DNA of 64,000 nucleotides from Exiguobacterium profundum (lineage in GTDB: Bacteria; Bacillota; Bacilli; Exiguobacteriales; Exiguobacteriaceae), in assembly GCF_001909285.1 (NCBI RefSeq), contig NZ_MRSV01000001.1, positions 2,374,556-2,438,555 of the forward strand, given 5' to 3'. The notes under the pieces are model-generated. The model worked only from the letters and a program-made list of their open reading frames with translations, was not told where the DNA came from and made no database searches. A program made the position numbers and the translations under genes. Shown one piece after another: positions 1-64,000 of this stretch (position 1 is its first letter; each line of letters begins with the position of its first letter).

Positions 1-338
1 CCGTAAATCGCAAAGGTGAAAACGAGAATCATAAACGTGAACGTAATGGTGACGGAGAAGAAGTTCTCACCTATATATTTTAACACGAAGCTGGCTAAGA
101 GAGGAATGAGTGAAAAAGTAAATACATAGATTCCAATCAGGTCGGTGTAGACGATATCATACAGCAGTCCGAATACAAGCCCAAACCCGAGTGCCGTCTC
201 CCATCGACCGTACAGACTGACAAACATCAACCCGATCAACGTCAACAAAAGAAACGGCGTGGCGTAGTGCCAAGAAAAAATCGATGCCCATGTTCCTTCA
301 ATAAGAAAAAGGAGGAACAGGGCGATGAACACTTTCAT
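1..338 (-). CDS. mreD: Rod shape-determining protein MreD (partial, N-terminal part)
   Basis: The 112 complete codons visible give a very hydrophobic protein starting MKVFIALFLLFLIEG, with several membrane helices and the motif GLLYDIVYTDLIGIY typical of MreD. MreD is an integral membrane part of the elongasome that works with MreB and MreC in lateral wall synthesis. The family is about 165-175 residues, so roughly a third lies beyond the window edge. The start is the ATG at 336-338, one base after the mreC stop, with mreC reading into it; this is the third gene of the mreBCD operon. Confidence 0.9.
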   Translation of the reverse strand, partial: MKVFIALFLLFLIEGTWASIFSWHYATPFLLLTLIGLMFVSLYGRWETALGFGLVFGLLYDIVYTDLIGIYVFTFSLIPLLASFVLKYIGENFFSVTITFTFMILVFTFAIY

Positions 339-339
339 G

Positions 340-1230
340 TTACTCACCCGCTGCTCCTCCTTCCTCGGGACCCGTTAAAAACGGTTCGTCTAGTGTCCGA
401 TCAATCACGTACATTTGTGAGAACTCATTGAAGTCGGCCTCCGGTTTAATCCGGGCGACTTGTGAGACGCCATATTCATCCGTCTCGATCGATTCGATCG
501 TACCGATGACGAGTCCAGCCGGATAACGTCCACCGAGTCCGGACGTCGATACGATTTCTCCTTCTTTCAGCTTGACGCTATTCGATACTTTCGTGAAGAA
601 CAATTCATTCGTCTCCGTGTCGAATCCGTCAACCGTCCCATACGTCGGTTTGCCGTCCGCATCTTTGACCACTGCCGAGACGTTGTTCGTCCGGTTGTTG
701 TCGCTGAGCAGTTGAACTTGCGACGTATAGGCACTCGTCTGAATGACACGACCGACCATCCCGCTCGCTGCGGTCACGGCCATGCCCTTTTCAACGCCGC
801 GTTCTGAACCGACGTTGATGGTGACGTAGCGTTGCCAATCGTTCGGTGTCCGACCGATGACCTCCGCCGGAATGAGGTCGAAGTCACGTAACGACTCGTC
901 TCTTGCTTCGACCATCTTTCGAAGCTCCTCATTCTCACGGCGCAAATCATCCGCTTCAACCGATACCTCGGCGTACTTCGCCAAATGTTCTTTCAGCTGG
1001 CGGTTCTCTTCGTAGATATCGCGGACATCTGAGATGGACGAGACCGTTGAGTCCATCCACCCGATTGGTACCGCGAACACTCGCTGGAACGTGCCGACCA
1101 CATCACGCGTGACATCTTGGTACCAGGCTGATTCCGATCGTCCTCGAATCGAAACACCTAAAATGACGAAAAACAAGATCAGTACAATTAGCGTGATGAT
1201 GAGCTTTTTATTACGTACGAATCGGCTCAT
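340..1230 (-). CDS. mreC: Rod shape-determining protein MreC
   Basis: This 296-residue protein has a short basic cytoplasmic N-terminus, one membrane anchor (about residues 10-28), a coiled coil (about 70-105) and two beta-barrel domains with the family signatures VIGRTPNDWQRYVTIN, GVEKGMAV and GMVGRVI. MreC is the extracytoplasmic scaffold of the elongasome that contacts penicillin-binding proteins and RodA. The length is normal. It sits 13 bases after mreB and is followed almost directly by mreD, so the three are one transcript. The C-terminal tail (GPEEGGAAGE) is acidic and probably disordered. Confidence 0.96.
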   Translation of the reverse strand: MSRFVRNKKLIITLIVLILFFVILGVSIRGRSESAWYQDVTRDVVGTFQRVFAVPIGWMDSTVSSISDVRDIYEENRQLKEHLAKYAEVSVEADDLRRENEELRKMVEARDESLRDFDLIPAEVIGRTPNDWQRYVTINVGSERGVEKGMAVTAASGMVGRVIQTSAYTSQVQLLSDNNRTNNVSAVVKDADGKPTYGTVDGFDTETNELFFTKVSNSVKLKEGEIVSTSGLGGRYPAGLVIGTIESIETDEYGVSQVARIKPEADFNEFSQMYVIDRTLDEPFLTGPEEGGAAGE

Positions 1231-1243
1231 CGTGTCTCACCTC

Positions 1244-2281
1244 TCATCGACGTGACGAGATGCCTGATTTCGAACGGAGGACGTCCATCATTTCAAGAGA
1301 TTTTCCAGTCCCGACCGCTACGCAGTCGAGTGGCTCATCCGCAACGAGTGTCGGGATGTGTGTCTCGTCTGAGATCACGTCGTCCAAGTTTTTGAGGAGG
1401 GCGCCGCCGCCAGTCAAGACGATTCCGCGGTCCATAACGTCAGCCGCAAGTTCTGGAGGAGTTTGCTCAAGCGTTTGCTTGACCCCTGCTAAAATCGCTT
1501 CGACTGTATCAGAAAGAGCTTCACACACTTCTGCAGACGTGACTTCGATTTGTTTTGGAAGTCCTGTTACGAGGTCGCGACCACGGATTTCCATCTTCTC
1601 CGCTTCGTTCGATGCATCAATGCGCGCCGAACCGACTTCCATTTTGAGCGTCTCAGATGTACGCTCCCCGATCATGAGGTTGTACTTGTTCTTGATGTAA
1701 CGAATAATGGCATCATCCATTTCGTCACCACCGACACGAATCGATTGGCTTGTCACGATGCCGCCGAGTGAGATCACTGCGACTTCGGTCGTACCGCCAC
1801 CGATATCGACGACCATCGAGCCAGTCGGTTCCCAAACTGGGAGGCCTGCACCGATTGCTGCCGCGAACGGTTCTTCGATTGTGTATGCTTCACGAGCGCC
1901 TGCTTGTTTCGCAGCGTCTTCCACGGCACGTTTTTCAACAGACGTGATACCGCTTGGGACACAAATCATGACGTTCGTCTTCGATGAGAACAAACCGCCT
2001 TTTGATTTTTGAGCTTGCTCCATGAAGTATTTGATCATCGTCGCTGTCGTTTCGAAGTCAGCGATGACGCCGTCTTTCATCGGACGACGTGCAGAGACGT
2101 TCCCCGGAGTACGTCCAATCATATCTTTGGCCTGGTTACCAACGGCCTCAATTCTACCTGTATCTGTGCGGAACGCCACGACGGACGGTTCACGAACAAC
2201 AATTCCTTGACCCTTTACATAAACGAGCGTGTTAGCCGTTCCAAGGTCGATTCCGATCTCTCGGTTAAAACTACGAAACAT
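1244..2281 (-). CDS. mreB: Actin-like rod shape protein MreB
   Basis: The 345-residue product is a bacterial actin that forms curved membrane-associated filaments and positions the wall-elongation machinery. Visible motifs are phosphate-1 [14 protein letters not shown] near the N-terminus, phosphate-2 [14 protein letters not shown] around residues 157-170 and the adenosine motif [11 protein letters not shown] near 285. The start is the ATG at 2279-2281 ([10 protein letters not shown]), which has GAGGAG 7 bases upstream; an in-frame extension of 23 residues has no ribosome-binding site and lies in the promoter region. It leads the mreBCD operon, as in Bacillus. Confidence 0.97.
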
Positions 2282-2315
2282 AGGTGTTGCTCCTCTCTTC
2301 ATTACACTATTTTTT

Positions 2316-2321
2316 ATTATA
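2316..2321 (-). promoter_or_regulatory. Candidate -10 element for mreBCD
   Basis: A consensus TATAAT lies 35 bases upstream of the mreB start. The matching -35 is weak (TTTTCA with a spacer near 16). It follows the terminator of the upstream gene, so mreB probably has its own promoter here. Confidence 0.5.
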
Positions 2322-2436
2322 ACGGAAAAATCATGTTTGAAAACGTTCATTCGATTACAGGTTATTTACAATAACCGCATCTCAGTCCTGTCTCACCGTC
2401 TATTAGTTTGCCTTCTTTTCGGCAAAAAGGCAAATC

Positions 2437-2464
2437 AAAAAAGCAGACGCAAGTGAGCGTCTGC
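2437..2464 (-). terminator. Rho-independent terminator
   Basis: An 8-bp GC-rich stem (GCAGACGC at 2443-2450 with GCGTCTGC at 2457-2464, 6-nt loop) is followed on the minus strand by six T. It ends the transcript of the membrane protein gene at 2480-2920. Confidence 0.85.
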
Positions 2465-2479
2465 CTAAGGAGAGAACGG

Positions 2480-2920
2480 TTACAATCCCGGTTGGAGCGG
2501 AAGCAGTAACATCGCGCCGTAAAAGAATACCGAGAAAATCAACACCGGCCGAAAGAAGCGGGATGGCTTGAGTCGGGTCGCTCCTGCCAAAAAGCTCGAT
2601 GTCGTCACGACGAAAATGTAAATTCCGATGTACATGAGTAGGAGGCGGACGAGTACCGTCCAGATGCCGAGTTGATCGAGTTCATTGAAAGAGAGCACGA
2701 TCATACCGAGATAAGCGATGAGCGATAGAACCCCTACGCTGACACCGACGAGCGGCGAGACGCGGTCGAGCCAGTGGTCCTGATCGAACCGCATAAATAG
2801 CGCTGTGCTCACAAATAAAAACAGGATGAACACAACGATAGAGAAGATGGTTGGTTCTAGATGTATGTAACTCACAAAAAGCGATAATCCGACCATCAGT
2901 ATCCAAATTATTTTTTCCAT
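2480..2920 (-). CDS. Membrane protein of unknown function
   Basis: This 146-residue protein is not recognised. It is almost entirely hydrophobic, with four to five predicted membrane helices (about residues 3-18, 24-42, 58-77, 88-106 and 125-142). A short charged loop, FDQDHWLDR, sits between helices two and three. The ATG is well supported by GAGGTG 5 bases upstream. It lies between a DUF2785 gene and mreB and ends at its own terminator. Neighbours give no functional hint. Confidence 0.75.
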   Translation of the reverse strand: MEKIIWILMVGLSLFVSYIHLEPTIFSIVVFILFLFVSTALFMRFDQDHWLDRVSPLVGVSVGVLSLIAYLGMIVLSFNELDQLGIWTVLVRLLLMYIGIYIFVVTTSSFLAGATRLKPSRFFRPVLIFSVFFYGAMLLLPLQPGL

Positions 2921-2989
2921 AAAAACACCTCATTTGTTTTCTAATCAACATCTTGATTCGATTAGAGAAAACTACTTTAATTGATCACA

Positions 2990-3823
2990 TCACAACTTTT
3001 TCAGTGTGACGAGAATAGATTGTTGGATCAGATCATGCCGCTGTTCTTCGTTTAAACGGACATATAGACTCTTCAAGAATGTTTTCACATTATGGACGAC
3101 GTACCAATATTTTTCCTCATCATCAAGATGTTGCTTACATCCTTCTAAGTGATGTGGAAGCTGCTCTACATAGCGATGAATGACTTCAGAATCCATCCCT
3201 CGTTCGAGTAAACGTAGGAGCAGATGGATGAGACGTTCGTCTTCATCATGCGCCAATACCTCAGAACGCATGATTTGATTGATAATGACGTGGAAGAGTT
3301 CCGGAAATGACGCTGGATCCAGTTTCGGATTTGCGATCAGTTCGTCCACCGCATCTGCCGCGTGGGCAATCGAATGGGCCCATCCCTTGCCATTCACATA
3401 ACCTCTTGTATCTCTCTCGAGCTGAAGATATCGAATCAAACCTTCTGCTGCCTTCCGGAATTGGTCTTCTGTCAAAAAGTCCTCTTCAACGTCTCGATGC
3501 AGAATCAAAGCCATCAATAGAGTCGTGAAAGCTCTCGTGAAGACAGCGTCCGACTGCGTTTCCTCAATTCTATGAAACAAAAGAGCATGCAAGGACGTCT
3601 CAAGGAGTTCACTCATCTTGTCGAAATCGATGTCTTTTTGTTCGATGATGAGGCGAAAGAACATCGTGTATATGAGTCGATCACGGAGTTCGCCGTCCGG
3701 TGACCCGATATGCTGAACCATGCTGGTGAGAATGGCTTCTTTGTTTTTTTCGTAATACGTCAAATCCCCATCTTTCATCATCTGAAGGGCTTCTTTTAAT
3801 TCGTTTTCCGACAGTACATTCAT
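2990..3823 (-). CDS. DUF2785 family protein
   Basis: The 277-residue soluble, all-helical protein carries the conserved stretch ERDTRGYVNGKGWAHSIAHA (near residues 137-156) followed by ADAVDELI, which I associate with the DUF2785 family of Firmicutes; its function is unknown. The histidines in GWAHSIAHA and the pattern of paired helices suggest a HEAT-like or TPR-like fold, which is inference only. The ribosome-binding site is weak (AGAAGAG). It is a single gene between two small membrane protein genes. Confidence 0.8.
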   Translation of the reverse strand: MNVLSENELKEALQMMKDGDLTYYEKNKEAILTSMVQHIGSPDGELRDRLIYTMFFRLIIEQKDIDFDKMSELLETSLHALLFHRIEETQSDAVFTRAFTTLLMALILHRDVEEDFLTEDQFRKAAEGLIRYLQLERDTRGYVNGKGWAHSIAHAADAVDELIANPKLDPASFPELFHVIINQIMRSEVLAHDEDERLIHLLLRLLERGMDSEVIHRYVEQLPHHLEGCKQHLDDEEKYWYVVHNVKTFLKSLYVRLNEEQRHDLIQQSILVTLKKL

Positions 3824-3895
3824 ATGCGTACACTGCTCTTCTCAATTTGATTCATCATCTACTCTTTAGCCAAATGACAGTTTAAATAGCGCTGT

Positions 3896-4093
3896 TCATT
3901 CAGACCTTTCATTCGGATGTTGTGATGATTCTTCTTCTCCGGAATAGATCATCCACAAACTCAACATCAAACAAATCAATCCGCCCAGACCAGTCGTGAT
4001 CAAAGACAATTGCTCACTAAAAAAGGATTTACTGACTGCTAAGAAAAGAAGAAACCCCCATCCGATCACATTCCATATCGTAATACGCGACAA
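3896..4093 (-). CDS. Small two-helix membrane protein
   Basis: The predicted 65-residue protein has two membrane helices (about residues 6-22 and 28-50) and a short charged tail. The start chosen is TTG at 4091-4093 because GGGAGGT lies 8 bases upstream. A longer in-frame reading begins at 4168 (adding 25 residues) but has no ribosome-binding site. The function is unknown; it resembles the many small conserved membrane proteins of Bacillales. Confidence 0.55.
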   Translation of the reverse strand: MSRITIWNVIGWGFLLFLAVSKSFFSEQLSLITTGLGGLICLMLSLWMIYSGEEESSQHPNERSE

Positions 4094-4217
4094 ATTAGAC
4101 ACCTCCCGTGCGCAAAGTAATTCATAATCATTTCTGCTCTCTTCGAATTTTACATCTCCACTTATCATTTTCCAACTATATCCAAAATTTAATGAGGTAC
4201 CAGTTCTCTCGTAAACA

Positions 4218-4244
4218 CAAAAAAGCAGACATCACGATGCCTGC
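4218..4244 (-). terminator. Terminator after radC
   Basis: An 8-bp stem (4225-4232 with 4237-4244, one G-U pair, loop CGTG) followed by a T tract on the minus strand, 11 bases after the radC stop. Confidence 0.85.
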
Positions 4245-4254
4245 TCTCTACTCC

Positions 4255-4884
4255 TTACCCATTCATATATCCCCGCTGCTTCATGCTGACGTAATGGTCT
4301 TCCCCGATGATGACGTGGTCGAGACAAGCGATGCCGACGATATTGCCTGCTTCGACCAATCGTTCAGACACCTCGATGTCTTCCCGACTCGGGGTCGCGT
4401 CCCCGCTCGGATGATTGTGCACAGCGATAAAGCATGCCGCCGACAACTTGAGCGCCTCACGAAACACATCACGCGGGTGGACGATTGACGAGTTGAGCCC
4501 TCCGACGAAGAGTGTCTTCCGCGCAATCAGTTGGTTCTTCGTATTCAAATACAAACAGACGAAATGCTCCTGATTCAACAGTCTCAATTCATCTCGCAAC
4601 AACTCATAGGCGTCTTGCGGTGAACGAATCGTCGGCATACTTACTTTCGGTTCCTCGACGTATCGAATCCCAATTGTGAACGCGGCGAGGAGTTGCTCTG
4701 CCTTCTTCTTCGTCATCCCTTCGATTTTGCACAAATCGTGTACGGACGCTTGCGACAACGCCCGTAACGTCGGGTAGACGTCCGAGATACGACGAGCCGT
4801 CTCCATCGGGTCCGGTCCCCGTCCTCCGATTTGAAGCAATCTGGCGATGGCGGTCTCTACACTACGGTCAAGCACCATGGTCAT
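4255..4884 (-). CDS. radC: RadC family JAB-domain protein, N-terminally short
   Basis: The C-terminal MPN/JAB domain is clear: the metal-binding motif HNHPSGDATPSREDIEVSE plus GLNSSIVHPRDVFREAL. A helix-hairpin-helix like region (LCKIEGMTKKKAEQLLAA) precedes it. RadC proteins were once linked to DNA repair but their biochemical role is unresolved. The usual N-terminal block with ERPREKLL and LSxAELLAILLRTGT is missing or reduced to ARLLQIGGRG, so about 25 residues are absent. Starts at 4884 (AGGTG, spacing 5) or 4878 (GAAGGA, spacing 6) are good; a GTG at 4908 would overlap the maf stop. Translational coupling to maf is likely. Confidence 0.88.
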   Translation of the reverse strand: MTMVLDRSVETAIARLLQIGGRGPDPMETARRISDVYPTLRALSQASVHDLCKIEGMTKKKAEQLLAAFTIGIRYVEEPKVSMPTIRSPQDAYELLRDELRLLNQEHFVCLYLNTKNQLIARKTLFVGGLNSSIVHPRDVFREALKLSAACFIAVHNHPSGDATPSREDIEVSERLVEAGNIVGIACLDHVIIGEDHYVSMKQRGYMNG

Positions 4885-4904
4885 TCCTTCACCTACTTTC
4901 AAGT

Positions 4905-5489
4905 TCACAGGAAGCGAGGCGTCACCCCATGCTGGTCGAGCGTCTTGACGAGCGGATGGATCGGCAATCCAACGACATTATAAAAATCCCCTTCGATTCC
5001 TTCGACGAAGAGACCACCCGATCCTTGGATCCCATACGCACCCGCCTTATCGTAGGGCTCTGTCGAATCCAAATAATCCGCTAGCCAGGTTTCAGGAATC
5101 TCAGCGAACGTCACACGCGTCGTCGTGACGAACAAATCTTGGGACTTACCGATGATGCTCACACCCGTCAGCACTTCATGGGTCGAACCGGATAATCGTT
5201 CAAGCATCCGTTTCGCATCCTCCCGGTCTGTCGGTTTCTCTAAAATGATGCCGTTTAAGACGACGACCGTGTCCGCGCCGATGACGATGGCATCACGGTG
5301 ATGCCTTGCTACGTCCATCGCTTTCTCACGTGCCAGACGAGCCACGTAATCACTCGGTGTCTCCCGACCGTCCGTCCCTTCCGTCAAGGTAGATGGGATG
5401 ACCTCATGTTTGATTCCTGCTTTCGTCAATAGCTCGGTACGTCGCGGTGACATCGAGGCGAGAATGACACGCTTCTGTGTTGAATTCAT
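4905..5489 (-). CDS. maf: Maf-like nucleoside triphosphate pyrophosphatase
   Basis: The 194-residue protein shows the Maf signatures LASMSPRRTELL (phosphate-binding loop at the N-terminus), GADTVVVL, LEKPTDREDAKRML, EPYDKAGAYGIQG and GDFYNVVGLPI. Maf/YhdE enzymes hydrolyse modified or non-canonical nucleotides such as dTTP, UTP and their derivatives, acting as house-cleaning enzymes and affecting septation. The ATG at 5487-5489 has GAAGGAG 8 bases upstream; an extension of 30 residues upstream lacks the conserved fold. It forms an operon with radC, as in Bacillus. Confidence 0.95.
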   Translation of the reverse strand: MNSTQKRVILASMSPRRTELLTKAGIKHEVIPSTLTEGTDGRETPSDYVARLAREKAMDVARHHRDAIVIGADTVVVLNGIILEKPTDREDAKRMLERLSGSTHEVLTGVSIIGKSQDLFVTTTRVTFAEIPETWLADYLDSTEPYDKAGAYGIQGSGGLFVEGIEGDFYNVVGLPIHPLVKTLDQHGVTPRFL

Positions 5490-5591
5490 TGTATCGACTC
5501 CTTCTCTTCTTCCAAAACGGCGTTCCTTCCCGTTTCGGTCTTCACTGTTGATTGTAGGCAACGTGCCTCCTAAACACAATTACCCGCGACG

Positions 5592-5624
5592 AAAAACACG
5601 CCCCTTCAATTGCGAAGGGACGTG
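5592..5624 (-). terminator. Terminator of the pilus operon
   Basis: An 11-bp stem (5597-5607 with 5614-5624, one G-U pair) followed by five T on the minus strand, 6 bases after the pilO-like stop. It separates the pilus locus from maf-radC. Confidence 0.88.
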
Positions 5625-5629
5625 CCGAC

Positions 5630-6337
5630 TTATGGTGTCGTATAGTCGTATACCGGGATATCCTTTTGCTCAAACGCCGGTTCCGGAATGTATCGGTCTG
5701 GAACGAGTTGGTCGAGGTCCGGACGATAGAAGGCATCAAGCTCGACTGTAAACTCGAGCGACTGCACTTCTTCGACCGTATTCGGTCCCGTCTCGGCAGG
5801 TCCGGTAAATTGAACCGTCCGTAACACGTGAATCCGATTCATCGACTCGATCGACTCCAAGAAGGAGACGAGCGCTTCATACGTCTCTGCTTGCAAGTTG
5901 ACCGTTGAACGGACCGTAGAAGCGTTGACAGGTGCAACGTCCGTTGGTTCAGCCGGTTCATTCGTCGCACTCACATCAGCCGGATTGAACGGCTCGACCG
6001 TTTCCGGCACTTCTGACTCAGCCACAACGCCATCCGCAAATGCGATACTTGTCACATTGACACCCGCAAGAAGACTTGCCTGCGACAACGCCTCAACGAC
6101 CGTGTCGAGGGCAGGAACTGTTGGAACCCGTGTCTGAAGCGTCTGAGAGTCCGCTACATCAACGGCTTTTCCTTCTTGGCGCAATAACTCCAGTTTTGTT
6201 TGTTCGAGCGAGAGGTCGCGTTCAAGCGCTTCGACCTCTCCTTGTTTGACGTAATACGTATAGCCAAAGTAAGCCGGTGCGATGATTGCGGCAAGGAGGC
6301 AAATCGCAAATAACGCGTAGATTGTCGAACGTTTCAT
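5630..6337 (-). CDS. PilO-like type IV pilus inner-membrane assembly protein
   Basis: This 235-residue bitopic membrane protein has a short cytoplasmic tail, one membrane helix (about residues 8-30), a coiled-coil segment (about 32-58) and an extracytoplasmic domain containing a PilO-like pattern (LDTVVEALSQASLLAGVNV, then TVNLQAETYEALVSFLESI). PilO pairs with PilN to align the pilus assembly platform. A low-complexity insert rich in Pro, Thr and Glu (about residues 110-140) splits the domain. It overlaps the stop of the PilM-PilN gene by four bases, indicating coupled translation, and is the last gene before the operon terminator. Confidence 0.82.
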   Translation of the reverse strand: MKRSTIYALFAICLLAAIIAPAYFGYTYYVKQGEVEALERDLSLEQTKLELLRQEGKAVDVADSQTLQTRVPTVPALDTVVEALSQASLLAGVNVTSIAFADGVVAESEVPETVEPFNPADVSATNEPAEPTDVAPVNASTVRSTVNLQAETYEALVSFLESIESMNRIHVLRTVQFTGPAETGPNTVEEVQSLEFTVELDAFYRPDLDQLVPDRYIPEPAFEQKDIPVYDYTTP

Positions 6338-7905
6338 TGACTCACCACCTCCTCATCCGTGTCCTCTTCCTCTGTCAACTCGTCTTCCACGTCTTGGAAC
6401 ATGAACGTAAACTCTCCGATATAGCGTGGAAGCGGATCTTCTTCTAATGAGTTTTCCTCTTCTTCTGCATCCACATCCGCTTTCAACTCCGTCGTCACAC
6501 CGAGGAGTTTGACGTCGAGGAACCGCTCATCGGTCATGAGCGAGCGCTGGAATGCGTTCAAGTCTTCTAACGTCTCGAATTGAGTTCGGACGCTCATGAT
6601 GGAGCCATCCGCGTAGTTATACGTCAAGACGTAACCAGTAGGCGGCAACTGCTCAGTCAACGCGCGCAGTGCTGGGACCGCATCCTTTTCCATGTCGGTC
6701 AACGCCGTCACGGTTTGGTCGAGCGAGAGCACTTGTTGCGCTTTCGAATTCACTTGTTCGGTTTGGTAAATTTGAACGAGCTGTAACTCTTCTTCGATTC
6801 GCGTCTGTTCTGCTTTTAGTTGGTCGACCTCATAGTACAAGTATCCGGCCGCCCCTCCTCCGAGAAGAAGGGCGACGAGACCTGTCACGATCGGCCAACG
6901 GAGTGTCACGTCCGTCGAATTGATGAAGTTCGTGTCACGATCGCGCTGAAGCGTCGCCATCCCAAGGAGTGGCAACATTTGATGCGATAGAGGTGTCCCG
7001 TGAGCGATGGCGAGCGGTTGCTCGACACGCGTCACCGAGACGAGGGACTCAGCCTGAATCATACGGACGAGATCATCGACTTCCGGAACAGTTCCAGAGA
7101 CGTATAACTCATCCATGGCCCGACCATCCGTCCGCAGCGAGTAACGATAGAAATCGAGGAAGCGAGCGAGTTCGTTCAACCAGTCATCCAACTGATTAGC
7201 CTTCATCTCATCTGTCCCATCATATGTATAGGTCACGACACCATCTTTCGTCCCGACTTGGTACGGGAGGTCCAGTTCAATCGAGCGGATGAAACGGATC
7301 TGCCCTTCCTCAAGGACGAGCAATTGATGTGAAAACGGCGTGATATGCCAGAGTAATGTCGATTGAAGCGGATCAATCTCCGATAAACGTATGACCCCAT
7401 TGGCGACCGCGACAGAACGTGGCGTGATCTTCTTCAACGCTAGACCACGCTTTTTCATGTACGCACGGAGCGACTTCGTCAATTCAATCGAAACGGCATG
7501 CAACATAACGTCCGTCTTGACCCCGTCTTCTCCTAACACTTCGTAGTCGAACGACACGTCATCGAACGGCAAGATGATCGAACTCCCGATTTCCATGAAG
7601 AGATAGCCACGAATCTCGTCCTTCGGAATCGAAGAAGGAATCTCGACTTTCCGTGACAACACTTCGGTCTCGTCCAATGCCACCGCACACGTCATCCCGC
7701 GTCGCACTTTCAACTTGCGACAGAGTTCATCGAAAACGAGACTGAACGCCGTCTCATCGAGAATCTTCCCTTCTCCATACGCATCTTTTGCTAACTGAAC
7801 CGAGGCGCTTCGCTTGAACACCCCTTGTTTGATGACGGCCCCGTGGATGCTGAGCGCATCAAACGAAAAATACGTGACCGTCCCTTTCTCTATCCCACGA
7901 CTCAT
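6334..7905 (-). CDS. PilM-PilN fusion, type IV pilus assembly
   Basis: The 523-residue protein combines two normally separate proteins. Residues about 1-330 are an actin-like PilM domain (FSFDALSIHGAVIKQGVFKR, SRKVEIPSSIPKDEIRGYL, EIGSSIILPFDDVSFDYEV). A membrane helix follows at about 345-365 and then a coiled coil and ferredoxin-like PilN domain (LRALTEQLPPTGYVLTYNY). In other bacteria PilM binds the cytoplasmic tail of PilN through an INLLP motif; here FINSTDV occupies that place and the link is covalent. The ATP-site glycine motifs of PilM look degenerate. The ATG has GGGGGAAA upstream. It lies between pilD and pilO. Confidence 0.82.
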   Translation of the reverse strand: MSRGIEKGTVTYFSFDALSIHGAVIKQGVFKRSASVQLAKDAYGEGKILDETAFSLVFDELCRKLKVRRGMTCAVALDETEVLSRKVEIPSSIPKDEIRGYLFMEIGSSIILPFDDVSFDYEVLGEDGVKTDVMLHAVSIELTKSLRAYMKKRGLALKKITPRSVAVANGVIRLSEIDPLQSTLLWHITPFSHQLLVLEEGQIRFIRSIELDLPYQVGTKDGVVTYTYDGTDEMKANQLDDWLNELARFLDFYRYSLRTDGRAMDELYVSGTVPEVDDLVRMIQAESLVSVTRVEQPLAIAHGTPLSHQMLPLLGMATLQRDRDTNFINSTDVTLRWPIVTGLVALLLGGGAAGYLYYEVDQLKAEQTRIEEELQLVQIYQTEQVNSKAQQVLSLDQTVTALTDMEKDAVPALRALTEQLPPTGYVLTYNYADGSIMSVRTQFETLEDLNAFQRSLMTDERFLDVKLLGVTTELKADVDAEEEENSLEEDPLPRYIGEFTFMFQDVEDELTEEEDTDEEVVSQ

Positions 7906-7917
7906 AATCGTTTCCCC

Positions 7918-8670
7918 CTACATCAACTCAAAATACCAATCAAAAAAACTTTCACTAAACCAAAACGTCAACATCGTCCCGAGCGCAATCGACGGGACAA
8001 ACGGAATCGGTTGCTTTCGCCCTATTTTTTTTGTGATCATCAACCCGATCCCGACAATTGCCCCAATCAAACTCGATAGAAACAAGGCAACTAGCACGTC
8101 ACGCGGACCGAGCACAAGACCAATCATAGTAAACAATTTGACGTCCCCTGCCCCAAGTCCCCCTTTTGACACGAAAAAGACGGTCGCTAGGAGCGAAAAT
8201 CCGAGCAACGCCCCTACAAGTGGCGTCCACCAAGATGCCCCTGTCAGATAGGTGAGGAGGAGTAATACCGGTGCCGTGAATTGCAAGATGACATTCGGCA
8301 CGAGCATCGTCGATAAATCAGACATCGCCAAAGCGAGTAAGGTCGACAAGAAAGCGAACGCGAGAAGCGTCGTCACACTAAATCCGTAGAGTGAAAAGCT
8401 ATAACCATATCCAATGGCTCCAAGTAATTCAAAGATCGGATACGTCGGCGCGATCCGCTCGCCACACCCATGACATCTGCCTCTTAAGGCGAGATAGCCA
8501 AAAATCGGGATGAGTTCCCACGGTGACAATTCGTGACCGCAAGACGGACATTGTGACCGCGGCGTTACGATCGATTGCTGACGTGGCACGCGGAGCCCGA
8601 CGACGTTGGTGAACGATGTGATGACCGCCCCGAGGACGATGCTATATAGGAATCCAATCGATTCAATCAA
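7918..8670 (-). CDS. Type IV prepilin peptidase (PilD/ComC)
   Basis: This 250-residue polytopic membrane protease cleaves the leader from type IV prepilins and N-methylates the new terminus. The cytoplasmic loop has the two zinc-type CxxC pairs CPSCGH and CHGCGE (residues about 41-72). The two catalytic aspartates lie in MSDLSTMLVPN and GGLGAGDVKLFTM. About eight membrane helices are predicted. The start is TTG at 8668-8670 with GGAGGG 8 bases upstream. It occupies the comC position of B. subtilis (between maf and folC) but here sits inside a full pilus operon. Confidence 0.95.
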   Translation of the reverse strand: MIESIGFLYSIVLGAVITSFTNVVGLRVPRQQSIVTPRSQCPSCGHELSPWELIPIFGYLALRGRCHGCGERIAPTYPIFELLGAIGYGYSFSLYGFSVTTLLAFAFLSTLLALAMSDLSTMLVPNVILQFTAPVLLLLTYLTGASWWTPLVGALLGFSLLATVFFVSKGGLGAGDVKLFTMIGLVLGPRDVLVALFLSSLIGAIVGIGLMITKKIGRKQPIPFVPSIALGTMLTFWFSESFFDWYFELM

Positions 8671-8700
8671 GGAAGGACCCTCCTTTTGTCAGTATATGCC

Positions 8701-8749
8701 AAAAATAGAAAACCGGCTAGGCTGAGCGAGTGCCCAGCGCCAGCCGGCA
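8701..8749 (-). terminator. Terminator between major pilin and prepilin peptidase
   Basis: A long imperfect GC-rich hairpin (outer arms CCGGCT at 8743-8748 with AGCCGG at 8713-8718 and inner GC-rich pairing) followed by TTTTCTATTTTT on the minus strand. Such a partial terminator after a pilin would give more pilin than downstream message. Confidence 0.72.
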
Positions 8750-8759
8750 TAAACAAATA

Positions 8760-9236
8760 TTAGTTAACTGAGTCTTTCTTCAATCCACTACTTGCAACCG
8801 TGCCTGCATCCGTAGCTGCAGTTCCGATATCTTTAGCTCCATCAAGCCATACTTTATACGCATACTTATTGTCTGACCCTTTTGTGACATATACAACCCC
8901 GTTATTGTAGTTAGAACCGAACGGATCTTTCATTGTATCAATCATATTTTTAGCGTCGAGCTCACTAGTTCCTACGTCTCCGACAAATCGAATCACTGCT
9001 CCGTTACCGACTTCATTCGAAGCAACATACAACTTCGCCGCACTGACCATTTGCTTCGCATCGGCAACCATTGCATCTTTCTTCGAGTTCTCGATGATTC
9101 CACCAATCGCAACGACTGCGATGGCTGCGATAATTCCTAAAATAACGACGACGACGAGTAACTCGACAAGTGTGAGCCCACGCTCATCTTTTAACTGTTT
9201 GGCATCTTGCCAAATCATTTTCAACTTCTCTACCAT
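8760..9236 (-). CDS. Major type IV pilin (prepilin)
   Basis: The 158-residue prepilin has a 20-residue basic leader ending ...KDERG, the cleavage site G20/L21 and the hydrophobic helix LTLVELLVVVVILGIIAAIA with the conserved glutamate at mature position +5. The C-terminal two thirds form a small soluble head rich in Gly, Ala and Lys (KDPFGSNYNNGVVYV). It contains no cysteine pair. The ATG is preceded by GGGGAG at spacing 8. Having its own promoter and terminator inside the locus points to this gene as the major subunit rather than a minor pilin. Confidence 0.88.
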   Translation of the reverse strand: MVEKLKMIWQDAKQLKDERGLTLVELLVVVVILGIIAAIAVVAIGGIIENSKKDAMVADAKQMVSAAKLYVASNEVGNGAVIRFVGDVGTSELDAKNMIDTMKDPFGSNYNNGVVYVTKGSDNKYAYKVWLDGAKDIGTAATDAGTVASSGLKKDSVN

Positions 9237-9319
9237 AATTCATTCTCCCCTTTTACGTAATGTGCTGTGTGTAAACTAGATAAATTACTTTAGACCTAAT
9301 ATAGAAGTAGAACAATTTT

Positions 9320-9354
9320 ACTATACCTTCTAAATATAGTATTGAAAAGGTATA
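9320..9354 (-). promoter_or_regulatory. Major pilin promoter overlapped by a 33-bp inverted repeat
   Basis: On the minus strand TTTTCA (9343-9348) and TATAGT (9320-9325) are separated by 17 bases, a plausible sigma-A promoter 84 bases upstream of the pilin start. The perfect 8-bp arms TATACCTT (9322-9329) and AAGGTATA (9347-9354), 17 bases apart, cover both elements and look like an operator. The rest of the 141-base gap between pilC and the pilin is AT-rich leader. Confidence 0.6.
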
Positions 9355-9377
9355 TTTTCAAAAGCTTGCATATTGCT

Positions 9378-10595
9378 TTACTGATTCTGAATATCACCAT
9401 AGATTTGGAACATCGGGACGACGATCGAGATGACGATGACTCCGACGACACTTGCCAATACGACGATGAGAAGCGGCTCGATAATCGACTTCAAGCGGTC
9501 GGTTGTCGTCTCGACCTCCGTCTCATAAAACTCAGCGACTTCGTTCAACATCGAATCCAAATCTCCGCTTTCTTCCCCGACGGCGATCATCTGAGTCATG
9601 AGTGCCGGGAAGTTCGCATTTCGCATGAGCGGCTCGTGAAGCGGGACCCCTTGCGCCATCATGTCACGTGCCTCCGTCAGTCCTTTCCGGATGACGCGGT
9701 TCGATACGATACGTTCGGTGATTTCAATCGCCGTCAAAATCGGGACGGCCGCTTGTAGAAGGACCGCTAAACTTCGCGTTAGCAATGCAATCTGAGATTT
9801 CATCACAATCGTTCCGAAAATCGGCATCTTCAATAGCAAGCCATCGATGACGAACCGTTCCCGGTCCCGCTTCAACATCCAGGTGAAGGTGAGAACTCCA
9901 AGAATCGCGAGTCCGAGTAACAACCACCAGAAGGCCGCGATGAAATCGGAGACCGCGACGACAATGCGCGTGATGAGCGGAAGCTCACCGCCGAGTTGAC
10001 CAAAGATGCTCGCAAACGTCGGGACGACGTTCACCATTAAAAAGGCGACAACGCCGATGGCGACGATGGAGACGACCAACGGATACGTGAGGGCAGAAAT
10101 GACCTTCCGCTTCACATCATATTGTTTTTGAAGTTGGAGCCCGATTTGATCGAGCGCCTCCTCCAAGTTCCCGCTCGTCTCCCCGGCAAGTGCCATCGAA
10201 CTAAAGAAGTTCGAAAAGACGCGTGGATGGTTTTTGATCGCCTCGGAATAGGCAATTCCTTCCTTCAAATCATCCTCGACTTGACTCAGTGCTTTCTTCA
10301 ATACGTTCGACTCGGTCTGTACCCGTAAGATTGAAGTCGCACGAACAATAGGGACACCCGCCCGGATGAGCGTCGCGAACTGACGGACGTACATGATCAA
10401 GTGTTCGATTTTGACTCGTTCTGGCAGCAAGTTGACCTCTTTGTTCAGTCCGGTCGATTCGAGCTCGGCCAAGTCCGTTACGAGAATAGATTCTTGACGC
10501 AACTTTTCTTTCGCTTCCCGAAGCGAGACGGCCGTGACGCGACCTTTCTTACGCTTTCCGTTCAGGAGCTTTCCTTCATACTGAAATATCGCCAT
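9378..10595 (-). CDS. Type IV pilus platform protein PilC (GspF family)
   Basis: This 405-residue inner-membrane protein has two repeated GspF domains, each with the signature F(A/S)xLxxxGxPxxxAL: FATLIRAGVPIVRATSIL near residue 75 and SLAVLLQAAVPILTAIEI near 275, and three membrane helices. PilC is the rotor-like platform on which PilB and PilT act. The ATG at 10593-10595 has GAGGTG at spacing 7; an overlapping GTG at 10598 is less well placed. It starts 6 bases after the pilT stop. Confidence 0.94.
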   Translation of the reverse strand: MAIFQYEGKLLNGKRKKGRVTAVSLREAKEKLRQESILVTDLAELESTGLNKEVNLLPERVKIEHLIMYVRQFATLIRAGVPIVRATSILRVQTESNVLKKALSQVEDDLKEGIAYSEAIKNHPRVFSNFFSSMALAGETSGNLEEALDQIGLQLQKQYDVKRKVISALTYPLVVSIVAIGVVAFLMVNVVPTFASIFGQLGGELPLITRIVVAVSDFIAAFWWLLLGLAILGVLTFTWMLKRDRERFVIDGLLLKMPIFGTIVMKSQIALLTRSLAVLLQAAVPILTAIEITERIVSNRVIRKGLTEARDMMAQGVPLHEPLMRNANFPALMTQMIAVGEESGDLDSMLNEVAEFYETEVETTTDRLKSIIEPLLIVVLASVVGVIVISIVVPMFQIYGDIQNQ

Positions 10596-10601
10596 CACTC
10601 A

Positions 10602-11639
10602 TCACCTCATCTCTTCTGTCGGGACGGCGTTCGGATTGATGATCCCTTGCCGAACAAGTTGTTCGATGGCAGCATCCATCGACTGCATCCCGTGCTGGCG
10701 ACTCGTCTGGATGACGGTCGGCAACTGGAACTCTTTTTCATTTCGAATCAAGTTGGCAACAGCCGGATTCCCTAACATGATTTCCATGGCGGCGACGCGT
10801 CCTTTCGGCACATCAATCCTTGGAAATAACCGTTGACTCACGACACCGAGTAAGACGTTCGCGAGTTGTGTCCGGATTTGGTCCTGTTGCTCAGCTGGGA
10901 ACGCGTCGATGATTCGACTCACCGTCGACATCGCACTCGATGTATGGAGCGTTGCCATGACGAGGTGCCCCGTCTCTGCAGCGGTCATCGCCGTCGAGAT
11001 GGTCTCCAAGTCACGCATCTCCCCGAGCAGAATGACGTCAGGGTCTTGCCGTAAGGCGGCCCTTAGACCACTCACAAATTTCATGACGTCAGAGCCGATT
11101 TCCCGTTGGTCGACAATACTTTGGTCGTGGGAATGTAAATACTCGATCGGATCTTCTAGTGTGATGATTCGTTTTCGCTGCGTCCGATTGATTTCATGAA
11201 TCATCGCCGCGAGCGTCGTCGATTTCCCTGAACCCGTCGGACCCGTGACCAAGATGAGACCATGTGGTTTCTCAATCAGACGCTTCAGTACCGTCGGCAG
11301 ATTGAGTTCGTTCAAGGTCGGGATTTCCCCGGAAATGGACCGGAACGCGATGGCAATCGTGCCTCGTTGATAATAGGCGTTGACCCGGAAACGGGAGACA
11401 CGTGGGACGCCGAACGAGAAATCAAGATCTCGTTCATGCTCGAGACGTTCGCGCATATCGTCGGTCATGATTTCTTTTAAATATCCTTCGAGATGGTGCG
11501 GCAACACCTTCTCCTCGCCCATCGTAATAAGACTCCCGTCTACTCGAATGATCGGAGGAGAACCGGCTGTCAGATGAATATCCGAGGCACGTTTCTCGAC
11601 CGCATTCGTCAAGATGGTTTCGATCGATTGATTAATCAT
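10602..11639 (-). CDS. pilT: Pilus retraction ATPase PilT
   Basis: The 345-residue hexameric ATPase shows ASDIHLTAGSPP, Walker A GPTGSGKSTT, the aspartate box RQDPDVILLGEMRDLETI, a Walker B/His region TGHLVMATLHTSSAMSTV and the PilT C-terminal signature AAMEIMLGNPAVANLIR. PilT depolymerises pili and drives twitching motility. The ATG at 11637-11639 is best placed (GGAGA, spacing 6-7) and overlaps the pilB stop by 8 bases. A dedicated retraction ATPase separates this system from the ComG competence pseudopilus of Bacillus, which lacks one. Confidence 0.96.
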   Translation of the reverse strand: MINQSIETILTNAVEKRASDIHLTAGSPPIIRVDGSLITMGEEKVLPHHLEGYLKEIMTDDMRERLEHERDLDFSFGVPRVSRFRVNAYYQRGTIAIAFRSISGEIPTLNELNLPTVLKRLIEKPHGLILVTGPTGSGKSTTLAAMIHEINRTQRKRIITLEDPIEYLHSHDQSIVDQREIGSDVMKFVSGLRAALRQDPDVILLGEMRDLETISTAMTAAETGHLVMATLHTSSAMSTVSRIIDAFPAEQQDQIRTQLANVLLGVVSQRLFPRIDVPKGRVAAMEIMLGNPAVANLIRNEKEFQLPTVIQTSRQHGMQSMDAAIEQLVRQGIINPNAVPTEEMR

Positions 11640-13302
11640 AAGCATTCTCCGTAATGACCGTTCGTAATATTTCCTCGGTCGTCGTCAAACCGGCGGCGAC
11701 TTTTTCTAATCCGTCCTCAAGCAGGAATGTCGCTCCTTGTGACTTGGCATAGTCGACCATCTCAGACTCGGTCGCCTGGTTCATGATCATCCGGCGCAAG
11801 CCTTCATCAATCGGGATGACTTCGTGAATGGCGAGGCGCCCACGGTACCCTGTGAAGTTGCATGACGAGCATCCTTTTCCTCGAACGATGTGGTCGATGT
11901 GTACACCCTCTGCGTCGAACAGGCTACGTTCACTCTTCGATACCGGTTCGACTTGACCGCAGTCACGACAGACGCGTCGAACGAGTCGTTGTGCCACGAG
12001 TCCCGTCGTCGAAGCGGCGACGAGGAACGGCTCAACCCCCATATCGATGAGACGGGTGATGGAGCTGATTGCTGAATTCGTATGTAGCGTTGACAACACA
12101 AGGTGACCGGTGAGCGAGGCACGAATGGCAATCTCAGCTGTCTCCGTGTCTCGAATCTCTCCGACCATGACGATGTTCGGGTCTTGACGTAAAATCGAAC
12201 GAAGCCCTGACGCGAACGTCAAGCCGACTTTCGAGTTGACTTGAACCTGGTTGATGCCGTCAAGTTGATACTCGACCGGGTCTTCTACCGTAATGATGTT
12301 TTTCGTCTCATCATTCAGTTCTTTTAACGAAGCATACAATGTCGAGGATTTCCCTGAACCGGTCGGACCGGTGATCAAGATAATTCCATTCGGACGTTTC
12401 AGCATGTCACGGTACGCCTGTTCGTTTCGTTCGCCAAATCCGAGTTTCGTCAAATCGGTCAGTCCTTGAGATGAGTCGAGGACCCGAATAACGATTTTCT
12501 CTCCATACATCGTCGGGAGCGTCGAGACGCGGAAATCATAGGCGCGATTGCGTAGCGTGTACTTGATCCGTCCATCTTGTGGCAGACGACTTTCTGTGAT
12601 GTCGAGGTTACTCATGACTTTGAGACGCGTCAGCATGACGCTCTGAATCTTTTTCGGATAGACCGTCTCGGTACGCAAGTCCCCATCAATTCGAAAACGG
12701 ACGTGGAGTTGCTTCTCATGTGGATCGAAATGGATGTCCGATGCACGTTGGTCGATTGCGCTTAAGAACAATTGGTTCACGAGGCGGATAATCGGTGCAT
12801 CGTCTCGACTAATTGTTTCTTGTCGTTCGATTTCGGGAGCATCCTCTTTCAAAATTTCGACGAGGGAGTGGTCCATCTCGTAGTAACGACTGATTGTCTT
12901 TCGAATCTGCTCTCTCGTGGCGATTCCGATCTCGATGTTCATCCCGGTCTGAAGACGGACGTCATCAATGGCAATGAGATCGAGTGGGTCGGCCGTCGCG
13001 ACATGAAGCGTATTCCCGTTCAATTCAAATGGCATGATATCGTGCTTTTGTGCCAACGCTTTCGGTACGAGCTTCGTGACCGTCACATTGATGTCGTAGG
13101 AGTACAACTCAATGATCGGCACATGCAGCTGTTCGTGAATCATTTGAATCAACTGTGTCTCGGTAATATGGTTTAGTCGAATTAAAGCATCCCCTAGTTT
13201 TTCTCCGGGACGCTTCTGTTCAAGCGCCTCATCGAGCTGACTCGTCGTAATGAGCGCAGCCTCGATGAGCATCTCACCTAATCTTCGTTTCGTTCGTCTC
13301 AC
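11632..13302 (-). CDS. pilB: Pilus extension ATPase PilB
   Basis: The 556-residue protein has an N-terminal MshEN-type domain (LGEMLIEAALITTSQLDEAL), then the GspE core with RASDIHFDPHEKQLHVRFRI, Walker A GPTGSGKSST, RQDPNIVMVGEIRDTETAEI and TLHTNSAISSITRL. A zinc site is formed by CRDCG and CSSCNFTGYRGR. PilB powers pilus polymerisation on PilC. The start is GTG at 13300-13302, one base after the preceding stop, with GGTGAAG upstream. It overlaps pilT, so the two opposing motors are translationally coupled. Confidence 0.95.
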   Translation of the reverse strand: MRRTKRRLGEMLIEAALITTSQLDEALEQKRPGEKLGDALIRLNHITETQLIQMIHEQLHVPIIELYSYDINVTVTKLVPKALAQKHDIMPFELNGNTLHVATADPLDLIAIDDVRLQTGMNIEIGIATREQIRKTISRYYEMDHSLVEILKEDAPEIERQETISRDDAPIIRLVNQLFLSAIDQRASDIHFDPHEKQLHVRFRIDGDLRTETVYPKKIQSVMLTRLKVMSNLDITESRLPQDGRIKYTLRNRAYDFRVSTLPTMYGEKIVIRVLDSSQGLTDLTKLGFGERNEQAYRDMLKRPNGIILITGPTGSGKSSTLYASLKELNDETKNIITVEDPVEYQLDGINQVQVNSKVGLTFASGLRSILRQDPNIVMVGEIRDTETAEIAIRASLTGHLVLSTLHTNSAISSITRLIDMGVEPFLVAASTTGLVAQRLVRRVCRDCGQVEPVSKSERSLFDAEGVHIDHIVRGKGCSSCNFTGYRGRLAIHEVIPIDEGLRRMIMNQATESEMVDYAKSQGATFLLEDGLEKVAAGLTTTEEILRTVITENAYD

Positions 13303-13303
13303 G

Positions 13304-13594
13304 TTACTTCACCATCCTTTGAGGAGCCTCCTCCTGCTCGGTCTTGTCGTTCCGTTCTTCGACAAAGACGCTTGCAGCCACCCCTCCAATCAATGCAACG
13401 ATAAGAATCACCCATGCCCACCATGTTTGAACGAGTGATTCTTCTACCATCAAATAGACGCCACCAGACAGAAGGGCAGTCCACAGGCTGATGACAAGCT
13501 TCGTTTCACGTTTTCTCGTCATCGGAACGGATAAAGCGAACAGTGTCAATGTGGCGAGTACCCAAAAGCCGAGTAAAATCAAATAGCCGATCAT
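13304..13594 (-). CDS. Small membrane protein of the pilus operon
   Basis: The 96-residue protein has three predicted membrane helices (about residues 3-22, 33-50 and 57-76) and a charged cytoplasmic or external tail (FVEERNDKTEQEEAPQRMVK). No family is recognised. Its ATG overlaps the stop of the VanW-like gene (ATGA) and its stop is one base from pilB, so it is firmly part of the operon. A role in pilus assembly or in modulating the motor is inferred only from position. Confidence 0.78.
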   Translation of the reverse strand: MIGYLILLGFWVLATLTLFALSVPMTRKRETKLVISLWTALLSGGVYLMVEESLVQTWWAWVILIVALIGGVAASVFVEERNDKTEQEEAPQRMVK

Positions 13595-14805
13595 CCCACT
13601 GCCTCCTCTTCTGCAGGTTCTTCTAATACGGGCGGTTCTGCCTCAAATGGGTCGTCGTTCGAATCATTCGGGAACGGGTCTTCTTCCTCGTCCTCATCCG
13701 GGAATGTCGGGATGACCGGTTCGACCGGATCCGGTGGCGGAAGCGGAACGGAACTCTTCGTCACGATTTCCGGTGTCGGTGCATAAAAATCAAACCCGAG
13801 TAATTCCAACGTCTCCCCTTCTTCAGTCACAGTGACCCGGTAGAGCTTACCTGACTGTCCATCTTGACCTGACTGGGTGACCGATGAACTGCCTGACGGG
13901 AGCGAAGATGAGAAGCGCACGACTTTTTGATGCGGTACCGTCTTCACTTCTTCAACTCTCGCTTCGAAAGCGGCGTCAAAAGGTTGACCGAGCAATTGAA
14001 CCGTCACAGAACCCCCTTCATTCAAGACGAGGATGGCATATGATGTGTCTTCTCGGTTTTGAACAGCAAAGTTCGAGCGCTCATCTACTTTCGTGTCATA
14101 GCCTAGCTCCACCCCGGAAGGAAGTGTTTCGTGAGGCACACGTTCGAGAATGGCGAACGGTGTCGCCGCAAATAAGCGATAGAATGAAGACCCTAGTGTC
14201 GTGAGCGCTTCGTAATCTTCTCCGAACGATTTGAGACTAAAGATGTCTCCCGCTGCCATCTCGAATCCGTTCATTCGATCAAGGGCTGACTGCATAGCCG
14301 GTGTCGGGCTCACAGTGAACGAGGCGACGACTTCATTTTCTGCCGCGACTTGCTCTAATGTCACAGATGACTCCAACATCGATGCGGCATCCATCAACGC
14401 TGGGGCAATCATCGTCAGCGTGACGGGTTGACCTTCGAGATAAGGCTCGACTTTCGTTTCATCTACGGATGTCAACAGCGGATAGGCACCTGTATCTTTA
14501 ATGGAGTCTAACGTATTCGATACATCGAACGTCACGACTTCTTTTCCAATCTCCATGACCGTCCCATCCATCAAATTGATTGAAAAGGGTGTCGTATTAA
14601 AATCTTTAATCGCATTATCGAGACGAACGTCCGCTTCTTCTTTCGTCATCCCTGATACGTCGACACCTGCGACCATCGTATCTTTTTTATATGTAGCACT
14701 CGACTCAGCAGACGCATCTAAGTAATTGACGAGTCCAATCGTCGGTAATGTCACGAGTACGACGAGTCCAATCAAAATGATAAGATGCATCCCATACCGC
14801 TTCAT
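13591..14805 (-). CDS. VanW-like/peptidoglycan-binding-4-like envelope protein heading the pilus operon
   Basis: The 404-residue protein has an N-terminal membrane anchor (about residues 7-27), a repeat resembling the PG_binding_4 domain (VAGVDVSGMTKEEADVRL) and a VanW-like block (RMNGFEMAAGDIFSL, LGSSFYRLFAATPFAILERV, NFAVQNREDTSYAILV). The canonical VanW GGGVCQVSST segment is replaced by LGSSFYRL, with no cysteine. The C-terminus is a long acidic Pro/Asp/Glu-rich tail. The start is the ATG at 14803-14805 with GGGGGGA upstream; upstream in-frame sequence is promoter. It is the first gene of the pilus operon and may help the pilus pass the wall. Confidence 0.75.
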   Translation of the reverse strand: MKRYGMHLIILIGLVVLVTLPTIGLVNYLDASAESSATYKKDTMVAGVDVSGMTKEEADVRLDNAIKDFNTTPFSINLMDGTVMEIGKEVVTFDVSNTLDSIKDTGAYPLLTSVDETKVEPYLEGQPVTLTMIAPALMDAASMLESSVTLEQVAAENEVVASFTVSPTPAMQSALDRMNGFEMAAGDIFSLKSFGEDYEALTTLGSSFYRLFAATPFAILERVPHETLPSGVELGYDTKVDERSNFAVQNREDTSYAILVLNEGGSVTVQLLGQPFDAAFEARVEEVKTVPHQKVVRFSSSLPSGSSSVTQSGQDGQSGKLYRVTVTEEGETLELLGFDFYAPTPEIVTKSSVPLPPPDPVEPVIPTFPDEDEEEDPFPNDSNDDPFEAEPPVLEEPAEEEAVG

Positions 14806-14962
14806 GTAAAATCCCCCCGTGTCTAATCCGACTTCTATTCTATATATCCGTTCAGCGTATAACTTTAGTATAATATGTATTGTACAAAAAATAACATTTA
14901 ATTCAGTATTGCATACGTTATTTTCCGATTGTTTTACTTTTTTTGAATAGGAGGTCAATGTC
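14806..14962. promoter_or_regulatory. Divergent promoter region of the pilus locus
   Basis: This 157-base AT-rich gap separates the leftward pilus operon from the rightward minor pilin genes. It contains TATAAT at 14869-14874 on the plus strand and TATACT/TACAAT-like hexamers on the minus strand, but -35 elements are weak on both. Shared control of the two arms is likely but not proven. Confidence 0.5.
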
Positions 14963-15418
14963 TTGTCGCATTCCGAAAAAGGTTTCACGCTCGTCGAAGT
15001 GCTCGTCTCCATCGTTGTTCTTTCAATTGTCTCATTTTCTTTACTTTCGATTTTCAGCCAAAGTTTGAAGACGACACACGACAGCCTCAATCAAACGATT
15101 GCGAACCAAGTCGCGCAAAACACGTTACATACTTTAAATCGAAGGGCCGCGTCCGTTGATGAACCGCTCGAACTGCGTCAATTGTTGAATCGGGACGGGA
15201 TCAGCTCGACGTGCGACTTCTGCGAAGATACCCGAATCCATGGGGATACGTATATCGCAACCATTCAATCGCTGTCCACTTCACCCGGACATACAATTGA
15301 AGTTGAAATTTCGGTGACGACCGACCGTTTGCAAACGCCCGTCACCTTGAAAGGAGTCATTTCGAATGCGACATTGCGCGAACCGTTCCCTGAAACGGCT
15401 GTCCCGACAACTGACTGA
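14963..15418 (+). CDS. Minor pilin/pseudopilin (PilV-like)
   Basis: The 151-residue prepilin-like protein begins MSHSEKG/FTLVEVLVSIVVLS: a short leader ending in Gly, Phe at +1 and Glu at +5, then a hydrophobic helix. The soluble part is small, with a CDFC pair at about residues 76-79. The start is TTG at 14963 with AGGAGGT 7 bases upstream. It opens the divergent arm and overlaps the next pilin-like gene by 53 bases. Minor pilins usually form the initiating tip complex of the pilus. Confidence 0.85.
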   Translation: MSHSEKGFTLVEVLVSIVVLSIVSFSLLSIFSQSLKTTHDSLNQTIANQVAQNTLHTLNRRAASVDEPLELRQLLNRDGISSTCDFCEDTRIHGDTYIATIQSLSTSPGHTIEVEISVTTDRLQTPVTLKGVISNATLREPFPETAVPTTD

Positions 15419-15929
15419 GATGGAGAAACGTGAAGACGGCTTCACGCTCGTCGAGTTGCTCGTCACAGTCGTCGTCGCTTCGATTTTAAGTGGCGTCATC
15501 ATTACGGCCTTTATCACTGGAACGCTCGGTTTTCAAATGACGAACGAGACGAGTGACCTTCGAAGCGAGGCCGACTATTTGATTGCCTCCGTGCTCTCTG
15601 ACGTGAACCGGACCGAATTCGACGCCGTGACGGAAGTGGACGGCTCGTTTCAATTTTATCGATTGTCCGCTCCAGACATATCGGAAGCCGGAATGATTTA
15701 CCGGGAGGCGGGATACGTCCCGACCGACTTGGTTCTCTCAGAGGATTCGTTTACGCCTTCTAATCCACAAATCACAGTCGAACGGATGACCATCCATTTA
15801 AAAGATCCCGTGTTCGATCCGAGACGCCCGACTTACATGACCGGTGGACTCATCGAAATCGAGTTGGATTTGACTCAATCAAACGATTCCGATTCTGTTA
15901 CGACATTTGAAAGCTCCATCCCATTCTAA
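15366..15929 (+). CDS. Minor pilin/pseudopilin (PilW-like)
   Basis: The 187-residue protein has the processing site DG/FTLVELLVTVVVAS and a C-terminal soluble domain. Two starts are possible: ATG 15366, with AAAGGAG 9 bases upstream but inside the previous gene, giving a basic leader of 25 residues; and ATG 15420, just after the previous stop, giving a 7-residue leader but no ribosome-binding site. I favour 15366. The head domain shows no family-specific motif. It belongs to the three-gene minor pilin set. Confidence 0.82.
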   Translation: MRHCANRSLKRLSRQLTEMEKREDGFTLVELLVTVVVASILSGVIITAFITGTLGFQMTNETSDLRSEADYLIASVLSDVNRTEFDAVTEVDGSFQFYRLSAPDISEAGMIYREAGYVPTDLVLSEDSFTPSNPQITVERMTIHLKDPVFDPRRPTYMTGGLIEIELDLTQSNDSDSVTTFESSIPF

Positions 15930-15945
15930 GAAAGGAGGCATCCTG

Positions 15946-17595
15946 ATGCGAAAACGTGAAGACGGATATGTTCTCGTGCTTGTTCTCGTGACGATGGCGG
16001 CTCTCGCCGTCCTCTCGCTCGCCGCCATGCAAGTCAACTTGGCGTCGAATAAATTGACGGTCATCCGTACGGAAGATACTCAACTGAATGAAGATGCGAA
16101 AAGCGCACTTCGCCTCATCACCGATGAGGTTCGGACCCAGTTCCCGCTTCACGGAGAAGCGGAAGTCCCGACTCATATGGAATCGGAAGCGGCATTCCAA
16201 AGCAAGGTTCAGTCGCTCATCGTCAGTGACGAACCGTTCACGGCATTGACTACGGATAGTGAGGTCCGCTATTCCATCGAGCTGAAGAAAGATGCTACAG
16301 ATACCGCCATTCAGACGGCGCCGTTCACGACGATTCTCCAAGTGAACGTCACGGCATCGCGACAAGTGAATCCGGAACAACCGATGCTTACCGTTGAATA
16401 CACGCAAGACTTATACTTGACGGCTCTCCCGTCCTTTTTATACTACGTCCTCGGGTCCGACCAACAGTTGGACGTGAACGGCATGCCGACTATTCAAGGA
16501 AATATCTATTCAGGTGGTCCTCTCGCTTTCATGCGTCAAGCGAACTTCCAATTAAATGGTGTGGCGAAGCAGATTGAAAATGTCGATTCCAGTCGTCTTC
16601 ACCTGAATGGCCGAATCGATTTAGTCGAATTGAGCGATTGCTTGAGTTGCCAGCAAGAGAACTACTTCACGGTAGGTCCGGAACAAGCTGGCGAGAAGGC
16701 GGACGCCGGGGTGTCCCCGAGTCGCTTTTCTCCATTCCAATACGACTACTCAATCATCGAATTTTTAAATCGACGACTCGACACACCGCTCGCATACACA
16801 AATGACGTCGATTCAAAAATCTTTGAAGAAAGCCTGATTCGCTCGACCAATCAAGTGTTCGAACTCGAGCGCGTGCTTTCGGAAGATGGGACATCGATTA
16901 TCGAACGCCCAACTTCGTACTTACGGGCGGATGCCTACAACGCACTCACCGACCCGACCATCGTGACATTACCGGATGCCATTTCGGATCGCGCCATGTA
17001 TGTCACGGAATCCATCACCGAGTCGAATGCCCCGCTTCTTTTCGACGGGGACGTCGTCATTGAATCACTCGAGAAGCTGACGATTGCACGGCCACTGATC
17101 GTACGTGGTGACTTGACAATTAAAGGGAACGTCTCCTTCAGTTCGACAGTCTACACGCTCGGTGATACGTTCATCGACCGAGCCAATATTCTTCCGATTG
17201 ATGCAGACAAAGGGAACTCACTCATCCTGTTATCCAAAGGAAAGATTCTGTTGAACCGAATCAACGAGTTTGATGACACTCCGACGACGCTACAGGCGTT
17301 CATGTATAGTGACTCGAACGAACCGACCTATGTGTATGCGGTCGGATCTATTCTCGAAGTCAACGGAGGTCTGTACAGTAAAGGACCACTCGAAGTGAAC
17401 GTCTTTAGAGGGGAATTTACTGGGGGCAACGGCTTAAGCCCAGCTGAGAACTTCGACCGTCAAGTTCCAGCTCACGAGGCCGAAAAGTCTCGATTAAAAC
17501 TGACGTATAACGATTCCGTGTTCAATCAACTTGAAACATTACCGGTCACGAATCAACTTCAATTCTTCGTCAGTCATCCGGTTCAATTGAAATGA
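15946..17595 (+). CDS. Large PilX-like minor pilin with possible beta-helix domain
   Basis: The 549-residue protein starts MRKREDGYVLVLVLVTMAAL, like PilX N-terminal segments: no clear leader peptidase glutamate, but a hydrophobic helix after a short basic stretch. Residues about 370-480 contain short repeated strands (LTIARPLIVRGDLTIKGNVSF, then INEFDDTPTTLQAFMYS and LEVNGGLYSKG) suggestive of a right-handed beta-helix, as in bactofilin-like or adhesive folds. A CLSC motif lies near residue 230. The ATG at 15946 has GGAGG at spacing 7. A tip adhesin role is inferred. Confidence 0.75.
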   Translation: MRKREDGYVLVLVLVTMAALAVLSLAAMQVNLASNKLTVIRTEDTQLNEDAKSALRLITDEVRTQFPLHGEAEVPTHMESEAAFQSKVQSLIVSDEPFTALTTDSEVRYSIELKKDATDTAIQTAPFTTILQVNVTASRQVNPEQPMLTVEYTQDLYLTALPSFLYYVLGSDQQLDVNGMPTIQGNIYSGGPLAFMRQANFQLNGVAKQIENVDSSRLHLNGRIDLVELSDCLSCQQENYFTVGPEQAGEKADAGVSPSRFSPFQYDYSIIEFLNRRLDTPLAYTNDVDSKIFEESLIRSTNQVFELERVLSEDGTSIIERPTSYLRADAYNALTDPTIVTLPDAISDRAMYVTESITESNAPLLFDGDVVIESLEKLTIARPLIVRGDLTIKGNVSFSSTVYTLGDTFIDRANILPIDADKGNSLILLSKGKILLNRINEFDDTPTTLQAFMYSDSNEPTYVYAVGSILEVNGGLYSKGPLEVNVFRGEFTGGNGLSPAENFDRQVPAHEAEKSRLKLTYNDSVFNQLETLPVTNQLQFFVSHPVQLK

Positions 17596-17600
17596 ATTCA

Positions 17601-17642
17601 AAAAATCGGCTTCCTCTCTGATTGAGAAGAAACCGATTTTTT
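17601..17642. terminator. Bidirectional terminator
   Basis: Arms AAAATCGG (17602-17609) and CCGATTTT (17633-17640), extended inward by TTC/GAA pairing, form a hairpin with A and T tracts on both sides. It serves the minor pilin genes and the convergent ankyrin-like gene, whose stop lies in it. Confidence 0.85.
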
Positions 17643-18303
17643 AGTTCCCCATCTTTAAAATGAGATCCGAGTTGTAGTCTTTGGCCGTCTGTTCCATCTC
17701 TTTTGTCCATTGCGCGCCGTTTTCAAGAAGCAGTTGCGTCAACTCGACCTGATTGTGACGGACCGGCTGCAATAACACCGATTCGTTATCTCGAATCATA
17801 TAGCCTTGTCCGAGGAGTTCTTTGACCGCATCAAGGTTCAACGAGTCGACCGCGATGCCGAGAAGTCGATCGTCTTCAACAAAACGCATCGCCAACTTCC
17901 ATTGATCCGGACTGCCGTTCGCACTGAACAATGGTGTGATAACGGGAATCCCTTCCACTTCCTCGAACGGGTCAATCCCTTGCTCGAAGTATGCTTCAAT
18001 CACGTCTAGAGGTGCGAGCGTCACTGCTGTGGCGAATTGCTCGGCTGTCGGCACAACTTTTTGGTCCTCTAAAACAAGTCGGACGGCCTCCCATTCTTCC
18101 CTTGCCTGTAAATCTGTCAATTCTTCTTCTGTCACCGAAGAGCGTTGACTCACTTCTTTTACTAAATCGTCACCGGATAACTGCGAGAGCTCGGGTTGGG
18201 ATTGACTCCAGTACAGGAGCCCTCCCAATCCGATGACGAGAATCAATCCGGTGATGCCAATCATTATTCGCTTGCGATTCATCATTCGCCAACTTTCTGC
18301 CAT
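17641..18303 (-). CDS. Membrane-anchored ankyrin-like protein
   Basis: The 220-residue protein has one N-terminal membrane helix (about residues 13-32) and an exported or cytosolic helical domain with degenerate ankyrin-type repeats: LAPLDVIEAYFEQGIDPFEEVEGIPVITPLF, written here as two halves around residue 105, and NQVELTQLLLENGAQW near 190. Such repeats mediate protein binding. No good ribosome-binding site is seen for the first ATG; the methionines at residues 7-8 are alternative starts. It begins four bases after the giant secreted protein gene, so the two are probably one transcript. Confidence 0.65.
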   Translation of the reverse strand: MAESWRMMNRKRIMIGITGLILVIGLGGLLYWSQSQPELSQLSGDDLVKEVSQRSSVTEEELTDLQAREEWEAVRLVLEDQKVVPTAEQFATAVTLAPLDVIEAYFEQGIDPFEEVEGIPVITPLFSANGSPDQWKLAMRFVEDDRLLGIAVDSLNLDAVKELLGQGYMIRDNESVLLQPVRHNQVELTQLLLENGAQWTKEMEQTAKDYNSDLILKMGN

Positions 18304-18307
18304 TCAC

Positions 18308-21300
18308 TTAATAACGGTCATCATCCTGTCCCGAGGCATTCGTTTGGATGATGCGTACATAAAACGTATCCTTCACGGCTTCAAACGGTTTTCCAGCCGG
18401 AAGCGTCGTGTAGACTTCCACTTTCGCCACACCAGGTTTCACTGGAATCAACTCTTTTCCTGATCCACTCACTTGAACATATTCTTCGCCGGATACAATC
18501 TTCATGCGATAGTCACGCCAAGTCGAAGTCGTAGGCCAGTACTCAAGGAGAGGTAGTCGTGGTGCCGTCCCTTCACCAATATTGATTGTCATGTCTTTTG
18601 ACATCAATTGGTTCGGGTATTCGTTGACACGGACAACCGACGTGTTCGAACGAATGTTTTGTAACGCATTGTCATCGAATGTCGTCTGAATTGGAATGTC
18701 AGTCACGACACCATTATTTCCGTAACCATGGTTGGCACGTAATTCATATCCTGTCGCACTTTGTGTCACCGTCAAAGCAGATGGGATGGACCCGATTCGT
18801 TCAAACGGAATGGATACGGTTGGTGTTGAGGTCACTTGAATCGAGGCGACTTCGTTCACGCGTTTTTCTTCATCCAAACTATCCCATACCCAAAGGTCGA
18901 GTTGGCTCGGCGTTTGGCTCAAGGATGGTGCCTTGACTTGGATGGTAAAGACGGTGCTCGGAGTAGCGATATTCAAGCCACCGAAGAGGTCACCGACATC
19001 CACAGTCGCCTTAAACTGAGTCGTACCCGGTTTCAGTCCAATGATGTTCAAGTTGTTGCCAACTTGTTCAAACTTCACACTATCCCCAGATTCGACGACA
19101 TAGCGAACCGACTTGTATTGAGCCGTTTCGGGCATGATTTTTGGTGTGACCGTAGTCGTTTGACCGACATACAACTCTTTCGACTGAATAGTAAGTTGCT
19201 CAGGCGGACTGATTACATTGACTTTCGACTCCGCTACGACAAGGGGTCTCTTATCGCCCGGATCGATTGTCAATCGCAACTTCGCAGTTCCTGTTTTCAA
19301 ACCGGTCACAATCGCATTGTTCCCTTGCGTGACGAGTCTCGCGACACCGCTCGCATCGACGATTTCCCACTTCAAGCTACTCCATTTCGGGTTCGTAAAG
19401 GTGTTTCCTTTCGCATCCGTGATGGTCGGACTCACAATTTGCTGTGCCCCAATTTGTAAGGTGACGTCAGGAATCTTCGCTTCATACGCATACGGCGCCC
19501 CGATATTGATCAGCAAGTCTGGGAACGATGATTGAACCTCTAATTCCTTATCCCAGTCGTTGAGTTTATCTAAAATGTGATCTTGCTTCTTCGAATACTC
19601 AATTAACGTCGTTAATTGGTTATCCGCTTTTTTCAACTGGATGAGTGAGGCAGAAGGCTCGATGGCTCGGACGACTACTTCAAACTTCACGGTCCGGTCT
19701 CCACTATCGTTCGGGAGGAAAATGTTCGTGTTCCCATTTCGTTCATAGTACAAGTCCGGCTTCAACTGTAACTTGATTTCATTCGGCTTCGTGACAGGAT
19801 ATTCATTTCCGTTCGTGTCACGAATCGCCACGACTTCGAGTTGACTTGGCAGTTTTTCTGAGAAAGAGGTTGAATCCACTCGTAAAAACTTATCGCCCAA
19901 CTGATTCGGCAATCGATCGAAACGTTCAGGATATTGAACTTGATAGTGAATCGTTCCCGTTTCGTACAAGTTGATTGTCGACGGGTCAATCGAACGGGAC
20001 ACTTGAATCAAGTCGGAAACATTCTCCGCACGTTTGACGTTGATGGTGAACGTATCGATCACCTTCGCATTCCGTTGATCGGACGTCTCGATTTTCACTT
20101 CAATCGGCCAATCTGCGACAACATCCGCTGCCGGAATCGTAAACTCTTTAACTTCGTAGTTGCGTAAGTTATCGAATGCGACCTGTTTCCCGTTATACGT
20201 GATTGTTGAATTGAGGAACAAGTCTTGGAAGTCATAATCGCTCGGCCGCCACATCAATTTGACATCTTGTCCCGCAGTCACTTCGACAGACCCGGCTTTT
20301 AAATCAGCAGAAGTATAGGACTGGTTTGAATCACTGACGGACTCAATCACGTTGTAAGGTTTATGATTTGCTCCGATAAAGGCGCGATACATCGTATTGA
20401 TGAAGATTTTCTTCTCATCTTCTACCGAAAACTTGTTTGTGTGCCCAGCACCGGAGTAGGTGAAATTGTTTTTTGTATACGTATAGTAATGATTGTTTGC
20501 ATCTCCATATACACGATTTCCACCTGTTGAATACAGGTTGTACCAAGGCGTCACATCCGGATCATTCAAATCGAGTGTGAAATATTGGTTATGGGTATTT
20601 GAGATATTTTTAATCGAATCGTCGAGGCGATACGGATAAGAAGTGAAAATCCCATCCTGTACCTTGACTGCCTTATTGGTTGTTTCAGGAGCACCAAATC
20701 CCATGTTCGTGTACATTTTTTGCCCTGAGATATTCAGTGAAGGATTGGCATTCACAAATTGACGTTCCCACTCGGACGTAGGCGATGACGAACTATTCGT
20801 ACGGAAAATCGTATCGTGCGTCAACATGACGCCTTGTCCTGTTTCACTGAAACGTTTGACTTTCGCAGTGGCCGCAGCATTCATGCTTCCATAAACGTTG
20901 TACGAATCTTGGAAACCAAAGATCAGCATATCGTAGTCGTTATTGAGTAATGCCTGATCATAAGTACCACCCTCAAACTGACTCGTTGTACCGTCCGTTA
21001 AATTGAATTCATAATTCCCAGACGGGTCTACTAACATATTAGATAAATAGCTTGAAATTCTTCCGTTCGTGCCGGTTCCTGCAGTGAGCTGTAAGATGTT
21101 CGCTTTCACTTTTTCATCGAGGTAAAGAATACTCCCCTTACGATAATCCGCTCGACCTGTCAACGAATCCTTGACGACGAGCATCCAGTTCTTCGGTCCG
21201 CTAAACGTCGGACGCGATAATGTGAAATTGAGCGTTCCCGATTCTTTTGCCTGTTGCTCAATGACTTTTTCATCCGCATCAAATCGATCGTTATGGTCGT

Positions 21301-22042
21301 AATCGATATACAATTCTACGAATGCCGAAGGAGTTGGTGGTTGCGATAAAGTATAGGCAAAGTTGATTGGATGACGGACACCATCTTTTACTTGAATCGT
21401 CTGATTGCTAATCGACTGATTGTTGTACTTCACTTCAGTTGATTGAAATCTCGGACGGGAAATGGTGAGTTGATTCAACTGCTGCGCCATCTCACGATCG
21501 ACATTCTGTTGATCATTTCGATTAAAGACTTTCACGTTCGCATAATCACGTTGATAGGCTGCCAAGCGTTTTAACTGTGTATCGCCGTTCGTAGCATCCT
21601 CATGCATCAGAAGCGGCAAGCCGACACGGACAACTGTATTGAATAGTTCCGTAGCTTTCAATTCTGTCAAATCGTTCAATTGATTTGTCGTGTCATGATT
21701 TTTCGAGTTGACGACAAGCGTCCCATTTTTATATTTCTCAGTTAAAGGACTGCTCCCAATCATGACCGCATCGAATGCACCTGTCATCGGAAAACGGGAT
21801 GCGTTAAATTGTTTAATTGTCATGAATTGCACATTCACTTTTGCAGTATTTACATTCAGTGAAGCACGATACGAATTCACCGCATTATTGTATTCAGTCA
21901 CTGAAAGTACTTTCGAAGCAGTAAAAGCATCACGAAGAACCAACACGTTTAAAATCGGTTGATTGGTCTCCGCAACTACTCTCTGTGGAATAATGGATAT
22001 GATTAATACGAGAACCGCTATGTATTGCATGAGTTTACGCAA
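18308..22042 (-). CDS. Giant secreted multidomain protein (DUF5057-like N-terminal part, Big-type repeats)
   Basis: The 1244-residue protein has a signal peptide (MRKLMQYIAVLVLIISIIPQ, cut near VVAET). Residues about 30-600 hold a large extracellular region built around statements such as NVLVLRDAFTAS, FDAVMIGSSPLTEKY and YDMLIFGFQDSYNVYG that resembles DUF5057-type proteins; this assignment is tentative. Residues about 870-1080 hold Big-like repeats (VTPKIMPETAQYKSVRYVV, LNIIGLKPGTTQFKATV). No LPXTG motif or membrane tail is present. The start is TTG at 22040-22042 with GGGAGG 8 bases upstream. Substrate and partner are unknown. Confidence 0.72.
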   Translation of the reverse strand: MRKLMQYIAVLVLIISIIPQRVVAETNQPILNVLVLRDAFTASKVLSVTEYNNAVNSYRASLNVNTAKVNVQFMTIKQFNASRFPMTGAFDAVMIGSSPLTEKYKNGTLVVNSKNHDTTNQLNDLTELKATELFNTVVRVGLPLLMHEDATNGDTQLKRLAAYQRDYANVKVFNRNDQQNVDREMAQQLNQLTISRPRFQSTEVKYNNQSISNQTIQVKDGVRHPINFAYTLSQPPTPSAFVELYIDYDHNDRFDADEKVIEQQAKESGTLNFTLSRPTFSGPKNWMLVVKDSLTGRADYRKGSILYLDEKVKANILQLTAGTGTNGRISSYLSNMLVDPSGNYEFNLTDGTTSQFEGGTYDQALLNNDYDMLIFGFQDSYNVYGSMNAAATAKVKRFSETGQGVMLTHDTIFRTNSSSSPTSEWERQFVNANPSLNISGQKMYTNMGFGAPETTNKAVKVQDGIFTSYPYRLDDSIKNISNTHNQYFTLDLNDPDVTPWYNLYSTGGNRVYGDANNHYYTYTKNNFTYSGAGHTNKFSVEDEKKIFINTMYRAFIGANHKPYNVIESVSDSNQSYTSADLKAGSVEVTAGQDVKLMWRPSDYDFQDLFLNSTITYNGKQVAFDNLRNYEVKEFTIPAADVVADWPIEVKIETSDQRNAKVIDTFTINVKRAENVSDLIQVSRSIDPSTINLYETGTIHYQVQYPERFDRLPNQLGDKFLRVDSTSFSEKLPSQLEVVAIRDTNGNEYPVTKPNEIKLQLKPDLYYERNGNTNIFLPNDSGDRTVKFEVVVRAIEPSASLIQLKKADNQLTTLIEYSKKQDHILDKLNDWDKELEVQSSFPDLLINIGAPYAYEAKIPDVTLQIGAQQIVSPTITDAKGNTFTNPKWSSLKWEIVDASGVARLVTQGNNAIVTGLKTGTAKLRLTIDPGDKRPLVVAESKVNVISPPEQLTIQSKELYVGQTTTVTPKIMPETAQYKSVRYVVESGDSVKFEQVGNNLNIIGLKPGTTQFKATVDVGDLFGGLNIATPSTVFTIQVKAPSLSQTPSQLDLWVWDSLDEEKRVNEVASIQVTSTPTVSIPFERIGSIPSALTVTQSATGYELRANHGYGNNGVVTDIPIQTTFDDNALQNIRSNTSVVRVNEYPNQLMSKDMTINIGEGTAPRLPLLEYWPTTSTWRDYRMKIVSGEEYVQVSGSGKELIPVKPGVAKVEVYTTLPAGKPFEAVKDTFYVRIIQTNASGQDDDRY

Positions 22043-22134
22043 TGAATAGTCCTCCCTATTTTTAGTCTTCACTACTAATTATCCCACCCACTTGAAAAAA
22101 TATACATCTATTTCTTTGACATCAGGTAAATGTT

Positions 22135-23337
22135 TTAGCTTAGGAAACGTCTCACTTCACTGATGAAATAAAGAGACCCGGTCACAATCAACGTCTCGCT
22201 TGTCGGCGACTCGACCCACTTCCGTAGCCATGCTTTCCATTCGACAAAGCGCGCTCCATCTTTCTCTAGTTGTGCTTTCGTTCTAGCACGCGGAAACTCA
22301 AATGTCGTTTCGTAAACGTCTCCAATTTCTTGAAGCGCATGAATCATCTTGTCACGGTCTTTATCTTCTAAAATCGCCGTCAACACTGTCACGTCTGTCT
22401 CATATTTGGCTTGTAAAACCAAGGCCTCGATGCCTTCCGGATTATGTGCCCCGTCTAAAATGATACGCGGTCGTTTGCAGACGAGCTCATACCGCCCCGG
22501 ATGTTGTGCTCGCTCGAGCCCTTTTTGGATGGCGTCATCGCGCCAACCGAGGTGACGCGCCACCGCCACGGCACACGCCCCGTTATACGCTTGATGATGT
22601 CCTGTCAATCCGAGCACGACAGATGGCATATTCTCATACGTCACAACTGTGTCTGCCCCGTCCACAATTTTCTTCACGAGTGGACGAACATCATGAATGG
22701 AAGAACCTACATCGTCCCCTTTTTGATGCAACAACTCAATCAATGATTTCTTCTCGATACTATGGAACATCGGCACGCTGCGTTTCATGATGCCGTATTT
22801 CTCTTGTGCAATCTCTTCAAGCGTATCGCCGAGAATGCCTTGATGGTCATGTCCAATTGACGTGACAATGGTCGCAAGTGGATGCGTCAACACATTGGTC
22901 GAATCAAGTCGTCCCCCGAGACCGACTTCCCAAATGATCAAGTCGGGACGTGTGTCATCAAAATAGCACCATGCCATCATCGTCAATAGCTCAAACTCCG
23001 TCAGCGTCTCTGGCGTCTCGTCCGCACAGGATTTGACACGGTTCGCCACGTCGACGAGCGCGTCTTCAGGAATCGGTTCCCCGTTCAACATGATCCGCTC
23101 CTCGAACTGAATGATATAAGGGGAGGTGAATGTGCCGACGGATAAGCCGTTCTCCATCGCCATCGCCCGTAAAAACGCGACGGTCGACCCTTTTCCGTTC
23201 GTCCCGGCCACATGGATGGATCGGCGTTCTTCTAACCCTAATTGCTCAATCATCCAGCTCATCCGCTCAAGACCCGGTTTGATCCCGAAGCGAAGCTGTC
23301 CACTCAACCAATCGAATACATCTTGTCTCGTCTTCAT
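22135..23337 (-). CDS. folC: Folylpolyglutamate synthase/dihydrofolate synthase
   Basis: The 400-residue Mur-ligase-like enzyme adds glutamate to dihydropteroate and to folates using ATP. Visible motifs are the P-loop VAGTNGKGST (about residues 40-49), TSPYIIQFEERI, TIVTSIGHDHQGILG and ILDGAHNPEG in the C-terminal domain. The start chosen is ATG 23337 (MKTRQDVF) with AGGAG at spacing 8; a GTG three codons upstream is too close to that site. In B. subtilis folC follows valS directly; here selO and several accessory genes intervene. Confidence 0.95.
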   Translation of the reverse strand: MKTRQDVFDWLSGQLRFGIKPGLERMSWMIEQLGLEERRSIHVAGTNGKGSTVAFLRAMAMENGLSVGTFTSPYIIQFEERIMLNGEPIPEDALVDVANRVKSCADETPETLTEFELLTMMAWCYFDDTRPDLIIWEVGLGGRLDSTNVLTHPLATIVTSIGHDHQGILGDTLEEIAQEKYGIMKRSVPMFHSIEKKSLIELLHQKGDDVGSSIHDVRPLVKKIVDGADTVVTYENMPSVVLGLTGHHQAYNGACAVAVARHLGWRDDAIQKGLERAQHPGRYELVCKRPRIILDGAHNPEGIEALVLQAKYETDVTVLTAILEDKDRDKMIHALQEIGDVYETTFEFPRARTKAQLEKDGARFVEWKAWLRKWVESPTSETLIVTGSLYFISEVRRFLS

Positions 23338-23446
23338 CTTCCACACTCCTACTGTTTACACTTCTGTTTCATCTTATCAAAATTCACGACAGCCGTTATG
23401 GAAAACAGTCTGTGCTATACTCGAAGCGAAGAAGGAGGCATGCGCC

Positions 23447-24883
23447 ATGACAACTGACTGGAACTTCGAGGCGACGTACCTCGAACTACGTGACATCTTT
23501 TACGACCGCGGACCCATCCATCCGGTCGACAATCCGACACTCGTCTTGTTTAACGATGCATTAGCCGCTTCGCTCGGCCTTGATGCGCAAAGTCTCAAAC
23601 AAGATATCGATTTACTTGCCGGCAATCGTCAAACAGAGACGTCTTTCTCACAAGCATACGCTGGACACCAATTCGGCAACTTGACGATGCTCGGGGACGG
23701 ACGCGCCCTCATGCTCGGGGAACATGTGACTCCGAACGGGAAGCGTGTCGATGTGCAACTGAAGGGATCCGGACCGACGGAGTATTCTAGAGGGGGCGAC
23801 GGACGAGCCGCACTCGGGCCAATGGTACGCGAGTTCATCATCAGCGAGGCGATGCACGCCCTCGGCATTCCGACGAACCGGGCGCTCGCCGTCGTTCAGA
23901 CAGGGGAAGCCATCATGCGTCAAGGTCCGAAGCATGGAGCGATCCTGACTCGGGTCGCCTCAAGTCATCTTCGTGTCGGAACATTCCAATTCGCAGCAGG
24001 CGCCGGCTCCATCGATGACGTCATCGCTCTTACTGAAGTAGCAATCAAACGACACGACCCAGACTTGATCGATGCACCGAATCGCTATGAACAGTTCCTC
24101 GGACGCGTCGTCGAAAGACAGGCGAGACTGATTGCCAACTGGCAACTCGTCGGGTTCATTCATGGGGTGATGAATACGGACAATATGTTCATCAGCGGTG
24201 AAGGTCTCGATTACGGACCATGCGCGTTCATGGACACGTATCATCCGGAGACGGTCTTCAGCTCGATCGACCGAGATGGACGTTACGCCTATGCGAATCA
24301 ACCATATATCGGGTCTTGGAACCTCGCCCGACTGGCGGAGACGTTGCTGCCGCTCCTTGGCGAAACGAAAGAAGAAGCGGTTGATGTCGCGAACAAGCAA
24401 CTCACCCGTTATACCGAGTTGTATAAAGAAGCGTACTTTACCGGACTCGCACATAAGATTGGCCTATTCGTCCGAAAAGATGGTGACGATGAGCTAACGG
24501 ATGAACTGCTTCGCTTGATGATGGAGACGGAGGCAGATTATACGAATACGTTCCGTTCGCTGACGCTTGGTGAGAGTGAATCTCTCCCATTCTCAACCCG
24601 GGAAGATGGGAAGGCGTGGATTGACGCTTGGCAGAAACGTTTGAGTGAGCAAGGTCTCCCGGACGAGGACGTCAGTCGAATCATGCGCCAATATAACCCG
24701 GCCGTCATTCCCCGAAATCATCATGTTGAAAAAGCGATCCAAGCAGCAGAACGAGGCGACTTCGGTCCGACCGAGTCACTACTCACCATTTTGCGTGACC
24801 CATATAACTACGACAAACCGGCTGAATATATATCGGCAGGTCCACCACGAACGTATCCGTATCAAACGTTTTGTGGTACGTGA
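23447..24883 (+). CDS. selO: SelO family protein adenylyltransferase (YdiU)
   Basis: The 478-residue pseudokinase-fold enzyme transfers AMP to proteins at Ser/Thr/Tyr. Conserved stretches include AYAGHQFGNLTMLGDGRA, VQLKGSGPTEYSRGGDGRAA, GPMVREFIISEAMHALGIPT and the metal-binding HGVMNTDNMFISGEGLDYGP. Length is normal for the family. The ATG at 23447 has GGAGG at spacing 8; an extended -10 (TGCTATACT at 23413-23421) precedes it. It lacks an evident C-terminal selenocysteine or cysteine motif. It stands alone, divergent from folC. Confidence 0.93.
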   Translation: MTTDWNFEATYLELRDIFYDRGPIHPVDNPTLVLFNDALAASLGLDAQSLKQDIDLLAGNRQTETSFSQAYAGHQFGNLTMLGDGRALMLGEHVTPNGKRVDVQLKGSGPTEYSRGGDGRAALGPMVREFIISEAMHALGIPTNRALAVVQTGEAIMRQGPKHGAILTRVASSHLRVGTFQFAAGAGSIDDVIALTEVAIKRHDPDLIDAPNRYEQFLGRVVERQARLIANWQLVGFIHGVMNTDNMFISGEGLDYGPCAFMDTYHPETVFSSIDRDGRYAYANQPYIGSWNLARLAETLLPLLGETKEEAVDVANKQLTRYTELYKEAYFTGLAHKIGLFVRKDGDDELTDELLRLMMETEADYTNTFRSLTLGESESLPFSTREDGKAWIDAWQKRLSEQGLPDEDVSRIMRQYNPAVIPRNHHVEKAIQAAERGDFGPTESLLTILRDPYNYDKPAEYISAGPPRTYPYQTFCGT

Positions 24884-24886
24884 TGA

Positions 24887-24930
24887 AACAATCCCTCGAA
24901 CACTTCAATCTGTTCGAGGGATTGTTTTAC
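24887..24930. terminator. Bidirectional terminator after selO
   Basis: Perfect 16-bp arms (24887-24902 with 24911-24926) with flanking T tract on the plus strand and A-rich sequence on the other. It serves selO and the convergent small gene at 24944. Confidence 0.9.
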
Positions 24931-24943
24931 ATTACATTTTAAT

Positions 24944-25291
24944 TCAAAGACCAAAATGAATCATATCTTTCCCTTCATCTCGCGCCTTGATAATTTTTAT
25001 AATCAGCTGCCCCAATTCCGAAGTTGCCTGATTGTTCATTCTATTCAACACAACTTCAAAAAGGAATGATAAAGATGCATGCGGAATCAATGTAATGCCG
25101 CACTCATCCAATCCATGGCCAGGACAATGATATGAGTGAAAGAATGTGCGCATGTCACTTAACTGTTCAATCCATTGCTCCACTTCTTCCCCATCCACCA
25201 CAACACATCCGTATCTTTCCGGCATATACTGCACATGAAGCTCTTCCCCATGAATGGAATCGATTATTCCAAATTCGTGATAATAAGACAC
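24944..25291 (-). CDS. Small acidic protein, paralogue of the neighbouring gene
   Basis: This 115-residue soluble protein is unassigned. It is a paralogue of the product of 25310-25645: both share FHSYH/YHSYN followed by a GxxxxGITxIP motif, SLxxLxEVV and the identical type of C-terminus, EGKDMIHFGL versus EGKDVVHFGI. The start is GTG with GGGGAG close upstream. Such small acidic tandem paralogues are often immunity proteins of contact-dependent toxins, but no toxin gene is present, so that is only a possibility. Confidence 0.68.
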   Translation of the reverse strand: MSYYHEFGIIDSIHGEELHVQYMPERYGCVVVDGEEVEQWIEQLSDMRTFFHSYHCPGHGLDECGITLIPHASLSFLFEVVLNRMNNQATSELGQLIIKIIKARDEGKDMIHFGL

Positions 25292-25309
25292 AATACTCCC
25301 CCCATATCT

Positions 25310-25645
25310 TTATATACCAAAATGAACTACATCCTTTCCTTCGCGTTGAGCTGAGAGAATGAGGGTTGCCAAGTCATTCAACTCCTCGGCATGAATGAAA
25401 GATTGTGATTCTATGACAATCTCATAAAGATGTGGCAAAGATTCGTTTGGGATAATGGTTATGCCGTGATAACACAATCCAAACCGAAAGCGATTGTATG
25501 AATGATAGTAGGTACGTACAATCGAACACGCCTCCATCAATTCCTGGATCAATTCGTCATGAACCTTCGTATATGTAGGATGATTTGATACGTAGACTGG
25601 TAAATCTAACTCTCGATGCCATGTATCGAATTCATGGATTGGCAA
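25310..25645 (-). CDS. Small acidic protein, paralogue of the neighbouring gene
   Basis: The 111-residue protein pairs with the 24944 gene as a tandem duplicate. Conserved features are TYYHSYNRFRFGLCYHGITI, NESLPHLYEIVI and the C-terminal EGKDVVHFGI. It has no signal peptide or membrane segment. The start is TTG at 25643-25645 with AAGGA about 11 bases upstream, a weak initiation site. It lies between the GNAT gene and its paralogue in the same direction; the 18-base gap to the paralogue suggests cotranscription. Confidence 0.66.
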   Translation of the reverse strand: MPIHEFDTWHRELDLPVYVSNHPTYTKVHDELIQELMEACSIVRTYYHSYNRFRFGLCYHGITIIPNESLPHLYEIVIESQSFIHAEELNDLATLILSAQREGKDVVHFGI

Positions 25646-25715
25646 AATATATGACGTCCTTCCATCGTTTTTTCTGCTCCAATTTGAATTTGAAAAATGC
25701 TTTCTTTATTTCCTA

Positions 25716-26162
25716 CTAAATGGACTTATAATAGCCTGTCCCTGTTCCATCAAAGCCCATCTTTTTGTAGAATACGTGTGAACCCGTTCGTCGATTTCCT
25801 GTATTGACCGCTATTTTCATTATGCCATGTTGATGTGCCCAATCTTGAACATGATTCACTAAAGAAGCCCCGACCCCATTTTTTTGATGAGATGCCTTCA
25901 CTACAAGAGCAATGATTCGAATGTAGGATGCATCTACTTCATAAGACACTCCTCTAAAAAAACCAATCATCCCTACAATTTCTTGATTTTCCACCGCTAC
26001 AAATGTGTGATAATTCGAATCTTGTTGAATATTCATCAAACGGATTGCCATCTGCTTTTCTGTAGTCGGGTATCCCAACTCTCCCATTAATTCTGACAGT
26101 GCAGCTACATCATTCATTTCAGCAGTACGAATTCGTAGAATCATTTCCTTTCGATTGAGCAA
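25716..26162 (-). CDS. GNAT family N-acetyltransferase
   Basis: The 148-residue protein has the GNAT fold: N-terminal RIRTAEMNDVAALSELMGEL, the strand ALVVKASHQKNGVGASLVNH that binds acetyl-CoA (Q/R-x-x-G-x-G/A pattern), and IAVNTGNRRTGSHVFYKKMGF at the end. The substrate cannot be told from sequence. The start is TTG at 26160-26162 with GGAGGG at about 7 bases; an internal ATG at residue 7 has no proper site. It follows a lipoprotein gene at a 46-base distance. Confidence 0.88.
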   Translation of the reverse strand: MLNRKEMILRIRTAEMNDVAALSELMGELGYPTTEKQMAIRLMNIQQDSNYHTFVAVENQEIVGMIGFFRGVSYEVDASYIRIIALVVKASHQKNGVGASLVNHVQDWAHQHGIMKIAVNTGNRRTGSHVFYKKMGFDGTGTGYYKSI

Positions 26163-26208
26163 CAGGCCCCCTCCTTTTCATCGGTTCTATAAGTGTGCGT
26201 GTTCATCT

Positions 26209-26973
26209 TTACTCCGGATCATGAAACGGAAACGATACGGACGAAGGTTCCGGTAGCGAGTCAGTGAGTACCAATAACTCTTCTTCTGAGATATTTCCTG
26301 TCACGATAATCAGTCTTCCTTGTGATAAATAGTATAAACCGTTCCCATATGATTGTTCCAAAACATACGGTTCTGGCTGTTCCGACATCTCCCCTTCTAC
26401 TTCAGTGAAAGAATCCGTCACAATGATACTGATGAGGCGTGTCTCGTCATATAACGTCCAAAGCTTCACCGACCAATCGCTACCTGAATAATCCGTACTG
26501 ATGGCCTCCATCTCTTTATTAGGAAGATCTAATCCGTGAACGAACGCTGATGATGTTTCTGGAATCCCGAAACGTTGCATTCCACGCTGCGCCCACTCAT
26601 TTCTCACATCGTAAATGAATACGCCAAACGGGTTCTCACGGTCAGGGACGGTCATCGCAACTAAACCAATTCCTCCGACCATCGTCTCCGTTAAAATGTG
26701 ATCTTTCGATAAATGTCTCGTCGACCCATCTTCATATTGAAGGGTCGTTTGTGCCACAACGGCATCTGAAATCTGTTTCGTTCCTGCTGGCACTTCAACA
26801 ATCGTCGTCCCCGTCACTTCTACGTCTGGAAATTGGGATTCATCAATCACTCTCTCCTTCTCGATCTCTTCCACATCCATCACATCCACTGTTTCGATAG
26901 ATTTCGTCTCTTTTGGTGTCATACACCCCGCTAGTCCCAACACAAGAACACATATTACCCCGATTCGCTTCAT
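26209..26973 (-). CDS. Lipoprotein of unknown function
   Basis: The 254-residue product starts MKRIGVICVLVLGLAGCMT, a lipoprotein signal with lipobox LAGC (Cys17), so it should be anchored on the outer face of the membrane. The mature part is acidic and beta-rich, with a Glu/Asp-rich linker (VMDVEEIEKERVIDESQ) before a folded domain containing TTLQYEDGSTRHLSKD. No family is recognised, though the two-lobed layout recalls DUF4367-type lipoproteins. It follows the valS terminator and heads the GNAT and paralogue genes. Confidence 0.8.
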   Translation of the reverse strand: MKRIGVICVLVLGLAGCMTPKETKSIETVDVMDVEEIEKERVIDESQFPDVEVTGTTIVEVPAGTKQISDAVVAQTTLQYEDGSTRHLSKDHILTETMVGGIGLVAMTVPDRENPFGVFIYDVRNEWAQRGMQRFGIPETSSAFVHGLDLPNKEMEAISTDYSGSDWSVKLWTLYDETRLISIIVTDSFTEVEGEMSEQPEPYVLEQSYGNGLYYLSQGRLIIVTGNISEEELLVLTDSLPEPSSVSFPFHDPE

Positions 26974-27021
26974 CTCATATCCCCTTTTCTACGCCCATCT
27001 CTCCAAATTCTACCAAAACAC

Positions 27022-27060
27022 AAAAAAACCTTCTTCAGAGAATCAATCTCCAAAGAAGGT
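27022..27060 (-). terminator. valS terminator
   Basis: Arms ACCTTCTT (27028-27035 complement) and AAGAAGGT (27053-27060) followed by seven T on the minus strand, 7 bases after the valS stop. Confidence 0.87.
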
Positions 27061-27067
27061 GTGAGTC

Positions 27068-29719
27068 TTACTTACGCAACTCTTCCAAACGGGCGCGGAC
27101 CGCGTCACGCTTGTCGAGGTAGTCTTTTTCTTTTGCTTTCTCTTCGTCGATGACGTGAGCCGGCGCCTTGGCGATGAAGCCTTGGTTTCCGAGTTTCTTC
27201 TGCACGCGCTCGACTTCTTTCTCATACTTCGCCACTTCTTTTTCAAGACGAGCGATTTCTTCTTCGAAGTTGATGAGGTCTGCGAGCGGGATGAAGAGCT
27301 CCGCTCCCGTCATGATCGCGGACATCGACTTGTCCGGAGCCGTGAGACCACGTCCGATCTCAAGCTCTGTCGCATTCGTGAACTTGCCGATCGTCATTTC
27401 GTTCGCGCTCAAGTAACCTTGTGTCGCATCATCACTCGTCGAGATGAAGAGCTGGATCGGTTTCGACATCGGTGCGTTCACTTCGGCACGGATGTTACGA
27501 ACCGAGCGGATGACGTTCATCACAGCTTCAAACGTTGGAACCGAGTCTGCGAAATGAAGATCGTCACGACGCGTCGGGTAGCTTGCACGAACGATTGAAT
27601 CGCCTTCGTGCGGCAAGTGTTGCCAAATTTCTTCTGTGAGGAACGGCATGAACGGGTGCATGAGACGCATGATCGAATCGAGCGTATGCGCGAGGACCGA
27701 ACGTGTCGTGTGCTTCGCCGCTTCATCCTCACCATAGAGCGTGAGTTTCGCCATCTCGATGTACCAGTTACAGAACTCTTCCCAGATGAAGTTGTACAAG
27801 TAACGACCAGCTTCACCGAACTCGTACTTGTCGACGAGGCGTGTCACTTGGTCAATCGTGTCGTTCAAGCGTGTCAAGATCCACTTATCGGCAAGCGTCT
27901 TCTCGCCCGTGAGGTCGATGTCTTCGACTTTGAGCCCATCCATGTTCATGAGCGCGAAACGACTTGCGTTCCAAATCTTGTTCGCAAAGTTCCATGTCGA
28001 CTCGATCTTCTCCCAATAGAAACGAAGGTCGTTCCCTGGTGTCGAACCTGTGAGGAGGAACCAACGGAGTGAATCCGCTCCGTATTGGTCGATAACTTCC
28101 ATCGGGTCAACGCCGTTACCGAGAGATTTCGACATCTTGCGTCCTTCCGAGTCACGGATGAGACCGTGGATGAGGACATCGTTGAACGGTTGCTTCCCTG
28201 TGAACTCGAGTGATTGGAAGATCATACGCGATACCCAGAAGAAGATGATGTCGTATCCCGTGACGAGCGCGCTCGTCGGGAAGTAACGGTTGAAGTCCGG
28301 TGCGTCCGTATCCGGCCAGCCCATCGTTGAGAACGGCCAGAGTGCTGACGAGAACCATGTGTCAAGAACGTCTTCGTCTTGTGTCCAGTTCTCACTGTCC
28401 GCTGGCGCCTCTTTCCCTACATATACTTCACCTGTCTCGTTATGGTACCAAGCCGGGATGCGGTGGCCCCACCAAAGTTGGCGGCTGATACACCAGTCGC
28501 GGATGTTCTCCATCCAACGGAGGTATGTGCCTTCGAAGCGCTCTGGGACGAAGTTGACTTTCGTATCGTCGTTCCCTTGTGCTTCAAGTGCTGCTTTCGA
28601 GAGTGGCTCCATATCAACAAACCATTGTTTCGAAAGATATGGTTCGATGACCGCGCCAGAACGTTCCGAATGACCTACCGAGTGCGTGTGCGGCTCAATC
28701 TTCACGAGTGTGCCGTCCGCCTCAAGGTCTTTGACGAGTTGCTTGCGGCATTCGAAGCGGTCGAGCCCTTCGTACTTACCAGCATTCTCGTTCATCTTCC
28801 CGCCTTCATCCATGACGAGGATGCGTGGAAGCTCGTGGCGGTTTCCGATTTCAAAGTCGTTCGGGTCGTGTGCTGGCGTGATCTTCACGCAACCTGTACC
28901 GAACTCCATGTCGACATAGTCGTCGGCAACGATCGGGATTTCACGGTTCATGACTGGAAGCATGATCGTCTTGCCGATGAGGTGTGTGTAACGCTCATCT
29001 TTCGGGTTGACGGCAACCGCCGTATCACCGAGCATCGTCTCGGGACGTGTCGTCGCGATCTCGATGTGACCCGAACCGTCAGCGAGTGGGTATTTCATGT
29101 GATAGAATGCACCCTCGACTTCTTGGTAAATGACCTCGATATCTGAAACGGCCGTCTTTTGAGCCGGGTCCCAGTTGACGATGTATTCGCCACGGTAAAT
29201 CAAGCCTTTTTCATAAAGACGGACGAATACTTCTTGAACGGCTTTTGAGAGCCCTTCGTCGAGTGTGAAGCGCTCACGCGAGTAGTCGAGACCGAGACCA
29301 AGTTTTGACCATTGGTCGCGAATCGTCTTCGCGTACTCGTCTTTCCATTCCCACGTCTTCTCGAGGAACTTTTCACGTCCGAGGTCGTAACGCATGACGC
29401 CTTCTTCACGGAGCTTTTGCTCGACTTTCGCTTGTGTCGCAATCCCGGCGTGGTCCATCCCTGGGAGCCAGAGCACGTCATAGCCTTGCATACGCTTGAG
29501 GCGTGTCAATAAATCTTGGAGCGTCGTATCCCAGGCGTGACCGAGGTGAAGTTTCCCGGTAACGTTCGGTGGTGGGATGACAATCGTGTACGGTTGTTTC
29601 GAATCGTCCTCGTCTGCTTTAAATACATCGTTCTCTAACCAGTAGTCGTACCATTTTGACTCCGTCGCACTTGGGTCGTACTTCGTCGGCATGGTGATTT
29701 CATTTGTCTCATGGGCCAT
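27068..29719 (-). CDS. valS: Valyl-tRNA synthetase
   Basis: The 883-residue class I synthetase charges tRNA-Val. It has the HIGH motif in [15 protein letters not shown], the editing domain ([18 protein letters not shown]), the KMSKS motif in [19 protein letters not shown], the anticodon-binding region with [13 protein letters not shown] and the C-terminal coiled-coil arm (about residues 815-880). The start is ATG 29719 (MAHETNE) with GAGGAGG at spacing 8; the in-frame extension upstream runs into the T-box terminator. It is controlled by the T-box leader just upstream. Confidence 0.97.
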
Positions 29720-29749
29720 GTGTAGCGCCTCCTCTATGTTATTGGTGAA

Positions 29750-30005
29750 CACAAAAACGGCTTCTCTCGTCCTATACGCTAAGGACGAAAGAAGCCGTGA
29801 TCTTCCGCGGTACCACCTTAGTTCGCCAAAAAGTGGCGCACTCAAAATCGAATAACGGTCGATGGACCGAACTTTCCTACTCCATTCAGAAAGTCAGCTC
29901 CGAGGCGACTTCCGCGTCCATCCCTCGCAACCTTTCACCAAGCGGTCGCGTCTCTAAAAGGAATGGAGGATGCGTACTACTCCTCATCAATGCTTTTCAT
30001 CGTAT
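29750..30005 (-). promoter_or_regulatory. T-box leader of valS, GUC specifier
   Basis: The antiterminator T-box AAGGTGGTACCGCGG lies at 29806-29820. It is followed by a terminator with 15-bp arms (CGGCTTCTTTCGTCC to GGACGAGAGAAGCCG, about 29758-29797) and a T run. Stem I starts GATGAGGAGTAGTACGC near 29990 and closes with GCGGAAGTCGCCTC; the triplet GTC at 29907-29909, in the usual GAA-NNN-purine context, is a valine codon and so the likely specifier. Uncharged tRNA-Val(GAC) would favour readthrough into valS. Confidence 0.93.
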
Positions 30006-30015
30006 CTGTTAAATA

Positions 30016-30044
30016 ATTGTAGCGACAGAAACGTCAGCAGTCAA
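30016..30044 (-). promoter_or_regulatory. Promoter of the valS T-box transcript
   Basis: TTGACT (30039-30044) and TACAAT (30016-30021) with a 17-base spacer, close to sigma-A consensus. It begins three bases after the hemL stop, with no terminator between. Confidence 0.85.
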
Positions 30045-30046
30045 GA

Positions 30047-31351
30047 TTAGAGTGAAAACTCTTCTTGAAGCTCCTTGAACGTCGCCTCGACCGCTGCGAT
30101 CGTCTTCTCGATATCCTCGTCCGTATGAGCCGTCGATAGGAACAATCCTTCGAACTGTGACGGTGGCAAGAAGACGCCGCGCGCCGCCATCTTCTGATAG
30201 TACGAACGGAACATCTCGAGGTTTGCCGACTTCGCTTTCTCGAAGTTCGTCACTTTCTCGTTCGTGAAGAAGAAACCGAACATCGAGCCAGCACGGTTCG
30301 TGTCGTGTGGGATGTTGTATTTCTCACCAGCCTGCGTGAAGCCTTCGGCGAGACGGTCTGCTTTACGCTCGAACTCGGCGTAGTGCTCAGGTTTGAGTTG
30401 CGAGAGTGTCGTGTAACCAGCAATCATCGCGAGAGGGTTACCCGAGAGCGTACCTGCTTGATAGATTGGACCTTGTGGTGCAATCTGTTCCATGATCTCG
30501 CGTTTCCCACCGTATGCACCGACCGGAAGTCCGCCGCCGATGACTTTTCCGAGACATGTGAGGTCCGGTGTGACACCGAAGTACCCTTGTGCACAGTTGT
30601 ACCCGACACGGAAGCCCGTCATGACCTCATCAAAGATGAGGAGCGCGCCGTTTTGTTCCGTGATCTCACGAAGTCCTTCGAGGAACCCTGGTTGTGGTGG
30701 CACGAAACCCATGTTTCCTGCTGCTGGTTCGACGATGACGCCAGCGAGATCATCACCGTATTTTTCAAAGGCGACGCGGACTGCGTCCAAGTCATTGTAA
30801 GGAACCGTGAGCGTATGGCTCGCGAGCTCTTTCGGTACACCTGGTGAGTCTGGAAGACCGAGCGTCGCGACGCCAGACCCGGCTTTGATGAGAAGCGAGT
30901 CACCGTGTCCGTGGTAACATCCTTCGAATTTCAAAATCTTTGTCTTTCCGGTATAGCCGCGTGCGAGGCGAAGTGCCGCCATCGTCGCTTCCGTTCCCGA
31001 GTTGACCATGCGGACCATCTCGATCGATGGGACACGGTCGATGACGAGTTCTGCCATCTTCGTCTCAAGCTCGGTCGGCGTCCCGAACGTCCAGCCTTTT
31101 TCAGCTTGTTCTTGGATCGCTTTCGTGACGACCGGATCACGGTGACCGAGGATGAGTGGTCCCCATGAGAGGACGTAATCGATATATTCGTTGCCATCGA
31201 TGTCATAGACGCGTGAGCCTTCACCACGTTCGGCGAAAATTGGCGTCATCCCGACCGATTTATAGGCACGGACCGGGCTGTTGACACCGCCTGGCATGAG
31301 TGGACGAGCTTGTTCGAACGCTTCCTGTGAGCGCGTTTGGTTGTATGTCAT
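30047..31351 (-). CDS. hemL: Glutamate-1-semialdehyde 2,1-aminomutase
   Basis: The 434-residue PLP enzyme converts glutamate-1-semialdehyde to 5-aminolevulinate. Evidence: [17 protein letters not shown] at the N-terminus, [45 protein letters not shown] and the PLP lysine in [17 protein letters not shown]. Length is typical. It is the last gene of the haem operon and its start overlaps the hemB stop by four bases. B. subtilis has sporulation genes after hemL; here the valS promoter follows at once. Confidence 0.97.
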
Positions 31352-32328
31352 GCGTAGTCTCCTTCCAAATAGCGACAGACGTCTTTTGCGAAATACGTGA
31401 CGATGAGATCGGCACCGGCACGTTTGAATCCGACCATCGTCTCCATGACGATGCGTTCTTCATCGACCCAGTCGTTGAGTGACGCGGCTTTGATCATCGC
31501 ATACTCACCGCTCACGTTATACGCCACGATTGGCATATCGAGTGAGTCGCGCATGTCACGGATAATGTCCATGAACGCGAGAGCCGGTTTGACGATCATG
31601 AAGTCGGCACCTTGTTCGACGTCCGATTGTGACTCACGGAACGCCTCACGACGGTTCGCCGGGTCCATCTGATACCCTTTACGGTCGCCTTCACCAGGAG
31701 CCGATTGGGCTGCGTCACGGAACGGTCCGTAATACGCAGACGCATATTTGACGCCGTAGCTCATGATTGGAATGTGACTGAATCCGTTTTGGTCGAGACC
31801 TTCACGGATAGCTGCGACGAATCCATCCATCATCGAGCTCGGTGCGATGACATCGGCACCCGCTTGTGCTTGCGTAATGGCTGTCTGGACGTGAAGTGGA
31901 AGTGATGCGTCGTTATCGACGTCCCCATCCTTCACGAGACCACAGTGACCTGTCGACGTGTACTCACAAAGGCACGTATCGGCGATGACCGTGAGCTGTG
32001 GCGCCCACTCCTTCACTTTACGAATCGCTTCCTGGACGATGCCGTGGTCATGATACGCTTCGCTGCCTTCCGGGTCTTTATGTTCCGGCACACCGAACAA
32101 AAGCACAGATTGAAGACCGAGGTCGACGATTTCTTTAATCTCTTCTTCGAGTCGGTCAAGTGAATAATTGAAGACGCCAGGCATCGAGCTGACTTCACGT
32201 TTAATGTTAGTCCCTTCAATGATGAAGAGCGGGTAAATCAAATCTTCTTTTCGAACATGATTTTCACGTACGAGGGCACGCATCGACTTCGATGAGCGAA
32301 GACGACGGTGACGGTCAAACTGGTTCAT
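31348..32328 (-). CDS. hemB: Delta-aminolevulinic acid dehydratase (porphobilinogen synthase)
   Basis: The 326-residue enzyme condenses two 5-aminolevulinate molecules to porphobilinogen. The zinc-type cysteines are seen in [15 protein letters not shown], so this is the Zn-dependent class; the Schiff-base lysines lie in [20 protein letters not shown] and [11 protein letters not shown]. The start is ATG 32328 ([11 protein letters not shown]) with GGGGAGG at spacing 7 and overlaps the hemD stop (ATGA). An upstream in-frame extension of 40 residues belongs to hemD sequence. Confidence 0.96.
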
Positions 32329-32990
32329 GAAAAATCCTCCCCTACACACTGTATTAATGCATCCATAGTATAACATTCTGGCACTCGTACCGGTAATGTC
32401 GACACTTGTCGGACGGCGCGTTCGGTCACTTCGCCAATGGCGTACCACGTCCCGTTGAAGTGGGACAAGTGTGGTGTGAGCGCATCGACGGCCGACGGAC
32501 TCAAGACGAGTAACGCCTTCACCGTCTCGAGTTGTTGTTGTTGGGCCGAGGTCAATCGGATTGGAATCGTCTCATACACGACCCAGTCATACACGCAAGG
32601 CAGCATCGACATATGCGACATGTTCGCCAAATTGCCACGTGCAAACAAGACGACATCATCGGTCGAAACAACGTCAGATAACTGCTCAAAAAGCGCCTCA
32701 CCCGTATACGTCTCCGGCATGAGTGAGACGGTAAAGCCCTCCGCTTCAAGCGCCCGCTTCGTCTTCTCTCCGACAGCGGCGACCTTGACGTCACGCGTCA
32801 GATTCCGAAGGGCTTGCACCGCGTTTTGACTCGTGACGACGAGCCAATCGAATCGTTCCACGGGTGGCGGTGTATACGTCTCTCTCGTTTGAATGAGCGG
32901 GACATGATGAACGGAAAGACCGCTCGCCTCGAGCCGTGCCCGTTGCGAAGCGGTCATTCGTTTCGTTCCCGTGTACCAAACGTCACTCAT
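32325..32990 (-). CDS. hemD: Uroporphyrinogen-III synthase
   Basis: The 221-residue protein closes hydroxymethylbilane to uroporphyrinogen III. The family is poorly conserved; recognisable parts are [41 protein letters not shown] and [11 protein letters not shown]. Start chosen: ATG at 32988-32990 ([11 protein letters not shown]), overlapping the hemC stop by eight bases; ten more residues could be added upstream within hemC. Identity rests on both these motifs and its place between hemC and hemB. Confidence 0.9.
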
Positions 32991-33900
32991 TGACCGAGGC
33001 GAGGATTTCACGCCCGCCACGACCGAGCAATTCTTCTGCGACGTCCATTCCGAGTGCGATTCCGTCCGTTGACGTTTTCGTCACGCGAAGCACTTCTTTC
33101 CCGTCCACTGACGCGATGAGACCTGTCAGTGTCACGTCGTCACCGTCGACCGTCGCATAACCGCCGACCGGTACGTGACAACTTCCTTCGATCGCTTTTA
33201 AGAAGGTGCGCTCTGCTGTAGCCGCTTTCGCCGTCACATCATCATGCAACAATTGAAGCACTGCTGTCACTTCTGCATCGTCCTTGCGGCTCTCGATGGC
33301 GAGTACGCCCTGGCCGACAGCCGGTACCATGACGTCCGGGTCGAGCGCTTCAAAATCGACACGATCCGTCCATCCCATCCGCTCGAGTCCTGCTTTCGCG
33401 AGCAAGATGGCATTGTAGTTCTCGGAGTCTAACTTCTTCAGACGCGTGTCGATGTTTCCACGAATCCATTGAATCTCAAGGTCAGGACGGGCTGCCAAGA
33501 TTTGAGCACCACGACGGAGTGAGCTCGTTCCGACAATCGAACCTTTTGGAAGCGTCTCGAACGTGTAGCCGTTCTCACAGATGAGGACGTCACGCGCATC
33601 GACACGTTTCGGCATGCAGCTAATATAGAGTTCTTCTGGTAGTTCGGCCGGAACGTCTTTCATGCTGTGTACGGCGAAATCGATGTCCCCATCGAGCATC
33701 TGTTGTTGAATCTCTTTGACGAACAACCCTTTCCCACCGACTTTCGACAATTGCACGTCGACGATTTGGTCACCTTTCGTCACGATTTCTTTAATCTCGA
33801 ACTCGTTCTTTGCTCCAGCTTGCTTCAACTGCTCGATGACCCATTTTGTTTGAGTCATGGCGAGTTGGGAACGGCGTGAGCCGACAATGATTTTCCGCAT
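32983..33900 (-). CDS. hemC: Porphobilinogen deaminase (hydroxymethylbilane synthase)
   Basis: The 305-residue enzyme polymerises four porphobilinogens on a dipyrromethane cofactor. It shows RKIIVGSRRSQLAMTQTKWV, VHSMKDVPAELPEEL, GTSSLRRGAQILAARPDL, RGNIDTRLKKLD and the cofactor-bearing cysteine in EGSCHVPVGGYA. The ATG at 33898-33900 has AAGGAG at spacing 9. It follows hemA after 52 bases that contain a terminator-like hairpin. Confidence 0.97.
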   Translation of the reverse strand: MRKIIVGSRRSQLAMTQTKWVIEQLKQAGAKNEFEIKEIVTKGDQIVDVQLSKVGGKGLFVKEIQQQMLDGDIDFAVHSMKDVPAELPEELYISCMPKRVDARDVLICENGYTFETLPKGSIVGTSSLRRGAQILAARPDLEIQWIRGNIDTRLKKLDSENYNAILLAKAGLERMGWTDRVDFEALDPDVMVPAVGQGVLAIESRKDDAEVTAVLQLLHDDVTAKAATAERTFLKAIEGSCHVPVGGYATVDGDDVTLTGLIASVDGKEVLRVTKTSTDGIALGMDVAEELLGRGGREILASVNE

Positions 33901-33920
33901 GTTCAATCTCTCCTTCATAG

Positions 33921-33946
33921 AAAAAGGCGACACGCGTCGCCTTTTT
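33921..33946 (-). terminator. Intra-operon terminator between hemA and hemC
   Basis: An 11-bp perfect stem AAAAAGGCGAC / GTCGCCTTTTT (33921-33931 with 33936-33946, loop 4) starts 6 bases after the hemA stop and has a U-rich 3' arm on the minus strand. It would lower transcription of hemCDBL relative to hemA. Confidence 0.75.
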
Positions 33947-33952
33947 GTCTTG

Positions 33953-35299
33953 TTAGCGCATCAATGCGCGAAGTGGTGCTTTGGCAGAAGTGGCATCTGT
34001 TTCTTCCACTTCGTCTACAGGTTGTTCCGGCAACTCGACATCAAGTCCGAACGTCTCGATGAATTGAGCGATTCGAACGTTCGCATCCGGTTGAGCCGCT
34101 GCATCTTTAATGTAGTCAATCGGGTCACGAAGCATTTGATTGATGATCGACTTCATGTGCTTCCCGATGACTTTCTTGTCTCGTGCTGACAAATGGTCGA
34201 GCTTACGCTCAAGACTCGTCATCGTATCTTCTTGAATATCAAGGGCACGAGCACGCAACTCGTTCATGATTGGCACGACACCAAGCGTGATGAGCCATGT
34301 TTGGAACTCTTGAATCGCTTCATCGATTTTCATTTCAATCTTTTCAGCCTCGACGAGACGCGCTTCAAGATTTTTGTTTACGATTCCGTTCAAATCATCG
34401 ACATCGAACAAATGCACACCCGGAAGTGTCGCGACCGCTGGATCGATATCTCGCGGCACAGCGATGTCAATGAGAAGAAGCGGACGTTCGCGGCGCAACA
34501 ACTGTGCAGCCGCTACATCGTCGTATCCAATGACGGCATCCTTCGCCCCGGTCGAACTAATCAAAATATCTGCATCAAGTAATCCACATGCGATTTCACG
34601 AATCGAATGGGCACGGCCTTTGAACTTATCCGCTACAGCTTTTGCTTTGCTCTCCGTCCGGTTGAAGACAGCGATTTGTTTCGCACCTGCTTCAAATAAG
34701 TTGAGTGTCGTCAATTCACCCGTCTCACCGGCTCCGACGACGACGACTTGTTTGTCTTCAAGCTGTTGATACATCTCTTGTGCGAGCGTCACGGCAGCCG
34801 AACTGACCGATACAGACATTTCCCCAATTTGCGTGTCCGTATGGGCGCGCTTGGCGAGTGTGACCGCTTCTTTGAATAATTTGTTGAAGACCGTTCCTGT
34901 CGTTCCATGCTCCTGGGCACGGAAGAAACTCGTCTTCACTTGACCTAAAATTTGTGTTTCCCCGATGATCATCGAGTCGAGGCCCGAAGTGACACGGAAC
35001 AAGTGGCGAATCGCCTCTTCCCCTTCTCGAATCGACAAGTATGGTGTGAACTGCTCCATCTCTAGGTTGAACCAGTTCGCCAAGAAACGTTTCGTGTAAT
35101 AACGTCCAGTATGGAGTTGATCTGTCACGACGTACAGCTCCGTCCGGTTACACGTAGACAAAATAACCGACTCGAAAATGCTCTTCTCTTCGCGAAGTGC
35201 AATCATCGCATCCACGATTTCTTGCTCCCCAAACGAGAACTGCTCCCGAATCGCGACAGGGGCTGTCTTGTTATTTAGTCCAACTACGACAATATGCAT
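33953..35299 (-). CDS. hemA: Glutamyl-tRNA reductase
   Basis: The 448-residue NADPH enzyme reduces glutamyl-tRNA to glutamate-1-semialdehyde, the committed step of C5 haem synthesis. Motifs: MHIVVVGLNNKTAPVAIRE, catalytic Cys in LSTCNRTELYVV, GQVKTSFFRAQE, NAD(P) site VVVGAGETGELT, ISSTGAKDAVIG and the C-terminal dimerisation helix. The start is ATG 35299 with AGGGGAAG upstream. It is first in the operon; the hemX gene that follows hemA in B. subtilis is missing. Confidence 0.97.
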   Translation of the reverse strand: MHIVVVGLNNKTAPVAIREQFSFGEQEIVDAMIALREEKSIFESVILSTCNRTELYVVTDQLHTGRYYTKRFLANWFNLEMEQFTPYLSIREGEEAIRHLFRVTSGLDSMIIGETQILGQVKTSFFRAQEHGTTGTVFNKLFKEAVTLAKRAHTDTQIGEMSVSVSSAAVTLAQEMYQQLEDKQVVVVGAGETGELTTLNLFEAGAKQIAVFNRTESKAKAVADKFKGRAHSIREIACGLLDADILISSTGAKDAVIGYDDVAAAQLLRRERPLLLIDIAVPRDIDPAVATLPGVHLFDVDDLNGIVNKNLEARLVEAEKIEMKIDEAIQEFQTWLITLGVVPIMNELRARALDIQEDTMTSLERKLDHLSARDKKVIGKHMKSIINQMLRDPIDYIKDAAAQPDANVRIAQFIETFGLDVELPEQPVDEVEETDATSAKAPLRALMR

Positions 35300-35365
35300 G
35301 TATCTCTTCCCCTCATCTAAAATCCACCGACGGTTGTCTCTTCTTTTTTTCAATCTCTACCGTAC

Positions 35366-35374
35366 ATTATAACA
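35366..35374 (-). promoter_or_regulatory. Extended -10 promoter of hemA
   Basis: TGTTATAAT, an extended -10 (TGn-TATAAT), lies about 67 bases upstream of the hemA start; no convincing -35 is visible, as is usual for such promoters. Confidence 0.6.
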
Positions 35375-35439
35375 GTTCTTATCTGGTAACTATAATCTTC
35401 TGTTTGATTTTCCTGAAATAAAATAAGAACTTTTTGTGA

Positions 35440-35484
35440 CAAAAAGAAGTAGAAATGGCGAAACTCCATTCCTACCCTTTTTTC
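35440..35484. terminator. Terminator after the AI-2E-type permease gene
   Basis: Arms GTAGAAATGG (35449-35458) and CCATTCCTAC (35466-35475) with one G-U pair, followed by TTCTTTTT on the minus strand and also by a T run on the plus strand. It separates the permease gene from the downstream region on the minus strand. Confidence 0.8.
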
Positions 35485-36654
35485 TTATGGATTTGGCGAG
35501 TTCGGGTCCGTAATAATCGGACTCTCGGGCTCCTCTTTGTCTAAATAATGCTCACGTTCTCGTAATTTATAGATGCGAACGATATTCTGGACAACCGTTT
35601 TGGCGACCGCATAAAACGGTACAGCGATGAGCATTCCGATGATACCGGCCAAATTTCCTGCCACGAGCAAGACGATGATAATCGTGAGCGGGTGTACTTT
35701 TAACGACTTCCCTTGAATGAGTGGCGAGATGACGTTCGACTCAATTTGTTGCACGACGATGATGACAACGATGACCCATAATACCTTGATCGGATCTTGA
35801 ATGAATGCCACGACCACTGCCGGTGCAGCCCCTAGGAACGGTCCAACGTAAGGGATGATATTTGTTACCATCATGAAGAGTGCGAGCAAGATGGCATAAT
35901 CTACACCGACGATCCATAGACCGATCAGTGACGTGATTCCAACGAAGAATGCGACGAGCAACTGTGCATTGACGTAGCTCCGCACCGTCTCGTGCATGTC
36001 ATGCAAGATGTGGCGCGTCTCTTTCTCATAGCTCGAGGGTAAGAGTTTGACGATAGCGTCTGGTAAACGTTTCCCATCGAGTAACATGTAAAGAAGCATG
36101 AACGGGATCACAACGATCGTGATAACCGCTGACGTCACGAAACCAACGACTTGCCCAAATGACGAGGCGATATTTCCGAACAGATCACCTAAGTACGAAG
36201 TGATGTTCGTTGTCAAGTTACGGAACATCTCGTCATTTTCTGCCATGAAGCGTGCAAAGAACTCATTTTGTAGCAACGTGTCACGGACAGCGAACGCCTG
36301 TTTCTGAAGTTCTTTTGCGATACTCGGCATAGCGTTGACGAGCGACGTGATTTGTTCGCCTAAAACCGGTCCGAGAATACTGAATACAAGTGTAAAAATA
36401 AGCACGAGTCCGATCAGTGTGATGGCTACAGCTAGTGTTCTCTTCCCTTTTAAGCGTTTCTCTAAGAAGTCGACAATCCCGACCAGGAAATAAAAGAAGA
36501 GTCCGGCCACAATAAGCGGAACCGTGACGAGTGCCAAAATAACTTGAATCGGTTCAAACACGAATGAGATCTGTGTCCCGACCCAAATGACTAAAAAGAT
36601 GGTCAGCGTCCAAAAGAGGGCGCGATACCATTTGTTTTCAAACATGCGTTGCAT
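35485..36654 (-). CDS. AI-2E family transporter
   Basis: The 389-residue polytopic protein belongs to the UPF0118/AI-2E family: paired N-terminal helices, a long extracytoplasmic amphipathic segment (about residues 95-175), then VIPFMLLYMLLDGKRLPDAIVKLLP, YVNAQLLVAFFVGITSLIGL and NIIPYVGPFLGAAPAVVVA in the re-entrant core. Members export autoinducer-2 or act as Na+/H+ antiporters; which applies here cannot be said. It sits alone between engB and hemA, an insertion relative to B. subtilis. Confidence 0.9.
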   Translation of the reverse strand: MQRMFENKWYRALFWTLTIFLVIWVGTQISFVFEPIQVILALVTVPLIVAGLFFYFLVGIVDFLEKRLKGKRTLAVAITLIGLVLIFTLVFSILGPVLGEQITSLVNAMPSIAKELQKQAFAVRDTLLQNEFFARFMAENDEMFRNLTTNITSYLGDLFGNIASSFGQVVGFVTSAVITIVVIPFMLLYMLLDGKRLPDAIVKLLPSSYEKETRHILHDMHETVRSYVNAQLLVAFFVGITSLIGLWIVGVDYAILLALFMMVTNIIPYVGPFLGAAPAVVVAFIQDPIKVLWVIVVIIVVQQIESNVISPLIQGKSLKVHPLTIIIVLLVAGNLAGIIGMLIAVPFYAVAKTVVQNIVRIYKLREREHYLDKEEPESPIITDPNSPNP

Positions 36655-36732
36655 TTCTCCACCTCGTTTACAATGATGACTATGTACTAACTATGATTAT
36701 ACGATAATTACCCGCTTGCGGGCTGACAAAAA

Positions 36733-36760
36733 CAAAAAGGCGAAGGAATCCCTTCGCCTT
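36733..36760 (-). terminator. Terminator after engB
   Basis: Perfect 8-bp arms GGCGAAGG (36739-36746) and CCTTCGCC (36751-36758) followed by five T on the minus strand, close after the engB stop. It ends the lon-engB transcript. Confidence 0.9.
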
Positions 36761-36764
36761 CTCC

Positions 36765-37358
36765 TTATTCGCCTTCTGTGATGAGTGCGTAAATCGCTTT
36801 CCACGCCTCGTCTTTTCCTTCTGCCGTCTCGGCTGAGAAGGCGACAAAACGGTCAGATGGATCGAATTGAAGCTTGCGTTTCACCGCCGCCTCATGTTTT
36901 TGACGCTGACTCTTCTTGATTTTATCGAGTTTCGTCGCCACAACGATGACCGGAATCTCATAATGTTTCAAGAAGTTGTACATCGTCACATCGTCACCCG
37001 TCGGATCATGACGGATATCGACGAGTAAGACGACGCCGCGAAGCGCCTCTTGACTCGTCAAATACTGTTCCATCATGACGCCCCACTTCTCACGTTCCGT
37101 CTTCGATACTTTCGCATATCCATATCCCGGAACGTCAACGAACATGATCTCATCATTGATGTTGAAGAAGTTAAGGGTCTGTGTCTTCCCTGGTTTCGAA
37201 GACGTCCGTGCGAGCGCCTTCCGTTGGCAAATCTTATTGATGAACGACGATTTCCCGACGTTCGACCGCCCGGCAAGTGCCACTTCCGGCAATTCATGGA
37301 CCGGGTAATGGTCTGGCGCGACGGCACTCGTCACAAACTCTGCTTTGTTGATCTTCAT
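36765..37358 (-). CDS. engB: Ribosome biogenesis GTP-binding protein EngB (YsxC)
   Basis: The 197-residue GTPase acts in late assembly of the 50S subunit. G motifs: G1 [16 protein letters not shown]2 [15 protein letters not shown]3 [13 protein letters not shown]4 VATKLDKI and G5 [12 protein letters not shown]. Length is normal. It starts one base before the lon stop region (lon ends at 37359, engB begins at 37358), the same lonA-ysxC pairing as in B. subtilis. Confidence 0.97.
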
Positions 37359-39659
37359 TTAATTTCCTCCAAATGCTACATCTAGTACTTCATCGAGTGT
37401 CGTCACGGGAACGAACGTCAATTTCTCACGAACCGTCTCTTGAATATCATCGATGTCTCGCTCATTATCTTTCGGAATGACGATGGTCGTCAACCCGGCT
37501 CGATGAGCAGCGAGCGCTTTTTCTTTCAATCCGCCGATCGGCAAGACACGTCCACGGAGTGTGATCTCACCTGTCATCCCGACATCACGATGGACTTTCT
37601 TCCCGGTCAATGCGGAAATCAAGGCCGTCGCAATCGTGATTCCTGCCGACGGTCCGTCTTTTGGCACGGCACCCTCTGGCACGTGAATGTGAATGTCTTG
37701 TCGCTCATAGAACGTCGGGTCAATCCCGAACCGCTCTGCGTTTGCACGGACATAGCTATATGCTGTTTGTGCCGACTCCTGCATCACATCACCGAGTTTA
37801 CCCGTCAACTGAAGTTTGCCTTTCCCTGGAGCGAGCGCCACTTCGATTGTGAGCGTGTCGCCACCAAACGCCGTGTAGGCAAGGCCTGTCACCGCACCGA
37901 TGGAGTCCTCGGTCTCCCCTTTTCCGTAGCGATACTTCGGCTTCCCGAGATACGTGATAATCGCCTTTTTCGAAATCGTGACCCGTTTCTTCTCCCCGAT
38001 GGCGATTTGTTTCGCGGCTTTTCGGCAGAGTGATCCGATGACGCGTTCTAAGTTCCGGACGCCGGCTTCACGTGTGTAACGACGTACGACTTCATAGAGC
38101 GCATCTTCTTTAATCGTCAACTGACTCTTCTTCAATCCGTGCTCTGTCAACTGTTTCGGCACCAAGTGACGCTTCGCGATCTCTACTTTCTCAAGCTCCG
38201 TGTACCCACCGATTTGAATCAATTCCATCCGGTCAAGAAGCGGTGCTGGGATTTGTGAGACATCGTTCGCAGTTGCGATAAAGAGAACGTTCGACAAATC
38301 GAACGGTTCTTCAATGTAGTGGTCCGAGAAGGAGACGTTTTGTTCCGGGTCGAGCACTTCTAGCATCGCGGACGCCGGGTCCCCTCTGAAGTCAGAAGCC
38401 ATCTTGTCGATCTCATCGAGCAAGAAGACCGGGTTTTTGCTTTCCGCTTGCTTCAGCCCACGGATGATCCGTCCTGGCATCGCACCGATATACGTACGAC
38501 GGTGCCCACGGATTTCCGCCTCATCACGCACACCACCGAGTGAGACACGAACGAAGTGACGTTCAAGTGCCGAGGCGATCGAACGGGCGAGTGACGTCTT
38601 CCCGACCCCTGGAGGTCCGGCGAGACAGAGGATTGGTCCACGAAGCGAGTTCGTCAACTGGCGGACGGCCAAATACTCGAGGATACGGTCTTTTACCGAT
38701 TCTAAGCCGTAATGGTCATCATCAAGGACGTCTGCCGCATGTTTCACGTCAAGCTTATCTTCCGTCTCAATGCCCCACGGAAGAGAGGTGACCCAGTCGA
38801 GGTAGTTACGGATGACCGCATACTCCGGAGACGTCTGCGGCACGACGTTCAATCGTTCCGCTTCACGCATGACGTTCTTCCGCGTCGTCTCTGGCAAGTC
38901 GAGCGCCTCTAGCTTCTCACGAAGGCGGTTCGGTTCTGACTCTTGCGTCTGGTCACCGAGTTCTTGTTGGATCGTCTTCATTTGTTCTCGTAAGTAGTAC
39001 TCGCGCTGTGACTGCTCAATTGACTTCTTCGTCCGCTCACGCATCTCTTGCTCGAGCTCAATCACTTCGACTTCATGTGCGATGATTTCAAGCAGTTCAA
39101 GTCCTCGCTTGACGGCATCTGCCTCTTCGAGCATCGCTTGGCGAAGCTCGACGTCGACATCGAGTTTTGACGTGATATAGTCCGTGAGTGATTCAAGCCG
39201 CTCATACATCTCGAAACGGCGACGCTCATCTGGCGACATACCCTTAATGTTTGCGACGAGTTTTCCGAACTGTTCTTTCAACAGACGGACGAGTGCTGTT
39301 CGTTCAACCTCTTCCCCTTCTACGAGTTCGACCGGTTCGATGTTGGCGAACCAACCTTCATCCGTCGATTCGACCGAGTCGACACGGACGCGCTCTTTCC
39401 CGACGATCCGAACCCGAATCGTCTCGTTCGACAGTTCACTCATCTTCGCGATGTGGACACGCGTTCCAACCGTGTATAAGTCTTCAGGTTCCGGTGACTC
39501 GTTCCCTGTTTCTTTCTGTGTCACGACAATCAAATCTGTTTCATGCTCCTTTGCAGCAAGGAGCGCCCGAAGGGATAACGGGCGTCCGACATCGATGGTC
39601 ACACCGATGAGCGGATATACGACGACTCCTCGCAAAGGAAGGATTGGTAATTTTTCCAT
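37359..39659 (-). CDS. lon: ATP-dependent protease La (Lon)
   Basis: The 766-residue AAA+ protease degrades misfolded and regulatory proteins. Domains: N-terminal LAN domain ([20 protein letters not shown]), coiled coil, AAA+ with Walker [13 protein letters not shown] and Walker [11 protein letters not shown], and the protease domain with the catalytic Ser in [10 protein letters not shown] and Lys in [12 protein letters not shown]. The start is ATG 39659 (MEKLPILP) with GGAGG at spacing 8. LonB, which precedes lonA in B. subtilis, is absent; a terminator separates it from clpX. Confidence 0.97.
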
Positions 39660-39676
39660 ATACAACGCCTCCTGTG

Positions 39677-39720
39677 CAAAAAGGCCCAAAACTCGGATGT
39701 GCCGAGTGTTTGAGCCTTCT
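39677..39720 (-). terminator. Terminator between clpX and lon
   Basis: Long arms 39681-39696 with 39702-39718 (AAGGC and ACTCGG blocks paired) and five T on the minus strand, 12 bases after the clpX stop. Confidence 0.83.
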
Positions 39721-39731
39721 TCGTTAAAGAA

Positions 39732-41000
39732 TTATGCTGTCTCTTTGTTGTCCCCTGTCTGTTCGACAGTACCGTCACGAAGGACGTATTTCGGACCGGC
39801 AAGACCCGTAATCGTTTCATCCGTGATGATGACTTTCTCGATATCGTCACGCGATGGGACAGTGAACATCACATCGAGCATCATTTCTTCGATAATCGAG
39901 CGGAGACCGCGCGCGCCAGTCTTACGTTTGATTGCAAGTTTGGCGATTTCGATCAATGCTTCGTCTGTGAACGTCAATTCGACATCGTCAAGCTCGAGCA
40001 TTTTCTCGTACTGACGGACGAGAGCATTTTTCGGCTTCGTCAAGATTTCAACGAGCGCTTCTTCATCGAGTGTCGTGAGCGTCGCCATGACTGGCAAACG
40101 TCCGATGAACTCAGGAATCAAGCCGAATTTTTGAAGGTCTTCAGGGAGTGCGCGGGCGAGCAAGTCCTCTTGCGTCAACTCGCGATTCTCTTGGTCGTTT
40201 CCGAAACCGATGACTTTCTTCCCGATTCGGCGTTTGACGACCGATTCGATGCCGGCGAATGCGCCACCGACAATGAAGAGAATGTTTGTTGTGTCGATTT
40301 GGATAAATTCTTGATGCGGATGCTTACGTCCACCTTGTGGCGGTACGCTTGCTGTCGTGCCTTCAAGAATTTTAAGGAGCGCCTGCTGAACGCCTTCACC
40401 GGATACGTCACGCGTAATCGATGGGTTTTCAGACTTACGGGCAATCTTATCGATTTCATCGATGTAGATGATCCCTTTTTCAGCCTTCTCGACATCATAG
40501 TCAGCCGATTGAATCAATTTAAGCAAGATATTCTCAACGTCTTCCCCGACGTAACCAGCTTCCGTCAAGCTCGTCGCATCCGCGATTGCGAATGGGACGT
40601 TCAAGACGCGAGCCATCGTCTGAGCGAGAAGCGTTTTTCCGCTACCCGTTGGTCCAATCATGACGATGTTCGACTTCGCAAGTTCGACATCATCCGAACG
40701 GCCACCGGCGTTGATACGTTTATAGTGGTTATAGACAGCAACTGAAAGCGCACGTTTGGCGCGGTCTTGACCAATGACATAATCGTCTAGGATGTTACGA
40801 ATCTCTTGTGGTTTTGGAATGTCTTTGAATTCAACTTCTTCCTCTACACCGAGCTCTTCCTCAACAATTTCATTGCAAAGTTCGATACATTCATCGCAAA
40901 TGTATACGCCAGGACCGGCGACTAACTTACGAACTTGTTCTTGCGATTTTCCGCAAAACGAGCACTTGAGTTGCCCCTTTTCCTCGTTAAATTTGAACAT
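39732..41000 (-). CDS. clpX: ClpXP protease ATP-binding subunit ClpX
   Basis: The 422-residue AAA+ unfoldase delivers substrates to ClpP. The N-terminal zinc domain has CSFCGK and CDECIELC; Walker A is [12 protein letters not shown], the pore loop is in [14 protein letters not shown], Walker B is [12 protein letters not shown], and IGF in [11 protein letters not shown] is the ClpP-binding loop. The start is ATG 41000 (MFKFNEEKG) with AAGGGG upstream; the in-frame upstream part is untranslated leader. It follows tig, as in B. subtilis, but as a separate transcript. Confidence 0.97.
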
Positions 41001-41042
41001 TCGATACACCCCTTCTGTGGTGAAAATGGATGTAAGTGCGAT

Positions 41043-41076
41043 AAATCGCGATTTGAATTTTCTGGTGCGATGCACC
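41043..41076 (-). other. Two hairpins in the clpX leader
   Basis: A 12-bp perfect palindrome AAATCGCGATTT (41043-41054) and a hairpin with arms GGTGC/GCACC (41064-41068 with 41072-41076) lie in the roughly 100-base leader between the clpX promoter and its ribosome-binding site. Function unknown. Confidence 0.55.
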
Positions 41077-41110
41077 GCGAAAAGACATTTTACATCTCTG
41101 CGTTGAAATA

Positions 41111-41139
41111 ATTGTAGCATGAACATATTGCGACTTCAA
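41111..41139 (-). promoter_or_regulatory. clpX promoter
   Basis: TTGAAG (41134-41139) and TACAAT (41111-41116) with a 17-base spacer, a good sigma-A promoter. No CtsR-type direct repeat was seen near it. Confidence 0.78.
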
Positions 41140-41167
41140 AGAATTACACATGCAATGTGCTGTGACA

Positions 41168-41201
41168 GAAAAAAGGACGACCGCTAGGCAGTCGTCCTTT
41201 C
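41168..41201 (-). terminator. tig terminator
   Basis: A 10-bp stem AAAGGACGAC / GTCGTCCTTT around a 9-nt loop, followed by a T run on the minus strand, 11 bases after the tig stop. Confidence 0.9.
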
Positions 41202-41211
41202 GAATATCAGC

Positions 41212-42504
41212 TTACTTCGCTTTACCGTTTTCAACGAGGATGTCGATCGCTTTACGGAATTTGAGGTCACCTTTAAGTGTCTCAAGTCCACCTTGCGGAG
41301 CGAGCATCGTACGGAGTTGGTCCGGGGCGATGTTGTAAAGTTTAGACATTTCTTCAAGCTCTTTCTCAGCATCTTCGTCAGATACTTCGATTGCTTCTTT
41401 GTCAGCGATTGCTTTCAAGACGAGACGAGCTTTTACGCGCTCTTCAGCTTGCTCTTTCATCTCTTCGCGCATTGCTTCTTCAGAAGTACCAGTGAGCTCG
41501 AAGTACATGTTAAGGTCGATTCCTTGTGAAGATACACGTGAACCGAACTCTTGTACCATGCGGTCAACTTCTTGTTCAACGAGAACTTCCGGTACGTCGA
41601 TTGTCGCGTTAGCAGTTGCCTGCTCTACGAGTTGGTCGCGCATTGTACCTTCAGCTTCTTGTTTCTTACCAGCTTCTAAACGCTCACGGATGCTTGCTTT
41701 TAACTCGTCGAGTGTCGAAACAGACTCGTCGATGTCTTTTGCAAACTCGTCGTCGAGTTCAGGAACTTGTTTTGTTTTGACTTCGTGAAGTTTGACTTTG
41801 AATGTCGCTGGTTTACCCGCCAAGTTTTCAGCGTGGTACTCTTCAGGGAATGTTACTTCAACGTCTTTTTCTTCACCAGCAGTCATGCCGATCATTTGCT
41901 CTTCGAATCCTGGGATGAATTGACCAGAACCGATTTCGAGTGTGTAGTTCTCAGCTGTGCCGCCTTCGAACTGCTCACCGTCAGCGAAACCTGCGAAATC
42001 AAATACAGCTGTATCGCCGTTTTCGATTGCACCTTCTTTAACAGCTAGTTCTGCGCCTTGCTGTTGAAGTGCTTCAAGTTCTGCTGTTACTTCATCTTCT
42101 GTTACTTCAGTTGAAACAGCTTCGTACTCGAGGCCTTTGTATTCGCCAAGCTCAGCTTCTGGCTCAACCACGAATGTCACTTTGAAAGTGACTGGTTTAC
42201 CTTTCTCGAGCGTGCCGTCTACATCGATGTTTTCGAGCGCGATTGGTTCGAAACCAGCTTCTTCAACCGCACCTTGGATTGTGTCGCGGTAGAGAATGTC
42301 GAGCGCATCTTGATAGAGTGCTTCTTCTCCATACATTTTGTTGAACATTGGGCGTGGCAATTTACCTTTACGGAAGCCAGGCACGTTCAAGTCTTTGACG
42401 ACTGTTTTAAATGCGGCGTCAACTGCTTTATCAAAAGCTTCTGCAGGAGCTTCGTACGTGAGTACGCCTTGGCTACCTGATGTTTTTTCCCATTTTGCTG
42501 TCAT
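41212..42504 (-). CDS. tig: Trigger factor
   Basis: The 430-residue ribosome-associated chaperone and peptidyl-prolyl isomerase has the ribosome-binding loop VPGFRKGKLPRPMFNKMYG (about residues 41-59), an FKBP-type PPIase domain (about 160-245, GQFIPGFEEQMIGMTAGEEK) and the long helical C-terminal cradle. The start is ATG 42504 (MTAKWEKTSG) with GGAGGGA upstream; the in-frame upstream extension overlaps the promoter. It has its own promoter and terminator. Codon use is strongly biased, as expected for an abundant protein. Confidence 0.97.
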   Translation of the reverse strand: MTAKWEKTSGSQGVLTYEAPAEAFDKAVDAAFKTVVKDLNVPGFRKGKLPRPMFNKMYGEEALYQDALDILYRDTIQGAVEEAGFEPIALENIDVDGTLEKGKPVTFKVTFVVEPEAELGEYKGLEYEAVSTEVTEDEVTAELEALQQQGAELAVKEGAIENGDTAVFDFAGFADGEQFEGGTAENYTLEIGSGQFIPGFEEQMIGMTAGEEKDVEVTFPEEYHAENLAGKPATFKVKLHEVKTKQVPELDDEFAKDIDESVSTLDELKASIRERLEAGKKQEAEGTMRDQLVEQATANATIDVPEVLVEQEVDRMVQEFGSRVSSQGIDLNMYFELTGTSEEAMREEMKEQAEERVKARLVLKAIADKEAIEVSDEDAEKELEEMSKLYNIAPDQLRTMLAPQGGLETLKGDLKFRKAIDILVENGKAK

Positions 42505-42558
42505 GCTAAGTCCCTCCAACAATTCGTTTATACCGTACAAAAATGTACAACAATCCGT

Positions 42559-42564
42559 ATTATA
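42559..42564 (-). promoter_or_regulatory. Candidate -10 of tig
   Basis: TATAAT 55 bases upstream of the tig ATG. The -35 candidate TTGTGT would need a 19-base spacer, so the assignment is moderate. Confidence 0.5.
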
Positions 42565-42593
42565 GCATAAATCCTCGGTAAGCACACAAGGAT

Positions 42594-43505
42594 TTAGTCT
42601 AATAACGCCTGTGTAAAGCGAAGGTCCGCCTCTAAAATCTCCGCGGCTAAACCGTCGACCGGTTCGTCATGTAAAATCGCTTGTTTCGCCTTTACGAGCG
42701 CCTGTTCCACATCCGCTTTTTCGGTCGGCACATACGGATAATGCGTATACATGTAATTCATCAACAGCTGGGTCCCGATCTCATCGCCTTCAACTGATTT
42801 TTGAAGAGAAAAGACGGTCTGCTCCCACGTTTCAATCTGCGCTTTTGCTTCCGTTCGTGTCACCTTGTTCGAAACGTCCCCATCCGTCCATTCGATGACA
42901 TCTAGTTCGACAAACGCTTTTTCCAACACGATCAGTTTGACGAGCTTCGGACGCTCCGACACGAGCAGTTCATGTAGCACATTGTCGAGCACCGGGTCGA
43001 TTTGAAAGTGAACATGTTGTAATGCTTCAATCTGTTCCCCCGTACTCCCTCGCGTCAGCGTTCGTTTCAACTTGGCAATTGCCGCCGGAAATTCGGTCAT
43101 CTTCAACACTTGAAGTACCTGATGTGCCTGTGTGTTTACCGTATCCTTCTTGTCCTGCCATTCGAGATACTGGTTGATCCAGTGCGCCGCTTCAAACGGT
43201 TGGTCACGCATGATGTAATACTGCGCAATCTGCAACCCACCTGAGGCCGGTTCTTCCGCCTCGGACATATGGATGCTGACGAGTTCCTGCAGCTTCTCGA
43301 GTGTCTCTGGATCGTCCGGCCGTTCCATTGCACATTGGAAGATTTCCATGAAAATAAACGGGTCACCTGGAATCGTCTGATACCAATCCCATAAAATCGG
43401 TTCGATCCGCTGTCGTTCCCCAGAAGCATCTGCCTCCTGAATCATCTTATGCAGACGCGCCCAATTCCCAGGGAACGGATAGTCCTGATCCTTTTCCTTC
43501 TCCAT
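42594..43505 (-). CDS. YsoA-like TPR-type protein
   Basis: The 303-residue soluble, acidic, helical protein has TPR-like helix pairs (DPFIFMEIFQCAMERPDDPETLEKLQEL read across residues 52-79; QIAQYYIMRDQPFEAAHWINQYL near 98-120). B. subtilis ysoA occupies the same place upstream of tig and is a TPR protein; the assignment uses that synteny. Its exact function is unknown. It ends about 30 bases before the tig promoter -10 and has no clear terminator. Confidence 0.78.
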   Translation of the reverse strand: MEKEKDQDYPFPGNWARLHKMIQEADASGERQRIEPILWDWYQTIPGDPFIFMEIFQCAMERPDDPETLEKLQELVSIHMSEAEEPASGGLQIAQYYIMRDQPFEAAHWINQYLEWQDKKDTVNTQAHQVLQVLKMTEFPAAIAKLKRTLTRGSTGEQIEALQHVHFQIDPVLDNVLHELLVSERPKLVKLIVLEKAFVELDVIEWTDGDVSNKVTRTEAKAQIETWEQTVFSLQKSVEGDEIGTQLLMNYMYTHYPYVPTEKADVEQALVKAKQAILHDEPVDGLAAEILEADLRFTQALLD

Positions 43506-43559
43506 CTTCCCTCACCCTCTCTTCCATTCCCCTTCATCTTCCGTTAGGACGCGATTCCT

Positions 43560-43575
43560 TGTCAATCGATTTCCC
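43560..43575 (+). repeat. 16-bp direct repeat flanking the tRNA-Arg gene (second copy 44019-44034)
   Basis: TGTCAATCGATTTCCC occurs at 43560-43575 and again, identically, at 44019-44034, on either side of the tRNA transcription unit. The right copy contains the -35 TTGACA of the tRNA promoter in reverse complement. It may be a remnant of duplication of the promoter region. Confidence 0.7.
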
Positions 43576-43582
43576 GGAAAAT

Positions 43583-43616
43583 GAAAAAAGAGACGTTCTC
43601 CGTAGAGAGCGTCTCT
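43583..43616 (-). terminator. Terminator of the tRNA-Arg gene
   Basis: A 7-bp stem AGAGACG / CGTCTCT (43589-43595 with 43610-43616) followed by a T run on the minus strand, 14 bases downstream of the tRNA. Confidence 0.85.
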
Positions 43617-43629
43617 ATTTTAATGGAAG

Positions 43630-43983
43630 CGTCCCAAGAGGGATTCGAACCCCCGACCGACGGCTTAGCTTACCACCATGACTTTCGTCACCAACATCGT
43701 GTTGTTTGTAGTCTGGACTATATCTTCACCGTTTCAGGTGCGACACGTGTAGTCTCTACGGAACCTCACGAGCATGATGCTCCTCCATTGATTCTACCTC
43801 TACATGCATAGACATTCGAATCAACTCGACCCAATCGGGAATGAGTTTCCTCGGTATTACCATCAGCATCATCTGTTAAGGCTTCACCGATATAGTGTCG
43901 TCCACTTTATAGGTTTCTGTTTCCCTATAAAGGCTCCTATTTGTCTTGAAGGCCGTTGCTCTATCCTGCTGAGCTATTGGGAC
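43630..43983 (-). tRNA. tRNA-Arg(UCU), interrupted by a group I intron
   Basis: The two exons (43949-43983, 35 nt; 43630-43668, 39 nt) join to a 74-nt cloverleaf. Acceptor arms GTCCCAA and TTGGGAC pair; D arm GCTC-AGCAGGATA-GAGC; anticodon arm ACGGC-CTTCTAA-GCCGT with anticodon UCU; T arm GGGGG-TTCGAAT-CCCTC; discriminator G. CCA is not encoded. The break falls between anticodon bases U34 and C35, so the tRNA is unusable without splicing. A sigma-A promoter lies 13 bases upstream and a terminator downstream. UCU reads AGA/AGG, so the gene may be essential if it is the only copy. Confidence 0.93.
43669..43948 (-). ncRNA. Group I self-splicing intron, 280 nt, no ORF
   Basis: The intron core is readable. 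P2: CTTTATAGG/CCTATAAAG (43924-43932 with 43905-43913). P3: CGACAC (43895-43900) with GTGTCG (43741-43746). P7: GACTA (43750-43754), in the R-like element GTAGAGACTACACG, with TAGTC (43716-43720), in the S-like element AAGATATAGTCC. P8: CACC/GGTG (43737-43740 with 43727-43730). P9-like hairpins: CAACA-CGA-TGTTG and GAC-GAAA-GTC. The 5' exon ends in U and the intron ends in G, as group I splicing requires; a P1 can form between GGCCUU and the downstream GGAGCC with one bulge. No homing endonuclease fits in 280 nt. Confidence 0.9.
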
Positions 43984-43995
43984 ATTGACATGAAA

Positions 43996-44024
43996 ACTAT
44001 AATAGAAAAATGGTTTCCTGTCAA
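43996..44024 (-). promoter_or_regulatory. Promoter of the tRNA-Arg gene
   Basis: Perfect TTGACA (44019-44024), 17-base spacer, TATAGT (43996-44001), placing transcription start a few bases before the tRNA 5' end. A strong constitutive promoter. Confidence 0.9.
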
Positions 44025-44043
44025 TCGATTTCCCATTCGAAAC

Positions 44044-44565
44044 TCATAGTTTTCCTGAGATGTCCAAGTCTTCGACGTGAGAACCGTCTTCTGAACGATA
44101 GAAACGCACTGTTGCTTCCCCCGCTTCGAGATCGAGTAACGCATACGTTTTGTCCGTCCGTCCTCGCGGCATGCGAATCGAACCTGGGTTGATGTAGACA
44201 ACCCCGTCCTCGATCAGCGCACCCGCCACATGCGAGTGACCGAACAAGACGACATTCGCTCCCACTTCTTCCGCTCGATACCGTAGACGGTTCAAATCGA
44301 ATTTGACGTCATGATGGTGCCCGTGAACGATTAAAATCGTACCGGCATCCGTCGTCTCGATGCGTTCGAGGGGAAGATCTCCACCGAAATCACAATTCCC
44401 CCGAACCGTTCGATAGGGTAACAAATGTTCATCGACAAGAGCGAGTTGTGAATCCCCGCAATGGAAGGCGTCATCAATTTCCGCCTCGTGCCTTTCAAAA
44501 ATCGTCGTCAACTCTTCGGTCAAACCATGACTATCACTCACTATTAGAAAACGCATAAGCTTCAT
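44044..44565 (-). CDS. YfcE/YsnB family metallophosphoesterase
   Basis: The 173-residue enzyme has all calcineurin-like phosphoesterase motifs: LIVSDSHG, FHCGDSQ, VRGNCD, VHGHHHDV and FGHSHVAG, ending in INPGSIRMPRG. Family members hydrolyse phosphodiesters with Mn2+; the natural substrate is not known. It overlaps the rdgB stop by four bases, matching the ysnB-ysnA arrangement of B. subtilis. It ends just upstream of the tRNA promoter without a clear terminator. Confidence 0.93.
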   Translation of the reverse strand: MKLMRFLIVSDSHGLTEELTTIFERHEAEIDDAFHCGDSQLALVDEHLLPYRTVRGNCDFGGDLPLERIETTDAGTILIVHGHHHDVKFDLNRLRYRAEEVGANVVLFGHSHVAGALIEDGVVYINPGSIRMPRGRTDKTYALLDLEAGEATVRFYRSEDGSHVEDLDISGKL

Positions 44566-45152
44566 CCTTTCATGAATGGTATGATTTCTGCCTCCAGTTT
44601 TCGTAGTGCCTGTCCACGGTGGCTGACGACCGCCTTCTCGTCACGCTCCAACTCTGCCGCTGTCTTATGAAGCGATGGGACGATAAAGAGTGGATCGTAT
44701 CCGAAGCCATTTTCGCCTTGTGGGGAATAACCGATTGTCCCTTCGATCGTTCCACGAACGGTCAACGTCTCTCCGCTCGGTTTTGCGAGACAGAGCGCAC
44801 AGACGAAACGAGCCGTACGATTCGTTTCTCCGTTCAATTTTTCAAGAAGAAGCGCATTGTTTGCCTCGTCTGACTTTTCTGGACCTGCAAAGCGGGCTGA
44901 ATATACTCCCGGTGCCCCGTCAAGTGCGTCGACTTCAAGACCGGAGTCGTCCGCCAGAACGGCATGTCCAAAATAAGCTGCCGCCTCGGTCGCTTTTAAC
45001 GCCGCGTTCTCTTCAAACGTCGTGCCGGTCTCTTCCGTCTCTGGTGCATCCGGATAGTCGAGTAGTGATTCGACCTCGAACCCGAGCGGCGTCAGCATTC
45101 CTTCGAGTTCTTTCACTTTTCCAGGATTGTGTGTCGCAATGATCAACTTCAT
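44562..45152 (-). CDS. rdgB: XTP/dITP pyrophosphatase (RdgB/HAM1)
   Basis: The 196-residue enzyme removes deaminated purine nucleotides (XTP, dITP, ITP) from the pool. Motifs: [66 protein letters not shown] and [12 protein letters not shown]. The start is ATG 45152 with GGAGGAG upstream and overlaps the rph stop (ATGA), giving translational coupling to RNase PH; the rph-rdgB pair is common in Firmicutes. Confidence 0.96.
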
Positions 45153-45898
45153 AATGTCTCCTCCGAACGTTCTCCGACGTACCACCAAGAAGCACCGAGT
45201 GCCGCTTCCGCCGTCTTGAATAATGATTCGATGCCGTGTTGCGCGAGCGTGAGCATCTCGTTCATCTCTTGTAGCGTGAACGTCGCCTCTTCCCCTGTAC
45301 CTTGTACTTCGACGAATCGTCCGCTTGCCGTCATGACGACATTCATATCGACCTCTGCCGCAGCGTCTTCTAGGTAATCCAAGTCCAAGACGAGCTCATC
45401 GGTCCGTCCGACAGAAATCGCAGCCACCCCTTCTTTAATGGGTGTGTCGCCAAGTTTCCCTTGGCGAATCAAGCGGTCGACGGCCAACACGAGCGCGCAA
45501 AAGCCACCTGTGATGGAAGCCGTCCGAGTCCCGCCATCCGCTTGAATGACGTCACAGTCGATCCAAATCGTTCGTTCGCCGAGGCGTTCTAAGTCCACGA
45601 CCGAGCGGAGCGACCGACCAATCAGACGCTGAATCTCCATCGTTCGTCCCGACTGTTTTCCGCGTACCGCTTCTCGGACAGTACGGTCTCCCGTCGCCCG
45701 TGGTAGCATCGCATATTCTGCATTGATCCAACCTTGTTTCTTTCCACGAAGGAAATTTGGTACGCGCTCTTCCACAGTTGCGGTACAGATGACTTTCGTA
45801 TCGCCGATTGATATTAAAACGGACCCTTCCGCATGTTTGTTCACGTGCGGCACAATCTCGACTGCGCGCAGTTCATCAAATCGTCTCGCTTCACGCAA
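45149..45898 (-). CDS. rph: Ribonuclease PH
   Basis: The 249-residue phosphorolytic exoribonuclease trims tRNA 3' ends. It shows [47 protein letters not shown], the phosphate-binding [15 protein letters not shown] and [15 protein letters not shown]. The start codon is TTG at 45896-45898 and overlaps the murI stop by eight bases. In a genome whose tRNAs lack encoded CCA, as here for tRNA-Arg, this enzyme is part of normal 3' maturation. Confidence 0.96.
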
Positions 45899-46694
45899 TG
45901 CCGGTCACCTCGACTTTCTCCGCATGAACCGGACGTCCGAGCCATTCGCTCGCGAGTCGGTCAAATAGTTCGATGTCACCCGTCGCATAGAAGGAATGTG
46001 CCGGGACTGCATCCAACCCGTTTTCAAGTTCCTGATAATCGAGCATCGCTGCCACTTCAAGTGCCGTCTCGTCACCTGATGAGATGAGGTGGACGTCCGG
46101 TCCGACCACATCTTGAATGACCGGAGCAAGTAGTGGGTAATGCGTACAACCGAGAATCAACGTATCCATCTCGGATGGTTGAAGTGGACGAAGCGTCTCC
46201 TCCACCACTTGTCGCACGCGCTCTCCAGACACTTCTCCAGCCTCTACGAGCGGGACGAACGGTGGGCACGCGAGTGAATACACATCGACCTCACCTGCTA
46301 CGTGACGTAACGCCTTCTCATATGAACCGCTTTCAATCGTCATCTTCGTACCAATGACACCGATATGCTTGTTGCGCGTTCCTTTGACAGCCGCGCGGGC
46401 ACCCGGGTCGATGACACCGATGACCGGGATGTCGAGACGTTTGCGCGCCTCCTTCAATACGACCGCTGTCGCCGTATTACAGGCGATGACAATCATTTTA
46501 ACGTCTTTCTTCAATAAAAATTCAATCAATTCCCATGTATATGCTTCAATCTCATCGTGCGGACGCGGCCCGTACGGACAGCGTTCTGTATCTCCGATAT
46601 AGACGATTTCTTCTTTAGGGAGTTGGCGCATCAATTCTTTGACTACCGTCAACCCGCCGACTCCTGAATCGAGAACTCCAATCGCTCGTTTCAT
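45891..46694 (-). CDS. murI: Glutamate racemase
   Basis: The 267-residue enzyme makes D-glutamate for peptidoglycan. Catalytic cysteines are in VIACNTATA and [11 protein letters not shown]; other signatures are [16 protein letters not shown] and [13 protein letters not shown]. Several in-frame starts exist between 46715 and 46694; ATG 46694 (MKRAIGV) has GGAAGTG at a 6-base spacing and fits homologues. It corresponds to racE in B. subtilis, where gerE and gerM flank it; those are missing here. Confidence 0.95.
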
Positions 46695-46761
46695 TTTCAT
46701 CACTTCCATTCTCACCTATCTTACCAAAAAACCTCGGACGGAAAAAGAAACGTTCCCATGA

Positions 46762-46796
46762 CAAAAAAAGACGAGGTCGCCAGTGGCGCCTCGTCC
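46762..46796 (-). terminator. ptsH terminator
   Basis: A 7-bp stem GACGAGG/CCTCGTC with an inner GCC/GGC extension (46770-46795), followed by seven T on the minus strand, 11 bases after the ptsH stop. Confidence 0.87.
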
Positions 46797-46806
46797 CTTA
46801 CCCGAA

Positions 46807-47070
46807 TTACTGAGCAAGACCTTCGCTAGTGAGCATGTCAGAAAGCGTGTTGATCGCTTCTTCTGCATCTTCACCTTCAGCAGTGATCTTGATTGTAGAA
46901 TCTTTTGCGATACCGAGTGAAAGTACACCCATGATCGACTTCAAGTTAACTGTTTTACCATTGTACTCGAGGTTGATGTCTGATTGGAACTTAGAAGCTG
47001 TGTTAACTAACTGAGTAGCTGGACGAGCGTGAATTCCTGAATCAGCAACGACTGTGAACGTTTTTTCCAT
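46807..47070 (-). CDS. ptsH: Phosphocarrier protein HPr
   Basis: The 87-residue PTS carrier has the active-site histidine in [11 protein letters not shown] (His14, equivalent to His15) and the regulatory serine in [12 protein letters not shown] (Ser45, equivalent to Ser46), the target of HPr kinase. The histidine shows it is HPr, not Crh, which has Gln there. Length is normal. The start is ATG 47070 with GGGAG 11 bases upstream. It is not next to ptsI, unlike in most Firmicutes, and stands as a single gene with a terminator. Confidence 0.93.
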
Positions 47071-47144
47071 GAGATGATGGTCTCCCTTCAAAATTCAATT
47101 CTACAGGCGAACCAGCAGAATATTTTTTGTTTGTGAACTCATTA

Positions 47145-47585
47145 TCAAATGATAGCGGATTCGCAAAAATTCTGCAAGCGGTTTTTATATTCCGGAGTCC
47201 ATTCCGTAGGACGACCTTCCTTCGTTAAATGAACGAGGCTTGTCCGTCCGGCGAAAAGGAGTTGCTCTCCGTCATATGCCCCGTAATGAATATCACATGA
47301 AGTGTTTCCGACCGTCAAGATATTGGCATGCACAGTCAGCTGTTGACGTGGCATGACTTGTCGAACATAGTCACATTGCGCATCGGCGACAACGACGAAT
47401 CCGTCCTTTAAGGAGAATCCTGTCGCCTCTAACAACTCGATCCGGGCATCTTCGAAATAGATGAACGGAATTGTGTTGTTCATGTGACCATACGGGTCGC
47501 ACTCCGAAAAGCGGACTTTCACATCGAGCGCGACCCCTGCTTTGACACGTGTTTCCCAACCTGGCTCTCGAAAGTACTTGGTCAT
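47145..47585 (-). CDS. Acyl-CoA thioesterase (4HBT/YsmA-like)
   Basis: The 146-residue hotdog-fold protein has the 4-hydroxybenzoyl-CoA thioesterase-like signature VRFSECDPYGHMNNTIPFIYF, with the catalytic Asp in CDPYGHMNN. It likely hydrolyses acyl-CoA thioesters; the substrate is unknown. It starts eight bases after the sdhB stop, and ysmA follows sdhB in B. subtilis, so it is part of the sdh transcript by position. Confidence 0.9.
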   Translation of the reverse strand: MTKYFREPGWETRVKAGVALDVKVRFSECDPYGHMNNTIPFIYFEDARIELLEATGFSLKDGFVVVADAQCDYVRQVMPRQQLTVHANILTVGNTSCDIHYGAYDGEQLLFAGRTSLVHLTKEGRPTEWTPEYKNRLQNFCESAII

Positions 47586-47593
47586 CGGCTCGC

Positions 47594-48394
47594 TTACGCC
47601 TCGACCGCAGAACCGGTGCGACCTTTGTCACTACCAAAGAACTGTTTGAACGAGTGAAGCGTCGTTTGACGGTTCATCGAAGCGATTGACGTCGTGAGCG
47701 GGATGCCCTTCGGACAAACTTCGACACAGTTTTGTGCGTTTCCGCATTGCATGATGCCGCCGTCTTCCATGAGTGCCTCGAGGCGGTCTTCCGCGTGGAA
47801 GGCACCTGTTGGATGTGAGTTGAAGAGTCGGACTTGCGAAATCGCCGCTGGACCGATGAAGTCCGATTTGTCGTTCACGTTCGGACACGCTTCAAGACAA
47901 ACACCACACGTCATACATTTCGATAGTTCGTACGCCCATTGACGTTTGTTCTCCGGCATACGCGGTCCTGGACCGAGGTCGTATGTGCCGTCGATCGGGA
48001 CCCATGCCTTCACTTTTTTCAACGCGTCGAACATGCGTTGACGGTCGACTTGAAGGTCACGGATGACCGGGAACGTCTTCATCGGTGCAAGACGAATCGG
48101 TTGCTCGAGCTTATCGACGAGTGCCGTACACGACTGGCGCGGCTTCCCGTTGATAATCATCGAACAGGCACCACATACTTCTTCAAGACAGTTCATGTCC
48201 CAGTTGATCGGTGTCGTCTTGTCCCCGTTCGCATTGACCGGGTTACGGCGGATTTCCATCAATGCCGAGATGACGTTCATGTTTGGACGGTATGGTACCG
48301 TGAATTCTTCCGTATACGTCGCTTGATCCGGTCCATCTTGGCGTTCGATAATGAAGCGGATGTCTTTTTGTTCAGATTGCATTGGCGTCGTCAT
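47594..48394 (-). CDS. sdhB: Succinate dehydrogenase iron-sulfur subunit
   Basis: The 266-residue subunit of complex II carries three Fe-S centres: CLEEVCGACSMIINGKPRQSC reduced to its cysteines (about residues 69-89) for the 2Fe-2S cluster, CMTCGVCLEACPN for the 4Fe-4S and CGNAQNCVEVCPKGIPL for the third cluster. It passes electrons from SdhA to menaquinone via SdhC. It overlaps the sdhA stop by four bases. Confidence 0.97.
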   Translation of the reverse strand: MTTPMQSEQKDIRFIIERQDGPDQATYTEEFTVPYRPNMNVISALMEIRRNPVNANGDKTTPINWDMNCLEEVCGACSMIINGKPRQSCTALVDKLEQPIRLAPMKTFPVIRDLQVDRQRMFDALKKVKAWVPIDGTYDLGPGPRMPENKRQWAYELSKCMTCGVCLEACPNVNDKSDFIGPAAISQVRLFNSHPTGAFHAEDRLEALMEDGGIMQCGNAQNCVEVCPKGIPLTTSIASMNRQTTLHSFKQFFGSDKGRTGSAVEA

Positions 48395-50148
48395 TTCGTC
48401 TTCGCCCCTTTCTTCGAGTAATCCCGTTTACGTGGCGGGATTAACGAAACATCGATGTCTTCATACGAGATATCGACTTCCCCATCTTTGTAACGTGCCA
48501 TCGTCGTCTTCATGAACTGCTCATCATTACGTTCCGGGAACTCCGGTTTGTAATGGGCACCACGGCTCTCGTCCCGCTTGAGCGCGCCAAGTGTGATGAC
48601 GCGTGCGAGGTCGAGCATGTGGTCGAGTTGTCGAATGAACGATGCCCCTTGGTTGCTCCAACGTGCCGTATCCGTAGCTGAAATCTTATGGAAACGTTCA
48701 CGCAATTCTTGGATTTTCTTGTCGGTCGCTTCAAGTTTGTCATTGTAGCGAACAACTGTGACGTTGTCCGTCATGAGTTCACCGAGTTCACGGTGGATCT
48801 GATAAGCATTCTCTGTTCCATCCATCGCAAGGATGTTGTTGAATCGCTCGATTTCTTCACGTTCATTGAAGTTGAAGAGCGCTTCTGAAACGCTTTCTGT
48901 CGCTTGATCGAGACCACGCATGTAGTTGACTGCCGCAGGCCCTGCTTCCATTCCGCCATGAACGGCTGAAAGAAGAGAGTTCGCACCTAGACGGTTCGCA
49001 CCGTGCATCGAGTAGTCACATTCACCGGCTGCGAAGAGTCCTGGAATGTTCGTCATCTGATCGTAGTCGACCCATAGTCCGCCCATCGAATAGTGGACTG
49101 CCGGGAAGATTTTCATCGGTACTTTACGCGGGTCGTCGCCTACGAATTTCTCGTAGATTTCAAGGATTCCACCAAGTTTGATGTCAAGTTCTTTCGAGTC
49201 TTTGTGAGACAAGTCGAGGTAGACCATGTTCTCGCCGTTGACGCCGAGTTTTTGGTTGACACATACATCGAAGATCTCACGTGTTGCGATGTCACGCGGT
49301 ACGAGGTTTCCGTATGCTGGATACTTCTCTTCGAGGAAGTACCACGGCTTCCCGTCTTTGTATGTCCAGACACGTCCACCTTCCCCACGAGCCGATTCAC
49401 TCATGAGACGAAGTTTGTCATCCCCTGGAATCGCCGTCGGGTGAATCTGGATGAACTCCCCGTTCGCGTAAACCGCGCCTTGGCGATAAACCGCTGCCGC
49501 TGCTTGTCCTGTGTTGATGACCGAGTTTGTCGACTTACCGAAGATGACCCCTGGGCCACCTGTCGCCAAGATGACCGCGTCCGATGGGAACGCTTTAATT
49601 TCCATCGAGCGCAAATCTTGACATACCGCACCGCGGCAAATGCCTTCTTCGTCGATGACCGCACGAAGGAACTCCCAGCCCTCATACTTCTCGACGAGAC
49701 CTTGCGCTTCGTAACGACGAACCTGCTCATCGAGTGCATAAAGAAGTTGCTGTCCTGTCGTCGCTCCGGCGTATGCCGTACGGTGGTGAAGCGTTCCACC
49801 GAAACGACGGAAGTCTAAGAGACCTTCTGGCGTACGGTTGAACATAACGCCCATCCGGTCGAACATGTGAATGATTTTCGGAGCATTCTCCGCCATCTTT
49901 TGGACAGGCGGTTGGTTGGCGAGGAAGTCGCCTCCGTAGACCGTGTCGTCAAAGTGTTGCCAAGGAGAGTCACCTTCCCCTTTCGTGTTGACGGCCCCGT
50001 TAATCCCACCTTGGGCACAAACTGAATGTGAACGCTTGACCGGTACAAGCGAGAATAGTTTTACCGGAACACCCATCTCTGCCGACTTGATTGTCGCCAT
50101 GAGTCCAGCTAGACCGCCACCGATGACGATCAAACTTTGATTTGCCAT
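48391..50148 (-). CDS. sdhA: Succinate dehydrogenase flavoprotein subunit
   Basis: The 585-residue subunit oxidises succinate with covalently bound FAD. Seen: dinucleotide site VIGGGLAGLMATIKSAE, the FAD-linked histidine region RSHSVCAQGGINGAVN, active-site SESARGEGGRVWTYKDG and HGANRLGANSLLSAVHGG. The length and the MANQSLIVIGGG start match Bacillus. ATG has GGGGGAA upstream. Middle gene of sdhCAB. Confidence 0.97.
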   Translation of the reverse strand: MANQSLIVIGGGLAGLMATIKSAEMGVPVKLFSLVPVKRSHSVCAQGGINGAVNTKGEGDSPWQHFDDTVYGGDFLANQPPVQKMAENAPKIIHMFDRMGVMFNRTPEGLLDFRRFGGTLHHRTAYAGATTGQQLLYALDEQVRRYEAQGLVEKYEGWEFLRAVIDEEGICRGAVCQDLRSMEIKAFPSDAVILATGGPGVIFGKSTNSVINTGQAAAAVYRQGAVYANGEFIQIHPTAIPGDDKLRLMSESARGEGGRVWTYKDGKPWYFLEEKYPAYGNLVPRDIATREIFDVCVNQKLGVNGENMVYLDLSHKDSKELDIKLGGILEIYEKFVGDDPRKVPMKIFPAVHYSMGGLWVDYDQMTNIPGLFAAGECDYSMHGANRLGANSLLSAVHGGMEAGPAAVNYMRGLDQATESVSEALFNFNEREEIERFNNILAMDGTENAYQIHRELGELMTDNVTVVRYNDKLEATDKKIQELRERFHKISATDTARWSNQGASFIRQLDHMLDLARVITLGALKRDESRGAHYKPEFPERNDEQFMKTTMARYKDGEVDISYEDIDVSLIPPRKRDYSKKGAKTK

Positions 50149-50164
50149 GTAAAATTCCCCCTAA

Positions 50165-50782
50165 TTACAAGATGCCTGCAAACGTCAAAATCGAACGGAT
50201 GCCGACAAAAGATAGTGCCAAGAACACGACACCTGATACGTAGCTCATGAGACGTTGCGAACGAGGTGACTGTGTGATACCCCACGTGATCGAGAACGAC
50301 CAAAGACCGTTCGCGAAGTGGAACGTAGCCGAAAGGATTCCGACTATGTAGAAGATCAACATGAGCGGGTTGTCGACGATGTTTTGCATCATCTCCGCAT
50401 TGACTTCTACCCCGCGCAATTTCGCAAGACGCGTTTCCCAAACGTGCCAAGCGATGAAGATCACGAGGAAAACTCCTGTGAAGCGTTGGAAGAGATACAA
50501 CCAGTTGCGCGCGTATGAATAGCGGTTCGAGTTGATTGACCCGAGAAACGCGTAGTACACGCCGTACACCCCGTGGAAAATCATCGGCAATGCGATAATT
50601 GTCACTTCAAGGAAGTACAAATACGGTAAGTTCTCCATGAATTTTGCTGCTTTGTTGAATGACTCCACCCCATCGACGATGTAGTAGTTGACCGATAAAT
50701 GGACGATCAAAAACAAACCGATTGGAATGACCCCAAGTAGCGAATGGACTTTACGACTGAAATAGTCACGATGCGCTGCCAT
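50165..50782 (-). CDS. sdhC: Succinate dehydrogenase cytochrome b558 subunit
   Basis: The 205-residue membrane anchor of complex II has five helices and haem-ligand histidines in positions expected for the B-type (two-haem) enzyme: FSRKVHSLLGVIPIGLFLIVH, MIFHGVYGVYYAF, IFIAWHVWETRLAKLRG and TFHFANGLWSFSITWG. It hands electrons to menaquinone. First gene of the operon; the ATG has AGGGGGA upstream and a hairpin (ACGAGC/GCTCGT, 50800-50815) just before it. Confidence 0.95.
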   Translation of the reverse strand: MAAHRDYFSRKVHSLLGVIPIGLFLIVHLSVNYYIVDGVESFNKAAKFMENLPYLYFLEVTIIALPMIFHGVYGVYYAFLGSINSNRYSYARNWLYLFQRFTGVFLVIFIAWHVWETRLAKLRGVEVNAEMMQNIVDNPLMLIFYIVGILSATFHFANGLWSFSITWGITQSPRSQRLMSYVSGVVFLALSFVGIRSILTFAGIL

Positions 50783-50822
50783 TCTAGTTCCCCCTTTTCA
50801 CGAGCATTGGCTCGTATTGTCA

Positions 50823-50838
50823 ATAAAAGCGTTTTCAA
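50823..50838 (-). promoter_or_regulatory. Candidate CcpA cre site in the sdhC leader
   Basis: TTGAAAACGCTTTTAT matches the cre consensus WTGNAANCGNWWNCAW at all but one fixed position. It lies 26 bases downstream of the sdhC -10, a place where CcpA could act as a roadblock. Confidence 0.55.
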
Positions 50839-50863
50839 ATGCAGATATAGCTTTCTGTCTCCT

Positions 50864-50892
50864 ATTCTACTCTTGTGAAAATTGTATGACAA
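50864..50892 (-). promoter_or_regulatory. sdhCAB promoter
   Basis: TTGTCA (50887-50892), 17-base spacer, TAGAAT (50864-50869). The leader to sdhC is about 80 bases. Confidence 0.75.
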
Positions 50893-50938
50893 GACAACCT
50901 AGCCGATTTGTGCCACATTCTTTTCAAAATTACAGGAT

Positions 50939-50965
50939 GACCAAATTCCAATTGGTCGTTATAAT
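50939..50965 (+). promoter_or_regulatory. yslB promoter with overlapping inverted repeat
   Basis: TATAAT at 50960-50965 with a poor -35 (near 50936-50942). An inverted repeat GACCAA-(7)-TTGGTC (50939-50957) fills the spacer and could be an operator. Confidence 0.5.
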
Positions 50966-50995
50966 GATATAGAGAGATTGGAGTGATGGGATAGA

Positions 50996-51397
50996 ATGGA
51001 AACGATGAGCCAACCAACTTTCGCGATTGAACTGCTTCGCGACTATGTGTTGACGGATTTGCTTGGCGAAGATTACGCCCAAGTCATCTATTGGTCAGGA
51101 AAACGGGTCGCCCGTAAGTTCCCGACGATGTCCGACGATGAACTGACTGCTTTCTTCGCAGAGGCAGGTTGGGGAGAGTTGACAATCAAGAAGGAACGTG
51201 GGAGCAAGTTTACTTATGAATTGATCCCACCACCTGCGACTCAGGCCAAAGCGACAGGTTATTATCAGCTTGAAGCTGGATTTTTAGCCGAACAGATTGC
51301 TGGTCGTTTCCAGTGCGTCGCGGAAGGTTACGCCGATCCAACCCGAAAAGCTGTCCAAATCACCGTCCAACTAGACCGAAAAGACGACTACAAATAA
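50996..51397 (+). CDS. yslB: YslB-like DUF2507 protein
   Basis: The 133-residue protein matches the DUF2507 family: FAIELLRDYVLTDLLGEDYAQVIYWSGKRVARKF and, near the end, YYQLEAGFLAEQIAG (first string spans about residues 7-40). The fold resembles V4R/4-vinyl-reductase-like domains with no known ligand. It is divergent from sdhC, exactly as yslB is in B. subtilis. The start METMSQP has GGAG 11 bases upstream; Met4 is an alternative. Confidence 0.88.
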   Translation: METMSQPTFAIELLRDYVLTDLLGEDYAQVIYWSGKRVARKFPTMSDDELTAFFAEAGWGELTIKKERGSKFTYELIPPPATQAKATGYYQLEAGFLAEQIAGRFQCVAEGYADPTRKAVQITVQLDRKDDYK

Positions 51398-51429
51398 GAG
51401 TCGATGCCAACGCATCGACTCTTATTTTT
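51394..51429. terminator. Bidirectional terminator
   Basis: Perfect 12-bp arms AAGAGTCGATGC / GCATCGACTCTT (51396-51407 with 51412-51423) with ATTTTTG on the plus side; the convergent gene's stop is inside it. Confidence 0.9.
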
Positions 51430-52198
51430 GTTTCCGCTGAAGTTGTTGACACATGTAGCGACGGAATTCATTGAGTTCTTGTCGATGAAACGTCACACTT
51501 CCCCCTTCATAGCTCCGAGTCGCCTTACGAACAACTTCGACAATATTTCCTGGAAAATGTCCGTTATTCACTAACCAATGGAGTGCTTCTTGTTTTGAGA
51601 GCAGAACACGTTCTTGTTCATAGGCCAGGCCACGTATCAAGTTCAATACGCTATACACCGTCTGTTCTTCAATCGAGTCAAGACAATCGAGCGCATCCGC
51701 TCGAATCGCATCAGAAAAATGAGCTGAATCGAATCCAGAAAGGAGTTTATGAAGTGGTTGCCCTCGCCATGTGATACCACGCTCTAAAATCACTTGGACG
51801 TGAGCCGCCAAATCAGGATCGGTGAATCCTTGTTGCAATTCGGTTCTTTCTTCCCTACTAGCTTCTTCAAAACGTGAACGCCACCCTTCACTATAGTGAA
51901 ACTCAAAAGGACTTGGATGATACCAATCTTTTAGCTGCGCCATCGTCATGATGCTCAGTTCGAGCGGATATGGTTCGTTGGAGTACGAGAGACAGCAGTC
52001 GATGAGTTTTTGTCGTTCCTCCCGAGTCAATGCGTTTGATACGACGAGCAACAAATCTACATCACTTTGTTCCGGATGAAAACCACCCATCGCCAGTGAA
52101 CCGTGGATATATATATGCTGAACAGTTGGTAGGAACCCATCGATCGCGTTTATGAAAGAAGCGATGAAGTTTTCTACGTTTTTTGAAACCTCTCTCAT
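51422..52198 (-). CDS. Aminoglycoside nucleotidyltransferase-like protein (DUF4111 C-terminal)
   Basis: The 258-residue protein has the nucleotidyltransferase motif [20 protein letters not shown] (G-S-x9-D-x-D) followed by [14 protein letters not shown], and a C-terminal helical domain with [26 protein letters not shown] as in ANT(3'')/ANT(9) spectinomycin-streptomycin adenylyltransferases. An adenylyl acceptor is likely, but whether it confers resistance cannot be read from sequence. Its ATG overlaps the uvrC stop (ATGA), so it is translated with uvrC. Confidence 0.85.
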
Positions 52199-53979
52199 TC
52201 ATCCGTCTCCTCGTGCACGTATTGAAGTACGGTCTCCGCTAATTTTTCTGGCAACCCTGCTTCCTTCAATTGTTCGAGTGATGCCAGACGAATCTGTTTC
52301 ATCGACCCGAAATGGCGGATGAGCTGTTGACGACGCTTCGGACCGACACCCGGAATCTCATCAAGTATCGACTTCGTCATCTTCTTCGTCCGTAGGCTGC
52401 GGTGGAACGTGATGGCGAAACGGTGGACCTCATCTTGCATCCGCTGCAACAGATAAAAGGCGCTCGATCGTGGATGGAGCTCGACAACGCCCCCACCTTC
52501 TCCGAACAACAGTTGGCTCGTCCGATGTCGGTCATCTTTTTTGAGCGAGCCGACCGGCAAGTCGAGCCCGAACTCATTTTGAATGACGTCGAGCGCCGCA
52601 TTCAATTGCCCGACCCCCCCATCAATCAGTAGGAGATCGGGTAATCGTTTGTCTTCCGTCAAGAGACGGCGGAATCGTCGACGGACGACTTCACGCATCG
52701 TCTCGTAATCGTCCGGTCCTTGGACCGTCCGAATTTTATACTTCCGATATTCTTTCTTGAGCGGCTTCCCGTCTTCAAAGACGACGAGTGCCGACACGGC
52801 GTCCGCGCCCTGAATGTTGGCGTTGTCGATGATGTCGACACGTGACAAGTTGGGAATCCCGATCGCTTCACCAAGTTCACGCATCGCAAGCAATGTCCGT
52901 TCTTCATCTCGGGCGAGCAACTCGAACTTCTCGTTCAAGGCGATTGTCGCATTCTTCGTCGCCAAATCAAGCAGCTGTTTCTTCGCCCCTCGTTTCGGCT
53001 GCATCACTTTCGTTCCGATGGCGTCATTCAGTAAATCAAGCCGGACCGTCTCTGGTACAAGAATCTCTTTCGGCACGACGTTTTGTTCATAGAACTGAAC
53101 GATGAAACTTTCGAGTTCTTCCGAAGGCTCTCCATGCATCGGGAAGAGTGAGACATCGCGCTCAATCATCTTGCCGCCACGCATATAGAATACTTGAACG
53201 CACATCCAGCCTCGGTCGAGAGTATAGCCGAAGACGTCACGCGCTGTCGGGTCGGCCGTGATCATGTTCTGTTTGTTCATGATCGATTCGACTGCTCGAA
53301 TTTGGTCGCGTAGTTCAGCCGCCCGTTCAAATTGCATGTCCTCAGCGGCACGTCCCATCTCGACATTCAGCTTCGCGAGCGTCTCACTCGTCTCACCATT
53401 CAAGAAGCGGCGAATCTCGTTGACAATCTCTTTTTGCGAATCCGTATCGACTGCGAGCTCACAAGGTCCCAGACATTGCCCAATGTGATAATACAAACAG
53501 AGCTTTTTCGGCATCGGCTGACATTTCCGCAGCGGATACAGTTTATCGAGCAGACGTTTCGTCTCGTTCGCCGCGTATGCGTTCGGATACGGTCCGAAGT
53601 AATGTCCGCCGTCTTTTTTCAATTTCCGTGTCGTCAATAGACGCGGATACGGTTCGTTCGTAATTTTGATGTACGGATATGTTTTGTCGTCTTTGAGGCG
53701 AATGTTGTACTTCGGGTCGTGCTTTTTGATGAGCGTCATTTCGAGCAATAACGCCTCGAGTTCACTCGCCGTCACGATGTACTCGAAGTCACGAATCTCT
53801 GCGACGAGGCGCATCGTCTTGATGTCGTGTGCGCCCGTGAAGTAAGAACGGACCCGATTCTTGAGGTTTTTTGCCTTCCCTACATAGATGACCTCACCAT
53901 ATTCGTTTTTATGCAGATAACAACCCGGTTCGTCCGGGAGCAGCGCTAATTTATGTTTAATGTGGTCGGTATGACTCAA
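52195..53979 (-). CDS. uvrC: Excinuclease ABC subunit C
   Basis: The 594-residue nuclease makes both incisions in nucleotide excision repair. Domains in order: GIY-YIG ([27 protein letters not shown]), UVR helical motif ([17 protein letters not shown], about residue 205-225), RNase H-like nuclease ([16 protein letters not shown]) and two HhH motifs ([20 protein letters not shown]). The start is uncertain: ATG 53985 is only 1 base from GAGGTG, whereas TTG 53979 has a 7-base spacing and is preferred. B. subtilis places uvrC beside trxA; here an oxidoreductase and mrp genes intervene. Confidence 0.95.
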
Positions 53980-54055
53980 TTCCATTCACCTCAGTTTAGC
54001 TTCCTCCTGGACGGGAAAAAGAGTGTGATATCTCGTCAGAGGAGGATTTTATATT

Positions 54056-55369
54056 ATGAAACGATACGATGTCATCATTATCGGTAGCGGATCCGCAGCG
54101 GGTCAAGCCGCTTCCATTTTACGCGAAGCCGGTAAAGAGATCGCCATCATTGAGAATTGGACGTTCGGGGGAACATGTCCTCAACGCGGATGTGACCCGA
54201 AGAAGATGCTTGCCGAAGGAGCAGAACTCCTTGCCCGAACGGAACGTATGCGTGAGCTTGGCGTCGAAGGAAGCCTGTCACTGGATTGGTCGTCCTTTAA
54301 AAAGCGGATTGATGAGTACCGCCTCTCTATCCCAACATCCAAAAAACAGCATTGGGATGAGATGAACATTGACTTATATCAGGGAGAGCCTCACTTTATC
54401 GATGAGGATTCAATCGTCATCGATGGTCACGAGCTCTCTGCCACTCAATTTTTAATCGCTACGGGTCAAACGCCCCGCCCTCTTGACATCCCAGGTGGCG
54501 AACTGGCGATCACGAGCGATGATGTGTTCGACCTTGACACGGTTCCCCATTCGATTCACATCGTAGGCGCCGGGTATATCGCATTTGAGTTTGCCCATAT
54601 CTTCCGACGATTCGGAAGCGACGTGACACTCCTCATCCGTTCACGTGCGTTGAAAGCATTCGACCCGAACGTCGTCCATCGGCTCATTGAGGAATCGAAG
54701 CGAATCGGCATCACCATCCGACATGACGTCGAACCAACACGAATCGATGGCAACGTCTTAACGTTATCAGATGACTCTACCCTCGAAGGCGTGGTCCTTA
54801 ACGCCACAGGACGAATTCCAAGCATCGAGCGACTCCGGCTTGAAGCGGTCGGTGTCACAGCGGATCATCACGGTGTACACGTGAACGAGCATCTGCAAAC
54901 CAGTAACCCGAATATATACGCCGCGGGCGACGTCGCCAAAAGTCCCAATCCTGCGCTCACTCCATTCGCCGGTCAGGAAGGGCGCCTCGCCGCACTCAAT
55001 ATGCTTCACGGGAATACACGGTCACTCCCTGAGCGTCCGGCCCCGACCATCGTCTATGCGACGCCACCGATTGCCAAAGTCGGTCTTACGGTCGAGGAAG
55101 CGGAAGCTGAGGGAATTGACTTCGACGTGAAAGAAACGGACATGTCGCACTTCCTCACCTATTCACGAATCAACGACGCAACCGCATATTCAAAAGTGTT
55201 ACTGAGTGCAGAAGGGCACGTCATCGGGGCTCATTTGATTGGTCACCACGCCCCTGAACTCATCAACCTGTTCTCTTTCATTATACAGAACAAACTGTCG
55301 CATCAACATGTGAAGCACTTAGAAGTCGCCTATCCGACCGCCGCCTCCGACCTGACCTATCTCATCTAA
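54056..55369 (+). CDS. NAD(P)/FAD-dependent disulfide oxidoreductase (glutathione-reductase-like)
   Basis: The 437-residue flavoprotein has FAD site DVIIIGSGSAAGQAASIL, the redox-active pair in GGTCPQRGCDPKKML (C-x4-C), NAD(P) site IHIVGAGYIAFEFAHIF and YAAGDVAKS. The C-terminal dimer contribution reads AYPTAASDL, with tyrosine in place of the HPT histidine of glutathione and mercuric reductases. The substrate is unknown; it belongs to a subfamily common in Bacillales. The ATG has AGGAGG upstream. It is a single gene ended by a bidirectional terminator. Confidence 0.88.
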   Translation: MKRYDVIIIGSGSAAGQAASILREAGKEIAIIENWTFGGTCPQRGCDPKKMLAEGAELLARTERMRELGVEGSLSLDWSSFKKRIDEYRLSIPTSKKQHWDEMNIDLYQGEPHFIDEDSIVIDGHELSATQFLIATGQTPRPLDIPGGELAITSDDVFDLDTVPHSIHIVGAGYIAFEFAHIFRRFGSDVTLLIRSRALKAFDPNVVHRLIEESKRIGITIRHDVEPTRIDGNVLTLSDDSTLEGVVLNATGRIPSIERLRLEAVGVTADHHGVHVNEHLQTSNPNIYAAGDVAKSPNPALTPFAGQEGRLAALNMLHGNTRSLPERPAPTIVYATPPIAKVGLTVEEAEAEGIDFDVKETDMSHFLTYSRINDATAYSKVLLSAEGHVIGAHLIGHHAPELINLFSFIIQNKLSHQHVKHLEVAYPTAASDLTYLI

Positions 55370-55371
55370 AC

Positions 55372-55412
55372 AAAAGACGGGACTTGCCTCTTGGCAAATC
55401 CCGTCTTTTTCT
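55372..55412. terminator. Bidirectional terminator
   Basis: Arms 55372-55382 and 55399-55409 (AAAAGACGGGA/TCCCGTCTTTT), with inner TTGCC/GGCAA pairing, ending both the oxidoreductase gene and the mrp operon. Confidence 0.9.
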
Positions 55413-55771
55413 TATTCGATTCCTTTGTCCTTGTCTTCTTTCAGTGCGTCTTGTAACGACTTCTCCCAGAGCGAGACCCCTTTCGCGTGCGCCGCACGCG
55501 AGATGAGGTGACCCCCAACAGGAGCCGTCAAGAGGACGAAGAAGAGCCCGAGCAAGAGTCTTGCATCAAACACCCGTTCATCGACATATACATGAAGGAC
55601 GGCCGCAAAGAGGACGAACATGACACCGAGTGTCGCGCTCTTCGAGGCAGCGTGTGTTCTCGAATAAATATCAGGGAGACGGATGAGACCGATCGCGGCG
55701 ACGACCGTGAAGAAGACGCCGATGATCGTGAAGATGCCGGTAATGAGATCAAAGATCATTGTCGCGGTCAT
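55412..55771 (-). CDS. mrpG: Na+/H+ antiporter subunit MrpG
   Basis: The 119-residue three-helix protein has the MnhG signature IGLIRLPDIYSRTHAASKSATLG (split at residue 27-49) and LTAPVGGHLISRAA. It is a small structural subunit of the Mrp complex. It overlaps mrpF by 23 bases and is last in the operon. The charged C-terminus (LKEDKDKGIE) is cytoplasmic. Confidence 0.93.
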   Translation of the reverse strand: MTATMIFDLITGIFTIIGVFFTVVAAIGLIRLPDIYSRTHAASKSATLGVMFVLFAAVLHVYVDERVFDARLLLGLFFVLLTAPVGGHLISRAAHAKGVSLWEKSLQDALKEDKDKGIE

Positions 55772-56048
55772 GTTGGATTATCTCTCCCCTCTCTAAGAAT
55801 TTCGAGAACGCCACCGTTCCGATGAAGGCCAAAATACTGAGTAGTAAGATGACTTCAAAATATAAGGTCGTATCGAGCAGAATCGACAGTAACGCGACGA
55901 CCGAGATGAGCGCGATCCCGATTGAGTCGAGTGCGATGACCCGGTCTGCCGTCGTCGGTCCTTTCACGACACGATACAACATCATCAACATCGCAAGCAA
56001 GAGAATGGCGAGCGAGATGTAGATGAGAATGTCTAGTAAATCCATCAC
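55749..56048 (-). CDS. mrpF: Na+/H+ antiporter subunit MrpF
   Basis: The 99-residue three-helix protein has the family pattern YRVVKGPTTADRVIALDSIG and FIGTVAFSKFLERGE. MrpF may take part in ion or cholate efflux in the complex. The start is GTG at 56046-56048 with GGAGG at spacing 7, overlapping the mrpE stop by four bases. Confidence 0.92.
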   Translation of the reverse strand: MMDLLDILIYISLAILLLAMLMMLYRVVKGPTTADRVIALDSIGIALISVVALLSILLDTTLYFEVILLLSILAFIGTVAFSKFLERGEIIQHDRDNDL

Positions 56049-56530
56049 TCTGTCGCCTCCTTAATGCTTGATTCAAAGTTATCATAAATGTCTTTTTGTA
56101 GCGCTTCTTTATCCGGCATGTTGAGTGCGTGGATATAGAGCACGGAATTGTCTTTTGACACCTGAACGACGAGCGTCCCTGGTGTGAGCGTGATCAGCAT
56201 CGAGAGCAAGCTGACTTTCCATCCTTTGTCGAGCGACGTTTCATAGCGGAAAATTCCTGGTTGAATCTTCAACTTCGGACTAAGGACGAGGCGCAGTACC
56301 TCAAAGTTCGCGAGGAACAATTCACGGATGAAGATGAGAAGCAGTTTAAACAGACGCCAGACGCGTGTGAAGTAAAAACCGCCCCCACTAGATTTAAAGA
56401 ATCGGCGCATCATGAACAAGATGAGTAAGCCGAGTAGATACCCGATGAAGAATCCGCTCGATGTGAACGACCCCGTGAGGAACATCCAGATGAACGCCAG
56501 GAAAAAGTTAATCAATAGTTGATAAGCCAT
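56045..56530 (-). CDS. mrpE: Na+/H+ antiporter subunit MrpE
   Basis: The 161-residue protein has two or three membrane helices and a cytoplasmic domain: SFTSSGFFIGYLLGLLILF, FYFTRVWRLFKLLLIFIREL, then SLLSMLITLTPGTLVVQVSKD, the MnhE hallmark. It helps complex assembly. It lies seven bases after mrpD. The C-terminus EATE precedes mrpF with overlap. Confidence 0.93.
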   Translation of the reverse strand: MAYQLLINFFLAFIWMFLTGSFTSSGFFIGYLLGLLILFMMRRFFKSSGGGFYFTRVWRLFKLLLIFIRELFLANFEVLRLVLSPKLKIQPGIFRYETSLDKGWKVSLLSMLITLTPGTLVVQVSKDNSVLYIHALNMPDKEALQKDIYDNFESSIKEATE

Positions 56531-56537
56531 CTGTCAT

Positions 56538-58022
56538 TCACTCCTTTATCACGGCATCGATATAGATTTCTGGATTGACGAGCGGCTCAATCGCTTGCGT
56601 AATATACGGATGGATCGCTTCTGCCCCAAATCCGTATGCGACCGCAATGATGAGCAACAAGAAGACCGGTACAATCAAACGCTTCGTATACGGTACGAGC
56701 GGTCCATCATACTCGCGCTTCGCCTCGCCCCAGAACCCGTTCAAGAAAATCTTCATGACCGAATAGAGGACGAAGAGACTCGACAAGAGGACGAGAAGTG
56801 GTCCGAACAGCTCGCCTTCGTCCATCCCACCTGAGACGATCAACAATTTCCCGAAGAATCCACTGAGTGGTGGAATCCCAGCGAGCGAGAGCGCTGCGAC
56901 GAAGAACGTCCATCCGAACAACGGGAAGCGAGTGATGAGTCCGCCCATATCACGGAGTTGACCGGATTTGGTGATTCCGATCATCATCCCGACGAGCATG
57001 AAGAGAACGGCCTTGATGATCATATCGTGAATCAAGTAGTAGAGCGACCCTTCAAGGGACGTCTGCGTGTTGACCGAAATCCCGTATAAGATGACCCCGA
57101 CTGCGATCATGATGTTGTAGATGATGATCAACTTCACGTCGTTATAGGCGATGGCCCCTGTCATCCCGATGAAGATGGTGAGGACAGCGAGCACCATGAG
57201 GAACGTCTGTAAAAACTCACCGTTCCCATCAAAGAGTAGCGTGTACGTCCGCAAGATCGAGTACACCCCGACTTTCGTCAAGAGAGCCCCGAACATGGCG
57301 AGAATCGGGGTCGGTGCGACCACGTACGCTCCAGGGAGCCAGTAGTGAAGTGGGACGAGTGCCCCTTTCATCCCGAAGACGATGACGAATAGCACACCGA
57401 TGACGGTGATGACGTCCGGGTTATCGACAAGCGGGATCTTCATCGCCAAGTCCGCTATGTTGAGTGTACCTGTGACACCGTAAAGCAAGGCGACCGACAT
57501 GACGAAGAGCGCCGAGGCGATGATGTTCACGAGCAAGTATTTGATTGACTCACGTAACTGGACGCCACGTCCACCGAGTACAATCAATACGTATGAGGAC
57601 ATCAAGAAGACCTCAAAGAAGACGAACAAGTTGAAGATATCACCTGTCGTGAAGGCACCGTTCACCCCGACGAGCAAGAACAGCATCGAGATGTACAAGT
57701 AGTTGCCTTCATATGAGTCAGAGAAATAATGGACGGCGAACCACACGATGAAGAGCGTGAGGAGAGTCGACGTCGTCACGAGTAGGGCTGACAACATATC
57801 CGATACGAGCGTGATGCCGAACGGTGCTTGCCAGTTCCCGAGGTTGAGGGTTTGAATTCCCTCCGTGGAGACCGTATGCACGAGAAAGAGTGACACGATC
57901 GCCGTAATAACTAAAGCTCCAAGAGCCATCGCGCGCTGCAGCTGGACCCGTTTTGGCATAAACATCATAAGGATGGCCGCAAGCGCAGGAATGACGATTG
58001 GAAAGACCGGTAAGTTAATCAT
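56538..58022 (-). CDS. mrpD: Na+/H+ antiporter subunit MrpD
   Basis: The 494-residue, about 14-helix protein is homologous to NuoL/M/N proton-channel subunits: the conserved FFEVFLMSSYVLIVLGG, the lysine/proline stretch MKGALVPLHYWLPGAYVVAP and YYLIHDMIIKAVLFMLVGMM. It forms an ion-translocating module of Mrp. It overlaps mrpC by eight bases. Confidence 0.95.
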   Translation of the reverse strand: MINLPVFPIVIPALAAILMMFMPKRVQLQRAMALGALVITAIVSLFLVHTVSTEGIQTLNLGNWQAPFGITLVSDMLSALLVTTSTLLTLFIVWFAVHYFSDSYEGNYLYISMLFLLVGVNGAFTTGDIFNLFVFFEVFLMSSYVLIVLGGRGVQLRESIKYLLVNIIASALFVMSVALLYGVTGTLNIADLAMKIPLVDNPDVITVIGVLFVIVFGMKGALVPLHYWLPGAYVVAPTPILAMFGALLTKVGVYSILRTYTLLFDGNGEFLQTFLMVLAVLTIFIGMTGAIAYNDVKLIIIYNIMIAVGVILYGISVNTQTSLEGSLYYLIHDMIIKAVLFMLVGMMIGITKSGQLRDMGGLITRFPLFGWTFFVAALSLAGIPPLSGFFGKLLIVSGGMDEGELFGPLLVLLSSLFVLYSVMKIFLNGFWGEAKREYDGPLVPYTKRLIVPVFLLLIIAVAYGFGAEAIHPYITQAIEPLVNPEIYIDAVIKE

Positions 58023-58356
58023 ACGATTCTGTTCCTTTCATTTCTTCCATATTGTCCGTGCTGAGCTCCTGATACGTGCGGTAGGCAAGTACGAGGAAGA
58101 ACGCCGTCACCCCGAAACTGATGACGATTGCCGTCAAGACGAGCGCTTGCGGTAACGGGTCTGTGAAATCCGTCACACCGTCGACGAGGACAGGGGCAGC
58201 CCCTGTCTTCAAACCTGCCGTCGTCAAGACGAGAAGGTGTGCCGCGTGACTGAACAAGGCAGTGCCGATGATGATGCGTAACAAACTTCTTGAGAGAACA
58301 AGATAGACGGCACACATCGTCAGGACACCGATGATGATGCTAACGAAGATTTCCAT
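58015..58356 (-). CDS. mrpC: Na+/H+ antiporter subunit MrpC
   Basis: The 113-residue three-helix protein is a NuoK homologue, with YLVLSRSLLRIIIGTALFSHA and DPLPQALVLTAIVISFGVTA, the standard MnhC motifs. Its ATG shares one base with the mrpB stop (TAATG). Confidence 0.95.
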   Translation of the reverse strand: MEIFVSIIIGVLTMCAVYLVLSRSLLRIIIGTALFSHAAHLLVLTTAGLKTGAAPVLVDGVTDFTDPLPQALVLTAIVISFGVTAFFLVLAYRTYQELSTDNMEEMKGTESYD

Positions 58357-58793
58357 TATTCACTCTCTCCAATCGTTTGTATAATCGTCAACGTGATTCC
58401 GATGACTACGAGGTAAACCCCTAAGTCGAACGCAATCGCCGTGTGAAGCGTCTGTTCACCGAGAAGTGGTAAGTCAAACTTCCCGTATGCGTGCGTCAAG
58501 AACGGACGACCCAAGAAAACCGAGTGAAGACCTGTCGCAAGCGCAATCAGTAATCCGGTCGCCGTCATGAGACGGTAGTCAATCGGGAGCACGTTCGCGA
58601 GCGTCTTCGAATCAAATGCGAGTAGCAACAAGACGAGTGCCGCGGATGTCATCAATCCACCGATGAATCCTCCACCTGGTGAATAGTGACCGGCAAAGAA
58701 CAAGTCGATGGAGAAGATGACAATGATGAAGAAAATGATAATCGCGGCCGTCTGCAAAATAACGTCATTGACGCGTCTGCTGTTTTGCTTCAT
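58356..58793 (-). CDS. mrpB: Na+/H+ antiporter subunit MrpB
   Basis: The 145-residue four-helix protein has FFAGHYSPGGGFIGGLMTSA, the MnhB signature, and GVYLVVIGITLTIIQTIGES at the end. The start chosen is ATG 58793 (MKQNSRR) with AAGGAG at spacing 9; a GTG two codons upstream is too close. It overlaps the 3' end of mrpA by 29 bases. Confidence 0.95.
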   Translation of the reverse strand: MKQNSRRVNDVILQTAAIIIFFIIVIFSIDLFFAGHYSPGGGFIGGLMTSAALVLLLLAFDSKTLANVLPIDYRLMTATGLLIALATGLHSVFLGRPFLTHAYGKFDLPLLGEQTLHTAIAFDLGVYLVVIGITLTIIQTIGESE

Positions 58794-61206
58794 GTTCACC
58801 TTCTCCTTTCGTACGTCGTGTTGTTCTAAATTTAATCATCGTGTAGATCCCGAAAGCCGCAATCCCGAGAACCACGATTTCAAACAAGGTATCAAATCCA
58901 CGGAAGTCGACGAGAACGACGTTAACCATGTTTTTACCTGCTGCAAGCTCATACACGTTCTCTTTGTAATACTCTGAGATCGAAGTGAGCGATTTGTTTG
59001 TGAGCGCCATGAAGCTGAGAAGCGTCACGGTCGTCCCGACGAGAACAGCAACGATGGCATTCCCGACTTTGAAACGCATCCGTACTTCCTTCTTGCTGAT
59101 GTCCGGCATGTGATAGAAGACGAGCAAGAACAATGCGACCGAGACCGTCTCGATGACGAGCTGCGTGAGCGCCAAGTCCGGTGCACCGAAGAAGACGAAG
59201 AACAGTGCCACGCCGTATCCAACGACCCCAAGTAGGATAATGGACGGGAGACGCGACTTCATGAAGAGAATCGCGAGCGCCGCTAGCATGACGACAGCTC
59301 CGAGCACATATTCATAAGGTGCAATCTCAGCCAGGTTCTCAAACGAGAAGCCGTACATGTCGAACCACCAGATGCTGAAGAGCATCATACCTGAAAGGAA
59401 GACGAAAATATAGATCAAGTACGACCGGATGAAACCAGTCATGTAGTTGTCTTTAAAGCGATATGCCGCCTTGTTCGACCATACGAGCGTACCGTCGTAC
59501 ATCCCGTTGAGCGTCAAACGATGTGGGATGCGGTTGTAGATGCCCATCCATTTACCCATTTGCCAGAACAGCAATGAACCGAGAAGGATCACCCCGATTG
59601 TCATATATAGTTCAGGCGTCAAACCGTGCCAGAAGTAAATATCTACTTTAACATCTTGCCCTTGCGCGACGAGTGTCGGATAGATCGACTCGACGGCTGG
59701 CTTGATGAGCGAGTTCGACAACACGTTCGGGAAGAACCCGAGACCGACAACGAGAATCGCGAGGATGACCGGCGAAATTAACATGCCGATCGGTGCCTCA
59801 TGGGGTTGTTTCGGCAATTGATCGAACTTCGCCTTGCCCATGAACGTCCGCGTGAACAGCATGATGCTGTAGATGAACGTGAACACACTTCCGACGAAAG
59901 CGATGACCGGGAGTAGAATCCCAATCGTATCGAGCGCGAAGAAGTCGGCCGAGAAGACTTTCGTCGTCGCCTTCAAGAACATCTCTTTACTCAAGAATCC
60001 GTTAAATGGCGGAAGACCAGCCATCGATAACGAACCGATGACGGCGACCGTGAATGAAATCGGCATGACGGTCATCAGACCACCGAGTTTACGAATGTCA
60101 CGTGTGCCCGTCTCGTGGTCGACAATCCCGACCATCATGAAGAGCGAGCCTTTGAACGTCGCGTGGTTGATCAAATGGAAGATCGCCGCAATCGTCGCGA
60201 CCATAAAGATGTTGTCATCCATGCCGTCATAGTGGAGCGCCGCCGCTCCGAGACCAAGGAGTGACATGATCAACCCGAGCTGACTGACGGTCGAGAACGC
60301 TAGGATTCCCTTCAGGTCGGTCTGCTTCACGGCATTGAATGAACCCCAGAACATCGTGAACATCCCGACTCCGGCAATCGTCCATAGCCAGACGGATGAT
60401 TCTTGGAACACCGGGCTCATGCGGGCCACAAGGTAGAGACCCGCCTTGACCATCGTTGCTGAGTGGAGGTACGCACTGACCGGAGTCGGTGCTTCCATCG
60501 CGTCAGGCAACCAGATGTGGAACGGGAACTGCGCTGACTTCGTGAACGCCCCGAGCAAGATGAGAATCATCGCGACGAGGAAGAACGGACTCTCGGCGAT
60601 GACGCCCGAGTTCGCGACCATATCGCGAATGCTGTACGAGCCGACCATCGATTCGAGTAAGACGATCCCCCCGAGCATCGACAATCCGCCGAACACGGTG
60701 AGAAGCATCGACTTCTGCGCCCCATAGCGGGAACGTTCTTTCTCATACCAATATCCAATCAACAGGAATGATGAAATCGATGTGAGCTCCCAGAACATAT
60801 ACATGACAATCATGTTATCCGAGAGAACGACCCCGAGCATCGCACTCATGAACATCAAGAGATACACGTAAAAATGCCCGAGCGACTCTTTGTCCTTATT
60901 CAAATAGTAAATCGAATAAAGGACGACCAGTGCGCCGATTCCCGTGATGAGAAGGGCGAACAAGAGACTGAGTCCATCGACGTATGCCGTGAAGTTAATC
61001 CCGAGGGATGGCATCCACGCAATCGTCTCTGTCACGACGTCCCCTGCACTCGTGATCGGAATGAATCCGGCGAAGTAGGTGACGAGCACGACCGGAACGA
61101 TCAAGACGAACCAGCCTGTATGAATTTGTTTCATCCCCCGGAACAAAAGCGGGATGAATGGTGCCGCAAGAAGCGGCAACAAAATAGCTAAATGTAACAG
61201 CGACAA
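58765..61206 (-). CDS. mrpA: Na+/H+ antiporter subunit MrpA
   Basis: The 813-residue protein combines a NuoL-like antiporter domain (MYMFWELTSISSFLLIGYWYE; TKSAQFPFHIWLPDAMEAPT; FNGFLSKEMFLKA) with a C-terminal MbhD/MbhE-like part (VLGAVVMLAALAILF; FFGAPDLALTQLVIETVSVA). It is the largest Mrp subunit and helps the cell tolerate sodium and high pH. The start is TTG at 61204-61206 with GGAGG at spacing 7; the in-frame extension upstream is not conserved. First gene of the operon mrpABCDEFG. Confidence 0.96.
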   Translation of the reverse strand: MSLLHLAILLPLLAAPFIPLLFRGMKQIHTGWFVLIVPVVLVTYFAGFIPITSAGDVVTETIAWMPSLGINFTAYVDGLSLLFALLITGIGALVVLYSIYYLNKDKESLGHFYVYLLMFMSAMLGVVLSDNMIVMYMFWELTSISSFLLIGYWYEKERSRYGAQKSMLLTVFGGLSMLGGIVLLESMVGSYSIRDMVANSGVIAESPFFLVAMILILLGAFTKSAQFPFHIWLPDAMEAPTPVSAYLHSATMVKAGLYLVARMSPVFQESSVWLWTIAGVGMFTMFWGSFNAVKQTDLKGILAFSTVSQLGLIMSLLGLGAAALHYDGMDDNIFMVATIAAIFHLINHATFKGSLFMMVGIVDHETGTRDIRKLGGLMTVMPISFTVAVIGSLSMAGLPPFNGFLSKEMFLKATTKVFSADFFALDTIGILLPVIAFVGSVFTFIYSIMLFTRTFMGKAKFDQLPKQPHEAPIGMLISPVILAILVVGLGFFPNVLSNSLIKPAVESIYPTLVAQGQDVKVDIYFWHGLTPELYMTIGVILLGSLLFWQMGKWMGIYNRIPHRLTLNGMYDGTLVWSNKAAYRFKDNYMTGFIRSYLIYIFVFLSGMMLFSIWWFDMYGFSFENLAEIAPYEYVLGAVVMLAALAILFMKSRLPSIILLGVVGYGVALFFVFFGAPDLALTQLVIETVSVALFLLVFYHMPDISKKEVRMRFKVGNAIVAVLVGTTVTLLSFMALTNKSLTSISEYYKENVYELAAGKNMVNVVLVDFRGFDTLFEIVVLGIAAFGIYTMIKFRTTRRTKGEGEHEAKQQTRQ

Positions 61207-61516
61207 GAAAATTCCTCCTTCGAACAGAGTCGTACAATAGATTGAGCCGTAAAGTAAGGTCACTTGACTCCATCATGTCTTCCTCATGAGTATAGCGTAA
61301 ATTTTCAGTCTGTTTCCATGATAAAAGCTTCCAGTTCAAGCGCTCCCCCGTCAAAATTCCGAATCTGTTAAATATGAAGGAAGCCGACGGAATTTCTTCA
61401 AAAAAAATTTGAAATCAGACGTTATGTATCGGAATATGACCGGATTGAGGGTGCGTGGAATAACTCATCCTATTCCCTACTTGCCTGTCCTTTTCCTTCT
61501 TTTCTACTCAGTAAAA
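61207..61516 (-). promoter_or_regulatory. mrp upstream region
   Basis: This 310-base gap between mrpA and the trxA terminator holds no gene. A TATACT at 61289-61294 (about 83 bases before mrpA) is the best -10 candidate, with a poor -35 (GGAAAC region). An A/T-rich stretch with eight A at 61400-61407 lies further upstream. No clear Na+ riboswitch-like or other conserved RNA structure was recognised by eye. Confidence 0.45.
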
Positions 61517-61546
61517 CAAAAAAGCAGCCGATCTCAATCGGCTGCT
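61517..61546 (-). terminator. trxA terminator
   Basis: Perfect 10-bp arms AGCAGCCGAT / ATCGGCTGCT (61523-61532 with 61537-61546) followed by six T on the minus strand, 7 bases after the trxA stop. Confidence 0.92.
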
Positions 61547-61552
61547 ACGCAA

Positions 61553-61867
61553 TTATTGTGCTGTCGCGATAAACTCTTTCAATGCTTCTTTTGGTTGGAA
61601 GCCCATTGTTTTCGAAACAGGCTCACCATCTTTGAACATCATGAGTGTCGGGATACTTTGGATTTGGAAAGCACCTGCGACTTCAGGGTTTTCGTCGACA
61701 TCGAGTTTCACGATTTGGACTTGGTCACCCATTTCTTGATCGAGTTCTTCAAGAACTGGCGCAATCATGCGACATGGTCCACACCAAGTTGCCCAGAAAT
61801 CTACGAGGACGACGCCCTCTTTTACATCTTGTTCAAACGATTGAGTCGTTGCATGTTTAATAGCCAT
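61553..61867 (-). CDS. trxA: Thioredoxin
   Basis: The 104-residue redox protein carries the active site [16 protein letters not shown] (Cys29 and Cys32) and the cis-proline segment [17 protein letters not shown]. It reduces protein disulfides with thioredoxin reductase. The start is ATG 61867 (MAIKHATTQ) with GGGGAGG upstream; extra in-frame residues upstream are leader. It has its own promoter and terminator between mrp and etfA. Confidence 0.97.
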
Positions 61868-61887
61868 TTGTAAAAACCTCCCCAATA

Positions 61888-61942
61888 AGATGAGAGAGTC
61901 CTGATAGAGAACTCTCATGCAATTCATGTTCAGAGTATACCA
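61888..61942 (-). promoter_or_regulatory. trxA promoter and leader hairpin
   Basis: TATACT at 61934-61939 preceded by TGG (extended -10 type). The leader can form a hairpin between GAGAGT and ACTCTC (61894-61917) before the ribosome-binding site. Confidence 0.55.
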
Positions 61943-61974
61943 CGGAGGGTAACAACCCCAAAACGTTTTGCTTA

Positions 61975-62940
61975 TTAGCTATTGACGAGGTGCTTACGGA
62001 ACTCTTCCGTCAACATCGGGACGACATCGAACAAGTCGCCGACGATACCATAGTCTGCCACGCTGAAGATGTTTGCTTCTGGGTCCTTGTTGATGGCGAC
62101 GATGACTTTCGCGTTACTCATCCCAGCCAAGTGTTGAATCGCTCCCGAAATCCCACATGCGATGTAGAGGTCCGGTGTGACAACTTTACCCGTCTGTCCG
62201 ATTTGAAGGGCGTAATCGCAGTAGTCGGCGTCACATGCTCCACGTGAAGCACCGACCGCGCCTCCGAGAAGCTCTGCCAACTCTTCAAGTGGTTTGAACC
62301 CGTCTTCGCTCTTGACGCCACGTCCACCTGCGACGATGACTTTCGCTTCCGCCAAATCCACTTTCCCAGTCGCTTTTCGCACGACTTCTTTGACGATCAT
62401 CGCGAGGTCTTTCAATTCGACGGCTGGCGTTTCAACAGAGACGCTCGCGCCTGCTTGACGTGCGAGTGCATCGATGTTGTTTGGACGGATTGTGAAGAAC
62501 ATGACCGAATCTTTGAACTTCACTTTTTCGAACGCTTTCCCTGAGTAGATTGGACGCACGAACTCTGCATCATGTCCAGTTCCTTCGATGGAGACAACGT
62601 CACTGATGAGTCCGGCATCGAGACGTGCCGCAAGTTTAGGTGCGATGTCTTTTCCAAGAGCCGTGTGCCCGAGAACGATCATTTCCGGATTTTCTTGCTC
62701 GATCAACTGGCGGAGCACTTGACCGTAGCCGTCAGGCGTATAATGCTTGAGGCGATCATCTTCGACGACGAGGACGCGGCTTGCACCATACTCCCCGAGT
62801 TCTTGTGCGAGTGATTGCACGTGATCCCCAATCACGACTGCCGTCACATCGTCTGTCAATTGCTTCGCCGCAGCGATGGCTTCGAATGATACGTTACGTA
62901 ACGCGCCTTCACGCGCTTCTGCGAGTACTAAAGCTTTCAT
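61975..62940 (-). CDS. etfA: Electron transfer flavoprotein alpha subunit
   Basis: The 321-residue FAD subunit accepts electrons from acyl-CoA dehydrogenases with EtfB. The C-terminal FAD-binding domain is clear: [40 protein letters not shown] and [17 protein letters not shown], then [12 protein letters not shown]. The ATG has AAGGGGGAG upstream. It lies 14 bases after etfB, in the order found in B. subtilis. Confidence 0.97.
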
Positions 62941-62954
62941 CTATGATCTCCCCC

Positions 62955-63728
62955 TTAAATGACTTTCGCTTCCGTGCGAAGAAGTTGTACGAGTTCGCTC
63001 ACTTGTGTCGACATGTCGCCTTCAAGGATACGGCCCGCTTTCTTCTCTTCTGGCAAGAATCGTTCAATCGTCTCGATTTTCGCTTCGATTTCATCTTCAT
63101 CGAGATCGATGTCCATGAGTTCGAGTTCTTCGAGCGGTTTCTTCTTCGCCTTCATGATTCCTGGCAAGCTCGGGTAACGTGGCTCGTTCAACCCTTGTTG
63201 TGCCGTCACGAGAAGTGGGAGTGCGACTTCGATCACTTCCGTATCCCCTTCGACGTCACGTGTGACCGTAGCCGTTGTACCATCGATTTCAAGACCCGTG
63301 ATCGTCGTCACGTAGTTCATGTCGAGAAGTTCTGCGACACGTGGTGCGACTTGTCCGCTACCGCCATCGATTGCCACGTTTCCTGCGAAGATGAGGTCTG
63401 CGTCCTGTTCTTTCAAGTATGTGGCGAGCACTTTTGAAATCGTGACATGGTCCGCATCCTCGACATCGTCCTCGATTGAGATGCGAACGGCTTTGTCCGC
63501 ACCCATTGCGAGCGCTGTACGTAATTCTTTATCCGCATCTTCTGGTCCTACCGTGACGACCGTGACCTCTCCCCCGAGTGCGTCACGTTTTTGAATCGCT
63601 TCTTCGACCGCATATTCGTCATACGGGTTGATGATGAACTCAGCGCCATCTTCTTGAATTTCCCCATTCTCGAGCTGAATCGCTTCCTCAGTATCAAACG
63701 TACGTTTCAGCAAAACAAAAATATTCAT
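62955..63728 (-). CDS. etfB: Electron transfer flavoprotein beta subunit
   Basis: The 257-residue AMP-binding subunit has NIFVLLKRTFDTEEAI, IINPYDEYAVEEAIQ, FAGNVAIDGGSGQVAPRVAELL and the ETF-beta signature LNEPRYPSLPGIMKAKKKPLE. The start is ATG 63728 with AAAGGGGGA upstream; seven upstream in-frame residues are leader. A palindrome lies 37 bases upstream, next to the regulator gene. Confidence 0.97.
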   Translation of the reverse strand: MNIFVLLKRTFDTEEAIQLENGEIQEDGAEFIINPYDEYAVEEAIQKRDALGGEVTVVTVGPEDADKELRTALAMGADKAVRISIEDDVEDADHVTISKVLATYLKEQDADLIFAGNVAIDGGSGQVAPRVAELLDMNYVTTITGLEIDGTTATVTRDVEGDTEVIEVALPLLVTAQQGLNEPRYPSLPGIMKAKKKPLEELELMDIDLDEDEIEAKIETIERFLPEEKKAGRILEGDMSTQVSELVQLLRTEAKVI

Positions 63729-63764
63729 GGTTGATCCCCCTTTAGTCAATTCTTCCCATCATTC

Positions 63765-63780
63765 ATGAATCAGCATTCAT
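63765..63780. promoter_or_regulatory. Candidate FadR-type operator upstream of etfBA
   Basis: A perfect inverted repeat ATGAAT-CAGC-ATTCAT, inside a second overlapping near-palindrome TCATTCATGAATCA. The TGAAT/ATTCA half sites resemble the B. subtilis FadR box (TGAATGA-N4-TCATTCA). It sits between etfB and the TetR-type gene. Confidence 0.5.
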
Positions 63781-63807
63781 TTTTTGAGCTAGTGATAGGG
63801 CTCACTG

Positions 63808-64000
63808 TTACGTAAGCCCTTTTTTCAACATATGGTGCACATTTGGAAGCGTCGACAACAGATCATACTTGAAGCCGCTCGCCATCCAACTCGTCACAAC
63901 CTCATCGATTGTGCCGAAAATCATTTGACGGGCGAGTCGATAGTCTAAATCCTTGTCAAACTCTCCTGTCTCGATTCCATGTTTGACGACAGAATCGATT
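63808..64000 (-). CDS. TetR family regulator, FadR-like (partial, C-terminal part)
   Basis: About 63 C-terminal codons are visible, from IDSVVKHGIETGEF through ARQMIFGTIDEVVTSWM to a TAA at 63808-63810. The pattern matches the ligand-binding end of FadR/YsiA, the TetR-type repressor of fatty-acid degradation found upstream of etfBA in B. subtilis. The DNA-binding domain is outside the window. Identity rests on these residues and on synteny. Confidence 0.75.
   Translation of the reverse strand, partial: IDSVVKHGIETGEFDKDLDYRLARQMIFGTIDEVVTSWMASGFKYDLLSTLPNVHHMLKKGLT

Follow-up and report, generated by a model that had tools for sequence, protein, structure and literature searches.

The 280 nucleotides from position 43948 to position 43669 on the minus strand of the window, the 64-kb stretch of DNA that was analysed, are almost certainly a group I intron lodged within the anticodon of a tRNA-Arg(UCU) gene and belonging to a family that is found at the same site in other Bacilli and was or is mobile through a homing endonuclease gene (HEG) coded in P6; the copy in the window has no ORF. 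The observation of an intron-split tRNA-Arg(UCU), made in a preliminary description from the letters of the window, is confirmed, and its group I reading is backed by precise empty sites in relatives, a conserved core and covariation.

The tRNA-Arg(UCU) gene and its boundaries

ARAGORN made no tRNA call in the window at its default setting, which allows no introns, and a single one when introns were allowed, namely a tRNA-Arg(tct) with an intron of 280 nt. The gene runs from 43983 to 43629 on the minus strand and its spliced length is 75 nt. The coordinates first proposed, 43630-43983, were thus right to one base, and the spliced product, expected at 74 nt, is a complete tRNA-Arg of 75 nt with the discriminator G73. 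The joined exons form a complete cloverleaf with the anticodon UCU, and the intronless alleles of relatives are also called tRNA-Arg(tct). There is a C at both ends of the insert, which leaves a one-base ambiguity in the boundary; because the intron of a Cytophagales relative (L102) begins with T, the junction was set between U34 and C35, where the preliminary description had placed the break. The size that it gave for the insert agrees with both ARAGORN and the empty sites, and, as it had stated, no ORF was found that could be assigned to the 280-nt insert. The features of the gene and its surroundings are as follows.

43996 to 44024, minus strand: sigma-A-like promoter, TTGACA-N17-TATAGT, 11 of 12 consensus positions (consensus match only)
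43949 to 43983, minus strand: 5′ exon of tRNA-Arg(UCU), G1 to U34 (ARAGORN with introns allowed; equal to the intronless alleles L017 and L018)
43669 to 43948, minus strand: group I intron, 280 nt, ORF-less, between U34 and C35, with its terminal omega-G at 43669 (RF00028, empty sites, covariation)
43629 to 43668, minus strand: 3′ exon, C35 to the discriminator G73 at 43629 (ARAGORN; intronless alleles)
43589 to 43616, minus strand: hairpin 3′ of the tRNA with a 12-bp stem, a possible intrinsic terminator (predicted on the plus strand only; the minus-strand reading is ours)

Given the promoter-like motif, which ends 12 bases upstream of the tRNA, and the hairpin downstream, the gene resembles a one-gene transcription unit. 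Elsewhere in the window, an ordinary T-box leader (RF00230, 134.6 bits) lies at 29778-29999 on the minus strand, immediately before an ORF (27068-29845) resembling a valyl-tRNA synthetase.

Core structure and covariation

The insert aligns with model positions 1-253 of RF00028, scoring 31.9 bits (E 2.4e-6) where the curated cut-off is 50 bits; the match is full-length, and the score falls, technically, on the side that the preliminary description had named as speaking against a group I intron. Covariation in relatives outweighs this sub-cut-off score and identifies the insert as a group I intron. Its elements are given below with the pairs that show changes on both sides among 27 diverged introns (from Bacilli, a Cytophagales MAG, a viral contig and a huge phage), as counted with our own script without shuffles, many of these counts resting on one or a few diverged sequences.

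43934 to 43951, minus strand: P1, exon C32-U33-U34 and the first intron C (43951-43948) with GGAG (43937-43934); U34-G wobble at the splice site
43937 to 43939, minus strand: internal guide UAG, with a proposed P10 to C35-U36-A37 (43668-43666), inferred from sequence
43905 to 43932, minus strand: P2 hairpin, 9 bp; double changes in 9/9 pairs
43741 to 43900, minus strand: P3 (43900-43895 with 43746-43741), enclosing P4-P6; 100% paired, double changes in 5/6 pairs
43851 to 43890, minus strand: P4 (43890-43886 with 43855-43851), P5 and P5a; P4 100% paired, double changes in 2/5 pairs
43760 to 43850, minus strand: P6 with a structured peripheral extension (43841-43769); co-varying helices in 13 Exiguobacterium introns
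43716 to 43754, minus strand: P7, GACTA (43754-43750) with TAGTC (43720-43716), guanosine-binding and crossing P3; 100% paired, double changes in 2/5 pairs
43740 to 43727, minus strand: P8; 100% paired, double changes in 1/4 pairs
43672 to 43712, minus strand: P9 with hairpins P9a and P9b (GAAA loop); P9b double changes in 4/4 pairs

In the 13 Exiguobacterium introns, the hand-built P1-P9 structure is paired in 99.7% of cells, a figure that falls to 33-44% in a slid control, and 10 pairs are changed on both sides, compared with 6.2 in shuffles. Nearly all of these ten lie in P6 and its extension, while P3, P4 and P7 show no variation within the genus and are therefore tested by the wider set only. 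In that set, the P3-P8 and P4-P6 domains, with the P3/P7 pseudoknot, are supported by covariation and 100% paired in the 27 sequences. P3 (CGACAC/GTGTCG) and P7 are exactly those first described, and the P2, P8 and P9 hairpins of that account are paired and co-varying, P9 by way of P9b.

The C-G, U-A and U-G pairs of P1 are conserved in 27/27 sequences. The U that ends the 5′ exon and the G that ends the intron, both noted in the preliminary description, are likewise borne out: the splice-site U-G pair is present in 27/27, and G is the last intron base, a terminal G that our extraction script imposed on bounds that also fit the exon stems and mostly the intron lengths given by ARAGORN. The U-A and A-U pairs of the proposed P10 are kept in about 91% of the 27 introns. 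The guide, UAGGAG, has its partners in the anticodon loop, at C32-A37 of the exons, and not in the anticodon stem, so that its target is a part of the tRNA hardly able to change. Among clades, position 30 of the stem varies and the guide stays the same, and recognition therefore rests on the loop.

Occupied and empty sites in Exiguobacterium

The preliminary description proposed a search of related genomes for alleles with and without the intron, and both occur within the genus. Of 18 other genus genomes, 14 have an insert in tRNA-Arg(UCU) and four (G001, G008, G011 and G017) are intronless, with a precise empty site in which the flanks abut at 95-100% identity to the window; the window exons equal those of G001 and G008 base for base. 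In the sister genus, all 18 genomes searched are intronless at this gene, again with a precise empty site. A tree of the flanking DNA requires five changes in intron presence, at least four of them forced by well-supported branches. One gain and four losses in the genus would be the simplest reading, and regain by homing may also have contributed.

A family at the same site in Bacilli and its homing endonuclease

The window intron is not peculiar to this genome but a member of a same-site family in Bacilli with HEG-bearing members. An exact 22-base pattern from J3/4-P4-P5, searched in some 85,000 named species genomes, found 37 loci, 35 of them in tRNA-Arg(UCU) at the same insertion site: 10 in Exiguobacterium, 24 in other Bacilli (Neobacillus, Priestia, Pullulanibacillus, Shimazuella, Thermoactinomyces and Paenactinomyces among them) and one in a Cytophagales MAG. 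Two of the 35 (L117 and L127) reach the end of the available stretch, and the script test covered their 5′ halves. The other two pattern loci (L099 and L103) are not tRNA introns; L099, from a Levyibacteriota MAG (JAUSEW010000021.1), shares the P4/P5 motif within a group I-like core, and ARAGORN recognises no tRNA around it. In an even sample of the class, blastn matched the intron in 32/399 genomes, one of which (G099) has no more than a weak partial match, and in 13/145 genera; there was no match in plasmids. In all, the family occupies this insertion site in about 15 genera of Bacilli. A class-wide RF00028 scan was set aside as a measure of this spread because none of the 30 loci read was an intron-split tRNA for ARAGORN and the stricter filters lose the family. 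ARAGORN intron calls of tRNA-Ser(gct) and tRNA-SeC were artefacts, being tRNA-Arg(UCU) with shifted bounds.

Other elements were seen in the course of this survey. One genome (G167, L065/L075) has tandem intron-split tRNA-Arg copies, one of them with an intron of 1173 nt whose HEG is interrupted by a further element, and in another (G071, L066/L073) HEG pieces with a similar interrupting element are found some 12 kb away from the main tRNA-Arg intron. Another group I intron-like element, distinct from this family (L047, G002:C4:690340-690701), is of a type that scores about 75-88 bits with RF00028 in many genomes of both Exiguobacterium genera and is not an intron-split tRNA for ARAGORN where read.

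The family extends to viruses. In an uncultured 484-kb phage assembly (LR756508.1, 9714-14776; L152), two tRNAs contain group I-like introns after U34, of 175 nt in tRNA-Arg(UCU) and 193 nt in tRNA-Lys(UUU); as RF00028 calls neither of them, they rest on their alignment to the Bacilli family. A viral contig (L135, IMGVR_UViG_3300034197_000017) has an intron-split tRNA-Arg(UCU) with an intact PD-(D/E)XK HEG, and a second, distant member of the same PHROG (phrog_5018) about 1 kb downstream.

In Exiguobacterium sp. s124 (G016; loci L016 and L101) the intron measures 632 nt and contains in P6 an ORF of 137 codons that matches Pfam PDDEXK_5 (PF11645, E 1.6e-36), the final codons of which, REVP and the stop, extend into P6 and J6/7. 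The P6 extension of the window intron, which has no intact homing endonuclease ORF, occupies the site of this HEG. The HEG is intact at L016/L101, L111, L128, L064/L104 and L135, the hosts being Exiguobacterium sp. s124, Paenactinomyces, Priestia abyssalis, Bacillus sp. FJAT-14578 and the viral contig, and degraded in Pullulanibacillus, Terrilactibacillus, Shimazuella, Thermoactinomyces and Thermoflavimicrobium. In seven sequences the residues of the motif D...QxK (D38, Q51 and K53) are invariant. A profile of seven homologues matched only 2OST, I-Ssp6803I, in the PDB (E 9e-5, 25.7 bits). The HEG is shown to be under purifying selection, with dN/dS of 0.08-0.37 among intact copies, single values being rough given the high dS of several pairs. 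Its putative activity would be to cut the tRNA-Arg(UCU) gene.

The Bacilli family was or is mobile, on this evidence, probably by means of the P6-coded PD-(D/E)XK nuclease, and the window copy would be an ORF-less member retained for splicing. The ORF-less state with its P6 extension may instead be ancestral in Exiguobacterium, the HEG having entered P6 later in the lineage of s124. We regard this with some doubt but take it seriously, given that no HEG remnant was found in the ORF-less Exiguobacterium introns examined, that their P6 extension is structured and co-varying, and that free-standing HEGs exist. Against it, the intact HEGs are all at the same place in P6, and their graded decay in Thermoactinomyces, Shimazuella, Terrilactibacillus and Pullulanibacillus represents loss elsewhere in the family.

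Predicted splicing of the intron

We infer that the window intron is removed by splicing. Guanosine would bind in P7 and the bond after U34, at the U-G wobble of P1, would be cut; P10 would then align C35-U36-A37 on the guide, and the usual two transesterifications would join the exons into a 75-nt tRNA and release the intron with its terminal G. Several group I introns require the help of proteins, CYT-18 and others (PMC3984707), and this one may likewise be a real intron that needs a host protein in the cell and splices weakly as naked RNA. This we consider unlikely: despite short P1 and P10 helices, the intron has well-formed P2, P3-P8 and P9, and its relatives in the huge phage measure only 175 and 193 nt. 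In addition, the bacterial tRNA introns that others have tested self-splice.

Endonucleases beside tRNA-Arg(UCU) in phages

The closest phage homologues of the HEG, in Acinetobacter phage Herod and Synechococcus phage Sf-FR1, are free-standing and lie about 22 and about 68 nt, respectively, downstream of an intact tRNA-Arg(UCU). With the HEG alignment as query, and thus blind to tRNAs, a search through viral contigs found 39 loci, which form 18 clusters at 90% identity. In 13 of the 18, an intact tRNA-Arg(UCU) lies within 100 nt of the HEG, upstream in some clusters and downstream in others, and the other neighbouring tRNAs differ; in one further cluster (L215, on the same contig as L135) the HEG is inside a tRNA-Arg(UCU) intron. 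Several ARAGORN calls that spanned viral HEGs were discarded, as they seem to pair the halves of two real tRNAs. Among Bacilli, one genome (G168, L067) has a broken HEG directly after an intact tRNA-Arg(UCU).

These arrangements lead us to lean, by a little, towards a HEG lineage specialised on the anticodon region of tRNA-Arg(UCU), which would be found free beside the tRNA in phages and, in Bacilli and at least one viral contig, within its intron. HEGs are frequent in phage tRNA arrays, and a single near-identical cluster accounts for 17 of the 39 viral loci, so the association could also reflect shared ancestry of tRNA arrays and not targeting. We think this improbable, since the tRNA keeps its proximity in most clusters on either side of the HEG and among varied neighbours, and since the same HEG lineage is found inside tRNA-Arg(UCU) in Bacilli.

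AGA decoding in intron-bearing species

The long ORFs of the window contain 57 AGA and 10 AGG codons in 14,920, and AGA is therefore in use. In a pattern search, with matches from G000, G004 and G007 and one from G010 checked by ARAGORN, no second UCU tRNA was recognised in any intron-bearing congener, genomes that have N-masked stretches near tRNA arrays, and one was found in each intronless congener. Because of this masking, the genome-wide tRNA inventory is incomplete and lacks several isoacceptors. For a congener, E. sibiricum, tRNA sequencing is on record (PMC11354880). The preliminary description suggested that decoding could depend on the ribozyme; with no second UCU tRNA recognised in these partly masked genomes, we consider it likely that AGA decoding depends on splicing of the intron. 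It is very hard to believe that the insert is a dead relic in a pseudogene, with AGA read by a further UCU tRNA hidden in masked stretches, as 13 species share an unchanged core and show compensatory changes in the periphery, the exons are intact in every species compared and equal to intronless alleles, and the tRNA counts of intronless and intron-bearing congeners point the other way.

Relation to known systems

Group I introns are known in cyanobacterial tRNA-Leu(UAA), in tRNA-fMet and in tRNAs of alpha- and betaproteobacteria (PMC4033280, PMC8450103). Compared by description, these likewise sit in the anticodon loop of bacterial tRNA genes, but in other tRNAs and another phylum than that of Exiguobacterium. 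In Beggiatoa BOGUAY and Thiomargarita nelsonii, tRNA-Arg(TCT) has been noted to carry a putative group I intron (PMC4853749); by description, the same tRNA is interrupted, but in Gammaproteobacteria. Thus tRNA-Arg(UCU) as a group I host is not a first. The preliminary description knew of no case in Exiguobacterium tRNA-Arg(UCU), and for that gene in Exiguobacterium or other Bacilli we also found no report in the open-licence literature. The family at this site in Bacilli is apparently undescribed so far.

The HEG of the relatives and I-Ssp6803I, from the tRNA-fMet intron of Synechocystis, share PF11645, an aligned D...QxK and coding within a tRNA intron. The relationship is remote by profile, however, and the HEG described here is tied to tRNA-Arg(UCU) and also free-standing in phages; the window intron itself, unlike that of Synechocystis, has no HEG. 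Free-standing HEGs that cut at intron insertion sites are known from the cyanophage psbA and Bacillus phage cases, in which an intronless HEG likewise lies beside a gene that bears an intron elsewhere. In the phages with tRNA-Arg(UCU), by contrast with psbA, the gene is a tRNA, the nuclease is of the PD-(D/E)XK type and cleavage is putative. According to a 2014 review, the phage group I introns known at that time were all in protein genes (PMC3984707), and the intron-split tRNAs of the viral contig and the huge-phage assembly would be exceptions to this.

Implications

The gene escapes common annotation tools, given that default tRNA finding fails and the Rfam score is under the cut-off. Carrier species probably need the ribozyme to make their AGA-reading tRNA. 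Since intron-plus, HEG-plus, HEG-decaying and empty alleles are all present, three of these states in one genus, the life cycle of a homing intron can be traced here, and it sits in an apparently essential tRNA. More than the window element, the interesting part is the same-site family with its nuclease in two states. The phage nucleases beside tRNA-Arg(UCU) make the origin of the endonuclease of mobile introns directly testable, and, if the two-state reading is true, they would document in nature how a ribozyme and a nuclease with a shared target come together as a mobile group I intron, with phages as possible carriers.
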